From contig NZ_JACKUK010000044.1 of the NCBI RefSeq assembly GCF_025822765.1, positions 1,985-65,984 on the forward strand: a DNA stretch of 64,000 bases, given 5' to 3'. The position numbers and the translations under genes were made by a program. Source of the stretch: Mycobacterium barrassiae. GTDB lineage: Bacteria > Actinomycetota > Actinomycetes > Mycobacteriales > Mycobacteriaceae. The notes under the pieces are model-generated. The model was not told where the DNA came from, did no database searches, and saw nothing but the letters and a program-made list of their open reading frames with translations. Of the stretch, positions 1 through 64,000 are shown in pieces; position 1 is the first letter of the stretch, and each line of letters opens with the position of its first letter.

Positions 1-2
1 AG

Positions 3-134
3 CGCCAGGTCCACGCCCTCACCACCCAGCTGCATACCCTAACGACCAGCAAAGCCGCACCCGGCACCACAGCCCCCATGAACAAGCGCGCACGCTTACG
101 TGAGGCAACGAATAACCCTTCGCGCGCATGTTGA
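3..134 (+). CDS. 3' end of an unidentified gene (partial)
   Basis: An open frame enters from the left edge and stops at TGA 132-134, giving 43 residues. The visible part has a Leu/Thr/Gln-rich stretch that could be helical (ALTTQLHTLTT) and a basic tail (NKRARLREA). I do not recognise the family. A frame this short is not proof of coding, and there is no second line of support. Confidence 0.3.
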   Translation, partial: RQVHALTTQLHTLTTSKAAPGTTAPMNKRARLREATNNPSRAC

Positions 135-177
135 CCTGAGGCAACAGGGACGCCCCACCACCAGCCAAACCCCAGCC

Positions 178-186
178 TGTGGATAA
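178..186 (-). promoter_or_regulatory. Single DnaA-box-like 9-mer
   Basis: The minus strand reads TTATCCACA, identical to the classical DnaA box, in the gap before wzm. A related GGGATAAC follows at about 199. One box alone does not make an origin, and no dnaA or dnaN gene is nearby. It may be a chance match or a DnaA titration or regulatory site. Confidence 0.25.
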
Positions 187-248
187 AACCGCAATTGGGG
201 ATAACTCTCCGCAAGAGCCGGCGGCGGCGGCCAGTGCCGGCGTCGGGA

Positions 249-1079
249 CTAGACCCAGTACGCGACGCGCGACCGGTACTGCCGCATGGCAAAAGCGGCC
301 ATCATCCAGCCGATGATCGTCAGCACGATGACCACCACCCAGTGGTGCACCTCCTGGTCCGCACCGAGCAGCGGCGCCCGCACGATGTCCAGATAGTGCA
401 GCAGCGGATTGAGCTCGACGATGCGCGCGTAGTCACCCGCTCCCTGCTGCTGCAGGGTCGACTCGTTCCAGATGATCGGCGTCATGAAGAACAGTAGCTG
501 CACAAGGCTCACCAACAGCGGGCTGATGTCGCGATAACGGGTCGCCAGGATCCCGAAACACAGTGACACCCAGACCATGTTGAGCACGATCAGGAACAGC
601 GCCGGGACGACCGCGAAGTCTGTCCACTTCCAGGGCTTCGGATAGATGACCGCGATGATCACGAAGATGATCATGTTGTGGGCGAACAGCAGGATCTGCC
701 GCCACACCAACCGATACACGTGGACCGACAGCGGCGTCGGAAGCTGTTTGATGAGGCCCTCATTCGCGATGAAGACCTCAGCACCCTCGAGGATCGACGC
801 GTTGATCAGGTTCCAAACGATCAGACCGAGCGTGACGTAGGGCAGATGCTCTTCCAGCGGCAGCTTGAACAGCTTGGAGTACAACAGCCCCATCGCGACC
901 GCCGTCGCGCCGGTGGCGATGGTGATCCAGAACGGTCCAAGCACGGATCTGCGATAGCGCTGCTTGATGTCCTGCCAGCCCAGGTGCAGCCACAACTCGC
1001 GCTTGCCGAAACCCGCGACCAAATCGCCCCAGGCACGCGCCATCGTCTTCGACTGCGCGGCGGCGTCGGTGAACGTCAT
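249..1079 (-). CDS. wzm: Galactan exporter ABC permease Wzm (RfbD)
   Basis: Membrane subunit of the ABC-2 type exporter that moves the lipid-linked galactan precursor of arabinogalactan across the plasma membrane. The 276-residue product has a cytosolic N-terminus with the ABC-2 motif LGWQDIKQRYRRSVLGPFW, then about six hydrophobic segments. It overlaps glfT1 by 4 bases (ATGA), so it is the last gene of bpa-wzt-glfT1-wzm and is probably translationally coupled. Counterpart of Rv3783 by order and length. The motif, partners and order agree, so the call is firm; the substrate rests on family knowledge. Confidence 0.93.
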   Translation of the reverse strand: MTFTDAAAQSKTMARAWGDLVAGFGKRELWLHLGWQDIKQRYRRSVLGPFWITIATGATAVAMGLLYSKLFKLPLEEHLPYVTLGLIVWNLINASILEGAEVFIANEGLIKQLPTPLSVHVYRLVWRQILLFAHNMIIFVIIAVIYPKPWKWTDFAVVPALFLIVLNMVWVSLCFGILATRYRDISPLLVSLVQLLFFMTPIIWNESTLQQQGAGDYARIVELNPLLHYLDIVRAPLLGADQEVHHWVVVIVLTIIGWMMAAFAMRQYRSRVAYWV

Positions 1080-2008
1080 CTCTTTTTCCCGTCGCTTCGC
1101 TCGCCCAGGTGGCCGGGCCTCCCGAACTTCTCCCTACGGCCCATGCGCCGCAACCGAATCCACTCGATAAAGCCGGCCGGGTCGCGCCGTGACACCAGGA
1201 AGTACCAGCCGAACCTCACCCACTCCTGGAACAGCAGTCGGCGCAACCCGGGCTGCGACAACAGGTATCCGCGGTTGCGGTAGGTGAAGAACCGCTTGGC
1301 CTCGTCGTCGGGGTACTGCGTGTGCATCCGCCCGCCGAGGATCGGTTTGAACTCGTCTCCGCCTTGTGGATGCAGGTAACTGGCGTTCAGACAGGTGCCG
1401 AACGGCAGCCCCGATCTCACCAGGCGGCGGTGCAGCTCCGTCTCGTCGCCACGCACGAACAGCCGGAGGTCGGGCACGCCGATGATCTCCAGCGTCGACG
1501 CGCGAAACAACGCCCCGTTGAAGAAGGACGCGATGCCCCGCAGTAGATCGTCGGATGTCTCGGTGCGCAGTTCCTCGACCCGCCGTCGCCACACCAGACC
1601 GCGGCGCAGCGGAAACGCCAGCCGCCCAGGGTCGTTCATGTCGCACACCATCGGCGACACCGCGGCCAACCTGTGCTTGTCTGCGCACGCCAGCAGCGAT
1701 CCGAGCACTTCAGAATCGGCGGGCCGACCGTCGTCATCGGCCAGCCATACCCAGTCAGCGCCGAGGGCGAGCGCCTGCAGCATGCCCAGCGCGAAACCGC
1801 CTGCGCCGCCGAGGTTTCGGCGTGAACCGATATACGTGGTCGGGATCGGCTGACCGGCGACCAGCTCGGCAACATGCGGGTCGTTGTCGTTGTCGACGAC
1901 GATGAGATGGTCGGGCGTACGCGTCTGGGCCGACACCGCCTCCAGCGACTTGGCCAGTTCGTCCGGACGCCGGTGCGTGACAACGACGACGCACAACAGG
2001 CCGGTCAT
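1076..2008 (-). CDS. glfT1: Galactofuranosyltransferase GlfT1
   Basis: GT2-family enzyme that adds the first galactofuranose residues to the decaprenyl-linked rhamnosyl-GlcNAc primer of cell-wall galactan, using UDP-galactofuranose. The 310 residues start with the GT-A strand LLCVVVVTHRRPDELAKSL. The metal and nucleotide acid cluster WLADDDGRP lies near residue 90. A basic C-terminal tail follows. It overlaps wzt upstream and wzm downstream by 4 bases each, so polymer initiation and export subunits are made together. Counterpart of Rv3782. Confidence 0.93.
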   Translation of the reverse strand: MTGLLCVVVVTHRRPDELAKSLEAVSAQTRTPDHLIVVDNDNDPHVAELVAGQPIPTTYIGSRRNLGGAGGFALGMLQALALGADWVWLADDDGRPADSEVLGSLLACADKHRLAAVSPMVCDMNDPGRLAFPLRRGLVWRRRVEELRTETSDDLLRGIASFFNGALFRASTLEIIGVPDLRLFVRGDETELHRRLVRSGLPFGTCLNASYLHPQGGDEFKPILGGRMHTQYPDDEAKRFFTYRNRGYLLSQPGLRRLLFQEWVRFGWYFLVSRRDPAGFIEWIRLRRMGRREKFGRPGHLGERSDGKKR

Positions 2009-2796
2009 ACCGAGCGCTTCTCCTCGAGGACCTCGCGCACGTGACGTGCCGCGTCCTCGCCCTCATACGCCCGCACGACCTCCTCGATGCCGCCGGTCAT
2101 CTTGATGGTGCCGTGGTCGATCCACATCGCCGTGTTGCACAGGCGAGCCAGGAACTCGTTGGAGTGGCTGGCGAACACGAGGATGCCCGAGCGCTCGACG
2201 AGGCTCTGCAGCCGCGACTGCGCCTTCCTCAGGAAGTCGGCGTCCACCGCGCCGATTCCCTCGTCGAGCAACAGGATCTCGGGGTCGATGCTCGTCACCA
2301 CGCCCATCGCCAACCGCACCCGCATACCGGTGGAATACGTGCGCAGCGGCATCGACAGGTAGTCACCCAGTTCGGTGAACTCTGCGATCTCGTCGACCTT
2401 CGCCAGCATCTGCTTGCGTGTCTGCCCGAGGAACAGCCCGCGGATGATGATGTTCTCGAAGCCGGTGATTTCGGGATCCATGCCGACCCCGAGATCGAAC
2501 ACCGGGGCCACCCGGCCTGTCACCGTCGCGACTCCGCGCGTGGGTTCGTAGATCCCCGACAGCAGCCGCAGCAGTGTGGACTTCCCGGCACCGTTGTGGC
2601 CGACGAGGCCGACGCGGTCGCCCAGCTCCAGCGACATCGTGATGTCCCGCAACGCCTCGATGACGACGACGTTGGACTCGTTGCGGCCGATGGCCCCGCC
2701 GGCCTTCCCGAGGAACGCCTTCTTCAGCGAGCGCGACTTCGCGTCGAAGATGGGAAACTCCACCCAGGCGTCGCGCGTCTCGATACGCGGGGTCAC
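2005..2796 (-). CDS. wzt: Galactan exporter ATP-binding subunit Wzt (RfbE)
   Basis: ATPase partner of Wzm. Walker A GHNGAGKST, a signature region with STGMRVRLAM and Walker B ILLLDEGIGAVD are all present. At 263 residues it lacks the C-terminal glycan-binding domain of many O-antigen Wzt proteins, so substrate recognition probably does not use such a domain. GTG start. It lies 21 bases after bpa and overlaps glfT1 by ATGA. Counterpart of Rv3781. Confidence 0.93.
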   Translation of the reverse strand: MTPRIETRDAWVEFPIFDAKSRSLKKAFLGKAGGAIGRNESNVVVIEALRDITMSLELGDRVGLVGHNGAGKSTLLRLLSGIYEPTRGVATVTGRVAPVFDLGVGMDPEITGFENIIIRGLFLGQTRKQMLAKVDEIAEFTELGDYLSMPLRTYSTGMRVRLAMGVVTSIDPEILLLDEGIGAVDADFLRKAQSRLQSLVERSGILVFASHSNEFLARLCNTAMWIDHGTIKMTGGIEEVVRAYEGEDAARHVREVLEEKRSV

Positions 2797-2817
2797 CAGC
2801 CGACTCCTACCCGAACG

Positions 2818-3324
2818 TCAGAGGTACTGGCCGGTCCCGGCACCGCTGCGCGGTCCGGCGACTCCCGGGGGCAGCGCACCCTGACCGCGCATCTGCTCCA
2901 GCTGCTGACGCGCGGCCATCTGCTGGGCGAACAGAGCGGTCTGGATGCCATGGAACAGGCCCTCCAGCCAGCCGACCAACTGCGCCTGCGCGATGCGAAG
3001 TTCGGCGTCCGATGGGACGGCCTCGTCGGTGAAGGGCAGCGTCAGGCGTTCGAGCTCATCGCGCAGCTCAGGCGCCAGGCCGTCCTCCAACTCGGCGATG
3101 CTGGTCCGGTGGATCTCGCGCAGCCGGTTGCGGCTGGCCTCGTCGAGCGGGGCCGCGCGCACCTCCTCGAGCAGCTGCTTGATCATCGTGCCGATCCGCA
3201 TCACCTTCGCAGGCTGCTCGACCAGGTCGGTCAGCGACTTGCCGTTGTCATCGCCCTCGTCGTTCGCAGCGCCTTGATCGCCGCCGATGACCTCGATGCC
3301 GTCGTCCTCGTTGTTGGCTGTCAT
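2818..3324 (-). CDS. bpa: Bacterial proteasome activator Bpa/PafE
   Basis: ATP-independent ring that docks on the 20S proteasome and opens its gate for unfolded proteins. The 168 residues end in GQYL, the gate-opening C-terminus known for Bpa. The helical core includes VEQPAKVMRIGTMIKQLLEE and ELRIAQAQLVGWLEGLFHGI. I chose ATG 3324 because GGAGAGGG precedes it and the acidic start (MTANNEDDG) resembles known Bpa; an in-frame start at 3414 would add a low-complexity extension without a clear ribosome site. It is the first gene of the operon with wzt, glfT1 and wzm. Confidence 0.93.
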   Translation of the reverse strand: MTANNEDDGIEVIGGDQGAANDEGDDNGKSLTDLVEQPAKVMRIGTMIKQLLEEVRAAPLDEASRNRLREIHRTSIAELEDGLAPELRDELERLTLPFTDEAVPSDAELRIAQAQLVGWLEGLFHGIQTALFAQQMAARQQLEQMRGQGALPPGVAGPRSGAGTGQYL

Positions 3325-3639
3325 GTCCCTCTCCGCGCATTTGTCGAGCGGGCTTTTCCGTTGCCGGAGGGCGTCACCCTCGACTCCCTCGGCCTTTAAC
3401 GTATCTAGCGACACTAGTCCGTCAGGTAGGGACGACCGTCATGCCGCCCCCGCGAGGATTGCTCCCCGAGCAGCAGCAACGAACGGGCTATGAGCACCCC
3501 GGCCCCAATCCGCACTGGACTAGTATTGCTGGCCAGGTGACCCGTACCGGGCTCGGCTGGGAAGCTTTGGGCACAGCCGGTCATCGCCCGGGATCGTGTC
3601 CGGTTGCGCGATTCACGACAGGCTAAGAGGTGGGCTGGC
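3325..3639. other. Divergent intergenic gap between bpa and the PLP-fold gene
   Basis: No convincing gene. Minus-strand TAGATA (3402-3407) and plus-strand TAGTAT (3521-3526) fit the loose mycobacterial -10 pattern TANNNT and could serve bpa and the 3640 gene. Clear -35 boxes are not visible. Several open frames cross the gap but carry no ribosome site or protein signature. Confidence 0.4.
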
Positions 3640-4836
3640 ATGGCATACGACGTCGCCCGGGTGCGTGGGCTGCACCCGTCTTTGGGCGACGGTTGGGTGC
3701 ACTTCGACGCCCAGCACGGCATGCTGCTGCCCGACGCCGTCGCCAGGGCCGTATCGACCGCATTCCGTGGCTCCATGCCCACCCCGACCGGGCCGCACCC
3801 CTCGGCCCAGCGCAGCGCGGCCGTGCTCACCGCCGCCCGCCAGGCGGTCGCCGATCTGGTCGGCGCCAAGCCGGAGGGGGTCGTCCTCGGTTCCGACCGC
3901 GCGGTCCTGCTCACCTCGCTTGCTGACTCCTCGGCCGCTCGAGTCGGGCTCGGCTACGAGATGGTGGTCAGCCGCCTGGACGACGAAGCGAACATCGCCC
4001 CGTGGCTGCGCGCAGCCAATCGCTATGGCGCCAAGGTGAAGTGGGCCGAGGTCGACATCGAGACCGGCGAGCTGCCGAACTGGCAGTGGGAGAGCCTGAT
4101 CACGGCTCCGACCCGGCTCGTCGCAATCGCCTCCGCATCATCGACGCTGGGTACGGTCACCGATCTGCGGGCCGTTACCAAGCTGGTGCACGAAAACAGC
4201 GGTCTCGTGGTGGTCGACCACTCGGCGGCCGCACCATACCGGCTGATCGACATCGACGAGATCGACGCCGACGTGGTCGCTGTGAACGCGCTCGCCTGGG
4301 GCGGCCCGCCGATCGGCGCACTGGTGTTCCGCGACCCCGCAGTGATCGACTCCTTCAGTTCCGTGTCGCTGAACCCCCACGCTCGCGGACCGGCGCGGCT
4401 GGAGGTCGGGGCGCACCAGTTCGGTCTGCTCGCGGGCGTCGTCGCCAGCATCGAGTACCTGGCCTCCCTCGACGAGTCGGCGCACGGCACCCGACGCGAA
4501 AGACTTGCGCTCTCAATGCAATCAGCGTCGTCCTACATGAATCGACTGTTCGACTACCTGCTCATGTCGCTGCGCTCGCTGCCCGCCGTCATCGTGATCG
4601 GTCGGCCCGAAATGCGTATTCCCGTACTCAGTTTCGCGGTCAACGACGTGCCCGCGGAGAAGGTGGTGCAGCGGTTGGCCGACAACGGTGTCCTGGCGAT
4701 CGCCAATGCCGGATCGCGTGTGCTCGACGCGATCGGCGTCAACGACATCGGCGGTGCCGTCACGGTCGGGCTGGCCCACTACACGACGACCGCTGAAGTG
4801 GACCAGCTCGTGCGTGCGCTCGCTTCGCTGGGCTGA
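3640..4836 (+). CDS. Class-V aminotransferase-fold protein lacking the PLP lysine
   Basis: Cysteine-desulfurase-like fold of 398 residues, counterpart of Rv3778c. PLP-pocket features remain, such as [17 protein letters not shown], where Asp would contact the pyridine nitrogen. The segment that normally reads S-x-H-K-x-x-G-P reads [11 protein letters not shown] (residues 216-226), with Leu218 at the position of the Schiff-base lysine. It may therefore bind a ligand without PLP chemistry, or act as a partner protein. ATG 3640 was chosen because AAGAGG lies ahead of it; an ATG at 3604 is also possible. Confidence 0.8.
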
Positions 4837-4846
4837 GCGCACCCCG

Positions 4847-5830
4847 TCAATCTGCTACGCGCAGAAGGATTTTTCCCGAGACCTCACCCGAGTTCAGCAG
4901 CTCGTGCGCGGCGCCTGCCTGCTCGATCCCGAACTCGGCGCCGATGATCGGACGCACCTGACCGTCCGCGATCATCGGCCAGACGTTGGCGACCACCTCG
5001 GTGGTGATCTCGCTCTTGCTACTGGGTCCGCTCACCGGACGCGACCGCAACGCGGTGGCGATCACCCCGCCTCGCTTACCGAGCAGCTTGCCGATGTTCA
5101 GCTCGCCTTTGACCCCGCCCTGCATGCCGATGATCACCACGCGGCCGTCGGGCGCGAGCGCGTCGACGTTGCGGTCGAGGTAGGCCGCACCCATGATGTC
5201 GAGGATCACGTCGGCACCCGCGCCGTCGGACTCGGCGCGGATCCGCTCCACGAAGTCCTCGTTGTGGTAGTCGATGCTGACCTCGGCGCCGAGCTCGGCG
5301 CACAGGTCCAGCTTGTTCTTCGACCCGGCCGTGATCGCCACCCGGCAGCCAAGCGCGCGGCCGACCTGGATGGCGTGCGTGCCGATGCCGCTCGCACCGC
5401 CGTGGACGAGCAGCCACTGACCGGACTTCAGGTGCGCGGTCATCACCAGGTTCGACCACACCGTGCATGCGACCTCCGGCAGGGCGGCCGCGTGGTGCAG
5501 CGTCACCGTGTCCGGGATAGGCATCACCTGTCCGGCGGGCACGGCGACGTACTCGGCGTAGCCGCCGCCCGCCAGCAAAGCGCACACCGGTTGCCCCACG
5601 TCCCATCCGGTGACCCCGTCGCCCAGGCCGGCGATCGTGCCCGACACCTCGAGGCCGAGGATCTCGCTAGCGCCAGGTGGCGGCGGATACTTGCCCGCCG
5701 CCTGCAGCAGATCCGCCCGGTTCACGCCCGCAGCGCTGACCTTGATGAGCACTTCGCCGTCGCCGGGCACCGCGTCAGGAACTTCTTGCCAGGTCAATTG
5801 GCCTTTGCTGGCGGTCATGATCGCTTGCAT
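4847..5830 (-). CDS. NAD(P)H:quinone oxidoreductase, zinc-free MDR family
   Basis: Medium-chain reductase of 327 residues, like Rv3777 and PIG3-type quinone reductases. The N-terminal GroES-like part contains ALLAGGGYAEYVAVPAGQVMPIP. The Rossmann motif VHGGASGIGTHAIQVGRALG lies around residue 145. The catalytic zinc ligands of true alcohol dehydrogenases are absent. It likely reduces quinones or reactive enones in the cytosol. Divergent from a MarR gene 78 bases away, which makes regulation by that MarR plausible. Confidence 0.85.
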   Translation of the reverse strand: MQAIMTASKGQLTWQEVPDAVPGDGEVLIKVSAAGVNRADLLQAAGKYPPPPGASEILGLEVSGTIAGLGDGVTGWDVGQPVCALLAGGGYAEYVAVPAGQVMPIPDTVTLHHAAALPEVACTVWSNLVMTAHLKSGQWLLVHGGASGIGTHAIQVGRALGCRVAITAGSKNKLDLCAELGAEVSIDYHNEDFVERIRAESDGAGADVILDIMGAAYLDRNVDALAPDGRVVIIGMQGGVKGELNIGKLLGKRGGVIATALRSRPVSGPSSKSEITTEVVANVWPMIADGQVRPIIGAEFGIEQAGAAHELLNSGEVSGKILLRVAD

Positions 5831-5908
5831 TCAAACAAGGCTACTACGCTGCGAAAACAGTCTGATTGTTCCTGCCCCAGCAACGCCTCAGAGATTTACC
5901 ATTGCCGC

Positions 5909-6421
5909 ATGGAGCAGATCATCGCGGGGCGTACGGCCAGTGATATGCCGGGTTTGGATATCGCTGAGCAGCGGTCGTGGCAAAACTTCCTTGATTCCGC
6001 ATTGCGGATGTACGCGACCCTCAACCGGTCGCTGATGGATGCACACCAGCTGACGCTCAACGATGTACGACTGCTCGACATCCTGGACAAGTCCGAGACC
6101 GGATCGTCGCGGATGGGCGACCTGGCAGACAACCTGATGTCGCTCCCCAGCCGCGTGACCCGTCAGATCCGCCGCCTCGAGCTACAGGGTCTGGTGCGAC
6201 GCGGCGCGAGCCCCGACGACGGCCGCGGCGTGCTGGCCACCATCACCGACGAGGGCCGCACCGCCGTGCGCGAAGCCATGGTGACCTACGGCCAGGGCGT
6301 GCGGACGCACTTCCTCTGCCGGCTGTCACGTCCGCAGATCGCGGCGATGGGGGAGAACTGCCGACGCGTCAGCGTCGCTCTCAAGACTGCGGCACCTCCC
6401 GCGAAACTCGGCCGCGTCTAG
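5909..6421 (+). CDS. MarR-family transcriptional regulator
   Basis: A 170-residue winged-helix protein. The recognition region reads MGDLADNLMSLPSRVTRQIRRLE, followed by the wing GLVRRGASPDDGRGVLATIT, the usual MarR basic-wing pattern. ATG 5909 fits the N-terminus of the family; the frame stays open far upstream but there overlaps the opposite gene. It is divergent from the quinone reductase, and the shared gap holds an imperfect palindrome (GAAAACAG-TCT-GATTGTTC, 5853-5871) that could be its operator. The ligand is unknown. Confidence 0.85.
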   Translation: MEQIIAGRTASDMPGLDIAEQRSWQNFLDSALRMYATLNRSLMDAHQLTLNDVRLLDILDKSETGSSRMGDLADNLMSLPSRVTRQIRRLELQGLVRRGASPDDGRGVLATITDEGRTAVREAMVTYGQGVRTHFLCRLSRPQIAAMGENCRRVSVALKTAAPPAKLGRV

Positions 6422-6438
6422 CCCGTACCCTTATCGGC

Positions 6439-6528
6439 GGTGGCGTGGCAGAGCGGCCTAATGCACTCGCCTTGAAAGCGAGAGACGGCTAAAACCGTCC
6501 GGGGGTTCAAATCCCTCCGCCACCGCCA
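6439..6528 (+). tRNA. tRNA-Ser(TGA)
   Basis: The acceptor stem GGTGGCG pairs with CGCCACC, discriminator G, and CCA is encoded. The anticodon loop CTTGAAA gives anticodon TGA. A long variable arm (GACGGCTAAAACCGTC) and T-loop GGTTCAAATC confirm a class II serine tRNA. It follows the marR stop by 17 bases. Confidence 0.95.
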
Positions 6529-6550
6529 AAGTGGCCACTACCATTCATCC

Positions 6551-6907
6551 ATGAGCGCAACGGTGGGGGCCGTGATCGGAGTCACGGTGCTGGCCGTGGC
6601 ATGTGCAGTGGTCGTGGGGTGGCTGCTGTGGAGTAGCCGCATCGACCGTCGTGGCGAAACGTCCGCGGCGCGATACCGCCGCAGCGCCATGCATCTGCAC
6701 AGTCCGCGAAACCGTCGGGTGATGCGCGCCAAACAGCGCCGCAACATGTGGGCCGCCGGGTCGGCAGGTGCCGCCGGCATCGGTTATCTCGGCATCGGTC
6801 GTGGCGACTATGGCGATGGAGATCAGGGCGGTGGATGCGCAGCCGGATGCGGCGGTGGCTGCGGCGGCGGTGGCTGCGGCGGCGGCGGTGGCTGCGGCGG
6901 CAGTTAG
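6551..6907 (+). CDS. Small membrane protein with Gly/Cys-rich tail
   Basis: A 118-residue product. Residues 5-28 are a single hydrophobic segment (VGAVIGVTVLAVACAVVVGW). A strongly basic middle (RRSAMHLHSPRNRRVMRAKQ) follows, then a C-terminal 30 residues made almost only of Gly and Cys, with seven Cys in GC-G(n)-C spacing. The tail could bind metal or form disulfides. It overlaps the convergent MocR gene by 4 bases. I know no function. The basic middle predicts an N-out, C-in topology. Confidence 0.65.
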   Translation: MSATVGAVIGVTVLAVACAVVVGWLLWSSRIDRRGETSAARYRRSAMHLHSPRNRRVMRAKQRRNMWAAGSAGAAGIGYLGIGRGDYGDGDQGGGCAAGCGGGCGGGGCGGGGGCGGS

Positions 6908-8286
6908 TCCAGCGCCCGAGCCAGTTCCCGCACGCCCCGTTCGATCTGCGACTCGCTGAGGTTGGCATAGCCGAGCATCAATCCCGGTGGCGCCGTGGCC
7001 GGTTCGGCGTAGCAGGGAGCGAGCGGCTCGACGCGAATCCGCATCCTGGCCGCGTGCGCGACGATATCGTCGATGGGGAAGCCGTCGGGAAAGCGGACGG
7101 TGAGATGGACGCCTGCCGCCGCACCCAACACTGTCGCGTCGGGCAGATGCCGGGCCAACGCACGCAGCAGTGCATTACGGCGTACCTGATATCGCCGACG
7201 CATCTGTCGCAGATGCCTGTCGTAGCCGCCCGACGTGAGGAACTGCGCGAGAGCCACCTGATCCATGACCGAACTCCCGGTGTCCGCAAGGCCTTTGGAC
7301 AACGTGGCCGCGTAGACGAGGTGCGCAGGCAGCACCATCCAGCCGATGCGCAGTCCGGGCGCCAGCGTCTTGCTCGTCGATCCCACGTACACCACGCGGT
7401 CGGGCGCGATGCCCTGCAGTGCGCCCACAGGTGCACGGTCGTAACGGTATTCGGCGTCGTAGTCGTCCTCGATCACCAGATGTCCTGCGCGGGCCCACTC
7501 CACCAACGCCGTGCGCCGTGCCGCGGAGAGTACGACGCCCGTCGGCGACTGGTGGGCGGGAGTGGTCAACACCGCCGTGGCTCCGCTGGTTGACAGCGCC
7601 GCGACATCGAGGCCCTCGTCGTCGATCGGTACCGGTATGGGATTGATACCGTTGTGCTGCAGTATCTTTCGATGCAGCCAGAAGCCGGGATCCTCCATCG
7701 CGAGCGGGGTGCCCCGCAGCGTCTGAGCGAGCAATGCGATGGCCTGTGTCGCACCGGAACAGATGACGATGTGCTGCGGATCGGCCAAGACACCACGGGT
7801 GCGCCGCAGATAGTCCGCGATCGCGACGCGGGCCGAGATCAGGCCCTGGGGCGCGACGTACCCGAAGGCATCGGACTCGAGGTCGGCCAACCCTTGCCGC
7901 AGCGCGCGCAGCCAGGCGTGGCGCGGAAAGCTGGACAGATCCGGTGATCCGGGCAGGAAGTCGACGTCGTAGCGCGGCGGTTCGGCGGTCGCGCGCTCGG
8001 GAGCGCTCGCCGTGTCGACGGTGGCGACGCGGGTGCCTGACCCGTGCCTGCTGAGCAGGAAGCCTTCGGCCACGAGCTGGCTGTAGGCATCGACGACGAG
8101 CCGACGGGACACTCCGAGATCGGCAGCCAGCACCCGGGTCGACGGAAGCCTGGTGTGCGGCGTCAGTCGCCCGGAGCGGATCGCGTCGCGCAGACCGTTG
8201 ACGAGTTGGTGGTGCAGTGGGGCCGGTGCCGTCCTGTCGAGTTCGACGAGCAGCTCCGGACCGGAAGTGGTACCCGAAATCGTCAT
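6904..8286 (-). CDS. MocR/PdxR-type regulator (GntR HTH plus aminotransferase domain)
   Basis: 460 residues. Residues 10-85 form a GntR winged helix (LVNGLRDAIRSGRLTPHTRL, then DLGVSRRLVVDAYSQL). Residues 115-460 are a class-I aminotransferase domain with an intact PLP lysine in YVGSTSKTLAPGLRIGW. Such proteins sense PLP or a PLP-amino acid adduct. No pdxS/pdxT lies nearby, so the target may instead be the divergent membrane-protein gene at 8333, 46 bases away. Family call firm, target inferred. Confidence 0.9.
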   Translation of the reverse strand: MTISGTTSGPELLVELDRTAPAPLHHQLVNGLRDAIRSGRLTPHTRLPSTRVLAADLGVSRRLVVDAYSQLVAEGFLLSRHGSGTRVATVDTASAPERATAEPPRYDVDFLPGSPDLSSFPRHAWLRALRQGLADLESDAFGYVAPQGLISARVAIADYLRRTRGVLADPQHIVICSGATQAIALLAQTLRGTPLAMEDPGFWLHRKILQHNGINPIPVPIDDEGLDVAALSTSGATAVLTTPAHQSPTGVVLSAARRTALVEWARAGHLVIEDDYDAEYRYDRAPVGALQGIAPDRVVYVGSTSKTLAPGLRIGWMVLPAHLVYAATLSKGLADTGSSVMDQVALAQFLTSGGYDRHLRQMRRRYQVRRNALLRALARHLPDATVLGAAAGVHLTVRFPDGFPIDDIVAHAARMRIRVEPLAPCYAEPATAPPGLMLGYANLSESQIERGVRELARALD

Positions 8287-8332
8287 CTAAGTGGTGCCTA
8301 ACCTGAGGCCAGTCGCGTATTACCGTGACGGT

Positions 8333-8746
8333 ATGACGACCACTCCCGCCCGCACAAGAGGCGGCTTCGTCGAGGTGACGCTGATCGTGTTCGGGCTGTA
8401 CGCCCTGGGCGTCGGGCTGTTCATGCTGTTCGCCCCGGGGCCCTTTTTCGACACGCTCGGGACCTTCGGGGTCCGCAACGATCACTACATCTTCGACAAC
8501 GCCACGTTCGAGATTCCCCAAGGCCTGCTGCTGCTCGGCGCGGTGCGGCGAGTGTCGTGGAGGGTGCCTGCATTGGCCTTCGCCACGCTGCACTGGGCGC
8601 TGCACGCCATCAGCCACATCATCGATCCCCACCACGGGGCGGGTGACCTGTACGGCTGGCTGGAGGCGGGTGGTCTGGTTGCGACGACCGCGATCCTCGC
8701 AATTGCGTTGCGCGCCAGCATCATCACGGAACGAGGAGGTCGCTGA
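8333..8746 (+). CDS. Four-helix membrane protein of unknown function
   Basis: 137 residues with about four hydrophobic segments (VTLIVFGLYALGVGLFMLF near residue 17, and others around 65, 80 and 110). A His-rich segment, LHWALHAISHIIDPHHGAGD, lies between helices and could bind metal. ATG 8333 follows a short gap after the divergent MocR gene, whose product may regulate it. The stop overlaps the start of an epimerase remnant by one base. I do not recognise a characterised family. Confidence 0.7.
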   Translation: MTTTPARTRGGFVEVTLIVFGLYALGVGLFMLFAPGPFFDTLGTFGVRNDHYIFDNATFEIPQGLLLLGAVRRVSWRVPALAFATLHWALHAISHIIDPHHGAGDLYGWLEAGGLVATTAILAIALRASIITERGGR

Positions 8747-8955
8747 TGCGCGTGCTGGTAGGTGGCGCGACGAGCGTGCCCGGAATCCCGCTGCTGCGGG
8801 AGTTGACTTCGCGCGGCCACGAGGTGATCGGCGTGACCCGCTCACCGTCGAAGACGCCGCAGATCGCGTCGGCGACGGCGTTCGGGACAACCTGGCTGCC
8901 GTTGACCAACGCCAAGGCGAAGGCCGAACTCGGCTGGACCCCTATTCCCCGGTGA
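8746..8955 (+). pseudogene. Remnant of an NAD-dependent epimerase gene (internal deletion)
   Basis: The 69-residue frame joins two separate parts of an extended-SDR epimerase. Residues 1-36 are the N-terminal Rossmann strand and helix (MRVLVGGATSVPGIPLLREL, GHEVIGVTRSPSK). Residues 50-69 resemble the C-terminal end (NAKAKAELGWTP). Roughly 230 residues between them are missing without loss of frame, and the end runs into echA21. The normal GxxGxxG is also degraded (GATSVPG). Translation is coupled to the gene before, but the product cannot form an active enzyme. Confidence 0.75.
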
Positions 8956-9775
8956 AGTTCGGCGACCGCTTCTCGAACGTCGCCTTGAGCCCTTCCGCCA
9001 GATCCTTGGACGGCAGGAATGCCGAGTTCCAGGCCGCCACGTAGCGCAGGCTCTCGGAGACCCTGGCGACGCGCTGCTGATCGAGGACATCCTTGACACC
9101 GCTGACGACCAGTGGCGGGTTGGCCGCGATCTCGGCTGCCGTCGCGTGGGCGGCCGCCAGCGACGCTTCTGCGTCGTCGAACACGTCGTTGACGAGTCCG
9201 ATCTTCTCGGCCCGAGCCGCGTCGATGTCCTTACCCGTCAGCGCCAGCTCGCGCATGTGCCCGTCAGACAGGATCAGCGGCAACCGCGCCAGGCTGCCGA
9301 CGTCGGCGACGATCGCGAGCTTGACCTCGCGCACCGAGAACTTGGCGTCGGCGCTGGCGTAGCGGATGTCGACGGCGGAGATCAGGTCGACGCCGCCGCC
9401 GATGCACCAACCGTGTACGGAGGCGATGGTGGGTGTGCGGCAGTCGGCGACAGCGTTGATGGCGCCCTGCATCCGCAGGATCGTCTTGTGGAACTCGGAC
9501 CGCGGACGAGCGGTGGCGCCTTCGGCGAGCACGTCCGACAGGGTGCCGCCCATCGCCAGCAGATCAAGCCCGTAGCTGAAGTTCTTGCCCGAACCGGTCA
9601 GCACGATCGCCCGCACCTCGCGGTCGGCGTCGAGCTCGGCGAACACCTCGGGCATCTCGGCCCAGAAGTCCGGACCCATCGCGTTGCCCTTGCCCGGCCC
9701 GATCAGCGTCACCTGCGCGACGTTGTCTTTGACCTCGACGGTGACGGATTCGTATGCCCCAAGCTTCTCGCCCAT
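8942..9775 (-). CDS. echA21: Enoyl-CoA hydratase/isomerase EchA21
   Basis: Crotonase-fold enzyme of 277 residues, counterpart of Rv3774. The oxyanion-hole segments are GSGKNFSYGLDLLAMGG (about residue 60) and VHGWCIGGGVDLISAVDIRY (about 115). An acidic residue in FSVREVKLAIVADVGSLARL fits the hydratase/isomerase position. It should act on unsaturated acyl-CoA, substrate unknown. The 3' end overlaps the epimerase remnant by 14 bases. Confidence 0.88.
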   Translation of the reverse strand: MGEKLGAYESVTVEVKDNVAQVTLIGPGKGNAMGPDFWAEMPEVFAELDADREVRAIVLTGSGKNFSYGLDLLAMGGTLSDVLAEGATARPRSEFHKTILRMQGAINAVADCRTPTIASVHGWCIGGGVDLISAVDIRYASADAKFSVREVKLAIVADVGSLARLPLILSDGHMRELALTGKDIDAARAEKIGLVNDVFDDAEASLAAAHATAAEIAANPPLVVSGVKDVLDQQRVARVSESLRYVAAWNSAFLPSKDLAEGLKATFEKRSPNFTGE

Positions 9776-9793
9776 GGGCAGAAGGCTAACGAC

Positions 9794-10231
9794 TCACGGC
9801 GGCGAGCCGGACACCACCTCGCTGACCGTCATATCCGGCATGAACTGGCACATGGCGCCGGCCATGAGGATGGCCGTCAGCTCGGCCGTCTGGTCGGTCA
9901 CGCCTTCTTTGCCGAGGATGGCGCGGATCACGGCCTTCTGGGTGGCCTCGTCGAGATCGGTGTACTCCTCGCACGTCATTGTCTGCGCATTCGGCGGCGC
10001 GGGAACATCCGGGACGTCATCGCCGCCGAACCCTGGCAGACCGGGGATATCGGGGATCTCGAAACCCGGTAGGCCCGGAATGGTCGGCTGCGCCGTCGCC
10101 GTCGGCGGCGACGTCAAATCGGGGCCGGGTTCGGTCGTCATGGCGACGTTGCCCTCGGTGGTGCGCTGGCACCCCGTCGCGAGGCCGATCACGATCAGTG
10201 CCGCGGCCCCCACCCGCACGTGCGTCTTCAT
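9794..10231 (-). CDS. Putative lipoprotein with Pro/Gly-rich linker and small Cys-paired domain
   Basis: 145 residues. The signal peptide ends in a lipobox, LIVIGLATGCQ, so Cys21 is probably lipidated. Residues 30-75 are a Pro-rich linker with repeated PGLPGF/IPDIP units. The C-terminal 60 residues carry two Cys (TCEEYTDLDEATQKAV and GAMCQFMPDMT), a layout reminiscent of HdeA-type acid chaperones, though I am unsure of that. ATG 10231 was chosen because the signal peptide begins there; the frame continues upstream only as antisense to the next gene. It follows echA21's start by 18 bases. Confidence 0.7.
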   Translation of the reverse strand: MKTHVRVGAAALIVIGLATGCQRTTEGNVAMTTEPGPDLTSPPTATAQPTIPGLPGFEIPDIPGLPGFGGDDVPDVPAPPNAQTMTCEEYTDLDEATQKAVIRAILGKEGVTDQTAELTAILMAGAMCQFMPDMTVSEVVSGSPP

Positions 10232-10348
10232 CTGGGCAACGATAGGCGCAAGCGCGACGTAGCGTGGCAGCATGACCACCCGAAGACGAGCGCGAGTGAG
10301 GATCGCAGGGAGGAACGAGCGAGGACCGGAACGAGCGGGAGGCGAGCC

Positions 10349-10930
10349 ATGACCGACGACCTGCGCCCCGGACCCGATTCGCCGCCGACGGACGAACTGC
10401 AGGCCGCCGAAGCCACCTTCGCCGTGCTGGGTCATGTCCTGCACGGAATCGCCGACGACGACCTCGACAAGCAGACGCCGTGTCGCGATTTCGATGTGTC
10501 GTCGCTCACCGATCACCTGATGAACTCGATCACCGTAATCGGCGGTGCCGCCGGTGCCGAGTTCCCCGAGCGGGATCGGACGGACTCGGTGGAACGTCAA
10601 GTGGTCCTGGCCGCACGGCCTGCATTGGACGCCTGGAAGCGGCGAGGCCTCGACGGCACCGTGTCGTTCGGGACCAACGAGGTGCCCGCCAAACTGATGG
10701 CCGGCATCCTGTCGCTCGAATTCCTGGTTCACGCTTGGGATTACGCGGCTGCCGTCGGACGTGAGGTGGACGCGCCGGACTCGCTGACGGACTATGTCAT
10801 GGGCCTGGCACGCAACATCATCACCCCACAGGGTCGCGCGAACGCCGGCTTCGACGATCCGATCGAGGTACCCGACGACGCAGGTGCGCTGGATCGCCTG
10901 CTGGCGTTCACCGGCCGCAACCCGGGTTAG
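10349..10930 (+). CDS. TIGR03086-type DinB/maleylpyruvate-isomerase-like protein
   Basis: 193 residues, counterpart of Rv3773c. The N-terminal helical bundle has family motifs LDKQTPCRDFDVSSLTDHLM and a second conserved His in LEFLVHAWDYAAAVG, which together form the usual metal site. Many relatives are mycothiol-dependent enzymes, so a thiol-linked detoxification role is possible but unproven. ATG 10349 follows GGGAGGCGAGCC. It overlaps the convergent hisC2 by 4 bases. Confidence 0.82.
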   Translation: MTDDLRPGPDSPPTDELQAAEATFAVLGHVLHGIADDDLDKQTPCRDFDVSSLTDHLMNSITVIGGAAGAEFPERDRTDSVERQVVLAARPALDAWKRRGLDGTVSFGTNEVPAKLMAGILSLEFLVHAWDYAAAVGREVDAPDSLTDYVMGLARNIITPQGRANAGFDDPIEVPDDAGALDRLLAFTGRNPG

Positions 10931-11973
10931 ATCCAGCCGCGGGCGAATTCGACAAACGCGTCGTTCTCGTGTGGCGCGCCGATGGTGACACGCACCCCGT
11001 CCTCGGCGTACGGCCGCACGATGATCCGGCTGTCGGCCGCGGCCTTGGCGAACTCCTGCGTCCGGCCGGGCAGTGGCAGCCAGACGAAGTTCGCCTGGGA
11101 CGGCGGCACCGTATAGCCGGCGTCGCGCAGGGCATCGGTGACGCGGGTACGTTCGGCCACGACCTCGTCGGTTCGGGCCATCAGTTCGTCGGCGGCCTCC
11201 AGTGAGGCGATGGCCGCGACCTGCGACACCGTGGTCGCGTTGAACGGCACGTAGACCTTGCCCAGTGCCGTGACGATGTCGGGATCGCAGACCGCGTAGC
11301 CGACGCGCAGCCCGGCCAGCCCGTAAGCCTTCGAAAACGTCCGTAGCACAACGACGTTGCGATGATTGCGGACCAGGCCGAGGCTGTCTGGCACGAACCC
11401 GTCGCGGATGTATTCGACGTACGCCTCGTCCAGGACGATCATGATGTGCGACGGCACCGCTTCGACGAAGGCGGCCAGTTTGTCGGGGTCGACGACAGTG
11501 CCGGTCGGGTTGTTCGGGTTGCACACGAAGATCAACCGGGTGCGGTCGGTGATCGCGGCCAGCATCGCGTCGAGGTCGAAGACGTAGTCCGACAGCGGTA
11601 CGTGTACCGGCGTGGCCCCTGCGGTGCGGACCTGCAGCGGGTAGATCTCGAAGCTGCGCCAGCCGTAGAGCACCTCGTCACCGACAGTCGATGTGATCTG
11701 GATCAACTGCTGGGAGAGGCTGACCGATCCACCGCTGACGGAGATGTGCTCGGGCGAGAAGTTGACGTGCTTGGCCAAGGCCTCCCTGAGGTCGACGTAG
11801 CCGTTGTCGGGGTAGCGGTTGATGTGGTCGATGGCCTTCTCGATCGCGGCCCGGACGCTGGGCAGCGGCCCGTGCACCGTCTCGTTACTGGCGATCTTGA
11901 TGGCCCCCGGCACGTTCATACCGGGGGTGTAGGCCGGTAGATCGGCAAGCTCTGGTCGTAGCCGGGCAGTCAC
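10927..11973 (-). CDS. hisC2: Histidinol-phosphate/aromatic aminotransferase HisC2
   Basis: Class-I/II PLP aminotransferase of 348 residues, counterpart of Rv3772. The substrate face includes PGMNVPGAIKIASNE at the start. NPNNPTGTVVD and the PLP lysine in LRTFSKAYGLAGLRVGY are intact. It may transaminate histidinol phosphate or aromatic amino acids (phenylpyruvate). It is isolated from his-operon genes here, which fits the second paralog. GTG start. Confidence 0.88.
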   Translation of the reverse strand: MTARLRPELADLPAYTPGMNVPGAIKIASNETVHGPLPSVRAAIEKAIDHINRYPDNGYVDLREALAKHVNFSPEHISVSGGSVSLSQQLIQITSTVGDEVLYGWRSFEIYPLQVRTAGATPVHVPLSDYVFDLDAMLAAITDRTRLIFVCNPNNPTGTVVDPDKLAAFVEAVPSHIMIVLDEAYVEYIRDGFVPDSLGLVRNHRNVVVLRTFSKAYGLAGLRVGYAVCDPDIVTALGKVYVPFNATTVSQVAAIASLEAADELMARTDEVVAERTRVTDALRDAGYTVPPSQANFVWLPLPGRTQEFAKAAADSRIIVRPYAEDGVRVTIGAPHENDAFVEFARGWI

Positions 11974-12065
11974 CCGCTCAGTTTATGGGTAGCTGGCGTG
12001 CTCCTGATCTGCTTTGCTTCGCGCTATCGGGGCTGTGTACTCTGTCGGATCGGCGGTAAACGTCG

Positions 12066-12157
12066 GGAGGCGTGCCAGAGCGGCCGAATGGGACTCACTG
12101 CTAATGAGTTGCCCGGCTTAAACCGGGCCGGAGGTTCAAATCCTCTCGCCTCCGCCA
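12066..12157 (+). tRNA. tRNA-Ser(GCT)
   Basis: The acceptor GGAGGCG pairs with CGCCTCC, discriminator G, CCA encoded. The loop CTGCTAA gives anticodon GCT. A long variable arm (GCCCGGCTTAAACCGGGC) identifies serine. It is followed 16 bases later by tRNA-Arg, so the two are probably cotranscribed. Confidence 0.95.
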
Positions 12158-12173
12158 ACAACTGAACATGTAT

Positions 12174-12246
12174 GCGCCCGTAGCTCAACGGATAGAGCAT
12201 CTGACTACGGATCAGAAGGTTAGGGGTTCGAATCCCTTCGGGCGCG
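12174..12246 (+). tRNA. tRNA-Arg(ACG)
   Basis: The acceptor GCGCCCG pairs with CGGGCGC, discriminator G; CCA is not encoded. The anticodon loop CTACGGA gives ACG, which is read after A-to-I editing at position 34. TadA, the editing enzyme, is encoded at 26205-26654 in this same window. Confidence 0.95.
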
Positions 12247-12290
12247 CTCACACTTGGAACACTCGCCGGCCTGGTCGCTAGATTGAGGTC

Positions 12291-12794
12291 GTGCGGCTTC
12301 TGCTCATCGCCGATACTCACGTTCCCAAGCGCGCCCGTGACCTTCCCGCCCGCGTCTGGGACGAGGTCGCATCGGCCGATGTGGTGATCCACGCCGGGGA
12401 CTGGGTCGAGCCGCAGCTGCTCGACACCCTCGAGGCGCGCGCGAAGCGGCTGATCGCGTGCTGGGGGAACAACGACGGCGCCCAGTTACGCTGCCGCCTC
12501 CCCGAGAGGGCCGATGCCACGCTCGGCGGTCTCCGGTTCACGGTGACGCATGAGACCGGAGCGGCGTCCGGTCGTGAGGCCAGGATGGCCAGGATGTACC
12601 CCGACACCGACGTGCTGGTGTTCGGCCACAGCCACATCCCATGGGACACCTGCGCGAAAACCGGTCTGCGACTGCTCAATCCAGGCTCCCCGACGGATCG
12701 GCGACGCCAGGAGTTCTGCACGTACATGACCGCGACCGTGCATGACGGCGAGCTGTCTGACGTCGAGCTGCACCGCCTGGAGCGCCATGCGTGA
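12291..12794 (+). CDS. YfcE-type metallophosphoesterase
   Basis: Calcineurin-like phosphoesterase of 167 residues. All metal motifs of the small YfcE/MJ0936 group are visible: ADTHVP (residues 7-12), HAGDW (about 35), WGNND (about 60), THE (about 85) and GHSH (about 110). It should hydrolyse phosphodiesters; the substrate is unknown. GTG start 44 bases after tRNA-Arg. It overlaps the next gene by 8 bases, so the two are coupled. Confidence 0.88.
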   Translation: MRLLLIADTHVPKRARDLPARVWDEVASADVVIHAGDWVEPQLLDTLEARAKRLIACWGNNDGAQLRCRLPERADATLGGLRFTVTHETGAASGREARMARMYPDTDVLVFGHSHIPWDTCAKTGLRLLNPGSPTDRRRQEFCTYMTATVHDGELSDVELHRLERHA

Positions 12795-13200
12795 CCGGCC
12801 CGCCCGCGTCGTCGACGTGCACCAGATCGCCGCCGCGATGCCACACGCCACCCGTATCGAGGGCCCCAAGGGCAACCCCATCTATCAGGTGGGCGGCAAG
12901 TCATTCGTTTTCTTCCGCACGCCACAGCCCGATGCCGAAGATCCCGAGACCGGTGAGCGCTATACCGACGTGATCATGATCTGGGTCGAGTCCGAGGCCG
13001 ACAAGCTGGCGCTCATCCAGGATCCCAACTCGCCGTTCTTCACCACAGAGCGCTTCGAGGGACACCCGTCCGTGCTGGTGCGCGCCAGCCGATTGTCGGA
13101 GATCGGCAAGGTCGAGCTCACCGAGCTGATTCAGGATGCCTGGCTGTCGAGGGCATCGAAGCGGCGAGCCGAACGGTGGTTGGCCGAGCAGGAGGGCTGA
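12787..13200 (+). CDS. MmcQ/YjbR-family protein
   Basis: 137 residues with the double-wing YjbR-type pattern: PHATRIEGPKGNPIYQVGGK near the N-terminus, HPSVLVRASRL in the middle and ELIQDAWLSRASKRRAERWL at the end. Relatives are called DNA-binding by structure only. It overlaps the phosphoesterase gene by 8 bases. The function is unknown. Confidence 0.75.
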   Translation: MRDRPARVVDVHQIAAAMPHATRIEGPKGNPIYQVGGKSFVFFRTPQPDAEDPETGERYTDVIMIWVESEADKLALIQDPNSPFFTTERFEGHPSVLVRASRLSEIGKVELTELIQDAWLSRASKRRAERWLAEQEG

Positions 13201-13261
13201 GTTGCCCCGGCGGTGACGCGGTGCGCGTTAATCTGCGGATCTGAAGCGGGAAGAGGCAGCC

Positions 13262-14107
13262 ATGGCACGAGCGTCCAGACCGAACGGGAAGATCAACGGA
13301 AAAGTCGTCGCGATCACCGGCGGAGCGCGGGGTATCGGCCTCGCGACCGCGAAGACCCTGCACCGACTCGGCGCCAAGGTCGCCATCGGCGATGTCGACG
13401 AAGCCGCGGTCAAGGACGCCGGGTCGGAGTTCGACTTCGGGTTCTACGCGCGCCTCGACGTGACCGACCGGCAGTCCTTCACCACCTTCCTCGACGATGT
13501 CGAGCGTGAGCTGGGCCCGGTCGACGTCCTGGTCAACAATGCCGGCATCTGCCCGACCGGACGCTTCCTCGACGAACCCGACGAGGTCACCGAGCGGACG
13601 CTGGCGATCAACGTCACCGGTGTCATCCTCGGCACCAAGCTGGCGGCTCAACGAATGGTCAAGCGCGGCAAGGGACACATCATCAACATCGCCTCGCTCG
13701 CCGGGCTGAACGGGGTACCCGGCATCGCGACCTATTGCGCGACGAAGCACGCCGTGCTCGGGTACACCGACACCGCACGAATGGAGCTGCGCGGCACCGG
13801 TGTGCACGCCTCCGCCGTCCTGCCGACACTGACGAACACGGGGATGATCGACGGGGTAGCCAGCATGCCCGGCATGCGTAACGCCGAACCCGAGGACATC
13901 GCGGCCGGCGTCGTCAGCCTCATCGAGAAGCCGAAGCCGCGGATGATCGTCACGCGCCAGGCCGCGGTAATGATGGCGATCACCAAGCGGTTGCCACTGC
14001 GTGTCGGCGAAGCGGTCACCCGCGCGCTGAACGCAGACCGCATCTTCGCCGACGCCATCGACAAACCGGAACGTCGCGAGTACGAAGATCGCGCCCGCCA
14101 CTCCTGA
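13262..14107 (+). CDS. Short-chain dehydrogenase/reductase
   Basis: Classical SDR of 281 residues. Cofactor motif TGGARGIGLATAK (about residue 20), NNAG (about 93), catalytic Ser in INIASLAGLNG and Y-x-x-x-K in YCATKHAVLGY. Asp after the second strand (IGDVDEA) favours NAD. A 50-residue C-terminal tail with basic and amphipathic character (MMAITKRLPLRVGEAVTRAL) could contact membrane. It precedes the alkyl sulfatase gene by 20 bases. The substrate is unknown. Confidence 0.85.
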   Translation: MARASRPNGKINGKVVAITGGARGIGLATAKTLHRLGAKVAIGDVDEAAVKDAGSEFDFGFYARLDVTDRQSFTTFLDDVERELGPVDVLVNNAGICPTGRFLDEPDEVTERTLAINVTGVILGTKLAAQRMVKRGKGHIINIASLAGLNGVPGIATYCATKHAVLGYTDTARMELRGTGVHASAVLPTLTNTGMIDGVASMPGMRNAEPEDIAAGVVSLIEKPKPRMIVTRQAAVMMAITKRLPLRVGEAVTRALNADRIFADAIDKPERREYEDRARHS

Positions 14108-14127
14108 CGGATGAATACTGTGGCCGC

Positions 14128-16005
14128 ATGGATCAGAAGGCACCGACCGCGGTCATTGAGTCCGCGAACCGCGAGCACCTGAGCACCCTGCCGTTCGACG
14201 ACACCGCCGACTTCGAGGCGGCCGATCGCGGATTCATCGCCGCCCTCGAACCGTGTGTCGTCAAGGCAGCCGACGGAAGAGTGGTGTGGGACAACGACGT
14301 CTACGCGTTCCTCGACGGCGACGCGCCGGCGACGGTGCATCCCAGCCTGTGGCGGCAGAGCCAGCTGTGCGCCAAGCAGGGCCTGTACGAGGTGGTCGAA
14401 GGCATCTATCAGGTGCGCGGACTCGACCTGTCCAACATCACGTTCATCGAGGGCGACACCGGGATCATCGTCATCGACCCGTTGATCTCCACCGAGACAG
14501 CCGCGGCGGCGCTGGCGCTGTACCGCGCCCACCGCGGCGACCGCCAGGTGGTCGCCGTCATTTACACCCACAGCCACGTCGATCACTTCGGCGGCGTGCT
14601 CGGAGTGACGACCCAGGCCGACGTCGACGCCGGAAAGGTCGTCGTGATCGCGCCCGAGCACTTCACCGAACATGCCGTGCAGGAAAACGTCTACGCCGGT
14701 ACCGCAATGGCACGACGCGCCTCCTATATGTACGGCGCGGCATTGTCCAGGGGTCCCGCGGGACAGGTGGGCTGCGGCCTGGGACAGGTCGGGTCGACCG
14801 GCGAGGTGGCGCTGATCGTGCCGACGCTCGACATCCGCGAGACCGGTGAGAAGCACACCATCGACGGCGTCGAGATCGAGTTCCAGATGGCGCCTGGCAC
14901 CGAGGCGCCCGCCGAAATGCACTTCTATTTCCCTGCATTCCGTGCGCTGTGCATGGCCGAGAACGCCACGCACAACCTGCACAACCTGCTGACGCTGCGC
15001 GGGGCGCTGGTACGCGATCCCCACGGCTGGGCCGGCTACCTCACCGAGGCGATCGACACGTTCGCCGACCGCACCGACGTCGTCTTCGCCTCCCATCACT
15101 GGCCGACATGGGGAAGGGAGCGGATCGTCGAATTCCTTTCCCTGCAACGTGATCTGTATGCCTACCTGCACGACCAGACGCTGCGGCTGCTGAACCAGGG
15201 CTTCACCGGGATCGAGATCGCCGAGACCTTTCAGATGCCGCCCGCACTGCACAAGGCGTGGCATACGCACGGCTATTACGGTTCGGTGAGCCATAACGTC
15301 AAGGCGGTATATCAGCGCTACATGGGTTGGTTCGACGGCAACCCGGGCCGGCTGTGGCAGCATCCCCCCGAGGCGATCGGACCACGTTACGTCGAAGCGA
15401 TGGGCGGGATCGACAACGTCGTCGCGATCGCCCGCACAGCGTTCGACGACGGTGATTTCCGCTGGGCGGCAACGCTCCTCGACCACGCCATCTTCACTGA
15501 TCAGAACCACTCGGCGGCACGCGAACTGTACGCGGACACACTGCAGCAGCTTGCGTACGGCGCCGAGAATGCGGTGTGGCGCAACTTCTTCCTCGCCGGG
15601 GCCACGGAACTGCGGGAAGGGAACTTCGGTACGCCCACCCAGGTCGCGTCCCCGTCGATACTGGGCCAGCTGACGGCCGAGCAGATGTTCGACACTTTCG
15701 CCATCAACGTGAACGGACCCAGGGCGTGGGACCTCGACATCGCCGTCGACATCACCTTCCTCGACATCGACACCAACTACCGGCTGACGCTGCGCAACGG
15801 GGTGCTGGTGTACCGCAAAGTGTCCGCCGACGCTGCCACCGCGCAGGCCACCGTGAAACTGGCGAGCAAGATGCGGCTGCTGGCATTCGCGGCGGGCGAC
15901 GCGGATTCGCCGGGGTTGGAGATCAGCGGTGACGCGAATGCGTTGCCGTCGCTGCTCGCGGTGGTGGACCGGCCCGATCCGAATTTCAACATCGTCACGC
16001 CGTAG
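14128..16005 (+). CDS. Alkyl sulfatase (SdsA/BDS1-like, metallo-beta-lactamase fold)
   Basis: 625 residues, counterpart of Rv3762c. The zinc motif THSHVDHFGG is at residues 147-156; further ligands lie in ENATHNLHN and the HHWP segment. The middle part is the helical dimerisation domain, and the C-terminal 120 residues are the SCP2-like domain seen in SdsA1. It should cleave primary or secondary alkyl sulfates to alcohol and sulfate. No signal peptide is visible, so a cytosolic location is likely. It may share a transcript with the SDR 20 bases upstream, which could oxidise the released alcohol (inference). Confidence 0.88.
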   Translation: MDQKAPTAVIESANREHLSTLPFDDTADFEAADRGFIAALEPCVVKAADGRVVWDNDVYAFLDGDAPATVHPSLWRQSQLCAKQGLYEVVEGIYQVRGLDLSNITFIEGDTGIIVIDPLISTETAAAALALYRAHRGDRQVVAVIYTHSHVDHFGGVLGVTTQADVDAGKVVVIAPEHFTEHAVQENVYAGTAMARRASYMYGAALSRGPAGQVGCGLGQVGSTGEVALIVPTLDIRETGEKHTIDGVEIEFQMAPGTEAPAEMHFYFPAFRALCMAENATHNLHNLLTLRGALVRDPHGWAGYLTEAIDTFADRTDVVFASHHWPTWGRERIVEFLSLQRDLYAYLHDQTLRLLNQGFTGIEIAETFQMPPALHKAWHTHGYYGSVSHNVKAVYQRYMGWFDGNPGRLWQHPPEAIGPRYVEAMGGIDNVVAIARTAFDDGDFRWAATLLDHAIFTDQNHSAARELYADTLQQLAYGAENAVWRNFFLAGATELREGNFGTPTQVASPSILGQLTAEQMFDTFAINVNGPRAWDLDIAVDITFLDIDTNYRLTLRNGVLVYRKVSADAATAQATVKLASKMRLLAFAAGDADSPGLEISGDANALPSLLAVVDRPDPNFNIVTP

Positions 16006-16083
16006 CGCGCCTGTGAGGACGAATTAGCGTCCACGCAACTCGCGGAAAACGACGGTGCAACGCCGGTGCGCTGTACTTGCTTC

Positions 16084-16446
16084 ATGCCAACCGTTTTCGA
16101 TCAGGTAGGTGGATACGAGGGGTTGGAAGTCGTCGTAGCCGACTTTTATGACCGCGTACTCACCGACGCCGAACTCGCCCACTTCTTCACCGGCACCAAC
16201 ATGCCCAGACTCAAGGGCAAGCAGGTCGAGTTCTTCGCCGCCGCGCTCGGCGGGCCCGAACCATACACCGGCGCCCCGATGCGCCAGGTGCACCAGGGCC
16301 GCGGCATCACGATGCACCACTTCAACCTGGTGGCCGGGCATCTGAGCGCCAGCCTCATCGCCGCGGGCGTTCCTGACGAGATCGTCCAGCAGATCATTGC
16401 CGCGATCGCACCACTCAGTGCGGATATCGCAACGGCGGTCGCGTAA
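16084..16446 (+). CDS. glbN: Group I truncated haemoglobin (trHbN)
   Basis: 120 residues. B-helix Tyr in [10 protein letters not shown] (Tyr B10), the FF pair in LAHFFTG, and the proximal His in [11 protein letters not shown] fit 2-on-2 globins of group I. The likely role is nitric oxide dioxygenation with NAD-linked reduction. ATG 16084 starts the conserved globin; an in-frame ATG at 16066 would add six residues (MRCTCF). It ends one base before the convergent SDR. Confidence 0.88.
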
Positions 16447-17220
16447 CTACGGAATCCCGCCGTCGACCCGCAGGATCGAACCGCTGGTGTAGCTCGAGGC
16501 GTCCGACGCGAGAAACAGTGCGGCGCCGATGATTTCGGGAGGCTGGCCGAGACGTTTGAGCGCGAATGCCTGCGCGCCCTTCTCGAAGGCGGGGATGTCC
16601 CACGCCTTGCTGATATCGGTGAGGAACGGTCCGGGCATCAGCGTGTTGACGCGCACAGTCGGGCCGTAGGCCAGGGCAAGACCCTGGGTCAACGCATTCA
16701 GCCCGGCCTTGGCCGCTGCATAGGGCAGCTCATGCGGGCCGGGACGCAGTGATCCTGTCGAGCTGACGTTGATGATCGAGCCGCCCCCGTCGGCGACCAT
16801 CCGCTCACCGACGAGCGCCGAGAGCCGGAACGGGCCCTTCAAGTTGAGGTTCACGACCACGTCGAACAACTTCTCGCTCACCGAGGTCAGCGACTCGTAG
16901 AGCGGTGACATCCCAGCGTTGTTGATGAGAACGTCGACCTTGCCGAAACGCTCGTATGCCGCGTCGACCAGCCCGTCGAGCTCGTCCCAGTGCCCGACAT
17001 GCACCTGGTACGGCAGCGCGGCACGGCCCGTCGCGGCACTGATCTCCTCCGCGGTGGCCACGCACGCGTGGTACTTGCGGCTGGCGATGACGACGTCCGC
17101 ACCGCACTTCGCGGCCGCGAAAGCCATCTCCCTGCCCAGCCCTCGGCTACCGCCGGTGACCAGCACCACCCGGTCGGTCAGGTCGAACAACTCGTCCGCA
17201 TACCCTCGTCCTGAGCTCAC
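16447..17220 (-). CDS. Short-chain dehydrogenase/reductase
   Basis: 257 residues. TGGSRGLGREMAF, NNAG, catalytic Ser in INVSSTGSLRPG and Y-x-x-x-K (YAAAKAG) are present. Basic residues in IASRKYH suggest NADP(H). The C-terminus ends in VDGGIP, as in FabG-like reductases. GTG start overlaps the upstream metallopeptidase gene by 4 bases, so the pair forms an operon. The substrate is unknown. Confidence 0.87.
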   Translation of the reverse strand: MSSGRGYADELFDLTDRVVLVTGGSRGLGREMAFAAAKCGADVVIASRKYHACVATAEEISAATGRAALPYQVHVGHWDELDGLVDAAYERFGKVDVLINNAGMSPLYESLTSVSEKLFDVVVNLNLKGPFRLSALVGERMVADGGGSIINVSSTGSLRPGPHELPYAAAKAGLNALTQGLALAYGPTVRVNTLMPGPFLTDISKAWDIPAFEKGAQAFALKRLGQPPEIIGAALFLASDASSYTSGSILRVDGGIP

Positions 17221-18308
17221 AGCGGCACTTCCTCCTCGCGGCGTTGGTCGGTGGCGGTCTCCCGGATCACCCGGTGCACGAACCCGAGCTTGGCCACGAC
17301 GGGTGGCGGAATCTCGAACGGGTACAACGGATTCTTACCCATCCCGGTGTTGATTCGGTTGAAGAACAGCGACATCCACTTCCAGTCGTACAGCATCTGT
17401 TCGATGGGCTCGTCCGCGTACGACGCCAGCGGTACGACGTCGCGGGGTGCCGCGAAGCGAAGCCGGTCGGCGTGCAGAACCATGCCGGCCTCGCGGCTGG
17501 TCTCGATGGCGTCGGCGATGTGCAGATAGTGGGCGAAGCACTCGGCGAAGTCCTCCCACGGGTGCATGGTCGCGTACTCCGAGATGAAGGTCTCCCGCCA
17601 GCCGTCGGGTGCGCCGAACGTGTAGTGCCGATCGAGGGCGTCGGCGTAGCTGGTGCGTTCGTCTCCGAACAGGTCCCGGCACTGTGCCAGGTATCGGTCG
17701 GCGCCGGGGCCCGTCTCGACCAGGACGTTCTGGTAGTAGTGGCCGACCTCGTGGCGGAAGTGGCCGAGCATGGTCCGGTACGGCTCGCCGAGGCGCACGC
17801 GCAGGGATTCTCGGTACGCGTCGAGCGACTCGACCAGATCGATGGTGATGACCCCGCTGGCGTGGCCGATCACCACGCGCTCACCCTCGCTGTAACTGGA
17901 CACCAGGTCGAAGGCCAGGCCGCCGTCGCGGCGCCAGAACGGGTCGACGGGTAGGCCGAGGTCGAGCAGCTGGTAGACCAGCCGCCGCATGGCCGCGGCC
18001 GTCGGTACCAGCTTCTCCCGCGCGATGGTGTCCGAGGCGTCGGGCTCACGACGGATCAGCGCGTCGGCCTGGCAGCGGCCACGTTGGTGCGCGTCCCGCT
18101 CCTGCTCGGGCACAAGCCAATTGCAGCCGAGCGTGCGGCTCTGGGTGCAGCGGATCCACCGCCGGCCGTCGACGCTGACCGTCTCGTCGGTGACCACAAG
18201 CATCGACATCGTGGGCGGGTGAAACCCCAGCGCGGCATGGCAGGTGTGGCAGCGATCCGCCTCGAACGGCGTGAAGTTGTTGCACACGGGACAAGCGAAT
18301 GCGCGCAC
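17217..18308 (-). CDS. Zinc-ribbon plus zinc-metallopeptidase protein
   Basis: 363 residues. The N-terminus holds a four-Cys zinc ribbon (CPVCNN...CHTC, residues 6-22). HEVGHYY at 186-192 is an HExxH metallopeptidase motif, followed by a conserved Glu-rich segment (EDFAECFAHYLH) likely to supply the third ligand. This matches the putative zinc-binding metallopeptidase family found widely in bacteria without known substrate. GTG start. Coupled to the SDR downstream and divergent from the phosphatase at 18327 with only 18 bases between starts. Confidence 0.8.
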   Translation of the reverse strand: MRAFACPVCNNFTPFEADRCHTCHAALGFHPPTMSMLVVTDETVSVDGRRWIRCTQSRTLGCNWLVPEQERDAHQRGRCQADALIRREPDASDTIAREKLVPTAAAMRRLVYQLLDLGLPVDPFWRRDGGLAFDLVSSYSEGERVVIGHASGVITIDLVESLDAYRESLRVRLGEPYRTMLGHFRHEVGHYYQNVLVETGPGADRYLAQCRDLFGDERTSYADALDRHYTFGAPDGWRETFISEYATMHPWEDFAECFAHYLHIADAIETSREAGMVLHADRLRFAAPRDVVPLASYADEPIEQMLYDWKWMSLFFNRINTGMGKNPLYPFEIPPPVVAKLGFVHRVIRETATDQRREEEVPL

Positions 18309-18326
18309 GCGTCCTATGGTGTCACG

Positions 18327-18929
18327 GTGCAGTTGCTACTCATCCGGCATGCGTTGCCGCTCCGCAGCGAACCCGGGCAGGGTTCCGACCCCGAACTGTC
18401 CGAGGAGGGTATCGAGCAGGCCAAGAGGCTGCCCGATGCGCTGGCCCGCTTCCCGATCAGTCGAATCGTCAGCAGCCCGCAGATCCGGGCGAGGCAGACC
18501 GCGCAGCCGGTGGCCGACGCGCTGGGGATGGCGATCGACATCGACGAGCGGCTCGCCGAATACGACCGCGATCTTTCGCATTACACCCCGGTCGAGGAGA
18601 TCTCCGAAGAGGACATGAAGCGGCTCTTCAACGGCGACCTGCCCAGCGGGGTGGACCAGCCGGCGTTCATCGCGCGGGTCGCGGAGGGTATCGACGACAT
18701 CCTGGTGACCGCCGACCGCGAGGACACCGTCGCCGTCTTCACCCATGGCGGAGTCATCAACGCGACGGCCCACCGGGCCATGAACACCGAGCGGCTGCTG
18801 TGTGTGCAGGTCGACTACGCGGGGATCACCCGGCTGCTGTGGTCGTCGCGGCAGGAGAGGTTCTTCGTGGCGGGTATCAACGCGACCGAGCATGTATGGG
18901 ATCTGCTGCCCCGAAACCAGCAGTGGTAG
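18327..18929 (+). CDS. Histidine phosphatase family protein
   Basis: 200 residues of phosphoglycerate-mutase fold. Catalytic RHA in LLLIRHALPLRSEPG at the very start, ISRIVSSPQIRARQTA for the second Arg, and the C-terminal His in VFTHGGVINA. GTG 18327 is the natural start because the RHG strand begins two residues later. It should remove phosphate from a small molecule or peptide; the substrate is unknown. It is followed after 9 bases by the phosphotransferase gene. Confidence 0.85.
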   Translation: MQLLLIRHALPLRSEPGQGSDPELSEEGIEQAKRLPDALARFPISRIVSSPQIRARQTAQPVADALGMAIDIDERLAEYDRDLSHYTPVEEISEEDMKRLFNGDLPSGVDQPAFIARVAEGIDDILVTADREDTVAVFTHGGVINATAHRAMNTERLLCVQVDYAGITRLLWSSRQERFFVAGINATEHVWDLLPRNQQW

Positions 18930-18938
18930 ACAGTTCCG

Positions 18939-19967
18939 GTGACAAATTCGCTCGAAGGGCTTGACCTCGACGCCCTGGACCGCCACCTGCGCTCGGTAGG
19001 CATCCCTCGCACCGGCGACCTGCGCGGCGAGTTCATCTCGGGTGGCCGGTCCAACCTGACCTTTCTGGTGTACGACGACGCGTCCAAGTGGGTGCTGCGC
19101 CGTCCCCCGCTGCACGGGCTGACCCCGTCGGCCCACGACATGGCGCGCGAATGCCGGGTGGTGGCCGCGCTGCGTGACACGGCGGTGCCGGTGGCTCGCG
19201 CCGTCACGATGCTCAACGACGACTCGGTGCTCGGGGCGCCGTTCCAGATGGTCGAGTACGTGGATGGCCGCGTAGTCCGGCACACCGACCAACTCGAGGC
19301 GCTCGGCGACGAGAAGGTCATCAACGCCTGTGTCGACGCGTTGATCAAGGTCCTTGCCGATCTGCACGCCGTCGATCCAGAGGCCGTCGGGCTCGGCGAC
19401 TTCGGAAAACCCACGGGCTATTTGGAACGTCAGGTGCGGCGCTGGGGTGGCCAGTGGGAACTGGTGCGCACTGAGGACGATCCGTGTGACGCTGACGTGA
19501 AGCGGCTGCATTCGGCTCTGGGAGAAGCGATTCCGTCGCAGAGCCGCACGGCGATCGTGCACGGCGACTACCGCATCGACAACACGATGCTCGACAAGGA
19601 CGACGCGACCAAGGTGCTCGCCGTCCTCGACTGGGAGATGTCGACGTTGGGTGACCCGATCAGCGACGCCGCGCTGATGTGTGTGTACCGCCATCCGATG
19701 TTCAACCTGGTGCACGCGGACGCGGCCTGGTCGTCACCGCTGATCCCGTCGGCTGACGAGCTCGCGCAGCGATATGCCGTCGCGGCCGGCGTCGAGCTGG
19801 ACCACTGGGACTTCTACATGGCGCTGGCGTACTTCAAGCTGGCGATCATCTCCGCAGGTATCGCCTACCGCGGCAGGGAGGGCGGCGGTGTCGCCGAGGA
19901 CACCGACCAGGTCGCCGAAGCTGTCGGTCCGCTGATCAGCGCGGGTCTGGAGACGCTCAAGCGCTAG
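18939..19967 (+). CDS. APH-type phosphotransferase (Rv3761c-like)
   Basis: 342 residues of the aminoglycoside phosphotransferase/ACAD10-like fold, often misnamed FadE36 in mycobacteria. ATP-loop GGRSNLTFLVYDD at about residue 30, catalytic HGDYRIDN near 208 and metal-binding Asp in VLDWEMSTLGDP near 230. It is a kinase fold, not an acyl-CoA dehydrogenase; in ACAD10-type pathways such kinases phosphorylate hydroxy-acyl-CoA. GTG start. A hairpin repeat follows the stop. Confidence 0.85.
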   Translation: MTNSLEGLDLDALDRHLRSVGIPRTGDLRGEFISGGRSNLTFLVYDDASKWVLRRPPLHGLTPSAHDMARECRVVAALRDTAVPVARAVTMLNDDSVLGAPFQMVEYVDGRVVRHTDQLEALGDEKVINACVDALIKVLADLHAVDPEAVGLGDFGKPTGYLERQVRRWGGQWELVRTEDDPCDADVKRLHSALGEAIPSQSRTAIVHGDYRIDNTMLDKDDATKVLAVLDWEMSTLGDPISDAALMCVYRHPMFNLVHADAAWSSPLIPSADELAQRYAVAAGVELDHWDFYMALAYFKLAIISAGIAYRGREGGGVAEDTDQVAEAVGPLISAGLETLKR

Positions 19968-19990
19968 CAGCTCTGGGCGAGTTCTCACCG

Positions 19991-20048
19991 CGACCAGACG
20001 CGAAAACCCCCGACACGCCGCGAAAAAGGGGGTGTTTGTGTCTGTTCG
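19991..20048. repeat. Hairpin repeat family B, copy 1
   Basis: 58 bases between two convergent genes. Copy 2 lies at 42494-42551 and matches at 47 of 58 positions in the same orientation. The outer arms (CGACCAGACG and TGTCTGTTCG, with mismatches and a wobble) and an inner AACCCCC/GGGGGT pair predict one long hairpin. It is placed where a bidirectional terminator would be. Confidence 0.75.
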
Positions 20049-20056
20049 TGGGGAAG

Positions 20057-20434
20057 TCAGGGGCTCTGCGACTTCAGGTTGCGCTTCGCGGCGCGGCGCA
20101 GTTGCACGATGCGCGCGCTACCGACGGCGACCGTCAGCAGACCTCCGCATACCGCGGCCAACAGAATCGCCACGCCCACAGGCAGATTCCACTCCCAGAC
20201 GAAGAAGTGGATGGTCGTGGAGTCGGTGTTCTGCATGATGAACACGAGCAGCACGATCAGGATGATGAACCCGGCGATCAACGCCGCCCACAGCGCGGCG
20301 GCGCGCGTGAACTTGAGCGCCGACTCCGGTTTGACGAGATATTCACCCGGGGTGGCGACCGGATCCGGCGGCTCGCCCCTGCCGGATACCGGCGGCGGCG
20401 GCAGATCGGGCGGGACAGGCGGATCGCTGGTCAT
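20057..20434 (-). CDS. LapA-domain (DUF1049) membrane protein
   Basis: 125 residues, counterpart of Rv3760. A Pro-rich cytosolic N-terminus (PPVPPDLPPPPVSG) precedes two membrane helices (LWAALIAGFIILIVLLVFIM at about 50 and VGVAILLAAVCGGLLTVAVG at about 85). Between them is the LapA motif QNTDSTTIHFFVWEWNLPVG. The basic tail is RRAAKRN. The role is unknown; E. coli LapA acts in lipopolysaccharide assembly control, which does not transfer directly here. Confidence 0.82.
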   Translation of the reverse strand: MTSDPPVPPDLPPPPVSGRGEPPDPVATPGEYLVKPESALKFTRAAALWAALIAGFIILIVLLVFIMQNTDSTTIHFFVWEWNLPVGVAILLAAVCGGLLTVAVGSARIVQLRRAAKRNLKSQSP

Positions 20435-20563
20435 GGGTCCATCTTTGCCCTTCCGGGCGTCGAATGAAACCGGTATGGGTACTCACGCTGAGCTAAAGCG
20501 CGGCGTCACCGCCTGCATGTCGATACTGTCCATCAGATGTCGAAAGGCCGAGAGGGCTGGCAC

Positions 20564-21508
20564 ATGTCCCCTGGTAGATCGCTGCCGATCCTGGCGGCCC
20601 TGCTCGCGCTCATCGCAACGCTGACCTCGGCGTGCGGTAGCTCCAATCCGCTCGGCGGTGGGGCGATATCCGGCGATCTAAAGTCGATCGCGGTCGGTTC
20701 CGCCGACTTCACGGAGAGCAAGATCATCGCCGAGATCTATGCCCAGGCACTGGAGGCCAACGGGTTCACGGTCCGCCGCCAATTCGGCATCGGCAGTCGC
20801 GAGACCTATATCCCTGCGGTGCAAGACCATTCCATCGATCTGATTCCGGAATACACCGGCAACCTGCTGCAGTACTTCGATCCGGAGGCGACGGCGACGA
20901 CGCCCGATGCGGTATTGATCGCGCTGCTCAAAGCGCTTCCGGGCGACCTGTCGATCCTGTATCCGTCGCCGGCGGAGGACAAGGACACCCTGGCGGTCAC
21001 CGAGGAGACGGCGCAGCGGTGGAATCTCAAGTCGATCGCCGACCTCGCGAAGCATTCGCCGGAAGTGAAAGTCGGTGCGCCATCGGAGTTTCAGACCCGG
21101 GTGACCGGGCTGGTGGGCCTGAAGGACAAATACGGCTTGGACATCGCGCCCGCCAACTTCGTCTCGATCAGCGACGGCGGTGGCCCGGCGACGGTGAAGG
21201 CCCTCACCAGCGGAGCCATCACCGCGGCCAACATCTTCAGCACCTCACCCTCGATCGAGCAGAACAAGCTGGTGGTCCTCGACGACCCGGAGAACGTCTT
21301 CCTCGCCGCGAACGTCGTTCCGCTGGTCGCATCGCAGAAGATGTCGACCGAACTCAAGACCGTGCTCGACGCGGTGAGCGCCAAGCTGACCACCGAGGCG
21401 CTGATCGAGCTCAACACCTCGGTCGAGGGCAATCAGGGCATCGACCCCGACGAAGCGGCCGAGAAGTGGATCAAGGACAACGGCTTCGACCAACCGGTGC
21501 AGAAATGA
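20564..21508 (+). CDS. proX: Glycine betaine/choline-type binding lipoprotein ProX
   Basis: Solute-binding lipoprotein of an OpuC/ProU-like importer, 314 residues. The lipobox LIATLTSACGS gives a lipid-anchored Cys. The mature part has the family start IAVGSADFTESKIIAEIYAQ and the hinge region SIDLIPEYTGNLLQYF. ATG 20564 was chosen because GAGAGG lies 9 bases ahead; ATG 20537 has no ribosome site. The stop overlaps proV by 4 bases. Counterpart of Rv3759c. Confidence 0.88.
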   Translation: MSPGRSLPILAALLALIATLTSACGSSNPLGGGAISGDLKSIAVGSADFTESKIIAEIYAQALEANGFTVRRQFGIGSRETYIPAVQDHSIDLIPEYTGNLLQYFDPEATATTPDAVLIALLKALPGDLSILYPSPAEDKDTLAVTEETAQRWNLKSIADLAKHSPEVKVGAPSEFQTRVTGLVGLKDKYGLDIAPANFVSISDGGGPATVKALTSGAITAANIFSTSPSIEQNKLVVLDDPENVFLAANVVPLVASQKMSTELKTVLDAVSAKLTTEALIELNTSVEGNQGIDPDEAAEKWIKDNGFDQPVQK

Positions 21509-22611
21509 TCACATTCGAAAACGTCACCAAGAAGTATCCCGACGGCACCGTCGCGGTCGACGATCTGACGCTCGAGGTTCCGGAGGGCACGCTCACGGTC
21601 TTCGTCGGCCCGTCGGGCTGCGGTAAGACCACCTCGATGCGGATGATCAACCGGATGATCGACCCGACCTCGGGCACGCTGACCGTCGACGGCAAGGACG
21701 TCACCAAGGTCGACCCGGTCCAGTTGCGGCTCGGCATCGGCTACGTCATCCAGAGCGCAGGATTGATGCCGCACCTTCGGGTGGTCGACAACGTCGCCAC
21801 CGTACCCGTGCTGCGGGGCGAATCACGGCGCAGCGCACGCAAATCCGCGTTGGGGGTGATGGAACGAGTCGGCCTGGACCCCAAACTCGCGAACCGCTAT
21901 CCGGCACAGCTGTCGGGTGGTCAACAGCAGCGCGTCGGGGTGGCCAGGGCGTTGGCCGCCGACCCGCCGATCCTGTTGATGGACGAGCCGTTCAGCGCCG
22001 TCGATCCCGTGGTGCGAGAGGATCTGCAAACCGAAATCCTGCGGCTGCAAAGCGAACTGCGTAAGACCATCGTGTTCGTCACCCACGACATCGACGAGGC
22101 GGTCAAGCTCGGCGACAAGGTCGCGGTGTTCGGTCGCGGCGGGGTGCTGCTGCAGTACGGGGACCCACAATTTCTACTGTCCAACCCCGCCAATAGTGAA
22201 GTGTCGGCGTTTATCGGCGCCGACCGCGGCTATCGCGGGCTGCAGTTCTTCCACGCGACGGGGCTGCCGCTGCATGAGATCAGCCACGTCGCCGAGGACG
22301 ACGTCGACAGCGTGTCGTTGGCCCAGGGCGAGTGGGCGCTGGTGATCAAGGACGGCAAGCCCTACGCGTGGATCAACGCCGAGGGGGTCGACCTGCACCG
22401 CAAGGGCAAGGCGCTCTACGACAGCACAATCGGCGGCGGGTCGTTCTTCCGGCCGGACAACACTCTGCGGCAAGCCATGGACGCCGCGTTGTCCTCACCG
22501 AGCGGACTGGGAGTCGCGGTCGACGACGAGGGCCGGCTGATCGGCGGGGTGCGCGCCGACGATGTCCTCGAGGCACTCAAGGAGCAACGCCGCGTCCCGG
22601 AGCTGGGGTAG
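21505..22611 (+). CDS. proV: Osmolyte importer ATP-binding subunit ProV
   Basis: 368 residues. Walker A GPSGCGKTT (residues 32-40), signature [15 protein letters not shown], Walker B ILLMDEPFSAVD and the switch His in FVTHDIDEA. The C-terminal 130 residues hold CBS-like segments (SLAQGEWALVIKDGKPYAWI and GVAVDDEGRLIGGVRADDVL), which in OpuA-type systems sense ionic strength. It overlaps proX (ATGA) and is 3 bases from proW. Counterpart of Rv3758c. Confidence 0.9.
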   Translation: MITFENVTKKYPDGTVAVDDLTLEVPEGTLTVFVGPSGCGKTTSMRMINRMIDPTSGTLTVDGKDVTKVDPVQLRLGIGYVIQSAGLMPHLRVVDNVATVPVLRGESRRSARKSALGVMERVGLDPKLANRYPAQLSGGQQQRVGVARALAADPPILLMDEPFSAVDPVVREDLQTEILRLQSELRKTIVFVTHDIDEAVKLGDKVAVFGRGGVLLQYGDPQFLLSNPANSEVSAFIGADRGYRGLQFFHATGLPLHEISHVAEDDVDSVSLAQGEWALVIKDGKPYAWINAEGVDLHRKGKALYDSTIGGGSFFRPDNTLRQAMDAALSSPSGLGVAVDDEGRLIGGVRADDVLEALKEQRRVPELG

Positions 22612-22614
22612 TCG

Positions 22615-23280
22615 ATGCGTTATCTGCTCAACCACCTGGACGACCTGTGGACGCTGACGGTGATCCACCTGCGGCTGTCGCTGATCCCGATCCTGCTGGG
22701 GTTGATCATCGCGGTGCCGCTCGGTGCGGTCGTACAACGGACGACGACGCTGCGACGCATCACGACACTGACCGCGAGCATCATCTTCACGATCCCCTCG
22801 CTCGCGCTGTTCGTCGTTCTCCCACTGATCATTCCGACGCGCATCCTCGACGAGGCGAACGTGATCGTCGCGCTGACGCTCTACACCGTGGCGCTGTTGG
22901 TGCGAGCCGTTCCCGAGGCGCTGGACGCGGTGTCGCCCGCGGTGCTCGACGCCGCCACCGCCGTCGGCTACAAGCCGTTGGTTCGGATGCTGAAAGTTGA
23001 ACTGCCACTGGCAATTCCGGTGCTGATCGCGAGCCTGCGGGTCGTCGCCGTCACCAACATCTCCATGGTGTCGGTCGGCTCGGTGATCGGCATCGGTGGT
23101 CTCGGTACCTGGTTCACCGAGGGATACCAGGCCAACAAGAGCGATCAGATCGTGGCGGGCATCATCGCGATCTTCGTGCTGGCGGTCGTCATCGACACGT
23201 TGATCATGCTGGCCGGAAAAGCGCTGACACCATGGGCTCGCGCGGGGCGTCCCAGCCGGGTGAAGGCGGTGACCGGATGA
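22615..23280 (+). CDS. proW: Osmolyte importer permease ProW
   Basis: 221 residues with about five membrane helices. The EAA-type loop DAATAVGYKPLVRMLKVELP at about 125 contacts ProV. The first cytosolic residues HLDDLWTLTVIHLRLSLIPI fit the OpuCB group. It overlaps proZ by 4 bases. Counterpart of Rv3757c. Confidence 0.88.
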   Translation: MRYLLNHLDDLWTLTVIHLRLSLIPILLGLIIAVPLGAVVQRTTTLRRITTLTASIIFTIPSLALFVVLPLIIPTRILDEANVIVALTLYTVALLVRAVPEALDAVSPAVLDAATAVGYKPLVRMLKVELPLAIPVLIASLRVVAVTNISMVSVGSVIGIGGLGTWFTEGYQANKSDQIVAGIIAIFVLAVVIDTLIMLAGKALTPWARAGRPSRVKAVTG

Positions 23281-24044
23281 GTCCGATGACGTTCCTGCAG
23301 GAGGCGTTGGCGTACATCTTCACCGCGGCCAACTGGGGCGGCCCGGCCGGGCTTGGCGCACGCATTCTCGAGCATCTGCAGTACACGGTCATCGCGGTCG
23401 TCTTCTCGGCGCTCATCGCCGTCCCGCTCGGGATGCTCATCGGGCACACCGGCCGCGGCACCTTCCTGGTCGTCACCGGAGTCAACGCCCTGCGTGCGCT
23501 GCCGACCCTCGGCGTGCTGCTGCTCGGCGTCCTGCTCTGGGGCCTGGGATTGGTGCCGCCCACGGTGGCGCTGATGCTGCTCGGCATTCCGCCGCTGCTG
23601 GCGGGCACCTACTCGGGCATCGCCAACGTCGATCCGGCCGTGGTGGATGCCGCGAGGTCGATGGGCATGACCGAACGGCGAATCCTGCTGCGAGTCGAGA
23701 CGCCCAACGCGATGCCGCTCATCCTCAGCGGTCTGCGGACCGCGACGCTGCAGGTCGTCGCGACCGCGACCGTCGCGGCGTACGCCAGCCTCGGCGGGCT
23801 GGGGCGGTATCTGATCGACGGCATCAAGGTGCGCGAGTTCTATCTGGCGCTGGTCGGCGCGCTGATGGTGACGGCGCTGGCCTTGGTTCTCGACGCCGCG
23901 CTCGCGTTCGCGGTCTGGGTGTCGGTGCCCGGTGCGGGACGGCTTCGCCGTATGCCGCAGCCGCTGCTCAGCGACGAGGTTGCTCTGGAGTCGCGATCAT
24001 CGGCGCAACCGGTGTCGGAGCCGAGTCTTCGTCAATTACGGTAG
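23277..24044 (+). CDS. proZ: Osmolyte importer permease ProZ
   Basis: 255 residues, second permease of the same importer. It has six or so helices and an EAA loop DAARSMGMTERRILLRVETP near residue 125. The C-terminal 30 residues are a polar tail without obvious motif. It is the last transporter gene; the next gene starts 4 bases after. Two unequal permeases with one ATPase are typical of OpuC-like systems. Counterpart of Rv3756c. Confidence 0.88.
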   Translation: MSPMTFLQEALAYIFTAANWGGPAGLGARILEHLQYTVIAVVFSALIAVPLGMLIGHTGRGTFLVVTGVNALRALPTLGVLLLGVLLWGLGLVPPTVALMLLGIPPLLAGTYSGIANVDPAVVDAARSMGMTERRILLRVETPNAMPLILSGLRTATLQVVATATVAAYASLGGLGRYLIDGIKVREFYLALVGALMVTALALVLDAALAFAVWVSVPGAGRLRRMPQPLLSDEVALESRSSAQPVSEPSLRQLR

Positions 24045-24048
24045 ATGA

Positions 24049-24645
24049 GTGAGTGAAGCAGCGCGCTCAGAGCAACAGGCCACCTTTCCGGCAACCCTGA
24101 CCTGGCGTGCGCACGATGAGCCCCGGATGGAGTCGGTGCGGGTGCAGCTCTCGGGCAACCGCATCAAGGCCTACGGCCGGATCGTCGCCGCCGCCACCTC
24201 GTCGCACCCAGCATTCTCTGCGTCCTACGACCTGGTGACCGATGAAACGGGCGCCACCAAGCGGCTGTCGATGACCGTGACGCTCGCCGAGCGGGAGCGC
24301 CAGCTGTCGATCGCGCGGGACGAGGAGAACATGTGGCTCGTCCAGCAGCACACGGGAGAGACCAGTCGTGCTGCGTACGGCGGCGCGCTGGATGTCGATG
24401 TGGTGTTCAGCCCGTTCTTCAACGCCCTGCCCATCAGGCGCACCGGGCTGTATGAGCGAAGCGAATCCGTGGTCCTGCCGGTGGTGTACGTCAGGTTGCC
24501 CGAGCTGTCGGTCGAGGAAGTGACGATCAGCTACAGCAGTGCACCCGACGGCATCAAGCTGCACTCGCCGGTCGCCGAGACGACGGTGACCGTCGACTCC
24601 GAAGGGTTCATCCTCGACTATCCAGGGTTGGCAGAGCGGATCTGA
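24049..24645 (+). CDS. Putative glycolipid-binding family protein
   Basis: 198 residues, counterpart of Rv3755c. The pattern of beta strands ([36 protein letters not shown]) and the conserved segment [17 protein letters not shown] fit the family known from a Pseudomonas glycolipid-binding protein. No signal peptide is visible. GTG 24049 lies 4 bases after proZ, suggesting cotranscription. It overlaps the convergent tyrA by 38 bases. The ligand is unknown. Confidence 0.75.
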
Positions 24646-25567
24646 TCACCCCGCCCGCCCGGCCCTCGGCGGCCAGTTCTTCGCGCCAGTTGTTCTCTCC
24701 GACCACGATGGTGACGATCTCGGGTCGGCTAAAGCTGTCGTAACGCACCCTCGCGGCGTGGCCTGCGTCGACGAGTTCGGTCAGCGGGTTGCCCTCGGCC
24801 AGCGCTGCGCGGGCCAGGTTGAGCAGGTGCAGGGTCCGGTCCAGGACGGGGAGCACCTGATCAGCGTTGGCCTCGCACATGGCGCGGACCAGATCCGGCG
24901 CGGTGGCCGCAACGCGGGTGCCATCGCGGAACGACCCGGCGGCCAGCGCGAACGCCAGCGGCACCTCACCGGCCGTCGCCGCCAGGGCCTCTGCGAGCAG
25001 GTGCGGCAGGTGCGAGATCGTCGCTGCGGCGGCGTCATGCTCGTCCGACCGGGCGGGAACCACCACCGCGCCGCAGTCCAGCGCCAGGTTCATCACCAGC
25101 GTCCAGATATCGGGGTCGACGTGATCGTCGACGCTGATCACCCACGGCGCCCCCACGAACAACCGGGCGTCGCCTGCCGCCCAGCCGGACTCCGCAGTGC
25201 CCGCCATCGGATGACCGCCGACGAAGCGGTCGAGCAGCCCGACGGCGCGGACCTCGTCCAGGACGCACGATTTCACGCTGGTCACGTCCGTCAGCGGGCA
25301 TTGCGGTGCCAGATCGCGGACGCGGCCCAGCATCTGCGCCAAGGCGGGCCCCGGCACCGCGAGCACGATGAGGGCGTTCTCTTTCGCAGCCCGGGTCAAC
25401 GCTTCGTCGAGGTCCTCGGTGGCGTCGAAGCCGTCGGCCGTCGCGGCCTGGACGGCGTCCACCGAACGGTTGTAGCCGAAGACCTCGCGTCCGGCCGCCG
25501 CGGCGGCGCGCATCACGGATCCGCCGATCAGGCCCAACCCGATCACGCAGACCGGTGTGTTCGTCAC
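24608..25567 (-). CDS. tyrA: Prephenate dehydrogenase TyrA
   Basis: NAD-dependent oxidative decarboxylase making 4-hydroxyphenylpyruvate for tyrosine synthesis. 319 residues; Rossmann [17 protein letters not shown] at the start, the substrate and active-site segment [13 protein letters not shown] (about 125), and a helical C-terminal domain. GTG 25567 gives [10 protein letters not shown] and is preferred over a TTG 21 codons earlier. No separate ACT domain is obvious. Counterpart of Rv3754. Confidence 0.9.
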
Positions 25568-25660
25568 CCTTCCAGCCTGGCACATCCCTGGTAACGCGCG
25601 GTATGAGCCTTGCTGCGGATTTCTGGTCAATCCCCTGGTCGGCGACTACCGTTGGCCCCC

Positions 25661-26182
25661 ATGGGAGCACAGCGTGCCGCAGCGTCGAAGCAGGCCGCCG
25701 ACCGCCCGGACGGATTCGGCGTGGCTGTGATTCGCGAGGACGGCAAGTGGCGATGCGCCGCGATGCGCTCGGCGGCGCTGACCAGTTTGTCCGCCGCCGA
25801 GACGGAGCTTCGCGAAATACGCAGTGCGGGGGCAGTTTTCGGGCTGCTCGATGTTGACGACGAGTTCTTCGTGATTCTGCGACCCGCGCCGGCCGGGACG
25901 CGGATGCTGCTTTCGGATGCCACCGCCGCGTTGGACTACGACATCGCCGCGGAAGTGCTGGAGAAGCTGGACAACGACATCAGCGAGGACGATCTGGACC
26001 CCGACGAGCCGTTCGAGGAGGGCGATCTCGGGCTGCTCTCGGACATCGGTCTGCCCGAGGCGGTGCTGGCCGTCATCCTCGACGAGTCGGACCTGTACGC
26101 CGACGAGCAGATCGGGCGGATCGCGCGTGAAATGGGCTTCGCCGACGAACTGTCGGCGGTGCTCGACCGTCTCGACCGGTGA
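25661..26182 (+). CDS. TadA-associated conserved protein
   Basis: 173 residues, counterpart of Rv3753c, which sits next to tadA in many actinobacteria. The product is very acidic in its middle (NDISEDDLDPDEPFEEGDLG). The start GVAVIREDGKWRCAAM and the end DEQIGRIAREMGFADELSAV are conserved in the family. It lies 22 bases before tadA. It may be a partner of tRNA deamination, but this is inferred from neighbourhood only. Confidence 0.8.
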   Translation: MGAQRAAASKQAADRPDGFGVAVIREDGKWRCAAMRSAALTSLSAAETELREIRSAGAVFGLLDVDDEFFVILRPAPAGTRMLLSDATAALDYDIAAEVLEKLDNDISEDDLDPDEPFEEGDLGLLSDIGLPEAVLAVILDESDLYADEQIGRIAREMGFADELSAVLDRLDR

Positions 26183-26204
26183 ACCGGTCATCGGGCCGAA
26201 GCCG

Positions 26205-26654
26205 ATGACCGACGAGGACCTGGTCCGTGCCGCGCTGGAGGCGGCGGCGATCGCCGGACCGCGGGACGTCCCGATCGGTGCTGTCGTGTGGGCCGCCGAC
26301 GGCACCGAGTTGGCGCGGGCGACCAATGCCCGTGAGGAGACGGGTGATCCGACGGCCCACGCCGAGATCCTGGCCATGCGGGCCGCCGCGGAGGTGCTCG
26401 GCGATGGGTGGCGGCTGGAGGGTACGACGCTGGCGGTGACGGTCGAGCCCTGCACGATGTGCGCCGGTGCGCTGGTGATGGCGCGGGTGGCGCGGCTGGT
26501 GTTCGGCGCGTGGGAGCCCAAGACCGGGGCGGTCGGTTCGCTGTGGGACGTCGTGCGCGACCGTCGCCTGACGCACCGCCCTGAAGTCCGCGGGGGAGTG
26601 CTGGCCGCCGATTGCGCGGCGCCGCTGGAGGCGTTCTTCGCCAGCCAGCGGTGA
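26205..26654 (+). CDS. tadA: tRNA adenosine deaminase TadA
   Basis: Zinc deaminase that converts A34 to inosine in tRNA-Arg(ACG). 149 residues; HAEI supplies the zinc His and proton-shuttle Glu (about residue 50), and PCTMCAGAL the two zinc Cys (about 83). The substrate tRNA-Arg(ACG) is encoded at 12174-12246. Counterpart of Rv3752c. A hairpin repeat follows 30 bases after the stop. Confidence 0.9.
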   Translation: MTDEDLVRAALEAAAIAGPRDVPIGAVVWAADGTELARATNAREETGDPTAHAEILAMRAAAEVLGDGWRLEGTTLAVTVEPCTMCAGALVMARVARLVFGAWEPKTGAVGSLWDVVRDRRLTHRPEVRGGVLAADCAAPLEAFFASQR

Positions 26655-26683
26655 ACCGCTTGCCTTGCGCCGTGGTGTGCGTC

Positions 26684-26737
26684 GAACGTGCGCGTACTGC
26701 GAAAAATTGGACGAGATGTCGCAGTCAGCGCACGTTC
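26684..26737. repeat. Long two-part hairpin (family C) between convergent genes
   Basis: Outer arms GAACGTGCGC (26684-26693) and GCGCACGTTC (26728-26737) pair perfectly. Inner arms ACTGCGA (26696-26702) and TCGCAGT (26719-26725) also pair. The element overlaps the stop codon of the minus-strand gene and is shaped like families A and B. No second copy is in this window. Likely a bidirectional terminator or mobile palindromic repeat. Confidence 0.7.
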
Positions 26738-27041
26738 AGTTCTGGCTGGCGTACTTCGGGCAGAAGTACAGCGGAGCGCCGGCCATGATGTAGTTCGACA
26801 GGCCTTGATCTTTGGTGAGGACGTCGAGGCGTTCCACGATGGTGGTCTGATCGAGGCCGCGATCGTATTGCGCGCAGACATCCTTGGCGAGTTTGGTCAA
26901 GGTGACGCAATCGCCCGGGTATCCCGCCCTGGCCAAGCTCGTGCAGTACTCGGAATCGGGGGCGGCGACGGCGCTCGGCCCGTGAACGAGCGACGCGATT
27001 GCCCCGGAGATCGCCAGGGCTGCGAGCACAGTGATCTTCAT
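26736..27041 (-). CDS. Small secreted DUF732-like protein
   Basis: 101 residues. A signal peptide (MKITVLAALAISGAIASLVH) ends in AVAA near residue 27. The mature part has four Cys (YCTSL, GDCVTL, DVCAQY, YFCPKY) and the helical pattern and CPKY end of mycobacterial DUF732-like proteins. It is likely disulfide-bonded and extracytoplasmic. Function unknown. Confidence 0.75.
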   Translation of the reverse strand: MKITVLAALAISGAIASLVHGPSAVAAPDSEYCTSLARAGYPGDCVTLTKLAKDVCAQYDRGLDQTTIVERLDVLTKDQGLSNYIMAGAPLYFCPKYASQN

Positions 27042-27161
27042 TGCCCACCTTTCTAACGCCTGGCTACCCGGTTGGGCTGCTGGCCACGCGTGGCTGGCAT
27101 GCGTCGATTCGGTCTCGAAAGCTCCCTGAACCTCGGGTATGGGGACATGACCGAGCTAGCA

Positions 27162-27181
27162 GCGTCATCAAATGATGACGC
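27162..27181. promoter_or_regulatory. 20-base perfect hairpin upstream of tRNA-Ser(CGA)
   Basis: GCGTCATCA-AA-TGATGACGC, nine pairs with a two-base centre, lies 61 bases before the tRNA. It could be an operator or a terminator for an upstream transcript. No T-run follows. Confidence 0.3.
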
Positions 27182-27242
27182 CGCCGGCCGCGATTATGTG
27201 ACGGTTTGGGCGCTCGCCACTCTCGTCGGTAAGCTGCCACAC

Positions 27243-27333
27243 GGTGGCGTGTCCGAGCGGCCTAAGGAGCACGCCTCGAAAGCGTGTGACGGGTAACCCC
27301 CGTCCGAGGGTTCAAATCCCTCCGCCACCGCCA
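27243..27333 (+). tRNA. tRNA-Ser(CGA)
   Basis: The acceptor GGTGGCG pairs with CGCCACC, discriminator G, CCA encoded. The loop CTCGAAA gives anticodon CGA. A long variable arm (GACGGGTAACCCCCGTC) confirms serine. It is the third serine isoacceptor in the window. Confidence 0.95.
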
Positions 27334-27449
27334 TATCTTTCCGGCGCAGATCACTGCGTCACGTCCGCCCTGTCCGTGTGAGGCCCGCGATCAAATTTGC
27401 CGAATTGTGGCTGCGGCCACATGGCGGCCCACCGGTTGCTGATGGATTT

Positions 27450-27478
27450 CTGCCAACCAGCCATCAATTCCTGCCAAC
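27450..27478 (+). promoter_or_regulatory. Direct repeat CTGCCAAC x2 upstream of small secreted peptide gene
   Basis: CTGCCAAC occurs at 27450-27457 and again at 27471-27478. The 21-base period equals two DNA turns, the arrangement expected for a dimeric or tandem activator. The rest of the gap 27334-27571 holds an inverted repeat GCCGGT/ACCGGC (27516-27521, 27536-27541) and no gene that I can support. Confidence 0.3.
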
Positions 27479-27571
27479 GGAATTATTCGTCTGACCTCGC
27501 TGTTCCTTGAGCTATGCCGGTGCGAAAGAACACAAACCGGCAAACGCGGAGAGACAGAAGAAGGTAAGAAG

Positions 27572-27736
27572 ATGAAGAAGTTCGGTTTTGCTGCGATCGT
27601 TGCCAGCGGACTCGCGACGGCGGTGATTGGGTTGGCCGGCCTGGCGCAAGCCGACCTCGGGCACCACGGTTGGGTGCTGGACAACCACCAGAGTGCCACC
27701 ACCGACACGACCCCGAGGTTCGGCAACGGTCGCTGA
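27572..27736 (+). CDS. Small secreted peptide (54 aa)
   Basis: The frame encodes a signal peptide (MKKFGFAAIVASGLATAVIG) with a cleavage site after LAQA near residue 27. A mature peptide of about 27 residues (DLGHHGWVLDNHQSATTDTT, then PRFGNGR) follows, rich in His and Thr with one Trp and no Cys. AGAAGGTAAGAAG before ATG 27572 is a good ribosome site. A clear terminator follows 20 bases after the stop, so this is a single-gene transcript. I do not recognise a characterised family. Confidence 0.7.
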   Translation: MKKFGFAAIVASGLATAVIGLAGLAQADLGHHGWVLDNHQSATTDTTPRFGNGR

Positions 27737-27756
27737 CACAGCGGCTCGACAAGAGA

Positions 27757-27785
27757 GGGGCACCCAGTTGGGGTGCTCCTTTCTT
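27757..27785 (+). terminator. Rho-independent-type terminator
   Basis: GGGGCACCC (27757-27765) pairs with GGGTGCTCC (27771-27779), nine pairs with one G-T, loop AGTTG, followed by TTTCTT. It ends the small secreted peptide gene and insulates the signalling block downstream. This is a textbook form that is uncommon in mycobacteria. Confidence 0.85.
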
Positions 27786-27822
27786 GTGGTTCGAAAGTGC
27801 CGTATGGACCGGGCAATTCGCA

Positions 27823-27864
27823 GTCAGAAGGGGTGCGGGCTCACCGGTTCAAACCTCTTCTGAC
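27823..27864 (+). promoter_or_regulatory. 11-bp inverted repeat upstream of the bacteriophytochrome gene
   Basis: GTCAGAAGGGG (27823-27833) pairs with CCTCTTCTGAC (27854-27864) with one G-T, enclosing a loop that contains GGTTCAAA. It is not followed by a T-run, so it is more likely an operator or a 5' leader structure than a terminator. The loop resembles a tRNA T-loop, but no complete cloverleaf can be drawn. Confidence 0.4.
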
Positions 27865-27914
27865 GCACTACCTCACCGATCCGGCGCCATACCGACAGTG
27901 CATACTGGCCAGTG

Positions 27915-28001
27915 ATGTGGTCCAGCAGCGGGCTCGAACAATTCGACCATCTGGAGGCCCGACTGTTGTCCGTTGCCGAACTGAATGCGCGGCCGAAGTG
28001 A
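27915..28001 (+). CDS. Possible 28-aa leader ORF coupled to the bacteriophytochrome gene
   Basis: ATG 27915 opens a frame coding MWSSSGLEQFDHLEARLLSV, then AELNARPK, ending at TGA 27999-28001. Its stop overlaps the GTG 27998 start of the phytochrome gene by 4 bases, the same coupling used elsewhere in this block. The peptide is amphipathic and helical in appearance. No strong ribosome site is visible, so it could be translated from a leaderless transcript or not at all. Confidence 0.4.
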   Translation: MWSSSGLEQFDHLEARLLSVAELNARPK

Positions 28002-30253
28002 CCAGCAGCGACGATGCGACGCCCGACTTCGTGCCGGTCGGTACACCGGTCGACCTCGACAACTGCGCGCGCGAGCCGATTCACATTCCCGGCAGTGTCC
28101 AACCCCGTGGCGTGCTGGCCGTGGTGCGGGAGTCCGACCTCGAGGTGCGTCAGGTCAGCGCCAACGTCGTCGACTTGCTCGGGCGCTCAGCGGAAAGCGT
28201 TCTGGGACAGCATCTGTCATCCCTGATCGGTGTCGATGAGGCGGTTCGCGTCGAGCAGGCGACGTTGGCCAAAGGTGACCTACGGCAACGAAACCCGCTC
28301 GAGTGCGTCATCGACGTGGCGGGTGAGTCGCGCGCGTTCGACGTCATCCTGCATCGCGAGCCTGGTGGCGTCCTGCTGGTCGAGGTCGAGATCGCCTACG
28401 GCGAACGGCCGTTCTCCTTCCCGAACACCTATCTGGCCGTGCGCAGTTCGATCGATGAGCTCAACCACGCCACCACCCTGACCGAGCTCTACGATGCGAC
28501 CGCACGCGCAGTCCGCCAGCTCACCGGCTTCGACCGCGTGATGGTCTACCGCTACGACGAGCAGTACAACGGCGAGGTCGTCGCCGAGGCCAAACGCGAT
28601 GAGCTGAACTCGTTCCTTGGACTGCACTATCCCGCGTCCGACATCCCGGCGCAGGCCCGCGCGCTGTACGAAAAGAACTGGCTGCGGCTCATCGACGACG
28701 TCGGCTACACGCCGTCGCCGCTGGTGCCCGCGGTCGACCCGGAACGGGGGGAGCCGACCGACCTCACGCATGCAACGCTGCGCAGCGTTTCACCGATCCA
28801 CATCGAGTACCTGCAGAACATGGGCGTGCAGGCGTCGATGTCGATCTCGCTGCTGCGTCACGGACGGCTGTGGGGGCTGATCGCATGCCATCACTACGCC
28901 GGCCCGCATCTTCCGCCGTTCGGGACCAGAGCAGCGGCCGAATTCCTCGGATCGACTCTGTCGCTGCGGCTCGTTGACCAATTCGAAGACGAACAGCTCC
29001 ACAAGAGATTGGGTGCGCAGGCCGTCCTGAGCAAGCTCACCGCCGCCACCCTGGACGACAGCGAGTCGCTGACTGCCGTACTGCTCGGCGCCCCCGACCT
29101 CCTGGACCTCGTGCCCGCCGACGGTGCCGTCGTCAACATCGGCGGTGAGTATCAGGGGCTGGGGTCGGTGCCCTCGCAGGACGTCGTGGCCGCCGTCGCG
29201 GCGTGGGCACGCGACGCAGGCGACGAGATCGCGAGCAGCGAGTCGTTGTCGCGGGAGCTACCGGACCTCGACCTCGACCCGCAGCTGGCCTCCGGTGCGC
29301 TGGCGATCAACCTGCCCGACGGGCAGTACGCGATCTGGTTCCGAAGCGAAGTGCTGCGCTCCGTCGACTGGGGCGGTGACCCGCACAACAAGGCGATTGC
29401 GGTCAGCCAAGGCGACCAGGTCCGGCTGAGCCCCCGAAAGTCGTTCGATCGATGGCGCGAGATCGTGCACCGCTGCAGCGAGCCGTGGGCGGCGACCGAG
29501 GTCGAGTCCGCCGAGGCGCTGCGGCGCCACCTTGTGGAATCGCTGTACCGCCGCACCCGCGGCGCGCTCCGCGTCGCCGAGACCCTGCAGCGCAGTCTGT
29601 TGCCGACGTCCATCCCCACCGTTGACGGTTGGGAACTGTCGGCCCACTATGAGCCCGCCGTCGGCGGCCGCGTCGGTGGCGACTGGTACGACGCGTTCGA
29701 GACCCGCGACGGCCGGTTGATCGTGTTGATCGGAGACGTAGCCGGTCACGGCATGGCCGCCGCAGGGACGATGGCGCAGATGCGAAATGTGTTGCGCGCG
29801 TATCTGTTCACCGGCGACACCCCCGCCGAGGCGCTTGATCGGCTCAACGATTTCTGCCTGCACATGGTGTCGCGCGCGTTCGTCACCGTGATCGTCGCGC
29901 GGGTCGATCTGGGGTCGGGATCGGTCGAAGCGGCGTGCGCCGGCCACCTGATCCCATACGTCGCCCGGCCGGGGGAGGTGGCCGTGCCCGCACCCGTGCG
30001 ACTGTCGCCGCCGATCGGAGCGATCGGTACGACGTATGAGGCGAGCGCCTTCACCATCGCGCCCGGCCAGGCTCTGGTGATGTTCTCCGACGGTCTCGTG
30101 GAACGGCGTGACGAGCCGATCGACGACGGTATCGAGCGGTTGGCCGAAACCCTCGGTGGCACAGCCGATTCGACAGCGACCTGGATCTCGACGGCGATGG
30201 CGTCGAGCGAGACCGACGACGACGTCACCATTGTCACCCTGCGTCGTCTCTAG
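27998..30253 (+). CDS. Bacteriophytochrome with SpoIIE/PP2C phosphatase output
   Basis: About 751 residues from GTG 27998. Residues 18-115 form the PAS domain with Cys23 in NCAREPIHIPGSVQPRG, the biliverdin-attachment position of bacteriophytochromes. Residues 135-305 form the GAF domain with HYPASDIPAQAR (PASDIP at 212-217) and SPIHIEYLQNMGV. The PHY domain (310-490) has the tongue motif PRKSF at 479-483. From about 540 comes a PP2C domain with GGDWYD (Asp562), GDVAGHG (Asp580) and FSDGLVE (Asp698). It should bind biliverdin and switch a Ser/Thr phosphatase by red/far-red light. Earlier in-frame starts exist, but the conserved domain begins here. Confidence 0.9.
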   Translation: MTSSDDATPDFVPVGTPVDLDNCAREPIHIPGSVQPRGVLAVVRESDLEVRQVSANVVDLLGRSAESVLGQHLSSLIGVDEAVRVEQATLAKGDLRQRNPLECVIDVAGESRAFDVILHREPGGVLLVEVEIAYGERPFSFPNTYLAVRSSIDELNHATTLTELYDATARAVRQLTGFDRVMVYRYDEQYNGEVVAEAKRDELNSFLGLHYPASDIPAQARALYEKNWLRLIDDVGYTPSPLVPAVDPERGEPTDLTHATLRSVSPIHIEYLQNMGVQASMSISLLRHGRLWGLIACHHYAGPHLPPFGTRAAAEFLGSTLSLRLVDQFEDEQLHKRLGAQAVLSKLTAATLDDSESLTAVLLGAPDLLDLVPADGAVVNIGGEYQGLGSVPSQDVVAAVAAWARDAGDEIASSESLSRELPDLDLDPQLASGALAINLPDGQYAIWFRSEVLRSVDWGGDPHNKAIAVSQGDQVRLSPRKSFDRWREIVHRCSEPWAATEVESAEALRRHLVESLYRRTRGALRVAETLQRSLLPTSIPTVDGWELSAHYEPAVGGRVGGDWYDAFETRDGRLIVLIGDVAGHGMAAAGTMAQMRNVLRAYLFTGDTPAEALDRLNDFCLHMVSRAFVTVIVARVDLGSGSVEAACAGHLIPYVARPGEVAVPAPVRLSPPIGAIGTTYEASAFTIAPGQALVMFSDGLVERRDEPIDDGIERLAETLGGTADSTATWISTAMASSETDDDVTIVTLRRL

Positions 30254-30285
30254 GTCGTCGGTCCGCACGGTGCTACGGTCCGATC

Positions 30286-30453
30286 GTGCATCGGGTCGTT
30301 CAATGGGGTACCGGCACGGTCGGCGGCGAGATCGGGATGCAGATCCTGAACGCCGTGGTCGCCGTGTGCGAGGCGCCCCCCGATTTCGCCACCTCGGCGA
30401 CGTTGCCACTGATTCGTAGTCATGTCGGGTTCGGGCGACTGCACAGCGGTTAA
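30286..30453 (+). pseudogene. Remnant of a DapB-like NAD(P)-dependent amine dehydrogenase gene
   Basis: A 55-residue frame from GTG 30286 joins the N-terminal Rossmann start (VHRVVQWGTGTVGGEIG) to a C-terminal end (ILNAVVAVCEAPPDFATSAT, then LPLIRSHVGF) of a family usually about 350 residues long. The middle, including catalytic parts, is missing and the frame is kept. The second Rossmann glycine pattern is changed. It lies between the phytochrome gene and the receiver-PP2C gene and cannot be active. Confidence 0.7.
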
Positions 30454-30458
30454 CCGCT
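30445..30458. promoter_or_regulatory. 14-base perfect palindrome AGCGGTTAACCGCT
   Basis: The palindrome overlaps the stop of the dehydrogenase remnant and lies 94 bases before the receiver-PP2C start. A perfect HpaI-centred palindrome in this GC-rich DNA suggests a dimer-binding operator or a short terminator. No T-run follows directly. Confidence 0.4.
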
Positions 30459-30539
30459 ATTGTCGGAGGGTCACTAAAAAAGAGGTCAGAGCGGCCACGG
30501 TGACAAGCGCGAGAAACGTGGTTGCAAGTGCCTTCGGTT

Positions 30540-30551
30540 TATAACCCTGCG
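30540..30551 (+). promoter_or_regulatory. Possible -10 box and leaderless start for the receiver-PP2C operon
   Basis: TATAAC (30540-30545) stands 6 bases before GTG 30552, the spacing expected if transcription begins at the start codon. Mycobacteria use many leaderless GTG/ATG transcripts. No good -35 box is seen, and the last base of the hexamer is not the usual T. Confidence 0.3.
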
Positions 30552-31739
30552 GTGAGCATGACAGACGACAAAACGGCCGCTGAGCGGCCGTTTTCGGTGC
30601 TGCTCGTCGAAGACGACCGAGCAGACGCGGTGTTGGTCGAAGAGTTGATCGCCGACGCGGACGCCAATATTCAGGTGGTGTGGGCGCAGTCGATGGAGCA
30701 CGCCCATCGCGTGATGGATGAGGCCCGTCCGGACTGCATGCTGCTAGACCTCAACCTCCCCGACGCGGACGGCATCAAGGCGCTGGACCAGGTGGCCAGG
30801 CACGACGTGACCATGCCGGTCGTGGTGCTCACCGGTCTCAACGACGAACACTTCGGCGTGTCCGCGCTCGCGGCGGGTGCGCAGGATTACCTGGTCAAGG
30901 GTCGTGTCGAGCCCGATACGCTGCGCCGCGCCCTGCTGTACGCGGTCGAGCGCAAGCGCGCGGAACTCACTGCCGTCGAATTGCACGCCAGCGAACTGCG
31001 CGCCAAGGAGAACGCCCGCCTCGAACGGGGTCTTCTGCCGTCGCCGCTGTTGCTGGACAACCCCGGCGTCGACATCGTCGCGGAGTACCGGCCCAGCCGG
31101 CAGTTCGCGCTACTCGGCGGCGACTTCTACGACTTCGTCCAGACGCCCGACCGCACCGTGCACGTCATGGTGGGTGACGTGGCCGGCCACGGTCCGAACG
31201 AGGCGGCGCTCGGCGTTGCCCTGCGCATCGGCTGGCGCGCGCTGACGTTCGCCGGTCTGCGCGGCAACGCCCGGATGCGTCAGCTGGAGCGAATCCTGAG
31301 CACCGAGCGTCCAGGCACCAGCATCTTCGCGACGGTGGCGTCCGTCGCGTTGTCCCCGGACGACCTGAGTTTCAATGTGGTGTCCGCCGGCCATCCCGGC
31401 ATGCTGCTGCACGGGCCGGATTCGGTGGACTGGTTGGAGCCGAAGGCGGGGCCGGCGTTGGGGCTCAACGGCTACGAATGGCCGCTGAACATCATGGAGC
31501 TTCCGCGGGGGTACGGCCTGGTGCTCTTGACGGACGGCTTGTTCGAGGGGCGGTCCGGACACGGCAACGAGCGCCTGATGGAGTCGGGTCTGCTCGAGGT
31601 TGCGCGCTCGTATGCGCACCTTCCGGGCGCTCAGTTCGTCAACGCGTTGATCAACGACGTCGAGCGTCGCGCGCAGTCCGTCGGTGGCATCAGCGACGAC
31701 ATCGCGGTGGTGCGGGTCGAGCGGACGACGACCGGATGA
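30552..31739 (+). CDS. Receiver-PP2C (RsbU-like) phosphatase
   Basis: 395 residues. Residues 12-130 are a CheY-like receiver with acidic pocket VEDDRAD, phospho-acceptor Asp66 in LLLDLNLPDADG, and VLTGL and YLVKG. A coiled linker (RKRAELTAVELHASELRAKE) leads to a PP2C domain with GGDFYDF (Asp191), GDVAGHGPNEA and LLTDGLFEG. It should dephosphorylate an anti-anti-sigma-like protein when the receiver is phosphorylated. GTG 30552 or ATG 30558 are both possible. The stop overlaps the kinase gene by 4 bases. Confidence 0.88.
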   Translation: MSMTDDKTAAERPFSVLLVEDDRADAVLVEELIADADANIQVVWAQSMEHAHRVMDEARPDCMLLDLNLPDADGIKALDQVARHDVTMPVVVLTGLNDEHFGVSALAAGAQDYLVKGRVEPDTLRRALLYAVERKRAELTAVELHASELRAKENARLERGLLPSPLLLDNPGVDIVAEYRPSRQFALLGGDFYDFVQTPDRTVHVMVGDVAGHGPNEAALGVALRIGWRALTFAGLRGNARMRQLERILSTERPGTSIFATVASVALSPDDLSFNVVSAGHPGMLLHGPDSVDWLEPKAGPALGLNGYEWPLNIMELPRGYGLVLLTDGLFEGRSGHGNERLMESGLLEVARSYAHLPGAQFVNALINDVERRAQSVGGISDDIAVVRVERTTTG

Positions 31740-33316
31740 AATGGCAGCCGACCGTTCAGGGTTGGCAGAACCTGATTCTTGCAGTCCTGGGTGTCGTCGT
31801 GCTCGCCGGAGCCATTGCCGGTGCGGTGCTGCTGAACCGCAACGACAAGGTGTCCAACGAGATCACCGGACAGATCGGGCCGATGCGCATCGCGGCCTAC
31901 CAGCTGCAGGCTGCGTTGCGCGATCAGGAGACCTCGATACGCGGGTATGCGATCTCCGCTGATCCTCGGTTCCTCGAGCCGTATGTTGCCGGGCAAAAGG
32001 CCGAAGCCGCTGCGGCGCAGGTGATTCGGGAGCATGCGGGTGAGCGCACGAGACTGCTCGACGACCTGGAAGCAATTGAGCGCACGTCCGCGGAATGGCG
32101 GAGCACTTACGCCGAGCCGCTTATCGCCGACATCAAACCGACCGCACCTGAGGTTGCCGATACCGGCACCGCCACGCGGGGGAAGGCCCTGTTCGACAGC
32201 CTTCGGCAGAACTTCGACGCCCAGCTGAGGCACCTGCAGCAGGAGCGCGACGACGCGGTCAATCAGCTTGAGGTGCTGCAGAATTGGCGCAATGCGGTCT
32301 TCACCGCGATCGCCGTCGCACTGATCGTTGCCGCGGTGCTGTCGGCGGTGGTGATCAGAAACGCCGTCACCCGTCCGCTCACCGCATTGGCCGCATCGTG
32401 CCGAAAAATCACCCAGGGTGACTTCAGCGAGAAGATCGTCCCCCAGGGTCCCAAAGACATTCGGGCCATCGCGGCTGACGTCGAGGACATGCGCCAGCGC
32501 ATCATCGACGAGCTCGAAGCCACGCAGACGGCGCAGGCCCAACTGGCCGAGCAGGCTCTCGAGCTGCAGCGGTCCAACGCCGAGCTCGAGCAGTTCGCCT
32601 ACGTCGCCAGCCATGACCTCCAGGAGCCGCTGCGCAAGGTGGCGTCGTTCTGCCAGCTCATCGAGAAGCGCTACGGGGACAAGCTCGACGAACGCGGCAC
32701 CGAATACATCGCGTTCGCCGTCGACGGTGCCAAGCGCATGCAGATTCTGATCAACGATCTGCTCGCCTTCTCCCGTGTCGGCAGGCTCAACCCGACCCGC
32801 GTCGAGGTCGACCTGGGCGAGACGTTGGACGAAGCGATCGAGAACCTCGATACCGCGATCACCGAATCGAGCGCCGAGATCGTCCGTGAAGGGCGGCCGC
32901 TGCCGCACATCATCGGGGATCCCACCCTGTTGACGATGGTGTGGCAGAACCTCATCGGCAACGCGGTGAAGTTCAAACGCGACGGGGTTGCCCCACGCAT
33001 CGTCATCGATTGCGAACGCAACGCAGATGAGCCCGATGCGCCGTGGACACTCACCGTGACCGACAATGGCATCGGCATCCCCGAAGAGTTCTCCGACAAG
33101 GTGTTCGTGATCTTCCAGCGGCTGCACGGGCGCGACGTCTACACCGGCACCGGAATCGGCCTTGCGCTGTGCAAGAAGATCATCGAACACCACGGCGGCA
33201 GCATCTGGATTGACAACTCCTTCAACGGGGGAACCAGGATCAGATTCACGATTCCCGTTACCACCGACACCGCCGACCAAGGCGTCGCGGCCGACCTGGA
33301 AGGAACACCTGCATGA
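31736..33316 (+). CDS. CHASE3-HAMP sensor histidine kinase
   Basis: 526 residues. A membrane helix at about 12-32, an extracytoplasmic CHASE3-like helical domain (about 35-185, QLQAALRDQETSIRGYAISA), a second helix at 189-210, HAMP to about 260, then a coiled coil. HisKA has His293 in SHDLQEPLRKV, the DLQEPL variant seen in phytochrome-type kinases. The ATPase has NLIGNAVKFK, DNGIGIP and GTGIGLALC. It overlaps both neighbours by ATGA and likely phosphorylates the adjacent receivers. Confidence 0.9.
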   Translation: MKWQPTVQGWQNLILAVLGVVVLAGAIAGAVLLNRNDKVSNEITGQIGPMRIAAYQLQAALRDQETSIRGYAISADPRFLEPYVAGQKAEAAAAQVIREHAGERTRLLDDLEAIERTSAEWRSTYAEPLIADIKPTAPEVADTGTATRGKALFDSLRQNFDAQLRHLQQERDDAVNQLEVLQNWRNAVFTAIAVALIVAAVLSAVVIRNAVTRPLTALAASCRKITQGDFSEKIVPQGPKDIRAIAADVEDMRQRIIDELEATQTAQAQLAEQALELQRSNAELEQFAYVASHDLQEPLRKVASFCQLIEKRYGDKLDERGTEYIAFAVDGAKRMQILINDLLAFSRVGRLNPTRVEVDLGETLDEAIENLDTAITESSAEIVREGRPLPHIIGDPTLLTMVWQNLIGNAVKFKRDGVAPRIVIDCERNADEPDAPWTLTVTDNGIGIPEEFSDKVFVIFQRLHGRDVYTGTGIGLALCKKIIEHHGGSIWIDNSFNGGTRIRFTIPVTTDTADQGVAADLEGTPA

Positions 33317-33753
33317 CATCGGACGTGCGCGCCATCGACGTGCTGCTCGTCGAGGACGATCCGGGAGACGAGCTGATCACCCGGGAAGCGTTCGAGCACA
33401 ACAAGATCAAGAACAACCTTCACGTCGCACACGACGGCGAGGAGGGTCTGGACTTTCTGTACCGCCGCGGCGCCTATGAGGACGCTCCGCGGCCCGATCT
33501 GATCCTGCTCGACCTGAACCTGCCGAAGTACGACGGCCGCGAGCTGCTCGAGCAGATCAAATCCGATCCGGACCTCAGCCACATTCCGGTGGTGGTGTTG
33601 ACGACGTCCTCGGCGGAGGAGGACATCCTGCGCAGCTACAAGCTGCACGCCAACGCGTACGTCACCAAGCCGGTCGATCTCGATCAGTTCATGAACGCGG
33701 TGCGTCAGATCGACGAGTTCTTCGTTCAGGTGGTGCGGCTCCCTCAGCCCTAA
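33313..33753 (+). CDS. Single-domain response regulator (Rcp1-like)
   Basis: 146 residues, receiver only. Acidic pair in LLVEDDPGDELIT, phospho-acceptor Asp67 in LILLDLNLPKYDG, VLTTSSAEED and KPVDL. The FRAME-like insert after strand one (FEHNKIKNNLHVAHDGEEGL) is typical of Rcp1 proteins that partner cyanobacterial-type phytochromes and DLQEPL kinases. It has no output domain, so it probably shuttles phosphate or binds a partner. Last gene of the three-gene coupled operon. Confidence 0.9.
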   Translation: MTSDVRAIDVLLVEDDPGDELITREAFEHNKIKNNLHVAHDGEEGLDFLYRRGAYEDAPRPDLILLDLNLPKYDGRELLEQIKSDPDLSHIPVVVLTTSSAEEDILRSYKLHANAYVTKPVDLDQFMNAVRQIDEFFVQVVRLPQP

Positions 33754-33760
33754 CCCAGCC

Positions 33761-34168
33761 TTAAGGCGCGGCGAATCGCATTCGCACGGTGGTGCCCTCC
33801 GGCGAGGAGTCGACGTCGACGCCTGCGCTCACCGCGCGCATGATCGGCAGCCCCCGCCCGCGGGTGCTCGGCTGGGTGGGAGGTGTCTGCCACACGCCGT
33901 CATCGGCGATGTCGACGACGATCTGGCCGTTGTCGTGAACCGCGTCGACGCGGATGAACCCACCGACGATGTCTCGGTACGCGTGCTCGATGCAGTTGGT
34001 GCACGCCTCGTTGACCACGAGGACGATGTCGGCGATGCTCGCGCTGGACACCCCGATCGGCTTCAGCCAGCCGGTCAGTTTGCGTCGGATTTCGGCGAGC
34101 CGCTCAGCCACCGCAGGAACCTCGATGCGAAGCGACTCGACCGGTCGCGAACACGCATCGATTGCCAC
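33761..34168 (-). CDS. RsbW-like anti-sigma kinase (GHKL ATPase)
   Basis: 135 residues. An N-box VVNEACTNCIEHAY and G-box segments IADDGVW and GRGLPIMRAV define an RsbW/SpoIIAB-type Ser/Thr kinase fold. Such proteins hold a sigma factor and phosphorylate an anti-anti-sigma protein that PP2C enzymes reset. It converges on the PP2C/kinase operon with 7 bases between stops. No sigma factor or STAS protein is encoded nearby, so the partner must lie elsewhere. GTG 34168 is a best guess for the start. Confidence 0.83.
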   Translation of the reverse strand: MAIDACSRPVESLRIEVPAVAERLAEIRRKLTGWLKPIGVSSASIADIVLVVNEACTNCIEHAYRDIVGGFIRVDAVHDNGQIVVDIADDGVWQTPPTQPSTRGRGLPIMRAVSAGVDVDSSPEGTTVRMRFAAP

Positions 34169-34235
34169 GCCCGTCGTTGTACCCCGAAAGTGCCGAAATC
34201 TCACGCAGGGAACCGGCGCGTTATCAGTGTGTGAC

Positions 34236-34607
34236 TTAGCGGTAGAACGTCCAGCTGTAATCGGCGGACCAGGCGCCGCCCACGCAGGCGAGCGGAACGC
34301 CGTCCGGGGATTGGGCGACGCCCTTCTCCTCGCCACAGGGCAGCCGCAGCGTACGCACCCCCACCAGCGGCGGAGCCGGGATCCAGACGCTGCCCGAACT
34401 GCAGGCCAAGGTGTTGCCCGACGCGTCGATACCCCAGTTGTAGCGGGTGTTCTGCACGCAGTGTTCGCCGGCAACCGCGCTGCGTGTGAGATATGGCACG
34501 CAATCCGCGCCGTCACAGTAGCCGGGGGAGCCCGATGCGTTCGCCGCGATCACCATGGGCGCCGCCACGAATCCGCACGCCAATGCTGCTGCCGCGAGGA
34601 TCTTCAT
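34236..34607 (-). CDS. Secreted Cys-rich hypothetical protein
   Basis: 123 residues. The signal peptide MKILAAAALACGFVAAPMVI leads to a mature part of about 100 residues with six Cys (YCDGADC, HCVQN, ACSSG, PCGEE, ACVGG), probably three disulfides. The frame runs further upstream, but the signal peptide marks ATG 34607. Divergent from another secreted-protein gene 49 bases away. Function unknown. Confidence 0.72.
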   Translation of the reverse strand: MKILAAAALACGFVAAPMVIAANASGSPGYCDGADCVPYLTRSAVAGEHCVQNTRYNWGIDASGNTLACSSGSVWIPAPPLVGVRTLRLPCGEEKGVAQSPDGVPLACVGGAWSADYSWTFYR

Positions 34608-34656
34608 GAGCCATAGCGTAGGTTTTCCCGGCACGGCCCGCGTATGGTTTCGGTTC

Positions 34657-35010
34657 ATGAAGCTGGCCTTTACCACTGCGGCAGCCGCCGTGGCTACCGC
34701 CGCGAGCGCAGTTGTGCTGGCGCCGACGGCCCAGGCGGACGTCGTCGCGTACCTCGTGAACGTGCATGTGCGGCCCGGGTACAACTTCCCGAACGCCGAC
34801 GCCGCGATCGGTTACGGAAACACCATCTGCGACCGCGTGGCGGGCAAGATGAGCTACGCGCAACTGGTCGACCAGGTGAAGGCCGACTTCCACACGGCCG
34901 ACTACTACCAGGGCGCCTATCTGATCAACCAGGCCGTCAACGAGCTGTGCCCGGCGCAGATCTGGCAGCTGCGGCAGTCCGCCGCCGGCTACACCCTGCC
35001 GCCTGCCTGA
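34657..35010 (+). CDS. Secreted DUF732-like protein
   Basis: 117 residues. The signal peptide MKLAFTTAAAAVATAASAVV ends at APTAQA, with mature start DVVAYLVNVHVRPGYNFP. Two Cys (TICDRV and ELCPAQ) and the pattern G-x-x-I-C...A-V-N-x-L-C-P fit DUF732. A strong terminator follows the stop. Function unknown; paralogous in layout to the gene at 26736-27041. Confidence 0.78.
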   Translation: MKLAFTTAAAAVATAASAVVLAPTAQADVVAYLVNVHVRPGYNFPNADAAIGYGNTICDRVAGKMSYAQLVDQVKADFHTADYYQGAYLINQAVNELCPAQIWQLRQSAAGYTLPPA

Positions 35011-35023
35011 GTCCGTATGACGA

Positions 35024-35052
35024 CGGCGGCGCCCCTTTTCGGGACGCCGCCG
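35024..35052. terminator. GC-rich hairpin between convergent genes
   Basis: CGGCGGCGCCCC (35024-35035) pairs with GGGACGCCGCCG (35041-35052) with one mismatch, loop TTTTC. It sits between convergent genes and could stop both. There is no T-run. Confidence 0.65.
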
Positions 35053-35077
35053 CCGAAACGAGCCTCGTGTGCCCTGA

Positions 35078-35542
35078 CTACGGGCAGGTCACCTCGATTT
35101 CGAATGGCTTGTTGACCGGCTGCAGCGGGTTGGCCATGTCCACACCCGTCGCGGTGCCGCTGATCTTGTAGGTCTTGCCGTCCTTCTCGGCCTTGGCCTC
35201 GCCCTGACCGGTGCCGCTCTGGTAGCCGAGCGTCACGCCGTTGACGTTGCCCAGGCCCACCGACTGCACCGTGGGCTCATCGCCCTCGCTGACGACCGCA
35301 GCGATACCCGTCGCGGCATCGCCGATCGCGATGTTCATGTTGCCCCCCATGGAGCTGCACACCACGGTGCCCTGGACCGCCTGGTCCGCACCGTCGATAG
35401 TGACTGTGGTCTTGCCCTCGGCCGCGGCGGCAGAGGAGGTCTCCCCGGTGGTCTCAGACTTCTTTTCGCCAGATGAACACCCGGTCAGACCGGCGATGAG
35501 GATAGCCATGCCGCCCACGGCGACCACGAACCCACGCTTCAC
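35078..35542 (-). CDS. lpqH: LpqH-family 19-kDa-type lipoprotein
   Basis: 154 residues. The start ([19 protein letters not shown]) and lipobox [10 protein letters not shown] closely follow the 19-kDa lipoprotein. A Ser/Thr/Ala-rich O-glycosylation-type linker follows, then the conserved domain with [16 protein letters not shown] and the end FEIEVTCP, with two Cys. It should be a triacylated cell-envelope lipoprotein that engages TLR2 in related species. GTG 35542 has AAAGGAG 7 bases ahead and is preferred over GTG 35545. Confidence 0.88.
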
Positions 35543-35664
35543 CACTGTTCTCCTTTGTGTTGTCGCGACCCGACAAGATCGGCGGATCGTCTTCAGCAGT
35601 ATGGTGCGCCCCATCACACGTCACACCGATTTAGACGAAAACGTGACCCGCGTCGGGCCGCCAG

Positions 35665-37373
<1,709 letters not shown>

Positions 37374-37380
37374 CAAACTT

Positions 37381-37433
37381 GCGATTTCGGCGAGCTCAGT
37401 CTCGCTCAGCGTGACCCAGCACGCCGAAATCGC
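37381..37433. repeat. Hairpin repeat family A, copy 1
   Basis: 53 bases with arms GCGATTTCGGCG (37381-37392) and CGCCGAAATCGC (37422-37433). It fills the gap between convergent tgt and the amine oxidase gene and touches the stop of the latter. It matches copy 2 (43857-43909) at 50 of 53 positions in the same orientation. Confidence 0.85.
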
Positions 37434-38803
37434 TAAGAAAGCTCGGCGATGACGGCCTGGGCGGCTCGTTCGCCTGCGTCGACCGCGCCTTCCATATAGG
37501 CGCTCCAATAGGTGGCGGTATCCGTTGACGCCCAATGGATCGCGCCGACTGGTGTGCTCAGTGCCGGCCCGTAGGTGGTCCAGACGTGGGGTCCGTGGTT
37601 GGCGTTGTAGCAGCCGCGGGTCCACTGCCGCTCCGACCATTCGCCGTCGACATAGAACTCCGGTTTGGCGGCGGCGCTGCCGTAGTGGCGGACGAGTTCC
37701 GCGGTGAGCGCTTCGCGGCGCTCGCTCTCGGGGAGGCGGCCGTAGGTGCGGGCCTGATCGCCTTCGAGGAACAGCAGGATCACCCCGCGGTCGTCGCCGG
37801 GGATGCAGGTGTCGTTCGACATCCGGGCCGGGCCGATGTCGGAGATGAGCTGGCCGTTGAGCCCGTCGCTGCGCCAGAACGGCTCGTCGTAGATGAAGAA
37901 CGCCTTCATCGCCGAGCCGTTGGGCAGGCGTTGGGTGAGCTGATCGCGGATCCCCGGCAACGGCGGGTCGTACATGATGCGACCGGCGAGCGTCGGCGAG
38001 ATCGCCACGATGACCCGTCGGCCGCGGGCGACCGGCCCGCCGCGGCAGTGCACGGTGACGCTGTCGGCGGTGTGCTCGATCAGCTGGACGGGCACGTTCA
38101 GCACGATGTGGTCGGAGATGAGGGCCGCCAGCCGCTTCGGGATCTCGCTGGTGCCGCCGACGAAGCGGGTGGTCTGCGCGCCGCCCTCCGATTCGGCGAA
38201 CAGTTCCGACGTCACCCCGCACGTGTTGATCGTGAACAGCAGGTGCAGAAAGGAGACCTCGGCGGTGGGGACCGCGAGAATCCCGACGGTGCAGATCTCC
38301 AGGAGCGTGCGCGCGACGGGCGAAAGTCCCTGCGCGTCATACCAGGCGCCGGCGGTGACGGCGTCCCATTCCAGTGCCCGCGGCGCCGACCACGGCGCCT
38401 CGACGGGGACCTCCTCGGCCAGCACGTCGAGCCTGCGCAACACCAGCTCGAGCTCCTTGAGCTCCGACTCGAACCGGTCGTGAAACTCGTTCTCCCGCAA
38501 CACCCCTGAGTCGACGAGTTCGTACGACGTCTCGCCCTCGTCGTACTGCGGGTAGGTCTCGACGCCGAGTTCTGCCGCCAGCCTGAACATGCGTTCGTGG
38601 GTGTCGCCGATCCACTGTGCCCCGAGTTCGACCGGGATGCCCGGCAGGGCCTCTTCGGTGAGGATGCGTCCGCCGACCCGCTCGTCGGCCTCCAGGACCA
38701 GCGGGGTGAGGCCCGCTTCGAGCAGCTTTCGGGCGGCGATCATTCCCGAGAGTCCCGCTCCGACGACGATGACGTCGGCTTCCCTGATCGACGGCTGCAC
38801 CAT
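37433..38803 (-). CDS. Flavin monoamine oxidase
   Basis: 456 residues of the MAO/amine oxidase family. FAD-binding VIVVGAGLSGMIAARKLLEA at the start, GGRI (ERVGGRILTEE), and ELGAQWIG. The C-terminal covalent-flavin/aromatic-cage region reads GCYNANHGPHVWTTYGPAL, then GAIHWASTDTATYWSAYMEG. No covalent-flavin Cys in the usual S-G-G-C place is obvious. It lies 40 bases after an amino-acid ABC importer on the same strand, so imported amine or amino acid may be its substrate (inference). Confidence 0.88.
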   Translation of the reverse strand: MVQPSIREADVIVVGAGLSGMIAARKLLEAGLTPLVLEADERVGGRILTEEALPGIPVELGAQWIGDTHERMFRLAAELGVETYPQYDEGETSYELVDSGVLRENEFHDRFESELKELELVLRRLDVLAEEVPVEAPWSAPRALEWDAVTAGAWYDAQGLSPVARTLLEICTVGILAVPTAEVSFLHLLFTINTCGVTSELFAESEGGAQTTRFVGGTSEIPKRLAALISDHIVLNVPVQLIEHTADSVTVHCRGGPVARGRRVIVAISPTLAGRIMYDPPLPGIRDQLTQRLPNGSAMKAFFIYDEPFWRSDGLNGQLISDIGPARMSNDTCIPGDDRGVILLFLEGDQARTYGRLPESERREALTAELVRHYGSAAAKPEFYVDGEWSERQWTRGCYNANHGPHVWTTYGPALSTPVGAIHWASTDTATYWSAYMEGAVDAGERAAQAVIAELS

Positions 38804-38843
38804 CGGGTCACTTTCTCACAGATGCCCGCGTGCTTTCGGGAGT

Positions 38844-39599
38844 TCAGAGAGGGTTGAGGATCCGTTCCAGGAACTGGCGGGTGCGCTCCTCCTTCGGATT
38901 CCCGATCACCTCGGACGGCGGACCCTTCTCCAGGATGACGCCGTGATCGGTGAACAGCACCTGGTCGGAAACCTGCCTGGCGAACTGGATTTCGTGGGTG
39001 ACGATCACCAGCGTCCAGCCCTCGACGGCCAGATCCCTGATCACCGACAACACCTCGCCGACGAGTTCGGGGTCCAGCGCCGACGTCGGTTCGTCGAACA
39101 GCACGACCTTCGGCTTCAGCGCCAGGGCGCGCGCGATGCCGACGCGTTGTTGCTGTCCGCCGGACAGTTGGAACGGGTACTGGTCCTTCTTGGCGACCAG
39201 CCCCACCTGATCGAGCAGTTCGACGGCCTCGGCCTCCGCCTCATCGCGCGGCCTCTTCTGCACGACGATCGGGCCCTCGGTGACGTTCTGCAGCACCGTC
39301 TTGTGCGGAAAGAGGTTGTGGGACTGGAACACGAAGCCGCTCTGAGCTCGATACTTCCGCAGCTGATCCTTGGCGACCGGCTTGGAGAAGTCGATCTCGG
39401 TATCGCCGACGCGGATCACCCCCGCGTCCGGCACGTCGAGCGCGTTGAGCGCACGCAGTAGCGTCGTCTTCCCCGAACCCGACGGACCGATGATCGTCGT
39501 CGCAGAGCCTTGTGCGACCTCGAACGAGACACCGTTGAGAACTTTGTTGTCTCCGAAGGCTTTCCGTACGCCTTCCGCCTTGACGCGATACTCGGTCAT
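38844..39599 (-). CDS. Polar amino acid ABC importer, ATPase
   Basis: 251 residues of the GlnQ/HisP type. Walker [11 protein letters not shown]-loop [15 protein letters not shown], signature [15 protein letters not shown], Walker [21 protein letters not shown], switch [17 protein letters not shown] 39599 overlaps the fused binding-protein/permease gene by 4 bases. It continues 40 bases on into the amine oxidase gene. The substrate is probably a polar amino acid or amine. Confidence 0.9.
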
Positions 39600-41050
39600 C
39601 GAGCCACATACCTTTCCAGCCGGCGCTCGTATCTGTTCTGCGCGAACGAGAGCACGAGGCAGATGATCCAGTAGTACAGCGCCGCAGTCCCATAGAGCGC
39701 GAAGAACTCGAAGGTCGGAGCCGCGACGTTCTGCGCGGTCCGGAACAGTTCGGTCACCAGGATGGTCGACGCCAGCGAGGTGTCCTTCACCAGCGATATC
39801 AACGTGTTCGACAGCGGTGGCACCGCGACGCGCGTGGCCTGCGGCAGGATGATCCGCCGAAGCGCGCCAACGTAATCGAGGCCGATCGTCTCGGCGGCCT
39901 CCCACTGCCCCTTCGGGATGGACAGGATCGCGGACCGAATGATCTCCGCGGCATAGCCGCCGACGTTGAGCGAGAACGCGATGACCGCGGCGAGGAACGG
40001 CGCGATTCGCACACCGATCTGGGGCAGCGCATAGAACACGATGAACAGCTGCACCAGCAGCGGGGTGCCGCGGATGATCGAGATGTAGAACCGGGCGAGG
40101 CCCGAGATCGCGAGGTTCGACGACAACCGCGCCAGCGCGACGACAAGCGCGATCACCAGACCGATCGCGAAGCTGATGATCGTGAGCGGAATGGTCTTCT
40201 CGATCGCTGCACGCGCCAGCGGCCAGAGGTTGTCGAGGATCAGCTGCCAGGTACTGGTCGGCCCCGCCTTCGAAAGGTCCACGTCGAGGTACTTCTCCGA
40301 GATCCGGGTCAACGTGCCGTCGGCCCGCAACTCGTCGAGCGCCTTGTTCAGCTCGGGCAACAACCCGCTGTCCTTGCGCGCCGCGAACGCCTGATCGCTG
40401 CGCTCGTCGAGCCTGACGGCGATCTTGATCGGGGCGTCGGGGTGTTCGGCCTTGTAGGCCAGCACCGAGATGCTGTCGTTGACGACGGCGTCCACCCGGC
40501 CGTCGTTGAGCACGGAGATCGCCTGGGAGAAGCCGTCGACCGATTCGACCTGGGCGCCGCCGTTCCGCGCGACCGTCGCCCAGTTGCTGGTGGGGTTCTG
40601 CGCGGTCCGCTTGCCCTTCAGGTCCGCCAACGACGTGATGGAGTTGTCGTCCTTGCGGGTGACGATCACGCCCTGGGCGATCGAGTATGGCTCGGAGAGG
40701 TCGTACTTCTGCTTGCGCTCCTCGGTGATCGTGACCTCGTTGGCGACGATGTCGAAGCGGTCGGCTTCCAGCGCCGCGAAGATGGCGTCCCACGGCGTCT
40801 CGACGAATTCCACTTCGACGCCGAGCTTTTCGGCGACGGCCTTGGCGACGTCGACGTCGTAGCCGGCCAGTTGGCCGCCTTGGCTCGCATCGTGGAACGA
40901 GTACGGCGGGTAGACACCTTCGGTGCCCACGCGCAGCACGCCTGCCGATTTGATGGGGTCGCTGCTGTCGGTACCCGAGGAGCCGCAGGCCGTCAGCGCC
41001 AGTGCCGTCAGCAGCAGGACCGCGAGTATCGATCTCGGTAGATGGTGCAC
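39596..41050 (-). CDS. Fused solute-binding lipoprotein-permease of an amino acid importer
   Basis: 484 residues in one chain. Residues 1-22 are a lipoprotein signal (LLLTALALTACGSSG). Residues 30-265 are a type 3 solute-binding domain (VLRVGTEGVYPPYSFHD, GYDVDVAKAVAEKLGVEVEF). Residues 275-484 are a GlnP/HisM permease with EAA loop WEAAETIGLDYVGALRRIIL. Tethering places a binding domain on each permease, as in GlnPQ-type systems, although a lipobox on a fused protein is less usual. GTG start. Paired with the ATPase by ATGA overlap. Confidence 0.88.
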   Translation of the reverse strand: MHHLPRSILAVLLLTALALTACGSSGTDSSDPIKSAGVLRVGTEGVYPPYSFHDASQGGQLAGYDVDVAKAVAEKLGVEVEFVETPWDAIFAALEADRFDIVANEVTITEERKQKYDLSEPYSIAQGVIVTRKDDNSITSLADLKGKRTAQNPTSNWATVARNGGAQVESVDGFSQAISVLNDGRVDAVVNDSISVLAYKAEHPDAPIKIAVRLDERSDQAFAARKDSGLLPELNKALDELRADGTLTRISEKYLDVDLSKAGPTSTWQLILDNLWPLARAAIEKTIPLTIISFAIGLVIALVVALARLSSNLAISGLARFYISIIRGTPLLVQLFIVFYALPQIGVRIAPFLAAVIAFSLNVGGYAAEIIRSAILSIPKGQWEAAETIGLDYVGALRRIILPQATRVAVPPLSNTLISLVKDTSLASTILVTELFRTAQNVAAPTFEFFALYGTAALYYWIICLVLSFAQNRYERRLERYVAR

Positions 41051-41145
41051 CTGCGGACGCTACCAACCGAGCGCGGGCCGGCGACACAGTTCTGCTCAGG
41101 CTGAGGCCGTTGGGCGCGGAGCGGTCGGCGTGATTGGCTAACGCA

Positions 41146-42468
41146 ATGCCCGAGGAGCTCACCGCCGAGCAGGCCGCTGCCCGTTTACGCCCCGCCGACA
41201 CGCTGGGCATGCCGCTGGGCCCAGGTCAGCCGCCGGCGTTCCTGCGCGCCCTCGGCGAGCGCGACGACTGGACCGATCTGCGCGTCTACGGCGCGCTGGT
41301 CGCGGTGCTCACCGAGTTGTTCTCCCGCAGCGGTGTCCAGTACCGGTCGGGTTTCTTCGGTCCGCTCGAGCGGGCGTTGCGGGACAGCGGCGCCGACATC
41401 GAGTTCGCACCCGCGGACTTCCGCCGCTTCGGGCCGCTGCTGGAACGGCAGCGACCGCGGGTGATGACGACGGTCGCGACGCCGCCCGACACCGACGGCT
41501 GGTGCTCGCTGTCGCTGCACGCGGGCGGCACGATCGGCGAATTGCACCGCGCCGGCGCCGATCCCGACCGGTTGCTGATCGTCGAGGTCTCCGACGCCTA
41601 CCCGCGGACCTTCGGGCTGGGCGAGGACCATCGCCACGCGCTGCACGTCGACGAGATCGACATCCTGGTGCAGTCGACGGACGCCCCGCTCGCGCTGCCC
41701 GGCGGCGACGTACCGCCCACCGAGGCCGACAAGGCGATCGCGCGGCACGCCGTTGGCTTCATTCCGATCGGCGCGACGCTGCAGACAGGGATCGGCTCGA
41801 TTCCCAACCAGATCGCCACGCTGCTGGCCGAGGGCGACGGCGGTGACTACGGGCTGCACAGCGAGATGTTCACTGACGGCTGCATGCACCTGCACCGGGC
41901 GGGAAAGATCAGCAATGCGCGCAAGGGGCAGTATCACGGAAAGAGCGTGACGACCTTCGCGTTCGGCTCGGCGGACCTCTACGCATGGCTGGACGACAAC
42001 GCCGACGTGGCGTTCCTGCCGGTCGAGATCGTCAACTCGCCGGAAATGATCGCAGACAACGACCTCATGGTCTCGATCAACGGCGCTCTGGCGATCGACA
42101 TCCAGGGCCAGGTCGTCGCCGACACCCTCAACGGTCACCAGTTCAGCGGCATCGGCGGTGCCGAGGATTTCGTGGCAGGGGCAGGCCTCGAGCTGTCGGA
42201 CCGCTCGCTGATCTGCCTGCCGTCGACCTTCACCAAGGACGGCACGTTGCAGTCGCGGATCGTGCCCTGGTTCGGCCCGGGCGCGGTGATCACGACGCCC
42301 CGCCACCACGTCGACGTCATCATCACCGAATACGGCGCCGCCGAGTTGGAGGGCAAGACGGTCGCCGAGCGCGGCGAGGCGCTCGCGGCGATCGCACATC
42401 CGCAGTTCCGCGACGAGTTGCTGGCCGCTGCAGAGCGGGCGGCCAAGGGCCGTTCACCCGTCGAATAG
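41146..42468 (+). CDS. Acetyl-CoA hydrolase/CoA-transferase family protein
   Basis: 440 residues of the 4-hydroxybutyrate/acetate CoA-transferase type. The conserved Glu that forms the CoA thioester is probably in GLHSEMFTDG (about residue 242), and the CoA-binding GIGSIPNQIATLL precedes it. FSGIGGAEDFVAGA and ITTPRHHVDVIITEYGAAEL near the C-terminus are family marks. ATG 41146 has CGGAGCGG about 20 bases back; a TTG at 41134 is possible. The acyl substrate is unknown. It runs into a hairpin repeat. Confidence 0.85.
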   Translation: MPEELTAEQAAARLRPADTLGMPLGPGQPPAFLRALGERDDWTDLRVYGALVAVLTELFSRSGVQYRSGFFGPLERALRDSGADIEFAPADFRRFGPLLERQRPRVMTTVATPPDTDGWCSLSLHAGGTIGELHRAGADPDRLLIVEVSDAYPRTFGLGEDHRHALHVDEIDILVQSTDAPLALPGGDVPPTEADKAIARHAVGFIPIGATLQTGIGSIPNQIATLLAEGDGGDYGLHSEMFTDGCMHLHRAGKISNARKGQYHGKSVTTFAFGSADLYAWLDDNADVAFLPVEIVNSPEMIADNDLMVSINGALAIDIQGQVVADTLNGHQFSGIGGAEDFVAGAGLELSDRSLICLPSTFTKDGTLQSRIVPWFGPGAVITTPRHHVDVIITEYGAAELEGKTVAERGEALAAIAHPQFRDELLAAAERAAKGRSPVE

Positions 42469-42493
42469 GCCCCTGACCCCCTTCAAGCCCCGC

Positions 42494-42551
42494 CGAGCAG
42501 ACGTGAAAACCCCCGACACGCCGAGGTTTTGGGGGAGTTTGCGTCTGCTCG
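42494..42551. repeat. Hairpin repeat family B, copy 2
   Basis: Outer arms CGAGCAGACG (42494-42503) and CGTCTGCTCG (42542-42551) pair perfectly, and AAAACCCCC faces GGGGGAGTTT inside. It sits between the convergent CoA-transferase and gluQ genes. The centre differs from copy 1 while the arms are kept with compensating changes, which favours selection on the folded form. Confidence 0.8.
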
Positions 42552-42555
42552 CGAG

Positions 42556-43428
42556 TTACTGCGGCGTGTAGATCCAGGGGTGACGCGGCAGCTGCGCCGG
42601 GTCGAACTGCGGCAGCATGTCCTCAACCGTGTTCGCTTGGTAGCCAAGCGATTCGGCGATCTGCCGCAGCGCGGTGTGCACACCGATCTCGGCGAGCGTG
42701 ACGGCGCCGTCGCGTTTGGCCAGCCGTGCACCGTCCTCATTCAGCACGAGGGCAACGTGCGCATACGTCGGCTCGCGGTAGCCGAGCAGCGCGGCGAGAT
42801 ACGCCTGACGCGGTGACGACGGCAGCAGGTCGTCCCCTCGAACCACCTGGTCGACGCCCTGCGCCGCGTCGTCGACGACCACGGCCAGGTTGTACGCGGG
42901 TACACCGTCACCGCGCCGCACCACGAAGTCATCGACGATTCCGGTGTAGTCGCCGTGCAGCAGATCGTGCACCGTGTACGTGATCGCGTCGGTGCGCAGC
43001 CGCAGCGCGGGCGGACGGTTCAGCTCCGCCCGCTTGTCCGCGCGTTCGGCGTCGGTGAGGTCGCGGCACGTCCCCGGATACGCTCCCTGCGGCGCGTGCG
43101 GAGCCCGCGGCGCCTGCGCGATATCCTTTCGGCTGCAATAACATTCGTAGATCAACGCGCGGTCGGCCAGCTGTGCAATCGCGGCGTCGTAGCGGTCGGC
43201 GTGCCGGGTCTGCCACTCGGGCGGCTCATCCCAGGTGAGCCCGATGGCAGCGAGGTCGTCGAGCTGGCGGTTGGCGATGTCGGTGAAGGTTCGGTCGTCG
43301 AGATCGTCGACGCGCACGAGGAACCGGCGCCCCGTCGAGCGGGCGAACAGCCACGCCAGCACCGCCGTGCGCAGATTGCCGATGTGCAGGTCGGCAGACG
43401 GGCTCGGGGCGAACCTGCCTGCATTCAC
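42556..43428 (-). CDS. gluQ: Glutamyl-Q tRNA(Asp) synthetase GluQ
   Basis: 290 residues, the truncated glutamyl-tRNA synthetase paralog without anticodon-binding domain. [18 protein letters not shown] carries the HIGH-type motif (HIGN), [12 protein letters not shown] the KMSKS-type motif. Zinc ligands lie in [10 protein letters not shown] and YPGTCRDL. In E. coli it attaches glutamate to queuosine 34 of tRNA-Asp, so its presence with tgt 5 kb away suggests queuosine in this organism. GTG start. Confidence 0.9.
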
Positions 43429-43441
43429 TCCCGCAATCTAG

Positions 43442-43810
43442 CTAGTCGCGCTCCCAGGGCGGGTCCTCACCCATCTTCTTGTAGTACTTCGCGAGGTGGC
43501 TCTTGACCCGGTCGACATCGTCCTTCGGCAGGTCGACACCGCCGCGGGCGCCGTTCATGATGCCGCCCGCCGCCATCACACCGCGCGGCACGGCCTCGAG
43601 CTTGCCGTCCACGACATCGGCGATCAGCAGCTTGTATGCGGTGAAGTTGTCCTTGTTGTCGCTGTCGTACCAGACGTGGGCGTCGCGGTACTTCTGGTTG
43701 GGTTCGTCCTCCGCGCCTGCCCATTTACGCACCCGCTTCTCGGCGGCGCCGCCGTCCCACTCGCGGTCACGGTCGGCCAGCGGAAGGTCCTGAAAACTCG
43801 TTCCAGACAT
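43442..43810 (-). CDS. Conserved hypothetical protein (phage-maturation-like)
   Basis: 122 hydrophilic residues without signal or membrane segment. The central stretch (FTAYKLLIADVVDGKLEAVP, then RGVMAAGGIMNGARGGVDLP) and the end VKSHLAKYYKKMGEDPPWE resemble a segment seen in phage prohead-protease-associated proteins, but the match is from memory. No other phage gene is close. The frame stays open upstream through the hairpin repeat; ATG 43810 is the likely start. It ends 13 bases before gluQ begins. Confidence 0.6.
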   Translation of the reverse strand: MSGTSFQDLPLADRDREWDGGAAEKRVRKWAGAEDEPNQKYRDAHVWYDSDNKDNFTAYKLLIADVVDGKLEAVPRGVMAAGGIMNGARGGVDLPKDDVDRVKSHLAKYYKKMGEDPPWERD

Positions 43811-43856
43811 CCGTGTCGCGTGCCCAGGTGGCGGTGATTCAAACTGCCGATTCGCT

Positions 43857-43909
43857 GCGATTTCGGCGTGTTCAGTCTCGCTGAGCGTGACCCAGCACGC
43901 CGAAATCGC
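43857..43909. repeat. Hairpin repeat family A, copy 2
   Basis: Arms GCGATTTCGGCGTG (43857-43870) and CACGCCGAAATCGC (43896-43909) pair over 14 bases. Two bases separate it from the stop codon of the minus-strand gene at 43912. It is a 50/53 match to copy 1. Here both flanking genes run on the minus strand, so it lies at a gene end but not between convergent genes. Confidence 0.85.
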
Positions 43910-43911
43910 CG

Positions 43912-44331
43912 TTACAGCGGGACGAGGCTGACGGGGTTCTCGCCGGAAGTCCAGTCCGGATCGCCGCAGACGCCGGGCTTTGAGCGGAAGCTGACGGCGC
44001 CGACGAGGGTCGCGGGATCGAACGAATACATCAGATCGGCGGGGCCGGTGCTGCCGTCGGGGCAGACGCGGCCGTTCGGTACGTCGGTGCGTTCGACGAT
44101 CCAGGGGCCGCCGGCGACGCGGCTGATCTGTTCGATCAACCCGATCGACGTGGAGATGGTCCCGCCGCAGGTGACCTCGGGATTGCACTGCGTGGTGATG
44201 GTCCACGTGTTCGACGTCGGCCCGTTGATGAAGGTGAAGTCGCCGTCCAACCGATCGTCCGCCCACGCCGGACCTGCCAGCACAACTGCCACACCGACCA
44301 GGGCGGTCGTCGCTGCCGTCGTGCGGATCAT
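43912..44331 (-). CDS. Secreted hypothetical protein
   Basis: 139 residues. The signal peptide MIRTTAATTALVGVAVVLAG ends at PAWA, mature start DDRLDGDFTFING. Four Cys (TTQCNPEVTC, RVCPDG, GVCGDP) and a beta-rich pattern with TWTITTQC and GGPWIVERTD match a common mycobacterial secreted family of unknown role. It follows ligC by 13 bases on the same strand, so readthrough is likely. Confidence 0.75.
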   Translation of the reverse strand: MIRTTAATTALVGVAVVLAGPAWADDRLDGDFTFINGPTSNTWTITTQCNPEVTCGGTISTSIGLIEQISRVAGGPWIVERTDVPNGRVCPDGSTGPADLMYSFDPATLVGAVSFRSKPGVCGDPDWTSGENPVSLVPL

Positions 44332-44344
44332 CACCCCGCGAGCA

Positions 44345-45418
44345 TCACACGTTTGCGACGAGTCCGGGCACGATATCGCTGAGACTGAAGGTGGCCGGTT
44401 GCTCGAGCTGGCCGTAGGTGCACGATCGCGGGTCGCGGTCGGGCCGCCAGCGGTTGAACTGCGCGGTGTGGCGAAACCGCTCGCCCTCCATGTGGTCGTA
44501 GCGGACTTCGACGACCCGTTCGGGCCGCAGCGGTACGAACGAGAGATCCTTGCCCGCGTTCCACCGCGATCCCTCATTACGGCGGGGTGTGCGTTCACCC
44601 GACATGTGGGCGGCCCACTTCCACGGATGCTCGTCGAATGTCGTTACCAGCGGCTGCAATTCGGTGAACAGCTGACGCCTGGTGGCCATCGGGAAGGCGC
44701 CGATGACACCCACCGAGGACAAGGTGCCGTCGTCCTTGTAGAGGCCGAGCAGCAGCGAGCCGATCGCGTCGTCACCGGACTTGTGCACGCGGTAGCCCGC
44801 CACCACGCAGTCGGCCGTCCGCTCGGGCTTGATCTTGAACATGACGCGCTTGTCGGGCTGGTAGGTGATGGTCAGCGGCTTCGCGATCAGGCCGTCGAGG
44901 CCTGCGCCCTCGAACTCGGCGAACCAGCGCTGCGCGGTGGGCAGGTCGGTAGTTGCGGGCGTGACGTGGACCGACGGGCCCGATTGCGCCAATGCGTCGA
45001 CCAGCGCGGCGCGCCGCTCGTGAAACGGCCGCTGCGTGTAGTCCTCGTCGTCGAAGGCCAGGAGGTCGAACGCGATGAACGCCGCCGGTGTCTTCTCGGC
45101 CAGCATCCGAACCCGTGAGTCGGCCGGATGGATGCGCTGTTGCAGCGCTTCGAAATCCAGTCCCTGGGCGGTGGCGATGACGATCTCGCCGTCGACGACG
45201 CAGCGTGTCGGCAGTTCGGCGCGGACGGCGGCGACGAGCTCGGGGAAGTAGCGGGTCATCGGGCGTTCGTTGCGGCTGCCCAGCTCGACCTCGTCGGCGT
45301 CGCGGAAACAGATGGACCGGAAGCCGTCCCACTTGGGCTCATACGACGCCCCCGGCGGGATCGTTTTCACCGGTTTGGCCAGCATCGGCGAGACCGGCGG
45401 CATCACGGGCAGTCGCAT
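44345..45418 (-). CDS. ligC: ATP-dependent DNA ligase LigC
   Basis: 357 residues. Motif I YEPKWDGFRS with adenylated Lys, motif III FIAFDLLAFDDED, motif IV LDGLIAKPL, motif V VMFKIKPER, followed by an OB-fold domain. The size and lack of polymerase or nuclease domains match LigC rather than LigD. It joins nicked DNA, with proposed roles in base excision or backup end joining. Counterpart of Rv3731. Divergent from mmpS. Confidence 0.9.
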   Translation of the reverse strand: MRLPVMPPVSPMLAKPVKTIPPGASYEPKWDGFRSICFRDADEVELGSRNERPMTRYFPELVAAVRAELPTRCVVDGEIVIATAQGLDFEALQQRIHPADSRVRMLAEKTPAAFIAFDLLAFDDEDYTQRPFHERRAALVDALAQSGPSVHVTPATTDLPTAQRWFAEFEGAGLDGLIAKPLTITYQPDKRVMFKIKPERTADCVVAGYRVHKSGDDAIGSLLLGLYKDDGTLSSVGVIGAFPMATRRQLFTELQPLVTTFDEHPWKWAAHMSGERTPRRNEGSRWNAGKDLSFVPLRPERVVEVRYDHMEGERFRHTAQFNRWRPDRDPRSCTYGQLEQPATFSLSDIVPGLVANV

Positions 45419-45545
45419 CGACTCATTGTCCCGCGTCGGCGACCCTCCGGGGGACGCGGACGAGCGGCGCCCAGGACCGCGGAGTAACGTCCGTCACGGT
45501 CACGGAACTCGGGTTCCGTGGCGTGGTTGGGGGCGAGGAGGTCGA

Positions 45546-45983
45546 GTGTTTCGGTTACTCACCAAGGCGTGGATGCCGCTGCTCCTGGTGGTGGTCGTCG
45601 CGCTCGGCGCGTACGCGGTACTGCGCATCCGCGGCGACATCGGCGGTCATGAGCTGACGACGGGTGCCGAATCGGGGGGCGGCTTCACCGATCCGTTCAA
45701 TCCGAAGAACATCACCTACGAAATCTCGAGTTCGTCGCCGGGCGGACCGGTCAGCGTCGACTATCTCGACGAGAACGGCCAGCCGCATCACGTCGACGCC
45801 ACCCTGCCGTGGTCCTACACGATCGTCACCACGTTGCCGTCGATGTCGGCCAATATCGTCGCCCAGGCCGCCGCCGGCGTATCCGATTTGCGGTGTCGCG
45901 TCGTCGTCGACGGTCAGGTGCGTGACGACCGCAGCACCGACGAGTACAAGCCGTTCATCTACTGCCTGGTGAAGTCCGTATGA
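45546..45983 (+). CDS. MmpS-family membrane accessory protein
   Basis: 145 residues. One N-terminal membrane helix (AWMPLLLVVVVALGAYAVLR) and a periplasmic beta-sandwich domain with NPKNITYEISSSSPGG, VSVDYLDENGQPHHVDATLP, WSYT and two Cys (LRCRV, FIYCLV). It pairs with the MmpL downstream, overlapping by ATGA, to move lipids or siderophores to the envelope. GTG 45546 has GAGGAGG ahead of it. Confidence 0.9.
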   Translation: MFRLLTKAWMPLLLVVVVALGAYAVLRIRGDIGGHELTTGAESGGGFTDPFNPKNITYEISSSSPGGPVSVDYLDENGQPHHVDATLPWSYTIVTTLPSMSANIVAQAAAGVSDLRCRVVVDGQVRDDRSTDEYKPFIYCLVKSV

Positions 45984-48847
45984 GCGATCCGCATTCCACA
46001 CCACCACGATCGATGGTCCCTCGCCTCATCCGGACATTGGCGGTACCGATCATCGTCGGCTGGGTTCTGCTCGCCGCACTGCTCGCCGTTATCTCACCGT
46101 CGCTCGACACCGTCGCCGACGAACATTCCGTGTCGATGAGCCCGAAGAACTCCATTGCCTTCCAAGGAATGATGAACATCGGCAAGGTGTTTCATGAGTT
46201 CGACACGGACTCAACGGCCATGGTCGTCATCGAGGGGCAGGACAAGCTCGGCGACAGCGCCCACCAGTACTACGACGAAATCCTGGCGAAGCTTCGAGCC
46301 GACCACGAACATGTGCAGTTCGCACAGGACTTCTGGGGTGACCCGCTGACGGCGGCGGGCGTGCAGAGTCCCGACGCCGAGGCCGCCTACGTTCAGGTGT
46401 TTCTGACCGGCGCGCAGGGCACCACACCCAGCCACGAGTCGGTGGCCGCGGTACGCGAGATCGTCGATTCGGTGCAGGCGCCGCCGGGGGTACAAGCCCA
46501 CGTTGCAGGCAACGCCGTACTTGTCGCCGACACCAGCATCGCCGGGCACAAGAGCCTTGCCGTCATGGCGCTAGTCTCGATCGGCGTCATCCTCGTCATG
46601 CTGCTCATCGTCTACCGGTCGATCGTCACCGCCCTCATCGCGCTGGTGATCGTCGGTATCGAACTCTTTGGTGCACAGGGCGTTACCGCGACCGCGGGCA
46701 ACCTGAACATCATCGGGCTCACCCCGTATGCGGTCAGCATGGTCACGATGCTCGTCATCGCCGCCGGCACCGATTACGTCATATTCCTGCTAGGCCGGTA
46801 CCAGGAGGCCAGGGCCAGAGGACTCGACCGTGTCGACGCGTACTACGACGCGTACCACGGAGTGTGGCATGTCATTCTCGGTTCGGGATTGACGATTGCC
46901 GGCGCGTGTATGTGCCTGTCGTTCACCACCTTGCCGTATTTCACCAGCATGGCATTGCCCTGCGCGATCTCGCTGTTGGTGGTCGTCGCGGCGGCGCTGA
47001 CGCTGGCACCGGCGGTACTGGTCGTGGGTTCCCGGTTCGGGCTGCTCGATCCCAAACGTGAACTGTCGACGCGAGGTTGGCGAAAGGTCGGCACGGTGGT
47101 GGTGCGGTGGCCCAAACCGGTCATCGTTGCGACATCCTTCGTCGCGGTCGTCGGGTTCGCCGCCCTGATGACGTATGTGCCGCAGTACAACGACGACAAG
47201 TTCACCCCGGCCGACCTGCCGTCCAATATCGCCATGGCCGTCGCCGAGCAGCATTTCTCGAAGGCGCGGATGAACCCAGAACTGCTGATGCTGGAGGCCG
47301 ATCACGACCTGCGCAATCCCGCGGACATGCTCATCATCGACCGAGTTGCCAAGAGTGTCTTCCACCTTCGCGGCATCGATCGGGTGCAGACCATCACGCG
47401 GCCCCTCGGTGCGCCGATCGAGCACAGCTCCATACCGTTCCAGATCGCGATGCAGAATTCGGCAACACTGCAAACGGCCAAGTACAACAACGACAACACC
47501 GCGCAGATGCTCGAACAGGCCGATGAGCTGAGCAAGACCATCGCCAACATGCAGCGGATGTACGACATCACCAAGCAGATCGTCGGAGTCACCCACGACA
47601 TGACGGCGCGAACGCACGACATGGTGAACACCACCAACGAATTGCGCGACCACATCGCCAATTTCGACGATTTCTTCCGCCCGATTCGCAACTACTTCTA
47701 CTGGGAACCGCACTGCTACGACATCCCTATCTGTTTCTCGCTGCGCTCGTTGTTCGACTCGCTCGACGGCATCGACCAGCTGGCGGGGAAGCTCGAGGGG
47801 CTGGCCGGTGACATCGACCAGCTCGACGCGTTGATGCCGCAAATGCTCGAGGTGCTACCTCCCACGATCGCGTCCATGAAAACGATGCGGGACTTCATGT
47901 TGGCGACCCACAGCACCATGGCGGGCATCCAGAAGCAGATGCAGGAGGCCGCCGAGGGGTCGACGATGATGGGCAACTACTTCGACCAGGCGAAGAACGA
48001 CGACTCGTTCTATCTGCCACCGGAGGTGTTCAGCAACCCGGACTTCGAACGCGGCTTGAAGATGTTCGTGTCGCCCGACGGCAAAGCCGTCCGGATGATC
48101 ATCACGCATCAGGGGGACCCGGCCTCGGTCGACGGGATCGAGCACGTCGCGGGCATCAGGGACGCGGTCGCCGATGCCGTCAAGGGCACTCCGATGCAGA
48201 ACGCCAAGGTGTCGCTGTCGGGGACGGCGTCGCTCTACGCCGACATGCAGAACGGTGTGAAAACCGATCTGCTGATCGCCTGCATCGCGTCGATGATCCT
48301 GATCTTCGCGATCATGCTGCTGATCACGCGCAGCGTCGTCGCCGCCTTGGTCATCGTGGGGACGGTCGCTGCCTCGTTGGGTACCGCGTGCGGACTTTCA
48401 GTCCTGCTGTGGCAGGACATACTGGGCCTCGGCGTGCAGTGGATCGTCATCCCGCTGTCGGTGGTGATCCTGTTGGCCGTTGGCTCCGACTACAACCTGC
48501 TGGTCGTCTCGCGACTGCGAGAGGAGATCCACGCGGGCCTGAACACCGGCATCATTCGCGGCATGGGTGCCACCGGGCGCGTGGTGACCGCGGCGGGGCT
48601 GGTGTTCGCGTTCACCATGATGTCGATGATCGTGTCCGATCTGCGGGTGGTGGGCCAGTTGGGGATGACGATCGGCATCGGCCTACTCGTCGACACCCTG
48701 ATCGTGCGGTCGTTCATGACGCCCTCGATCGCGGCCGCGCTCGGCCGATGGTTCTGGTGGCCGCTGAACACCTTCCGGATCGTCGACCGATACCGCCGAA
48801 AAGACGAGCGAGGGGCGGATACCGCACCGATCTCGGCGATGCAGTGA
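45980..48847 (+). CDS. MmpL-family RND transporter
   Basis: 955 residues. Two RND halves, each with a large periplasmic loop and five to six membrane helices. The proton-relay type motifs are present: GTDYVIFLLGRYQEARARGL near residue 270 and GSDYNLLVVSRLREEIHAG near 838. A long coiled segment (about 490-650, QMLEQADELSKTIANMQRMY) matches the MmpL4/MmpL5-type coiled-coil insert. Its lipid or siderophore cargo cannot be read from sequence. Followed after 19 bases by a TetR gene that may control it. Confidence 0.9.
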   Translation: MSDPHSTPPRSMVPRLIRTLAVPIIVGWVLLAALLAVISPSLDTVADEHSVSMSPKNSIAFQGMMNIGKVFHEFDTDSTAMVVIEGQDKLGDSAHQYYDEILAKLRADHEHVQFAQDFWGDPLTAAGVQSPDAEAAYVQVFLTGAQGTTPSHESVAAVREIVDSVQAPPGVQAHVAGNAVLVADTSIAGHKSLAVMALVSIGVILVMLLIVYRSIVTALIALVIVGIELFGAQGVTATAGNLNIIGLTPYAVSMVTMLVIAAGTDYVIFLLGRYQEARARGLDRVDAYYDAYHGVWHVILGSGLTIAGACMCLSFTTLPYFTSMALPCAISLLVVVAAALTLAPAVLVVGSRFGLLDPKRELSTRGWRKVGTVVVRWPKPVIVATSFVAVVGFAALMTYVPQYNDDKFTPADLPSNIAMAVAEQHFSKARMNPELLMLEADHDLRNPADMLIIDRVAKSVFHLRGIDRVQTITRPLGAPIEHSSIPFQIAMQNSATLQTAKYNNDNTAQMLEQADELSKTIANMQRMYDITKQIVGVTHDMTARTHDMVNTTNELRDHIANFDDFFRPIRNYFYWEPHCYDIPICFSLRSLFDSLDGIDQLAGKLEGLAGDIDQLDALMPQMLEVLPPTIASMKTMRDFMLATHSTMAGIQKQMQEAAEGSTMMGNYFDQAKNDDSFYLPPEVFSNPDFERGLKMFVSPDGKAVRMIITHQGDPASVDGIEHVAGIRDAVADAVKGTPMQNAKVSLSGTASLYADMQNGVKTDLLIACIASMILIFAIMLLITRSVVAALVIVGTVAASLGTACGLSVLLWQDILGLGVQWIVIPLSVVILLAVGSDYNLLVVSRLREEIHAGLNTGIIRGMGATGRVVTAAGLVFAFTMMSMIVSDLRVVGQLGMTIGIGLLVDTLIVRSFMTPSIAAALGRWFWWPLNTFRIVDRYRRKDERGADTAPISAMQ

Positions 48848-48866
48848 AAAACTAGGCTGACAGGCG

Positions 48867-49466
48867 ATGTCGGAATCCAAGCTGCGCCAGCGCACGGACG
48901 GTCGGCTCGACCGGTCCCGCGACCCTGCAATACTCGACGCCGCCCTGGCCTGCCTGACCGAGAACGGTTACGACGCAACGAACATGAATGACGTGGCCGA
49001 ACGTGCGGGCGTCGGAAAGGCGGCCATCTACCGTCGCTGGTCGTCGAAGGCGGCGCTGATGGCCGACGCCCTGGTCTACTGGCGGCCCGATCTGCTCGAC
49101 AACAGCGCCCCGGATACCGGAAGCCTGCGGGGCGACTTCGACGAGTTGGTCGAGCGTGTCAAGCGAAACGACGAATCCCTGGTGTCGAACGACCTGATCC
49201 TGCGCGTCGCGATGGAGGCTGCCAACGACCCGGAACTCGCGTCCGCGCTGGATCACCTGATGCTGTTGCGGGGGCCGCACGTCATCTCGACGATCTTGCG
49301 GCAAGCCGAGGCGCGCGGCGAGATCGCCGCCGGCCGGGACTGGTCACTGGTCGCCGACGTCACCACCGCGATGAGCCTGCTACGGGTGATCCGCGGGCAA
49401 CGAGTGGATGCGCCGTTCGTGCGGCAGCTGATCGACACGCTGGTGCTGCCCGCCATCGAAGGCTGA
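48867..49466 (+). CDS. TetR-family regulator (downstream of mmpL)
   Basis: 199 residues. The HTH AALACLTENGYDATNMNDVA, then GVGKAAIYRRWSSKAALMAD. The C-terminal domain has the TetR_C pattern of efflux regulators (PHVISTILRQAEARGEIAAG). At 19 bases after mmpL on the same strand it is likely cotranscribed and represses mmpS-mmpL. It could also act on the divergent-type sites of the next island, but the second TetR at 60652 is a better candidate for those. Confidence 0.87.
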   Translation: MSESKLRQRTDGRLDRSRDPAILDAALACLTENGYDATNMNDVAERAGVGKAAIYRRWSSKAALMADALVYWRPDLLDNSAPDTGSLRGDFDELVERVKRNDESLVSNDLILRVAMEAANDPELASALDHLMLLRGPHVISTILRQAEARGEIAAGRDWSLVADVTTAMSLLRVIRGQRVDAPFVRQLIDTLVLPAIEG

Positions 49467-49497
49467 TTCGCCTTCCGCCCCCGACCCGTTGGCGTAC

Positions 49498-49511
49498 TAT
49501 ACGCTCGTACA
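49498..49511. promoter_or_regulatory. Regulon palindrome site 1 (before GMC oxidoreductase)
   Basis: TATACGCTCGTACA, 30 bases before GTG 49542. One of seven copies of TAC[G/A]NN[C/T]GTA-type palindromes in the gaps of the 49-61 kb island. Confidence 0.7.
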
Positions 49512-49541
49512 GCACCGCTTGAGCGAGGGGCAGAAACCGCA

Positions 49542-51143
49542 GTGACGCGCTACGACTACATCATCGCCGGTGCCGGATCGGCCGGATGCGTGCTGGCGAG
49601 CCGGTTGTCGCAGGACCCGGCTGTCAATGTGCTGCTGATCGAGGCGGGTGGCCCCGACCGCAGTCCGTGGCTGCACATCCCCAAGGGATCGGGAAAGCTC
49701 TTCGACAGCGAGAAGTTCATGTGGCACTACGAGACCACCCCGTTCGGGCCCAATCCCCATGTCGAACAGTGGATGCGCGGCAAGGTGATCGGTGGCTCGA
49801 GCTCCGTCAACGGGATGATCTACAACCGGGGCCAACGCGCCGACTACGACGCCCTCGAGCGTCTCGGCAACAAGGGGTGGGGCTGGGACGACATCCTGCC
49901 GATCTTCAAGACGTTTGAAGACAACGCGTTCGGTGCGACCGCGACCCGCGGTTCCGGTGGTCCGCTGCACGTGTCCGTACCGCGTGATCCGGATCCCTTG
50001 TGCGAAGAGATGATCGACGCCGCGACCGGGATCGGGCTGAGCCGGGTACAGGACATCAACGAGTCGGACGAGGCGCGGATCGGCTACGCGACATCCACGA
50101 TCCGCAGCGGACGTCGCGTCAGCGCGGCGACCGCATTTCTCAAGCCCGCGTCGCGTCGCCCCAATCTGGAGGTCCGCACCGGGGTCACCGCGCGGCGGGT
50201 GGTGTTCGACGGCGACCGCGCGGTGGGCTTCGACGTCGCGACCGGCAACGGCACCGAAGAGGTGCGGGCCACCCGCGAGGTGATCATCGCCCTTGGCAGC
50301 CTGAACTCGCCGCGGCTGCTGCAGCTTTCAGGCATCGGTCCACGCGAGGTCCTGACGCACGCCGGTGTACCCGTGCGCCTCGACCGGGAGAACGTCGGCC
50401 GCAGGATGCGCGAACATCGCTGCGCCACCTTGCGGTATCGACTGAAAGAGGATCTCGGTTACAACAAGCGCCTGGCCACCAGCCTCGGACAGGCCCTCAC
50501 CGGGATGAAGTACCTGGCGACCCGCAAGGGGCCGCTCGCGGCGCCGTCGTTCGACGTCGTCGGCTTCGTCAAGGCGCAACCGGGCGCCGAGCGGCCGGAC
50601 GGGCAGGTGATGATGGGGCCCTGGACGCTGCCGCCGTACAACACCGGTGAGCCGGTCGTCATCGAGCGGGAGCCCGGGATTTCGTGCCTGGGCATGGTTT
50701 TGCGCCCCACCTCGCAGGGGTATGTCGAGATCACGTCCGCCGATCCGGCCGGCGCCCTGCGCATCACACCGAACTATCTGCACACCGCGGATGACCGTGA
50801 GGCGACAGCGAACCTGATGCGCACGATGCGCTCGATCTTCGAGCAGTCACCGATTGCTGAACGCATCAGCCACGAAACGTATCCCGGGCCTGAGGTGAGC
50901 AGTGATGCGGATCTGGTCGACGCCGCGCTCGACGGTGGCTACTGCGGCTATCACGCCGTCGGCACCTGCGCCATGGGCCCGAACGAGGACGACGTCGTCG
51001 ACAGCCAGCTGCGAGTCAGGGGAGTCGACGGACTCCGGGTGGTGGACTGCTCGGTGATGCCCACCATGGTCGCGGGGAACCTCAACGGGCCCGTGATGGC
51101 GATGGCCTGGCGCGCAGCGGATTTCATACTGCACGGCCGCTAG
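49542..51143 (+). CDS. GMC-family oxidoreductase (choline dehydrogenase-like)
   Basis: 533 residues. FAD-binding IIAGAGSAGCVLASRLSQ at the start, the GMC signature 1 region MRGKVIGGSSSVNGMIYNRG, signature 2 GSLNSPRLLQLSGIGP near 255, and the C-terminal catalytic His in GYHAVGTCAMG. It oxidises an alcohol to aldehyde or ketone with FAD. A regulon palindrome stands 30 bases upstream of the GTG start. It overlaps the convergent PLP-enzyme gene by 4 bases. The substrate is unknown; choline is not implied. Confidence 0.9.
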   Translation: MTRYDYIIAGAGSAGCVLASRLSQDPAVNVLLIEAGGPDRSPWLHIPKGSGKLFDSEKFMWHYETTPFGPNPHVEQWMRGKVIGGSSSVNGMIYNRGQRADYDALERLGNKGWGWDDILPIFKTFEDNAFGATATRGSGGPLHVSVPRDPDPLCEEMIDAATGIGLSRVQDINESDEARIGYATSTIRSGRRVSAATAFLKPASRRPNLEVRTGVTARRVVFDGDRAVGFDVATGNGTEEVRATREVIIALGSLNSPRLLQLSGIGPREVLTHAGVPVRLDRENVGRRMREHRCATLRYRLKEDLGYNKRLATSLGQALTGMKYLATRKGPLAAPSFDVVGFVKAQPGAERPDGQVMMGPWTLPPYNTGEPVVIEREPGISCLGMVLRPTSQGYVEITSADPAGALRITPNYLHTADDREATANLMRTMRSIFEQSPIAERISHETYPGPEVSSDADLVDAALDGGYCGYHAVGTCAMGPNEDDVVDSQLRVRGVDGLRVVDCSVMPTMVAGNLNGPVMAMAWRAADFILHGR

Positions 51144-52489
51144 ACGCCAAGGGCGGCTGTGAATTCGGTAACGAACCAGTCGGCATCGGACAGCGAAAAC
51201 ACCAGCGGTGGACGGATCTTCAGGACATTGCCGTCGTGGCCGCACACCGAGATCAGCACACGTCGCTCCCGCAGCGCGTTGACGAGCCGACGGGCCTGCG
51301 CGCGGTCGGGTGTATTCGTCTCGGGATCGGTGACGATCTCGACGCCCACATAGAGGCCCGCGCCGCGGACGTCGCCCAACCGGGGATCGTCGATCCCCGC
51401 CAGGTGCGTCCGCAGGGCTTGTCCCACGGTCGCCGCGTTGGCCAGCAGACCTTCGTCCTCGATCACGTCGAGGACTGCCGACGCCGCAGCGATCGACACC
51501 GGGTTGCCCCCGAAGGTGTTGAAGTACGGCACACCCACGGCGAACGGTTCGAGCACGTCCGCGCGAGCGGCCATCGCCGCGATCGGGATGCCGTTGCCCA
51601 TCGGCTTGCCCGTGGTCACGATGTCGGGCACGACGCCATGGCGGTCAAAACCCCACATCGCATCACCCGTGCGGGCGAATCCAGGCTGTACCTCGTCGGC
51701 GATGAACACCCCGCCGCGGGCGCGCACCTCGGCGACGGCGGTTCCGAGCACCGATGTGTCGGCGTAGATGCCGTCGGACGAGAAGATGGTGTCCACGATC
51801 AGGGCGCTGAGACCGTAGCCGGCCGCCGTCAGGTCGTTGGCGGCTTGCGCCACCTCGCCCGCGAAGCGGGCTGCGAGTTGATCCGCGGGTACGCGGTAGG
51901 TATCGGGCGGGTCAACGATCCGCACATTCGGCCCGATGGTGGTCGCACTGCCGAGCGACGGCGAGATCGAGGTCACCAGCGCCGTGTTGCCGTGGTAGGC
52001 ATCGCGGGTGATGATGACACCCGTTGCACCGGAACGCATCTCGGCGACACGTAGCGCCAGGTCGTTCGCTTCGGACCCGGTGCAGGCGTACATGACCTGG
52101 TTCACTTCGTCGGGCATGGTGGCCAGCAGCCGCTCGGAGTACTCGACGATTCCGCGGTGCACGTAACGGGTGTGGGTGTTCAGCGTCGCCATCTGCCGCG
52201 ACACCGCGTCCACGACGTGCGGATGGCAGTGCCCGACGCTGGCCACGTTGTTGTAGGCGTCGAGGTAGCGGGCGCCGTCGGCGTCGAACAGATGGCTGCC
52301 CCGCCCACGGACCAGGTGCACCGGTCGGTCGTAGAACAACCGGTAGGCGGGGCCGAGGACCCGTTCGCGGTCGGCGATCAGCGGATCACCGCCCGACCCC
52401 GCCGAGTAGCTGTTGGAGTCCATGATGTTCGAAAAGCTCACGCCCAGTGCCTCCGGCATTCGCAGGTGATTGCTGTCAGTCTGCTGCAT
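51140..52489 (-). CDS. Class-III PLP enzyme resembling amino-alcohol-phosphate phospho-lyases
   Basis: 449 residues. PLP lysine in VTTGKPMGNG, Asp in FIADEVQPGFARTG. The N-terminal half (LVRGRGSHLFDADGARYLDA, NNVASVGHCHPHVVDA, LNTHTRYVH) resembles ethanolamine-phosphate and phosphohydroxylysine phospho-lyases more than ordinary 4-aminobutyrate aminotransferases. It starts 26 bases from a divergent APH-type kinase, the same enzyme pair as in those pathways. Transaminase remains the alternative. ATG 52423 is a possible shorter start. Confidence 0.82.
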   Translation of the reverse strand: MQQTDSNHLRMPEALGVSFSNIMDSNSYSAGSGGDPLIADRERVLGPAYRLFYDRPVHLVRGRGSHLFDADGARYLDAYNNVASVGHCHPHVVDAVSRQMATLNTHTRYVHRGIVEYSERLLATMPDEVNQVMYACTGSEANDLALRVAEMRSGATGVIITRDAYHGNTALVTSISPSLGSATTIGPNVRIVDPPDTYRVPADQLAARFAGEVAQAANDLTAAGYGLSALIVDTIFSSDGIYADTSVLGTAVAEVRARGGVFIADEVQPGFARTGDAMWGFDRHGVVPDIVTTGKPMGNGIPIAAMAARADVLEPFAVGVPYFNTFGGNPVSIAAASAVLDVIEDEGLLANAATVGQALRTHLAGIDDPRLGDVRGAGLYVGVEIVTDPETNTPDRAQARRLVNALRERRVLISVCGHDGNVLKIRPPLVFSLSDADWFVTEFTAALGV

Positions 52490-52515
52490 CCGCCCGCGTG
52501 GGTCACACTGTGGGA

Positions 52516-53520
52516 GTGTCAGGACTTCCCGCCGATCACGATGTGTACGCGCGCGCAGCCCTACCGTCCTACGGACGGGCCCCCGACGCGCCGTTACGCC
52601 TGCTCAGCCTGTCGGAGAACGCCACGTACCTGGTGGACGACGGCGATCCGCTGGTGTTGCGGGTGCACCGCGCCGATTACCACTCACTGGACGCGATCCG
52701 CTCGGAGCTGGCCTGGATGGCGGCGCTGCGCGAACAGACCGACGTGGTGACGCCGCAGCTCATCCCGGCACGGGACGGCAGCGAGGTGGTCACGGTGGTG
52801 CGCAACGAGCTGCCACTCAACGTCGACGCCGTGACGTTCATCACCGGCTGCACGGCGGAGGAGATGCCGGAGGCCGTCGGCTTCGATCAGCTCGGCAGGA
52901 TCACCGCCACCATGCACGATCATGTCCAGCAGTGGAAGGCACCGACCTACTTCACGCGATTCTCCTGGGATCTCGACTCGATGATCGGGCCGAATGGTCG
53001 ATGGGGCAACTGGCGCGATGCTCCCGGGCTGAGCGTCGCCGGCGCGGACACGCTCGAACGAACCGTAGTGGAGCTGCAGCGCCGCCTCAGCGAATTCGGT
53101 TGTACTCCAGATCGATTCGGCTTGATCCACGCCGACCTGCGGATGGCGAACCTGATGATCGACCCGCAGGTGCCGAACGGACCCATCACCGTCATCGACT
53201 TCGACGACTGTGGCTGGACGTGGCATCTCGCCGATCTCGGCGCGGTGGTGTCGTTCATCGAGGACACGCCGGCGGCCGAGACGATGATCGCGGAGTGGCT
53301 CGCGGGCTATCGCGAGCAGCGTGAATTACCCGCCGAGCATCTGGAGATGATCCCCTCGTTCGTGATGCTGCGCCGGCTGCAACTCACCGCTTGGGTGGCC
53401 TCACATGCCAACGCCGACAGCGCAATCGAGTTCGCCGACGGTTTCGCCGAGGGCACAGCGCAGCTCGCTGGCCGCTACCTTGGCGACCGGGACTGGTTGC
53501 GCGGAGCCATCTACGCCTAG
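52516..53520 (+). CDS. APH-type small-molecule kinase
   Basis: 334 residues. N-lobe SLSENATYLVDDGDPLVLRV, catalytic HADLRMANLMIDP (about residue 215) and DFG-like VIDFDDCGWTWHLADL. Similar in layout to hydroxylysine kinase and SrkA-type kinases. GTG 52516 or GTG 52510 starts the frame, leaving just 20-26 bases to the divergent PLP-enzyme gene, so both are probably read from overlapping or leaderless promoters. Substrate inferred to be an amino alcohol. No regulon palindrome in this gap. Confidence 0.82.
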   Translation: MSGLPADHDVYARAALPSYGRAPDAPLRLLSLSENATYLVDDGDPLVLRVHRADYHSLDAIRSELAWMAALREQTDVVTPQLIPARDGSEVVTVVRNELPLNVDAVTFITGCTAEEMPEAVGFDQLGRITATMHDHVQQWKAPTYFTRFSWDLDSMIGPNGRWGNWRDAPGLSVAGADTLERTVVELQRRLSEFGCTPDRFGLIHADLRMANLMIDPQVPNGPITVIDFDDCGWTWHLADLGAVVSFIEDTPAAETMIAEWLAGYREQRELPAEHLEMIPSFVMLRRLQLTAWVASHANADSAIEFADGFAEGTAQLAGRYLGDRDWLRGAIYA

Positions 53521-53546
53521 CCATTGGTGAGCCGCCTCGGTTGTGC

Positions 53547-53560
53547 TATACATTCGTACA
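53547..53560. promoter_or_regulatory. Regulon palindrome site 2 (before SDR pair)
   Basis: TATACATTCGTACA, 18 bases before GTG 53579. Right half matches the consensus exactly; left half has ACA for ACG. Confidence 0.68.
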
Positions 53561-53578
53561 GCGAAGCGAGGAGCAGCG

Positions 53579-54307
53579 GTGAGTCGAGTGGCGGTGGTGA
53601 CCGGCGCGTCGGGTCTCGGCGAGGCAATCTGCACGGGGCTGGCCGCAGACGGCCACCGCGTCGGCGTGCTGGACGTCGACGCTGATGCCGCCGAGAAGCT
53701 CGCCGAAAAGTTGCGCGGCCGCGGTGCGCAGGCCACCGCCGTGGCGGCCGACGTCTCGGACGAAGCGGCATTCGCCGCAGTCCGAGCCGAATTCGGACCC
53801 CTCGCGATGCTGGTGACAAGTGCTGCGATCGGCGGATTCACCCGCTTCGACGAAATCACCCTCGACGAGTGGAACCGATACCTCGCCGTCAACCTGACCG
53901 GAACGTTCCTGAGCATCCGCGCGGCACTACCGGACATGGTCGAAGCCGGGTGGGGCAGAGTCGTGACGATCTCATCAGCAGCGGGCCAGCAGGGTGGGCC
54001 GAAACAAGGGCACTACTCGGCGACCAAGGGCGGCGTCATCGCGATGACCAAGACCGTCGCGCGCGATTACGCCCGGCATGGGGTCACCGCGAATTCGGTG
54101 CCGCCGTTCGTGATCGAGACACCGATGCTGCGCCGGCAGCAGGCCGAAGGAAAACTTCCGCCGGACGAGTATCTGACCCAGGCCATTCCGGCGGGCCGGG
54201 TCGGCGGTCCCGAGGATGTGGCGGCGGTCTGCTCGTTCCTCTGTTCAGAGGCGGCCGGATATGTCAACGGACAGGTCATCGGCGTCAACGGCGGTGCGGT
54301 CGTGTGA
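53579..54307 (+). CDS. Short-chain dehydrogenase/reductase
   Basis: 242 residues. VVTGASGLGEAICTGLAADG is a shortened cofactor loop. DVDADAAEKL suggests NAD. Catalytic Ser in VTISSAAGQQGG and Y-x-x-x-K in YSATKGG. The end VNGQVIGVNGGAVV is FabG-like. GTG 53579 has GAGGAGC ahead. It forms an operon with the next SDR 10 bases on and has a regulon palindrome 18 bases before its start. Confidence 0.88.
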   Translation: MSRVAVVTGASGLGEAICTGLAADGHRVGVLDVDADAAEKLAEKLRGRGAQATAVAADVSDEAAFAAVRAEFGPLAMLVTSAAIGGFTRFDEITLDEWNRYLAVNLTGTFLSIRAALPDMVEAGWGRVVTISSAAGQQGGPKQGHYSATKGGVIAMTKTVARDYARHGVTANSVPPFVIETPMLRRQQAEGKLPPDEYLTQAIPAGRVGGPEDVAAVCSFLCSEAAGYVNGQVIGVNGGAVV

Positions 54308-54317
54308 GAGGACTGGC

Positions 54318-55178
54318 ATGACGGAGAATCGTCCGGTTGCTGTGGTGACAGGAGCGAGCCGCGGCGCAGGTGCTGGAATCGCGCATGCGCTGGGCGCGCA
54401 CGGTTGCATCGTCTACGTGACAGGCCGCACTGTCGAAAGCGACGGAACCGTACGCGGAACCATCGGGGAGACGGCCGAAAAAGTCAGCGCGGCAGGCGGT
54501 GTGGGTATCGCGGCTCCTGTCGACCACGCTGACGACGAGCAGGTCGAGGCATTCTTCGAGCGGGTGGGCCGCGAGCAGGGCCGCATCGACATCCTGGTGA
54601 ACAACGCCGCGATCATCCGCGACGAGATGATGGGGCGCACCAAGTTCTGGGAAGAGCCGATCAACGTCATCGACACGCTCAACGTCGGACTGCGCAGCAG
54701 TTATGTGGCGACCGTGTATGCCGCACCTCTGATGGTGCCGCACGGCAAGGGCCTGGTCGTCTTCACCTCGTCATCGGGTTCGGTGCATTACGCCTTCGGA
54801 CCCGCCTACGGAGTCCCGAAGGCCGGTGTCGACAAGATGGCCGCCGATATGGCGTTCGACTTCAAGGACACCGGGATCGCTGCTGTCTCGATATGGATGG
54901 GCTCGCTGCTGACCGACCGGGTCCGGGCGATTGTCGCCAGTAATCCCGAGAAGTTCGGCCACATCCTCGACACCGCCGAGACGCCGGAATTGACCGGACA
55001 CGTGATCTGGGAGCTGTTCCGAGATCCGGCGGTGATGGATGTCACCGGGCAGACGTTGATTGGCGCTGAACTCGCCGTCAAGTACGGGATCACCGATGAG
55101 GGCGGACGCCAACCACCTTCCTACCGTGAGCTTTTCGATGTTCATCCGCACCGGCAATATGCTCACGTCATGCGCTAG
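54318..55178 (+). CDS. Short-chain dehydrogenase/reductase
   Basis: 286 residues. VTGASRGAGAGIAHALGAHG, NNAAI, catalytic Ser in FTSSSGSVHYAFG and Y-x-x-x-K in YGVPKAGVDK. VTGRTVESDGTVRG is the cofactor-specificity segment. It resembles the longer DHRS1-like SDR group, with WMGSLLTDRVRAIVASNPEK after the active site. ATG 54318 follows AGAGGAC. Second gene of the SDR operon; convergent with the nitroreductase 6 bases away. Confidence 0.88.
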   Translation: MTENRPVAVVTGASRGAGAGIAHALGAHGCIVYVTGRTVESDGTVRGTIGETAEKVSAAGGVGIAAPVDHADDEQVEAFFERVGREQGRIDILVNNAAIIRDEMMGRTKFWEEPINVIDTLNVGLRSSYVATVYAAPLMVPHGKGLVVFTSSSGSVHYAFGPAYGVPKAGVDKMAADMAFDFKDTGIAAVSIWMGSLLTDRVRAIVASNPEKFGHILDTAETPELTGHVIWELFRDPAVMDVTGQTLIGAELAVKYGITDEGGRQPPSYRELFDVHPHRQYAHVMR

Positions 55179-55184
55179 CAGCGC

Positions 55185-55856
55185 TCACTTGCCTCGAGGT
55201 CGAGCACCCCTGCCGTAGGTGATGTCGGCGTGGTCGGGATCCCAACTGTTGTGGAACACCACGTCGGACAACGGACGGCGACGGACGGGCCCGTGCCGGC
55301 CGCGTGGCCATCCGACGACGACGTGTCCAGCCAAGAACCATTCGTCGGGTACGCCGACGGCGGCGCGCAACGTCTTTTCACCGTCGTACGACGCCCAGCT
55401 GGTCAGGCATGCGCCGAGCCCTTGGGCACGGGCCGCGAGGTAGAAGTTCTGCATCGCGGGATAGATCGACGCGCCCTGCAGGAACTCCGAGGAGAACTCG
55501 TTCTTGAACGCGACGAACAGCACCGAGGTGAATTCGCCTGCGCGGTCGTGCAGTTCGTACGTGGCGCGATTGTTGCGAGCGGCGCGACTGTTGTCGGCAG
55601 GGTCGGGCCGCGTCATCCCGTAGACGGATTCGAATGACTGCAAAGCGATGTGCGCGGCCTCGGCGACGGCAGCGCGCTGCTCAGGAGCGTCGAGCACGAT
55701 GAAGCGCCACAGCTGCGCGTTGGCCCCGTTCGGTGCCCAGGTGGCGGCCTGCAGGCAGCGTTCCAGCATCTCAGGCGGAACGGGCTCGTCGGTGAACCGC
55801 CGGATCGAGCGAGCGGTCGACAGGACTTCCCATACGTCATCGGTGGGATACGGCAT
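55185..55856 (-). CDS. Nitroreductase-family flavoprotein
   Basis: 223 residues. FMN-binding TARSIRRFTDEPVPPEMLER near the start, ATWAPNGANAQLWRFIVLD, and YLAARAQGLGACLTSW. It is probably an FMN-dependent NAD(P)H reductase acting on nitro, quinone or enone groups. Its start faces the SDR at 55946 across an 89-base gap that holds regulon site 3, so one operator may control both. Confidence 0.87.
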   Translation of the reverse strand: MPYPTDDVWEVLSTARSIRRFTDEPVPPEMLERCLQAATWAPNGANAQLWRFIVLDAPEQRAAVAEAAHIALQSFESVYGMTRPDPADNSRAARNNRATYELHDRAGEFTSVLFVAFKNEFSSEFLQGASIYPAMQNFYLAARAQGLGACLTSWASYDGEKTLRAAVGVPDEWFLAGHVVVGWPRGRHGPVRRRPLSDVVFHNSWDPDHADITYGRGARPRGK

Positions 55857-55900
55857 TCCATCTATTTACTCGACCAGGGCCCTGATGTCGAGAGACATGC

Positions 55901-55914
55901 TGTACAGTCGTATT
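55901..55914. promoter_or_regulatory. Regulon palindrome site 3 (divergent nitroreductase/SDR gap)
   Basis: TGTACAGTCGTATT lies 44 bases from the nitroreductase start and 31 from the SDR start. Confidence 0.65.
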
Positions 55915-55945
55915 GCATCTGATCGGGACGGACGGGAGTGACTCT

Positions 55946-56716
55946 GTGAGCGACAGGTTTTCGATGGCAGGCAAGGTCGCCGTCATCACGGGGGGAGGCA
56001 CCGGTATCGGGCGGGCTTCCGCGCTCGTGCTGGCTGAACACGGTGCTGACATCGTGCTTGCGGGACGTCGTCCCGAGCCCCTCAAGGAGACGGCGAGTGA
56101 CATCGAGGCACTCGGGCGACGGGCTCTCGCCGTTCCGACGGACGTGACGAAGGCCGACGAGTGTCAGGCCCTGGTCGATGCGGCGCTCGGCGAGTTCGGA
56201 CGTGTCGATGTGCTGCTCAACAACGCCGGCGGCGGCGAGACGAAGTCGCTGATGAAGTGGACGGACGAAGAATGGCATCAGGTGCTGGACCTGAACCTGT
56301 CCAGCGCGTGGTACTTGTCGCGAGCCGTGGCGAAGCCGATGATCGCGCAGGGTAAGGGCGCGATCGTCAACATCTCCTCGGGTGCCGGATTGTTGGCCAT
56401 GCCGCAGGCGCCGATCTACGGTGCCGCCAAGGCCGGTTTGCAGAACCTGACCGGATCGATGGCCGCGGCATGGACGCGAAAGGGTGTGCGGGTCAACTGC
56501 ATCGCCTGCGGTGCGGTCCGCACCCCGGGCCTCGAAGCCGACGCGCAACGGCAGGGCTTCGACATCGACATGATCGGCCAGACGAACGGGTCGGGCCGGA
56601 TCGCCGAGCCCGACGAGATCGGATACGGGGTCCTGTTTTTCGCCTCGGATGCGTCGAGTTACTGCTCCGGGCAGACGTTGTACATGCATGGCGGTCCGGG
56701 CCCGGCGGGAGTTTGA
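55946..56716 (+). CDS. Short-chain dehydrogenase/reductase
   Basis: 256 residues. ITGGGTGIGRASALVLAEHG, AGRRPEPLKET (favours NADP), NNAGGGE, catalytic Ser in VNISSGAGLLAMPQ and Y-x-x-x-K in YGAAKAGLQ. Polar end YMHGGPGPAGV. GTG 55946 starts the family pattern (SDRFSMAGKVAVITGG). Regulon site 3 lies upstream; the glyoxalase-fold gene follows 2 bases after. Confidence 0.88.
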   Translation: MSDRFSMAGKVAVITGGGTGIGRASALVLAEHGADIVLAGRRPEPLKETASDIEALGRRALAVPTDVTKADECQALVDAALGEFGRVDVLLNNAGGGETKSLMKWTDEEWHQVLDLNLSSAWYLSRAVAKPMIAQGKGAIVNISSGAGLLAMPQAPIYGAAKAGLQNLTGSMAAAWTRKGVRVNCIACGAVRTPGLEADAQRQGFDIDMIGQTNGSGRIAEPDEIGYGVLFFASDASSYCSGQTLYMHGGPGPAGV

Positions 56717-56718
56717 CC

Positions 56719-57144
56719 ATGAATGTCAGCCACATCGGTCTCCGAGTTCGCGACCTGGATGCGTCCCTGAAGTTCTATGCCGCCCTTGGCTTCACCGAGG
56801 TGAAGCGCCTCACCGTGCCCGACCAGATGGCGCAGGGCCTGCTCGGCCTGGCTCCGCCGATCGGTTTCGAGGCGGTATACCTGCGCAACGACGGTGTCAT
56901 TCTGCAGTTGCTGACGTTCTCGGGCTATCCGGCGCCCGATGAGCCCGAGCGTGGGATGGTGGGCGCCGGACTGACGCACCTGTCGATCGCGGTGCCCGAT
57001 CTGTCCGCGGCTCAGGCCGCGGTGACCGACGCCGGGGGGAGCGTGGTCGCTGATCCGGGCGGAGGGTTCGCCGCAATGGTGCGGGATCCTGACGGTCAGC
57101 TGATCGAGTTGGTCAACGAGAAGGTTCGACCCATTCCGGTCTAG
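56719..57144 (+). CDS. Glyoxalase/VOC-superfamily protein
   Basis: 141 residues with two beta-alpha-beta-beta-beta modules. Metal ligands probably include His in VSHIGLRVRDLDASLKFYAA, a Glu or Gln in ILQLLTFSG, His in LTHLSIAVPDLS and Glu in DGQLIELVN. The layout fits a VOC isomerase, lyase or dioxygenase. Coupled to the SDR upstream (2 bases) and one base from the convergent LLM gene. Confidence 0.84.
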   Translation: MNVSHIGLRVRDLDASLKFYAALGFTEVKRLTVPDQMAQGLLGLAPPIGFEAVYLRNDGVILQLLTFSGYPAPDEPERGMVGAGLTHLSIAVPDLSAAQAAVTDAGGSVVADPGGGFAAMVRDPDGQLIELVNEKVRPIPV

Positions 57145-57145
57145 T

Positions 57146-57997
57146 TCAACGCAATTCGTCGATCATCGCGGCGTAGCGGTCGAGGAACGGTAGTGCGGTC
57201 GAGGGGTCATTGCCGTCGCGGCGACCACCGCCGATCACCACCCGGTTGAACCCGAGGTCGCGGTAGCGCGCGAGACGATTGGCGGACGGGTCGCCCCAGG
57301 CCATGATGGTCAGGTCGAGGGTCGCCGGGTCTCGGCCTGCGTCCTCGGCGAGACGCCGGAAATCGGCCAGCGCCTGCGAAACATCCCGGAATGCCGCATC
57401 GCCGGGCAGCCAACCGTCGGCCCACGGGAGGCTTTCTCGGATGGCTCTCGGGCCGGTGGCCGCCACCAGCAGTGGCGGAGCCGGCTGCTGATGTGGTTTG
57501 GGATGACACCAGACCGGGTCGAAGTCGTAGAAGTCACCGTGGTGTTCGGCTTCGTCGGCGGTCCACAGCACCCGCAGCGCAGCGACCATGTCGGACAGGG
57601 CCCGGTAGCGGTCCGCCCAGGCGATCGGATTGGAGACCGCGAGTTCCGCTCGCATCCCGACTCCTACGCCCAGCAGAAGCCGGCCTGCGCTGAACCGGTC
57701 GAGAGTGGCCACTTGCTTTGCGAACAAGAACAACTCGTGCTCGAGAGGCAACGCCACCGCAGTGCCGAGGCGGAGCGTGGTGGTCGATTGTGCCGCGGCA
57801 GCCAGGGACAGCAGGGGATCCCACATCCGCTGTTGTGCGTGCAGCAGCGCCGCAGGCATGGCGCCTGCAGAGGACACCGGGATCTGTGGATGCTCACCCA
57901 CCCACAGCGACTCGAACCCGCGCTGCTCCAGCTCCTTTGCGAGATCGCCAGGCGCGAGATCATGCGGCGTGTTCAGGCTGACGAATCCGATGTCCAT
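57146..57997 (-). CDS. LLM-class F420-dependent oxidoreductase
   Basis: 283 residues of luciferase-like TIM barrel. Motifs LAKELEQRGFESLWVGEHPQ, AAAAQSTTTLRLGTAVALP, GRLLLGVGVGMRAEL and ATGPRAIRESLPWADGWLPG. In mycobacteria this class mostly uses F420 rather than FMN. It faces the P450 gene across a 43-base gap containing regulon site 4, so reductase and P450 are probably co-induced. Confidence 0.87.
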   Translation of the reverse strand: MDIGFVSLNTPHDLAPGDLAKELEQRGFESLWVGEHPQIPVSSAGAMPAALLHAQQRMWDPLLSLAAAAQSTTTLRLGTAVALPLEHELFLFAKQVATLDRFSAGRLLLGVGVGMRAELAVSNPIAWADRYRALSDMVAALRVLWTADEAEHHGDFYDFDPVWCHPKPHQQPAPPLLVAATGPRAIRESLPWADGWLPGDAAFRDVSQALADFRRLAEDAGRDPATLDLTIMAWGDPSANRLARYRDLGFNRVVIGGGRRDGNDPSTALPFLDRYAAMIDELR

Positions 57998-58024
57998 CGA
58001 CTCTCCCTGTGCGTGGATAGCGTG

Positions 58025-58040
58025 CTGTACGATCGTACAG
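58025..58040. promoter_or_regulatory. Regulon palindrome site 4, perfect 16-mer (LLM/P450 gap)
   Basis: CTGTACGATCGTACAG is a perfect palindrome. It ends directly before the P450 GTG 58041 and is 27 bases from the LLM start. Bound repressor would cover the start codon or the transcription start of the P450 gene. Confidence 0.8.
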
Positions 58041-59222
58041 GTGAGCGTTCTGTACTACGACCCCTACAACGTCGAGATCGATCGGGATCCCTATCCGGTG
58101 TACAAGCGGCTGCGTGACGAGGCGCCGGTGTACTACAACGAGAAGTTCGACTTCTGGGGTCTGAGTCGCTTCGCGGACGTCGAATCCGCGCTGCGGGACG
58201 TCGACAACCTCAGTAACGCCAAGGGCGACATTCTCGAGGTCGTGAAGGCCGAACCGGTCATGCCGGACGGGGTGTTCATCAACGAGGACCCTCCGGTGCA
58301 CACGGTGCACCGCTTACTCGTGTCGCGGGCCTTCACTCCGAGGAAGATGGCGGCGATCGAGGAGCAGATCAGGACGTTCTGTGCGGCGTGCCTTGATCCG
58401 CTAAGCGACGGCGACCGTTTCGATTTCACGCTCGATCTCGGTTCGGAGATGCCGATGCGGGTCATCGGCATGCTGGTCGGAATGCCGGACTCACTGCAGC
58501 GCAGCGTTCGCAAGGTCGCTGGGGCGCGGTTGCGCAACAAACCGGGCGAGCCATTACCGGTCAAGAAGGACAACTACTTCAACGGCAACATGTTTCGGGA
58601 CTATGTGTCCTGGCGCAAGGACAACCCGTCCGATGACCTGGTCACCGAACTGCTCAACGTCGAATTCGAGGATGTCGACGGGCAGAAGCGGAAGTTGCGG
58701 ACCGAGGAGCTGCTGGTGTTCCTCGGTGTCATCGCCAATGCCGGTACCGAGACGGTGGGCCGGTTGTTCGGCTGGCTCGGCAAAGTGCTGGCCGATCATC
58801 CGGACGCGCGCCGCGAGCTTGCGGCGGACCCGTCGTTGATTCCCGGCGCCATCGAAGAGGTGCTGCGCGTCGAGCCGCCCGTACACAACATCGCCCGATA
58901 CGTGGCCAAAGGCGTTGAGTACCAAGGACAGACCGTGCCGGCCGGCCGTGCACTGCTGCTGATGGCGGGTGCGGCCAATCGGGACGAGCGCAGGTTCGAC
59001 GACCCCGACACCTTCGACATCCGGCGCAACCCCAACCATCTGACGTTCGGTCGCGGAGCGCATTTCTGCCTTGGGACGTCGCTGGCCCGCGTCGAGGGAC
59101 GGGTGGCACTCGAGGAGATCCTGAAGCGCTGGCCCGACTGGACCATCGACGAGGAGAACGCGGTCCGCGCCCCGACGGCCACGGTGCGGGGCTGGGACTC
59201 GATGCCCGCGATCGTCGGCTAA
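58041..59222 (+). CDS. Cytochrome P450
   Basis: 393 residues. Heme-binding FGRGAHFCLG with Cys343, ExxR in IEEVLRVEP, I-helix oxygen-activation segment VIANAGTETVGRLFG, and NRDERRF. It is soluble and would need a ferredoxin and reductase from elsewhere; none is encoded next to it. The GTG start directly follows the perfect operator, which suggests a leaderless transcript. It overlaps the convergent SDR by 4 bases. The substrate is unknown. Confidence 0.9.
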   Translation: MSVLYYDPYNVEIDRDPYPVYKRLRDEAPVYYNEKFDFWGLSRFADVESALRDVDNLSNAKGDILEVVKAEPVMPDGVFINEDPPVHTVHRLLVSRAFTPRKMAAIEEQIRTFCAACLDPLSDGDRFDFTLDLGSEMPMRVIGMLVGMPDSLQRSVRKVAGARLRNKPGEPLPVKKDNYFNGNMFRDYVSWRKDNPSDDLVTELLNVEFEDVDGQKRKLRTEELLVFLGVIANAGTETVGRLFGWLGKVLADHPDARRELAADPSLIPGAIEEVLRVEPPVHNIARYVAKGVEYQGQTVPAGRALLLMAGAANRDERRFDDPDTFDIRRNPNHLTFGRGAHFCLGTSLARVEGRVALEEILKRWPDWTIDEENAVRAPTATVRGWDSMPAIVG

Positions 59223-60004
59223 CGCGGTCGCACGGGCAGGTTGAGCCGGCTGTCAGGACCCTCTACCGCCGCGAAATCCATGGTCCACGGCCGCTTTCCG
59301 TGCTGGATCACCCAGCAGGATCCGGCGGCGCTCTTCGGTGCCGCCAGCGCTGCCAGCACTCCGTCGACGACCGCTTCGGGTTCCATCACGGGCACACCGA
59401 TGCTTTCGACGAGCGACCGCCGATCACCGAGAACGCCGGTCTCAGTGATACCCGGGCAAATGGTATGCACCGCAAAGTCTTCGGCGGCCAGGTTCGGGGC
59501 GATCGACCGCATGAATCCGACGACACCGTGCTTGCCGAGCGAGTAGACCGGATCGGGATGCCACGGCATCAGCCCGGCCAGGGAGGCGGTGGCCAGGATC
59601 GCGCGGTCTGAGTCACCGCCCAGCGACCGCATGGCACGCACAGCGGCGCGTACCCCGAACACCACGCCGTCGAGATTCACCCCCACCGACCGGCGGTACT
59701 GGGCCAGGTCCAGGGATCCGATGTCACCGGTCCAGTGGATGGTGATGCCCGCGTTCAGAAACGCCAGATCGAGCCCCCCGAACGCGGTCAGGCAGGACGC
59801 GAAGGCGGTATCCACCTGCTCCGGATCGGTGACATCGCAATGCAATCCGATGCCGTCGACGGTGCTGGCCACCTCGGAGGCGGCATCACCGTCGATGTCG
59901 ACGACACACACGCGCATCCCCTCGGCCGCGAGGCGCACCGCTGTCGCGCGACCGATGCCGGACGCACCGCCGGTGATGAGCGCGACGCGACCCGCGAGGT
60001 TCAC
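59219..60004 (-). CDS. Short-chain dehydrogenase/reductase
   Basis: 261 residues. ITGGASGIGRATAVRLAAEG, Asp in VVDIDGDAASE (NAD), LNAGITIHW in place of NNAG, catalytic Ser in ATASLAGLMPW and Y-x-x-x-K in YSLGKHGVVG. It follows the SnoaL-like gene by 3 bases, so it is the second gene of that operon under regulon sites 5 and 6. Confidence 0.88.
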   Translation of the reverse strand: MNLAGRVALITGGASGIGRATAVRLAAEGMRVCVVDIDGDAASEVASTVDGIGLHCDVTDPEQVDTAFASCLTAFGGLDLAFLNAGITIHWTGDIGSLDLAQYRRSVGVNLDGVVFGVRAAVRAMRSLGGDSDRAILATASLAGLMPWHPDPVYSLGKHGVVGFMRSIAPNLAAEDFAVHTICPGITETGVLGDRRSLVESIGVPVMEPEAVVDGVLAALAAPKSAAGSCWVIQHGKRPWTMDFAAVEGPDSRLNLPVRPR

Positions 60005-60007
60005 AGG

Positions 60008-60565
60008 TCACCACCGCTCAACGGGTTCGCTCTCCAGCTTGAGGGGACGGATGTAGGAGGCGTCGCTGCGGTCCCACTTGCCCTTGATGAATCCCTGGAC
60101 CGCACCGGAGTTGAGCACCGATGAGTCACCGCTGATCATCCATTCGATGGTGCAGCGGCGAAGCGCGATCTTCCAGACCCCGTCGCGCCGCTCGAGGCGG
60201 TCCAGATAGCGGCCGCCCATCAAGGACACGATCTTTCCGCCCTTGACGCGCATGGCGCCCATCACGTAGCTCTCGGCGTGGGCCTCATCGCCGTTGATCT
60301 CACAGGTGTGGGTGGTGATGTTGTGTAGGTGATCCTCGAACACCGCGGAATGCGCCTGATTGGCCCATTCACCGTACTCGGGGCCGGTTTTCACGGTCGG
60401 GCCGTGCTCGTCGATGCCGTCCTCGAAGTAGACGCTGCCCATGAGTTCGGCATCGTGACGGTCGTGTCCGCGTGCCTGATTCATCACGCAGTCGAGAATC
60501 GCGGTGCGGTCCTCGAGGTACTGCACGCGCAGGCGAAGCTGCTCGAGCTCATCGGTGTCCGTCAT
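60008..60565 (-). CDS. SnoaL/NTF2-like protein
   Basis: 185 residues. LRLRVQYLEDRTAILDCVMN is a helix start typical of the SnoaL-like group, followed by DAELMGSVYFEDGIDEHGPT, the cone-fold strands (MRVKGGKIVSLMGGRYLDRL) and WKIALRRCTIEW. Relatives are hydratases, isomerases or dehydratases for hydrophobic ring compounds. Regulon sites 5 and 6 stand 25 and 49 bases upstream. Confidence 0.84.
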   Translation of the reverse strand: MTDTDELEQLRLRVQYLEDRTAILDCVMNQARGHDRHDAELMGSVYFEDGIDEHGPTVKTGPEYGEWANQAHSAVFEDHLHNITTHTCEINGDEAHAESYVMGAMRVKGGKIVSLMGGRYLDRLERRDGVWKIALRRCTIEWMISGDSSVLNSGAVQGFIKGKWDRSDASYIRPLKLESEPVERW

Positions 60566-60590
60566 GAACTGTCCTTTCCGCGACGACCAG

Positions 60591-60604
60591 TTGTACGATT
60601 GTAT
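60591..60604. promoter_or_regulatory. Regulon palindrome site 5
   Basis: TGTACGATTGTATA, 25 bases before the SnoaL-like gene start at 60565. It is one of a tandem pair with site 6. Confidence 0.68.
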
Positions 60605-60614
60605 AGCATCGACG

Positions 60615-60628
60615 CCATACGAACGTAC
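60615..60628. promoter_or_regulatory. Regulon palindrome site 6
   Basis: CATACGAACGTACA, centre-to-centre 24 bases from site 5, just beyond the 3' end of the TetR gene. Confidence 0.62.
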
Positions 60629-60651
60629 AGCCCACGTAGGGGTCGGGGCAG

Positions 60652-61278
60652 TCAGCGGGACCGTTTGCGGGCAGCCGGTTTCCGCTTAGGGTTCGGCTCG
60701 ATCGAATCCAGATAACGTTCGAATGCCTTGGTCAGGTCGGCATGCGCGGTGTCGACCCCGACACCCTTTTCGAGGTTGAGGAACTTCGGCAGGCTGGAGA
60801 TCAGCAGCTGCAGAGCCGGTAGCGACAGATCGCCCCACGGTCGGGCGTCTGCGCCGAACTTCGCGACAAGCGCATCGAGCTGGAGCTTGCGCACACTTTC
60901 GGTCACGGCGGCGATCTCGGTGCGAATCGACTTGCGGTGATTGCCCAGCGCCATGAACTCCGTCATCATCGCGCCGGTCGCCTCGTCCCAGCTGTACTCC
61001 CACAGCGCGCGCAGCGGGTCTTCGGTCCGCTTCTCCAGAATCTTGTTGAGGTGATCGAGATTGCGGTCCGAATAACGCCGGATCGCCGCGATGAAAACGT
61101 CATCCAAGGTGGGGAAGTAATACTGCACCAGGCTCGGGGTGACCCCGGCCTTGGCGGCCAGGGCGCGATACGTGACGCTCGCGTATCCTTCTTCGAGCAT
61201 CATCGTTTCGACGCAGTCGAGCAGGTTGTCCCTTGTCTTGGACGTTTCGGCACCCACGCGCCGCGACGGCTTCGCCAT
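60652..61278 (-). CDS. TetR-family regulator, likely controller of the island
   Basis: 208 residues. The HTH reads VTYRALAAKAGVTPSLVQYY, then FPTLDDVFIAA, within residues 14-65. The C-terminal domain (ALWEYSWDEATGAMMTEFMA) resembles KstR-like catabolic repressors in general form. A basic tail (PKRKPAARKRSR) follows. Regulon site 7 lies 27 bases before ATG 61278, predicting autoregulation, and the same palindrome precedes the neighbouring operons. The ligand is probably a pathway intermediate. Confidence 0.88.
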   Translation of the reverse strand: MAKPSRRVGAETSKTRDNLLDCVETMMLEEGYASVTYRALAAKAGVTPSLVQYYFPTLDDVFIAAIRRYSDRNLDHLNKILEKRTEDPLRALWEYSWDEATGAMMTEFMALGNHRKSIRTEIAAVTESVRKLQLDALVAKFGADARPWGDLSLPALQLLISSLPKFLNLEKGVGVDTAHADLTKAFERYLDSIEPNPKRKPAARKRSR

Positions 61279-61305
61279 GCCTCGTATTCTGACATCCGCC
61301 GTTCC

Positions 61306-61319
61306 TGTACGGGCGTATG
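61306..61319. promoter_or_regulatory. Regulon palindrome site 7 (before the TetR gene)
   Basis: TGTACGGGCGTATG, 27 bases before the TetR start at 61278. It is also only 15 bases from the end of the glycosidase gene. Confidence 0.62.
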
Positions 61320-61333
61320 GCGAGCAATGTGTG

Positions 61334-63469
61334 TCAGCACACCAGTGGTGACCGCGCAGCGTTCGGATCGCCGCAGTAGCCGCCGGCTTCCACGGTGATG
61401 TCGCCTTCGTCGAGCACGAAACCCGCGTCAGTCCACCGCTGCAGCGGTCGAGCGGAGCAGTCGACCGTGACTGAGGCGCTTTCACCGGCCAAGACCGCAA
61501 TCGAGGTGAAGCCGACGAGGTGGCGCACCGGGTTTCCGTCGACCGCACGCACCGCGTACACCTGTACCACGTGGCGGCCGTCGCGGTCGCCGGTGTTGGA
61601 GACGGTGACCGTCGCGTCGAAGTGCTCACCGCGCACAGGGCTGAGCGTCAACTCGGTGATCGTGAACGTCGTGTAGCCGAGCCCGAACCCGAGCGGATAC
61701 GCCGCAGGCACGCCGTCGCGATCGAGCTTGCGCTGCCCCCACCAACGGTCGTAGGTGACCGCGCGGGAACGCCAATTCACCTGCGGCAGTTGATCGTGTC
61801 GTACCGGGGTAGCGACCGGCATCCGCCCGGCCGGTTCGGCGTCGCCCAACAAGATGTCGGCGATCGCGCGGCCACCCTCCATCCCGGGGTACCAGGCCAT
61901 CAGCACCGCGGAGACATCACGGTCCCACGGGTCGACGACCACGGTGCCCCCTCCTATGACCACCACCACGGTGTGCGGGTTGGCCGCGGCGACGGCACGA
62001 ATGAGCGCGACGTCCTCACCGTGCAATCGCAGATCGGCGCGGTCACCGCCGAACGTCCACCACCGCTGCGAGAACTTGAACAGCGCGCTGGCGAGTTTGG
62101 CGACCCATGGCCGACGCATGATTCCGCCGAACAACGCCATCGTGTCGGCATCGAGGGCGATCAACGCCTCGCCCTCGTCCTTCGGCGTCAGGCCGACAAT
62201 GACCACCGCGACGTCGGCGCTGCGCGCGTCCGTGACCACTCGATGACTTCCGAGCCGCTCCCGCAGGCCCTGCCGTACCGAGACGGTGTGTGGAGGTCTG
62301 ACGTTCGACGATCCCGTGTCACCCAGGTTGGGCCGGTCGGCGAGACGGCCGAGTACCGCTACACGCTGCAAATGTTGCTCTGTCAGCGGCAAGAGCGGTG
62401 TCCCGTCGGCTTTTTCGTTCCGCAACAGTACCGTCGCCCGGTGGGCCACCTCGCGGGCCAGCGCGCGGTGATCGGCACCGGCGACGACCGATCGAGGGGG
62501 AGCGGGTAGGGCACGCGCGGCGAACTCGAGCTGGGTGCGCAGGATACGGGCTCCGGCCCGCACCACGTCGTCCCGCTTCAACTCGCCGGAGCGCAGCGCC
62601 GCAGGTAACGCGCGAGCACGCTGCTGCCGGAACGGCATCTCCACGTCCTGGCCTGCCGCAACGGATTTGACCGGATACCGCAGACCCCACACCCAGTCGG
62701 TGTGCACGAATCCGGCGAACCCCCACTGGTCGCGCAGAATCTCGGTCAGCACGTGGGAGTTCTCCCCGGCCCATTCGCCGTTGACCGAGTTGTAGGCGGA
62801 CATCACCGAATCCACCCCGCCCTCGACGGCTCGGCGGAAGTGCGGAAGGTATCGCTCGTGGAGGATGTCCTCCGGCACGCTGACGTCGACCTGGAACCGC
62901 GCCTCCTCCATGGAGTTGAGGGCGAAGTGCTTCACGCTCGTGATCACCCATGGCTTCGCACCTTCGATTGCTGCGCAGCCCATTTCGCCGATGAGCAGCG
63001 GATCTTCACCGTAGGACTCCTGGGCGCGTCCCCAGCCGGGGAACGGGGCGACGTTGATGCATAGACCACCCCAGAAGTTGGCGCCGTGGGCGCGCGCCTC
63101 GGCCGCGATCGCGGCGGCAACGCGCCGTTCGATGTCGATGTCCCAGGTTGCGGCCCGTGCAATGGAGACGGGAAAGCTGGTCGACGGTGCGATGCCCACG
63201 CCGCGCGGACCGTCGGTGAAACGCAGCCCCGGGATGCCGATCCGGTCGATGCGGCCCGCCGTGACGGCGAGGAAGTTCGTCCGAGTCCGCGCACCGTCGA
63301 CGACGGATCTGACCATCGGCTTATCGCCGTCGAGCAGCCACAGCAGCTCGCGGTCCGTCAGCATGCGCAGTATTTCGTCGGCGGCTTCGTCGGAGCTCTT
63401 CTCGCCGCGTCGGACCGCGTCCACAGCATAGGCGAAAGGCGTTTCAGGTGAATAGATCTCGGGGCTCAT
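61334..63469 (-). CDS. Glycoside hydrolase family 3 (beta-glucosidase-like)
   Basis: 711 residues. GH3 N-terminal barrel with FTDGPRGVG, WGRAQESYGEDPLLIGEMG, SVKHFALN and nucleophile Asp258 in FVHTDWVWG (TDW in place of the more common SDW). The second domain has PGMEGGRAIADILLGDAEPA, and the C-terminus is a fibronectin-III-like domain (VTVSNTGDRDGRHVVQVYAV). No signal peptide, so it is probably cytosolic. Its start overlaps the stop of the threonine aldolase gene by one base. The sugar is unknown. Confidence 0.9.
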   Translation of the reverse strand: MSPEIYSPETPFAYAVDAVRRGEKSSDEAADEILRMLTDRELLWLLDGDKPMVRSVVDGARTRTNFLAVTAGRIDRIGIPGLRFTDGPRGVGIAPSTSFPVSIARAATWDIDIERRVAAAIAAEARAHGANFWGGLCINVAPFPGWGRAQESYGEDPLLIGEMGCAAIEGAKPWVITSVKHFALNSMEEARFQVDVSVPEDILHERYLPHFRRAVEGGVDSVMSAYNSVNGEWAGENSHVLTEILRDQWGFAGFVHTDWVWGLRYPVKSVAAGQDVEMPFRQQRARALPAALRSGELKRDDVVRAGARILRTQLEFAARALPAPPRSVVAGADHRALAREVAHRATVLLRNEKADGTPLLPLTEQHLQRVAVLGRLADRPNLGDTGSSNVRPPHTVSVRQGLRERLGSHRVVTDARSADVAVVIVGLTPKDEGEALIALDADTMALFGGIMRRPWVAKLASALFKFSQRWWTFGGDRADLRLHGEDVALIRAVAAANPHTVVVVIGGGTVVVDPWDRDVSAVLMAWYPGMEGGRAIADILLGDAEPAGRMPVATPVRHDQLPQVNWRSRAVTYDRWWGQRKLDRDGVPAAYPLGFGLGYTTFTITELTLSPVRGEHFDATVTVSNTGDRDGRHVVQVYAVRAVDGNPVRHLVGFTSIAVLAGESASVTVDCSARPLQRWTDAGFVLDEGDITVEAGGYCGDPNAARSPLVC

Positions 63470-64000
63470 CAGCAGCGTGCGAACTCTTCGGCGACGATGC
63501 CGACGAAATCGTCGACGTCCTCAGGTGTGGTGTCCCATGCGGTCATCCACCGGACCTCGCCGCGGGCCCGGTCCCAGTCGTAGAACCGCACGCGTTCACG
63601 GATCCGGTCGGCCACCTCGGTCGGTAGCGTCGCGAAGATCGCGTTCGCCTGGCTGTCCTGGGTGAAGGCAAGCCCGCGAAGCGTACCGTCGGCGATGCCA
63701 GCCTCCAGTGCGGCGCGCAGGCGTTGCGTCATCGCGTTGGCATGGGTGGCGTTGCGTACCCCCAGATCGTCCTCGAAGAGCGCAAGCAACTGTGCCGATG
63801 CGAACCGCATCTTGCTCGCGAGCTGCATGGTCAGCTTGCGCAGGAACACCAGTCCACTGGAGCCGTCCGAGTGGAGCACCACCACAGCCTCCGCGCCGAG
63901 GAGGCCGTTCTTGGTGCCACCCAGGCTGAGGATGTCGACACCCGCGTCGGTGGTGAACTCGCGGAAACCGACGCCGAGCGCCGCGGCCGCGTTCCACAGC
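63469..64000 (-). CDS. Low-specificity L-threonine aldolase (partial)
   Basis: The minus-strand frame is open to the window edge, so the N-terminal half is missing. The PLP lysine lies in LSLGGTKNGLLGAEAVVVLH, followed by LVFLRKLTMQLASKMRFASA, typical of threonine aldolases. The enzyme splits L-threonine (or allo-threonine) to glycine and acetaldehyde. The stop overlaps the glycosidase ATG by one base. About 177 residues are visible. Confidence 0.88.
   Translation of the reverse strand, partial: LWNAAAALGVGFREFTTDAGVDILSLGGTKNGLLGAEAVVVLHSDGSSGLVFLRKLTMQLASKMRFASAQLLALFEDDLGVRNATHANAMTQRLRAALEAGIADGTLRGLAFTQDSQANAIFATLPTEVADRIRERVRFYDWDRARGEVRWMTAWDTTPEDVDDFVGIVAEEFARC

Follow-up and report, generated by a model that had tools for sequence, protein, structure and literature searches.

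A TetR-family regulator and an 18-bp palindrome predicted to control an 11-gene oxidative cluster in Mycobacterium barrassiae

In the window, by which we mean the whole 64,000-nucleotide stretch of DNA analysed here, the TetR-family protein encoded at 60652-61278 is in all likelihood the local repressor of an 11-gene oxidative regulon, which it would control through an 18-bp palindrome present in six gene gaps (Table 1). A TetR regulon had been proposed for this DNA in an earlier note, and the proposal is supported by the co-occurrence of the TetR and its operator across 248 genomes, by the conservation of flanking bases lying outside the search pattern, and by the lack of the site at paralogous P450 and TetR genes.

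All seven TAC[G/A]NN[C/T]GTA sites described in the earlier note are present in the sequence. Five of the seven coordinates it gave are correct, and the sites placed at 60591 and 60615 are off by one, their true starts being 60592 and 60616. In full, the site spans 18 bp and is palindromic, GCTRTACG-NN-CGTAYAGC. The claimed distance of 1-44 bases to the start codons was borne out when the gaps were re-measured from the 14-mers at eight genes: 30 bases for the GMC oxidoreductase, 18 for SDR1 (GTG 53579), 31 for SDR3 (GTG 55946) 44 for the nitroreductase, 28 for LLM, 1 for the P450 (GTG 58041), 26 for SnoaL and 27 for TetR. For SDR1, the start was moved from 53543 to GTG 53579, following an RBS-like stretch. 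The 18-mer between the nitroreductase and SDR3-glyoxalase genes recurs between the same two genes in loci L053 and L059.

Table 1. Predicted operators and genes of the proposed regulon (mismatches are counted against the 18-mer)
Feature	Position	Strand	Remarks
Predicted operator ACTATACGCTCGTACAGC	49496..49513		Before GMC oxidoreductase; 1 mismatch
Predicted operator GCTATACATTCGTACAGC	53545..53562		Before SDR1-SDR2; 0 mismatches
Predicted operator GCTGTACAGTCGTATTGC	55899..55916		Between nitroreductase (-) and SDR3-glyoxalase (+); 1 mismatch
Predicted operator GCTGTACGATCGTACAGG	58024..58041		Between LLM (-) and P450 (+); 1 mismatch
Predicted operator GTTGTACGATTGTATAGC	60590..60607		Before SnoaL-SDR4; 1 mismatch
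Predicted second operator GCCATACGAACGTACAGC	60614..60631		24 bp upstream of operator 60590..60607; 1 mismatch
Predicted operator CCTGTACGGGCGTATGGC	61304..61321		Before tetR gene; 2 mismatches, weakest of seven
GMC-family oxidoreductase	49542..51143	+	PRK02106/BetA-like, under curated cut-offs
SDR1	53579..54307	+	SDR family
SDR2	54312..55178	+	Profile match
Nitroreductase-family protein	55185..55856	-	Best NCBIfam match BluB, under cut-off
SDR3	55946..56716	+	Profile match; GTG start
Glyoxalase-family protein	56719..57144	+	Profile match
F420-dependent LLM-class oxidoreductase	57146..57997	-	TIGR03619, above cut-off
Cytochrome P450	58041..59222	+	Profile match
SDR4	59219..60004	-	Profile match
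SnoaL_4-family protein	60008..60565	-	Profile match
TetR-family regulator, 208 aa, proposed repressor	60652..61278	-	Pfam TetR_N; predicted fold; operator co-occurrence

The window contains eight copies of the core TACRNNYGTA, where 0.52 would be expected (100 shuffles, maximum 3). The eighth match, at 61557, was set aside as chance, since it lies inside ORF 61334-63469 and is without the flanks. In the 5.9-Mb genome the core has 63 matches. Seven fall in a stretch of 11.8 kb, for which the density in the remaining genome would give 0.11 (Poisson p ~4e-11). The 14-mer YRTACRNNYGTAYR is found seven times genome-wide, six times in the cluster. With the reversed pattern as a control, the 14-mer count was also seven, so it is the clustering and not the total that is exceptional; the reversed 10-mer was commoner than the core (177 versus 63). 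The reversed pattern is thus no strict null in this genome, and we place weight instead on local density, the shuffles, the 18-mer and the comparison across genomes. Allowing at most one mismatch, the 18-mer fits six places genome-wide, all six in the cluster, and at the two-mismatch level of the site before tetR there are six equally good matches elsewhere. Among the core sites outside the window, 17 of 55 were examined: eight lie inside predicted ORFs and nine outside, and one (C45) also fits the 14-mer.

The palindrome and the TetR are inherited together. Across 248 genomes of the same genus, at least three operator sites were found in 49 of the 52 genomes with the TetR versus none of the 196 without it (mean 4.67 versus 0.15 sites per genome). 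The three exceptions are one genome without any 18-mer (G397) and two others with fewer than three sites; three of the 196 TetR-less genomes have two sites. We also compared 80 related TetR loci (L054, L055, L057, L059, L073-L147 and L151), leaving out L148-L150 as partial, weak matches and L053, L056, L058 and L060-L067, judged to duplicate contigs of named loci. The 14-mer is present in 75 of the 80, with 249 sites in total versus three matches to the reversed pattern, and 227 of these sites fall outside predicted genes (22 inside) although the loci are 86% coding. Just outside the 14-mer, conservation is symmetric without being imposed by the pattern (C 86%, G 67%); the full palindrome is conserved. 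Close pairs of sites, 15-36 bp apart, number 49 in the 80 loci and the window, most commonly spaced by 23, 18 and 20 bp. Even where none of ten partner enzymes is found (at 45% identity), the 14-mer is present in 6 of 10 loci and the core in 8 of 10, so the operator follows the TetR without its partner enzymes.

The regulator itself carries an N-terminal TetR_N helix-turn-helix (PF00440, 28.5 bits against a cut-off of 24), and its predicted structure, of moderate confidence only (pLDDT 78), is all-helical and of the TetR type. Judged from these sequence comparisons, it very probably binds the palindrome. A core site lies upstream of 10 of 15 tetR orthologs (55-75% identity) and of none of 19 other TetR genes (32-52% identity), the set being 34 TetR genes after removal of rows with identical identity and helix, with the window TetR outside it. 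Autoregulation of tetR through its own operator is possible and would not be universal, 5 of the 15 orthologs being without a core site immediately upstream. The recognition-helix letters LVQYYF also occur in three non-ortholog TetRs (52, 50 and 40% identity) that have no upstream site, and so the presence of a site cannot be read from the helix alone. A similar partition was seen for the P450 among 30 fetched loci from all P450 matches listed: the best ortholog has an upstream site in 9 of 9 genomes and the fetched paralogs in 0 of 21 (second copies in three genomes, 66-71%, lie outside this set).

In the mechanism that we infer, a TetR dimer would bind the palindrome over or near the promoters in the six gaps and keep the 11 genes off: those for the GMC oxidoreductase, SDR1-SDR2, nitroreductase, SDR3-glyoxalase, LLM, P450, SnoaL-SDR4 and TetR itself. 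The ligand, a small hydrophobic compound or an early metabolite, would bind the C-terminal domain and release the protein from DNA; this would induce an oxidative pathway for catabolism (or detoxification) that could comprise P450 hydroxylation, SDR/GMC alcohol oxidation, flavin/F420 LLM steps and a SnoaL step. Within the cluster, the stretch 51140-53520 holds aminotransferase and APH-like genes with no site; they grouped with nothing from the 80 loci (clusters of size 1) and are not counted as members. A hydrophobic ring compound is a plausible substrate. Solved-structure searches and fold comparison of the TetR, and a solved-structure search with the P450, returned generic relatives of each and pointed to no ligand.

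The P450, SDR, SnoaL and nitroreductase families are also found in detoxification and secondary-metabolite pathways. A regulon for detoxification or secondary-metabolite biosynthesis, rather than catabolism, would fit these families as well as the absence of both a CoA ligase and beta-oxidation genes from the 11, and we regard it as unlikely though still a serious contender. Against this reading, none of the 13 window genes annotated at 49542-61278 is a polyketide, peptide or terpene synthase. The TetR locus of Rhodococcus globerulus, which has one core site and no 14-mer, looks catabolic, its regulator being accompanied by aldehyde dehydrogenase, hydroxyisobutyrate-dehydrogenase-like, CMD and LuxC-like genes.

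It is improbable, in our judgement, that the TetR activates instead of repressing, or does both depending on site position. Site-to-start distances of up to 243 bp in related loci and the frequent tandem pairs 18-24 bp apart would suit such a role, but the window sites stand where a bound dimer should block the promoter. Position alone is compatible with activation too. The operator before SDR1 overlaps TGCTATACAT, an extended -10-like sequence, and that at 60590..60607 covers the -10-like TATACAAT on the minus strand. More broadly, the sense strand shows a bias towards TANNNT at the site centre (59 versus 29 of 105, p 2e-4, the related sites not being independent); this asymmetry comes mostly from SDR1 sites (22 versus 1 of 26, others 37 versus 28 of 79) and is not seen before tetR (1 versus 2 of 10). 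The P450 mRNA may be leaderless, because the last base of its operator is the first base of the P450 GTG.

Another regulator could in principle bind the palindrome, either the neighbouring TetR1 (48867-49466, by the MmpL gene), likewise a TetR protein and encoded directly upstream of the first site, or a genome-wide factor. We find this very hard to credit: the best TetR1 match among proteins predicted in the 80 loci is a distant one (34% over 160 aa, in one locus) although the sites are present there, and a genome-wide factor does not fit six strong sites confined to one cluster or the lack of genomes with at least three sites among those without the TetR. That the repeat is a chance or compositional artefact merits practically no weight, for the genome-wide core total and the equally common reversed 14-mer are set against the local clustering, the excess over control across genera and the conservation of the operator together with the TetR.

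On balance, we lean towards the view that the TetR and its operator form a portable control module, with enzyme genes that differ by lineage and are recruited by acquiring the palindrome. Relatives in Mycobacterium, Rhodococcus, Nocardia, Williamsia, Blastococcus, Actinomadura and Frankia retain both components, in one case on a mobilizable plasmid that has 11 sites in 40 kb. Of 70 further site-linked genes, 32 were scanned, one per cluster for picked clusters. If the module reading is true, new oxidation genes join one inducer response by gaining a palindrome. The analysis yields a candidate operator and regulator that can be tested; the TetR of this gene set occurs in 52 of the 248 species sampled in the genus, plus related actinobacteria. 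Knowing the inducing compound would give a handle on what several P450, SDR, LLM and SnoaL proteins act on, and with the ligand in hand the TetR-operator pair could be used as a biosensor.

The proposed regulon is of a well-known kind. Literature searches by operator letters and gene families found no description of the cluster or operator, which is consistent with the earlier description of the regulon as undescribed, a claim that is not provable; the operator letters do occur as primer sequences in a paper on another subject (PMC11596240). By curated NCBIfam cut-offs the cluster does not belong to the mycofactocin system: the GMC oxidoreductase scores 291.7 bits against 387.45 for MftG, SDR3 scores 182.3 bits against 300 for the mycofactocin-coupled SDR, and the TetR has no match to MftR. 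In camphor-type terpenoid catabolism a P450 is followed by a dehydrogenase and a flavin LLM monooxygenase, and such an order is conceivable here at the level of enzyme class. Of the 24 loci that possess an NtaA/DmoA-family LLM gene, 21 have it linked to a site. KstR, the TetR-family repressor of cholesterol catabolism, likewise acts on a catabolic regulon through a palindromic operator; the TetR at 60652-61278 has no match to KstR at E 0.001 (NF033703, equivalog cut-off 280 bits), and the regulon here is, unlike that of KstR, local. KstR2, a TetR repressor in cholesterol catabolism of Mycobacterium and Rhodococcus, has one 14-bp palindrome, AnCAAGnnCTTGnT, that recurs in three gaps within a single catabolic cluster, mostly 22-82 bp from starts, with one site before its own gene, conservation across actinomycetes and binding proven by EMSA (PMC3068626). 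The two systems would share a local TetR repressor, palindromes in one cluster, an own-gene site and conservation; they differ in their genes, in binding, which is predicted here, and in the operator, GCTRTACGNNCGTAYAGC here versus AnCAAGnnCTTGnT, which is not that of the seven sites. The earlier impression that the sites do not resemble the KstR2 operator thus holds, all seven having TAC..GTA half-sites. Balhana et al. (2015), on BkaR and predicted mycobacterial TetR motifs, likewise reasoned from palindromes in gaps beside mycobacterial TetR genes; the inference is of the same kind as ours, and the motif table there concerns M. tuberculosis (Rv) regulators (PMC4482099).

All seven palindromes that the earlier note had described at the promoters of this gene cluster are present in the window, at the distances it gave (1-44 bp) from the start codons. 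Five of its site positions were right; the two sites given as 60591 and 60615 actually start at 60592 and 60616. The window contains 8 copies of the core TACRNNYGTA, whereas 100 shuffles gave 0.52 on average and never more than 3. The whole genome (5.9 Mb in 49 contigs, with the window on contig C44) holds 63 cores, 7 of them inside the 11.8 kb that the seven sites span; the remaining genome would predict 0.11 there (Poisson p ~4e-11). The earlier note had also looked to how the core divides between genes and gaps; in the part sample checked, 17 sites elsewhere in the genome, 8 lay inside predicted ORFs and 9 outside, so that the core on its own does not indicate function. Just one of these 17 fits the longer 14-mer palindrome.

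That 14-mer, YRTACRNNYGTAYR, has 7 matches in the genome, 6 of them in the cluster; its reversed control also has 7 across the genome. The 18-mer GCTRTACRNNYGTAYAGC, allowing at most one mismatch, is found in six places, every one in the cluster. The site preceding tetR has two mismatches to the 18-mer, a fit equalled by six places elsewhere in the genome.

Genes of the cluster and its surroundings (window positions)
Feature	Position	Strand	Operator site
GMC oxidoreductase	start 49542		upstream
SDR1-SDR2	start 53579		upstream
Nitroreductase	start 55856	-	upstream
SDR3-glyoxalase	start 55946		upstream
LLM	start 57997	-	upstream
P450	start 58041		upstream
SnoaL-SDR4	start 60565	-	upstream
TetR	start 61278	-	upstream
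Class III aminotransferase and APH-type phosphotransferase-like gene, divergent, inside cluster	51140-53520	- and +	
MmpL-family transporter gene, then second TetR gene, TetR1 (TetR_C_11)	45980-49466		

Gene families were assigned with Pfam and NCBIfam; among the NCBIfam families shown for the window proteins scanned, the LLM (TIGR03619) alone passes its curated cut-off. The P450 mRNA may be leaderless, since its start codon lies one base past the palindrome, and the SnoaL promoter carries a pair of sites spaced 24 bp apart. The divergent aminotransferase and APH-like genes have no operator site and no relative in 80 loci around related TetR genes. No site of the cluster type precedes the MmpL-family gene or TetR1.

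TetR is present in 52 of 248 same-genus genomes (E 1e-55 or better), and at least three 18-mers (at most one mismatch) occur in 49 of these 52 versus 0 of the 196 without it (Fisher p ~1e-48, the related genomes not being independent); two 18-mers occur in 3 of the 196. The exceptions among the 52 are G397 with none, G307 (70% complete) with one and G388 with two. We regard this co-occurrence as the decisive sequence comparison, and it supports the TetR regulon that the earlier note had proposed. In G397, the ortholog (65%) lies at C144:15583-16200, and the regulon has perhaps decayed or changed.

Because the cluster carries both the regulator and the enzymes, we also asked which of them the site follows. 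Ten loci lack all ten partner enzymes (45% identity); the 14-mer is still found in 6 and the core in 8. A core site lies upstream of tetR in 10 of 15 orthologs (55-75%) versus 0 of 19 other TetR genes (32-52%), and autoregulation thus appears common, not universal. In most of these 19 the Q of the recognition-helix string LVQYYF is replaced by Y, H or another residue; three share the string yet have no upstream core site. The best P450 has an upstream core site in 9 of 9 genomes (67% or more) versus 0 of 21 fetched paralogs (54-59%); 9 of 301 genomes encode a P450 of at least 66%, and TetR is present in all 9.

TetR orthologs of at least 56% identity were found in 15 of the 301 family genomes, our own counted (the next group reaches 53%), and around them the sites recur while gene order varies. 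A scan of named genomes gave 78 TetR loci, 75 of them used, from Mycobacterium, Mycolicibacterium, Rhodococcus, Nocardia, Williamsia, Blastococcus, Actinomadura, Frankia, Parafrankia and MAGs; four further genome loci and one plasmid brought the set to 80. At least one 14-mer is present in 75 of the 80, and at least one core in 78. The 14-mers number 249, with 227 outside predicted genes (inside meaning over 30 bp away from a gene end), versus 3 for the reversed pattern. Palindromic conservation extends to the bases flanking the searched 14-mer (C in 86%, G in 67%), a feature that chance matches would lack. The plasmid, pJCM13574 of Mycolicibacterium madagascariense (L151), has 11 14-mers within 40.6 kb around its TetR. 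It is typed as mobilizable, its TetR is 76% identical, and P450, SDR, GMC, CMD, sulfotransferase and nitroreductase genes lie amid the 14-mers.

Other palindromes occur near TetR genes. In our genome, two palindromes in tandem, CAATACGTTTGTATGG and CAATACGTCTGTATTG, akin to the cluster type but distinct from it, stand 22 bp apart (L015:1501-1532; C16:40530-40561) directly upstream of another TetR gene (L015:1573-2208), and probably mark a second local TetR circuit. TetR relatives at L053:18048 and L068:5664 (50-52% identity) lie within ~1 kb of variant palindromes, CTATACAGGTGTAYAA, perhaps the operator drifted in centre and flanks.

The commonest partners across the 80 loci are SnoaL (62), SDR1 and SDR3 (50 each), P450 (49) and SDR2 (39). 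Of the 24 loci with an NtaA/DmoA LLM, 21 have it site-linked; the corresponding counts are 11 of 22 for a TIGR03564 LLM and 8 of 24 for a second P450. A few loci also have aldehyde dehydrogenase, CMD, TauD, sulfotransferase or amidohydrolase genes. The Rhodococcus globerulus TetR, with one core site and no 14-mer, neighbors aldehyde dehydrogenase, CMD, LuxC-like and hydroxyisobutyrate-dehydrogenase-like genes. These families fit oxidation of a hydrophobic compound, perhaps alicyclic or terpenoid-like, a tentative candidate class.

TANNNT, a possible -10 hexamer, lies on the strand of one neighboring gene or another in 6 of the 7 window palindromes, all but the site before tetR. Among 105 distinct sites, from the 80 loci and the window, that have a gene on just one side, it is sense in 59 and antisense in 29 (sign test p 2e-4), an asymmetry largely due to SDR1 (22 versus 1 of 26; 37 versus 28 for the other 79). 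Given this pattern and TetR family membership, the simplest reading is that TetR would repress by covering the promoter, with binding, repression and ligand all inferred.

In a literature search that covered few subscription papers, neither this operator nor this cluster turned up; a 2015 survey of TetR motifs in mycobacteria lists regulators under Rv numbers (PMC4482099). The KstR2 regulon (PMC3068626) is likewise a local cluster with a repeated 14-bp palindrome, but it has another operator, and KstR2 binding was proven by EMSA whereas ours is predicted from sequence. The repeated palindrome is borne out by the sequence itself, its local density and the genome-wide 18-mer count, and the proposed regulon is a new one of an already known type.
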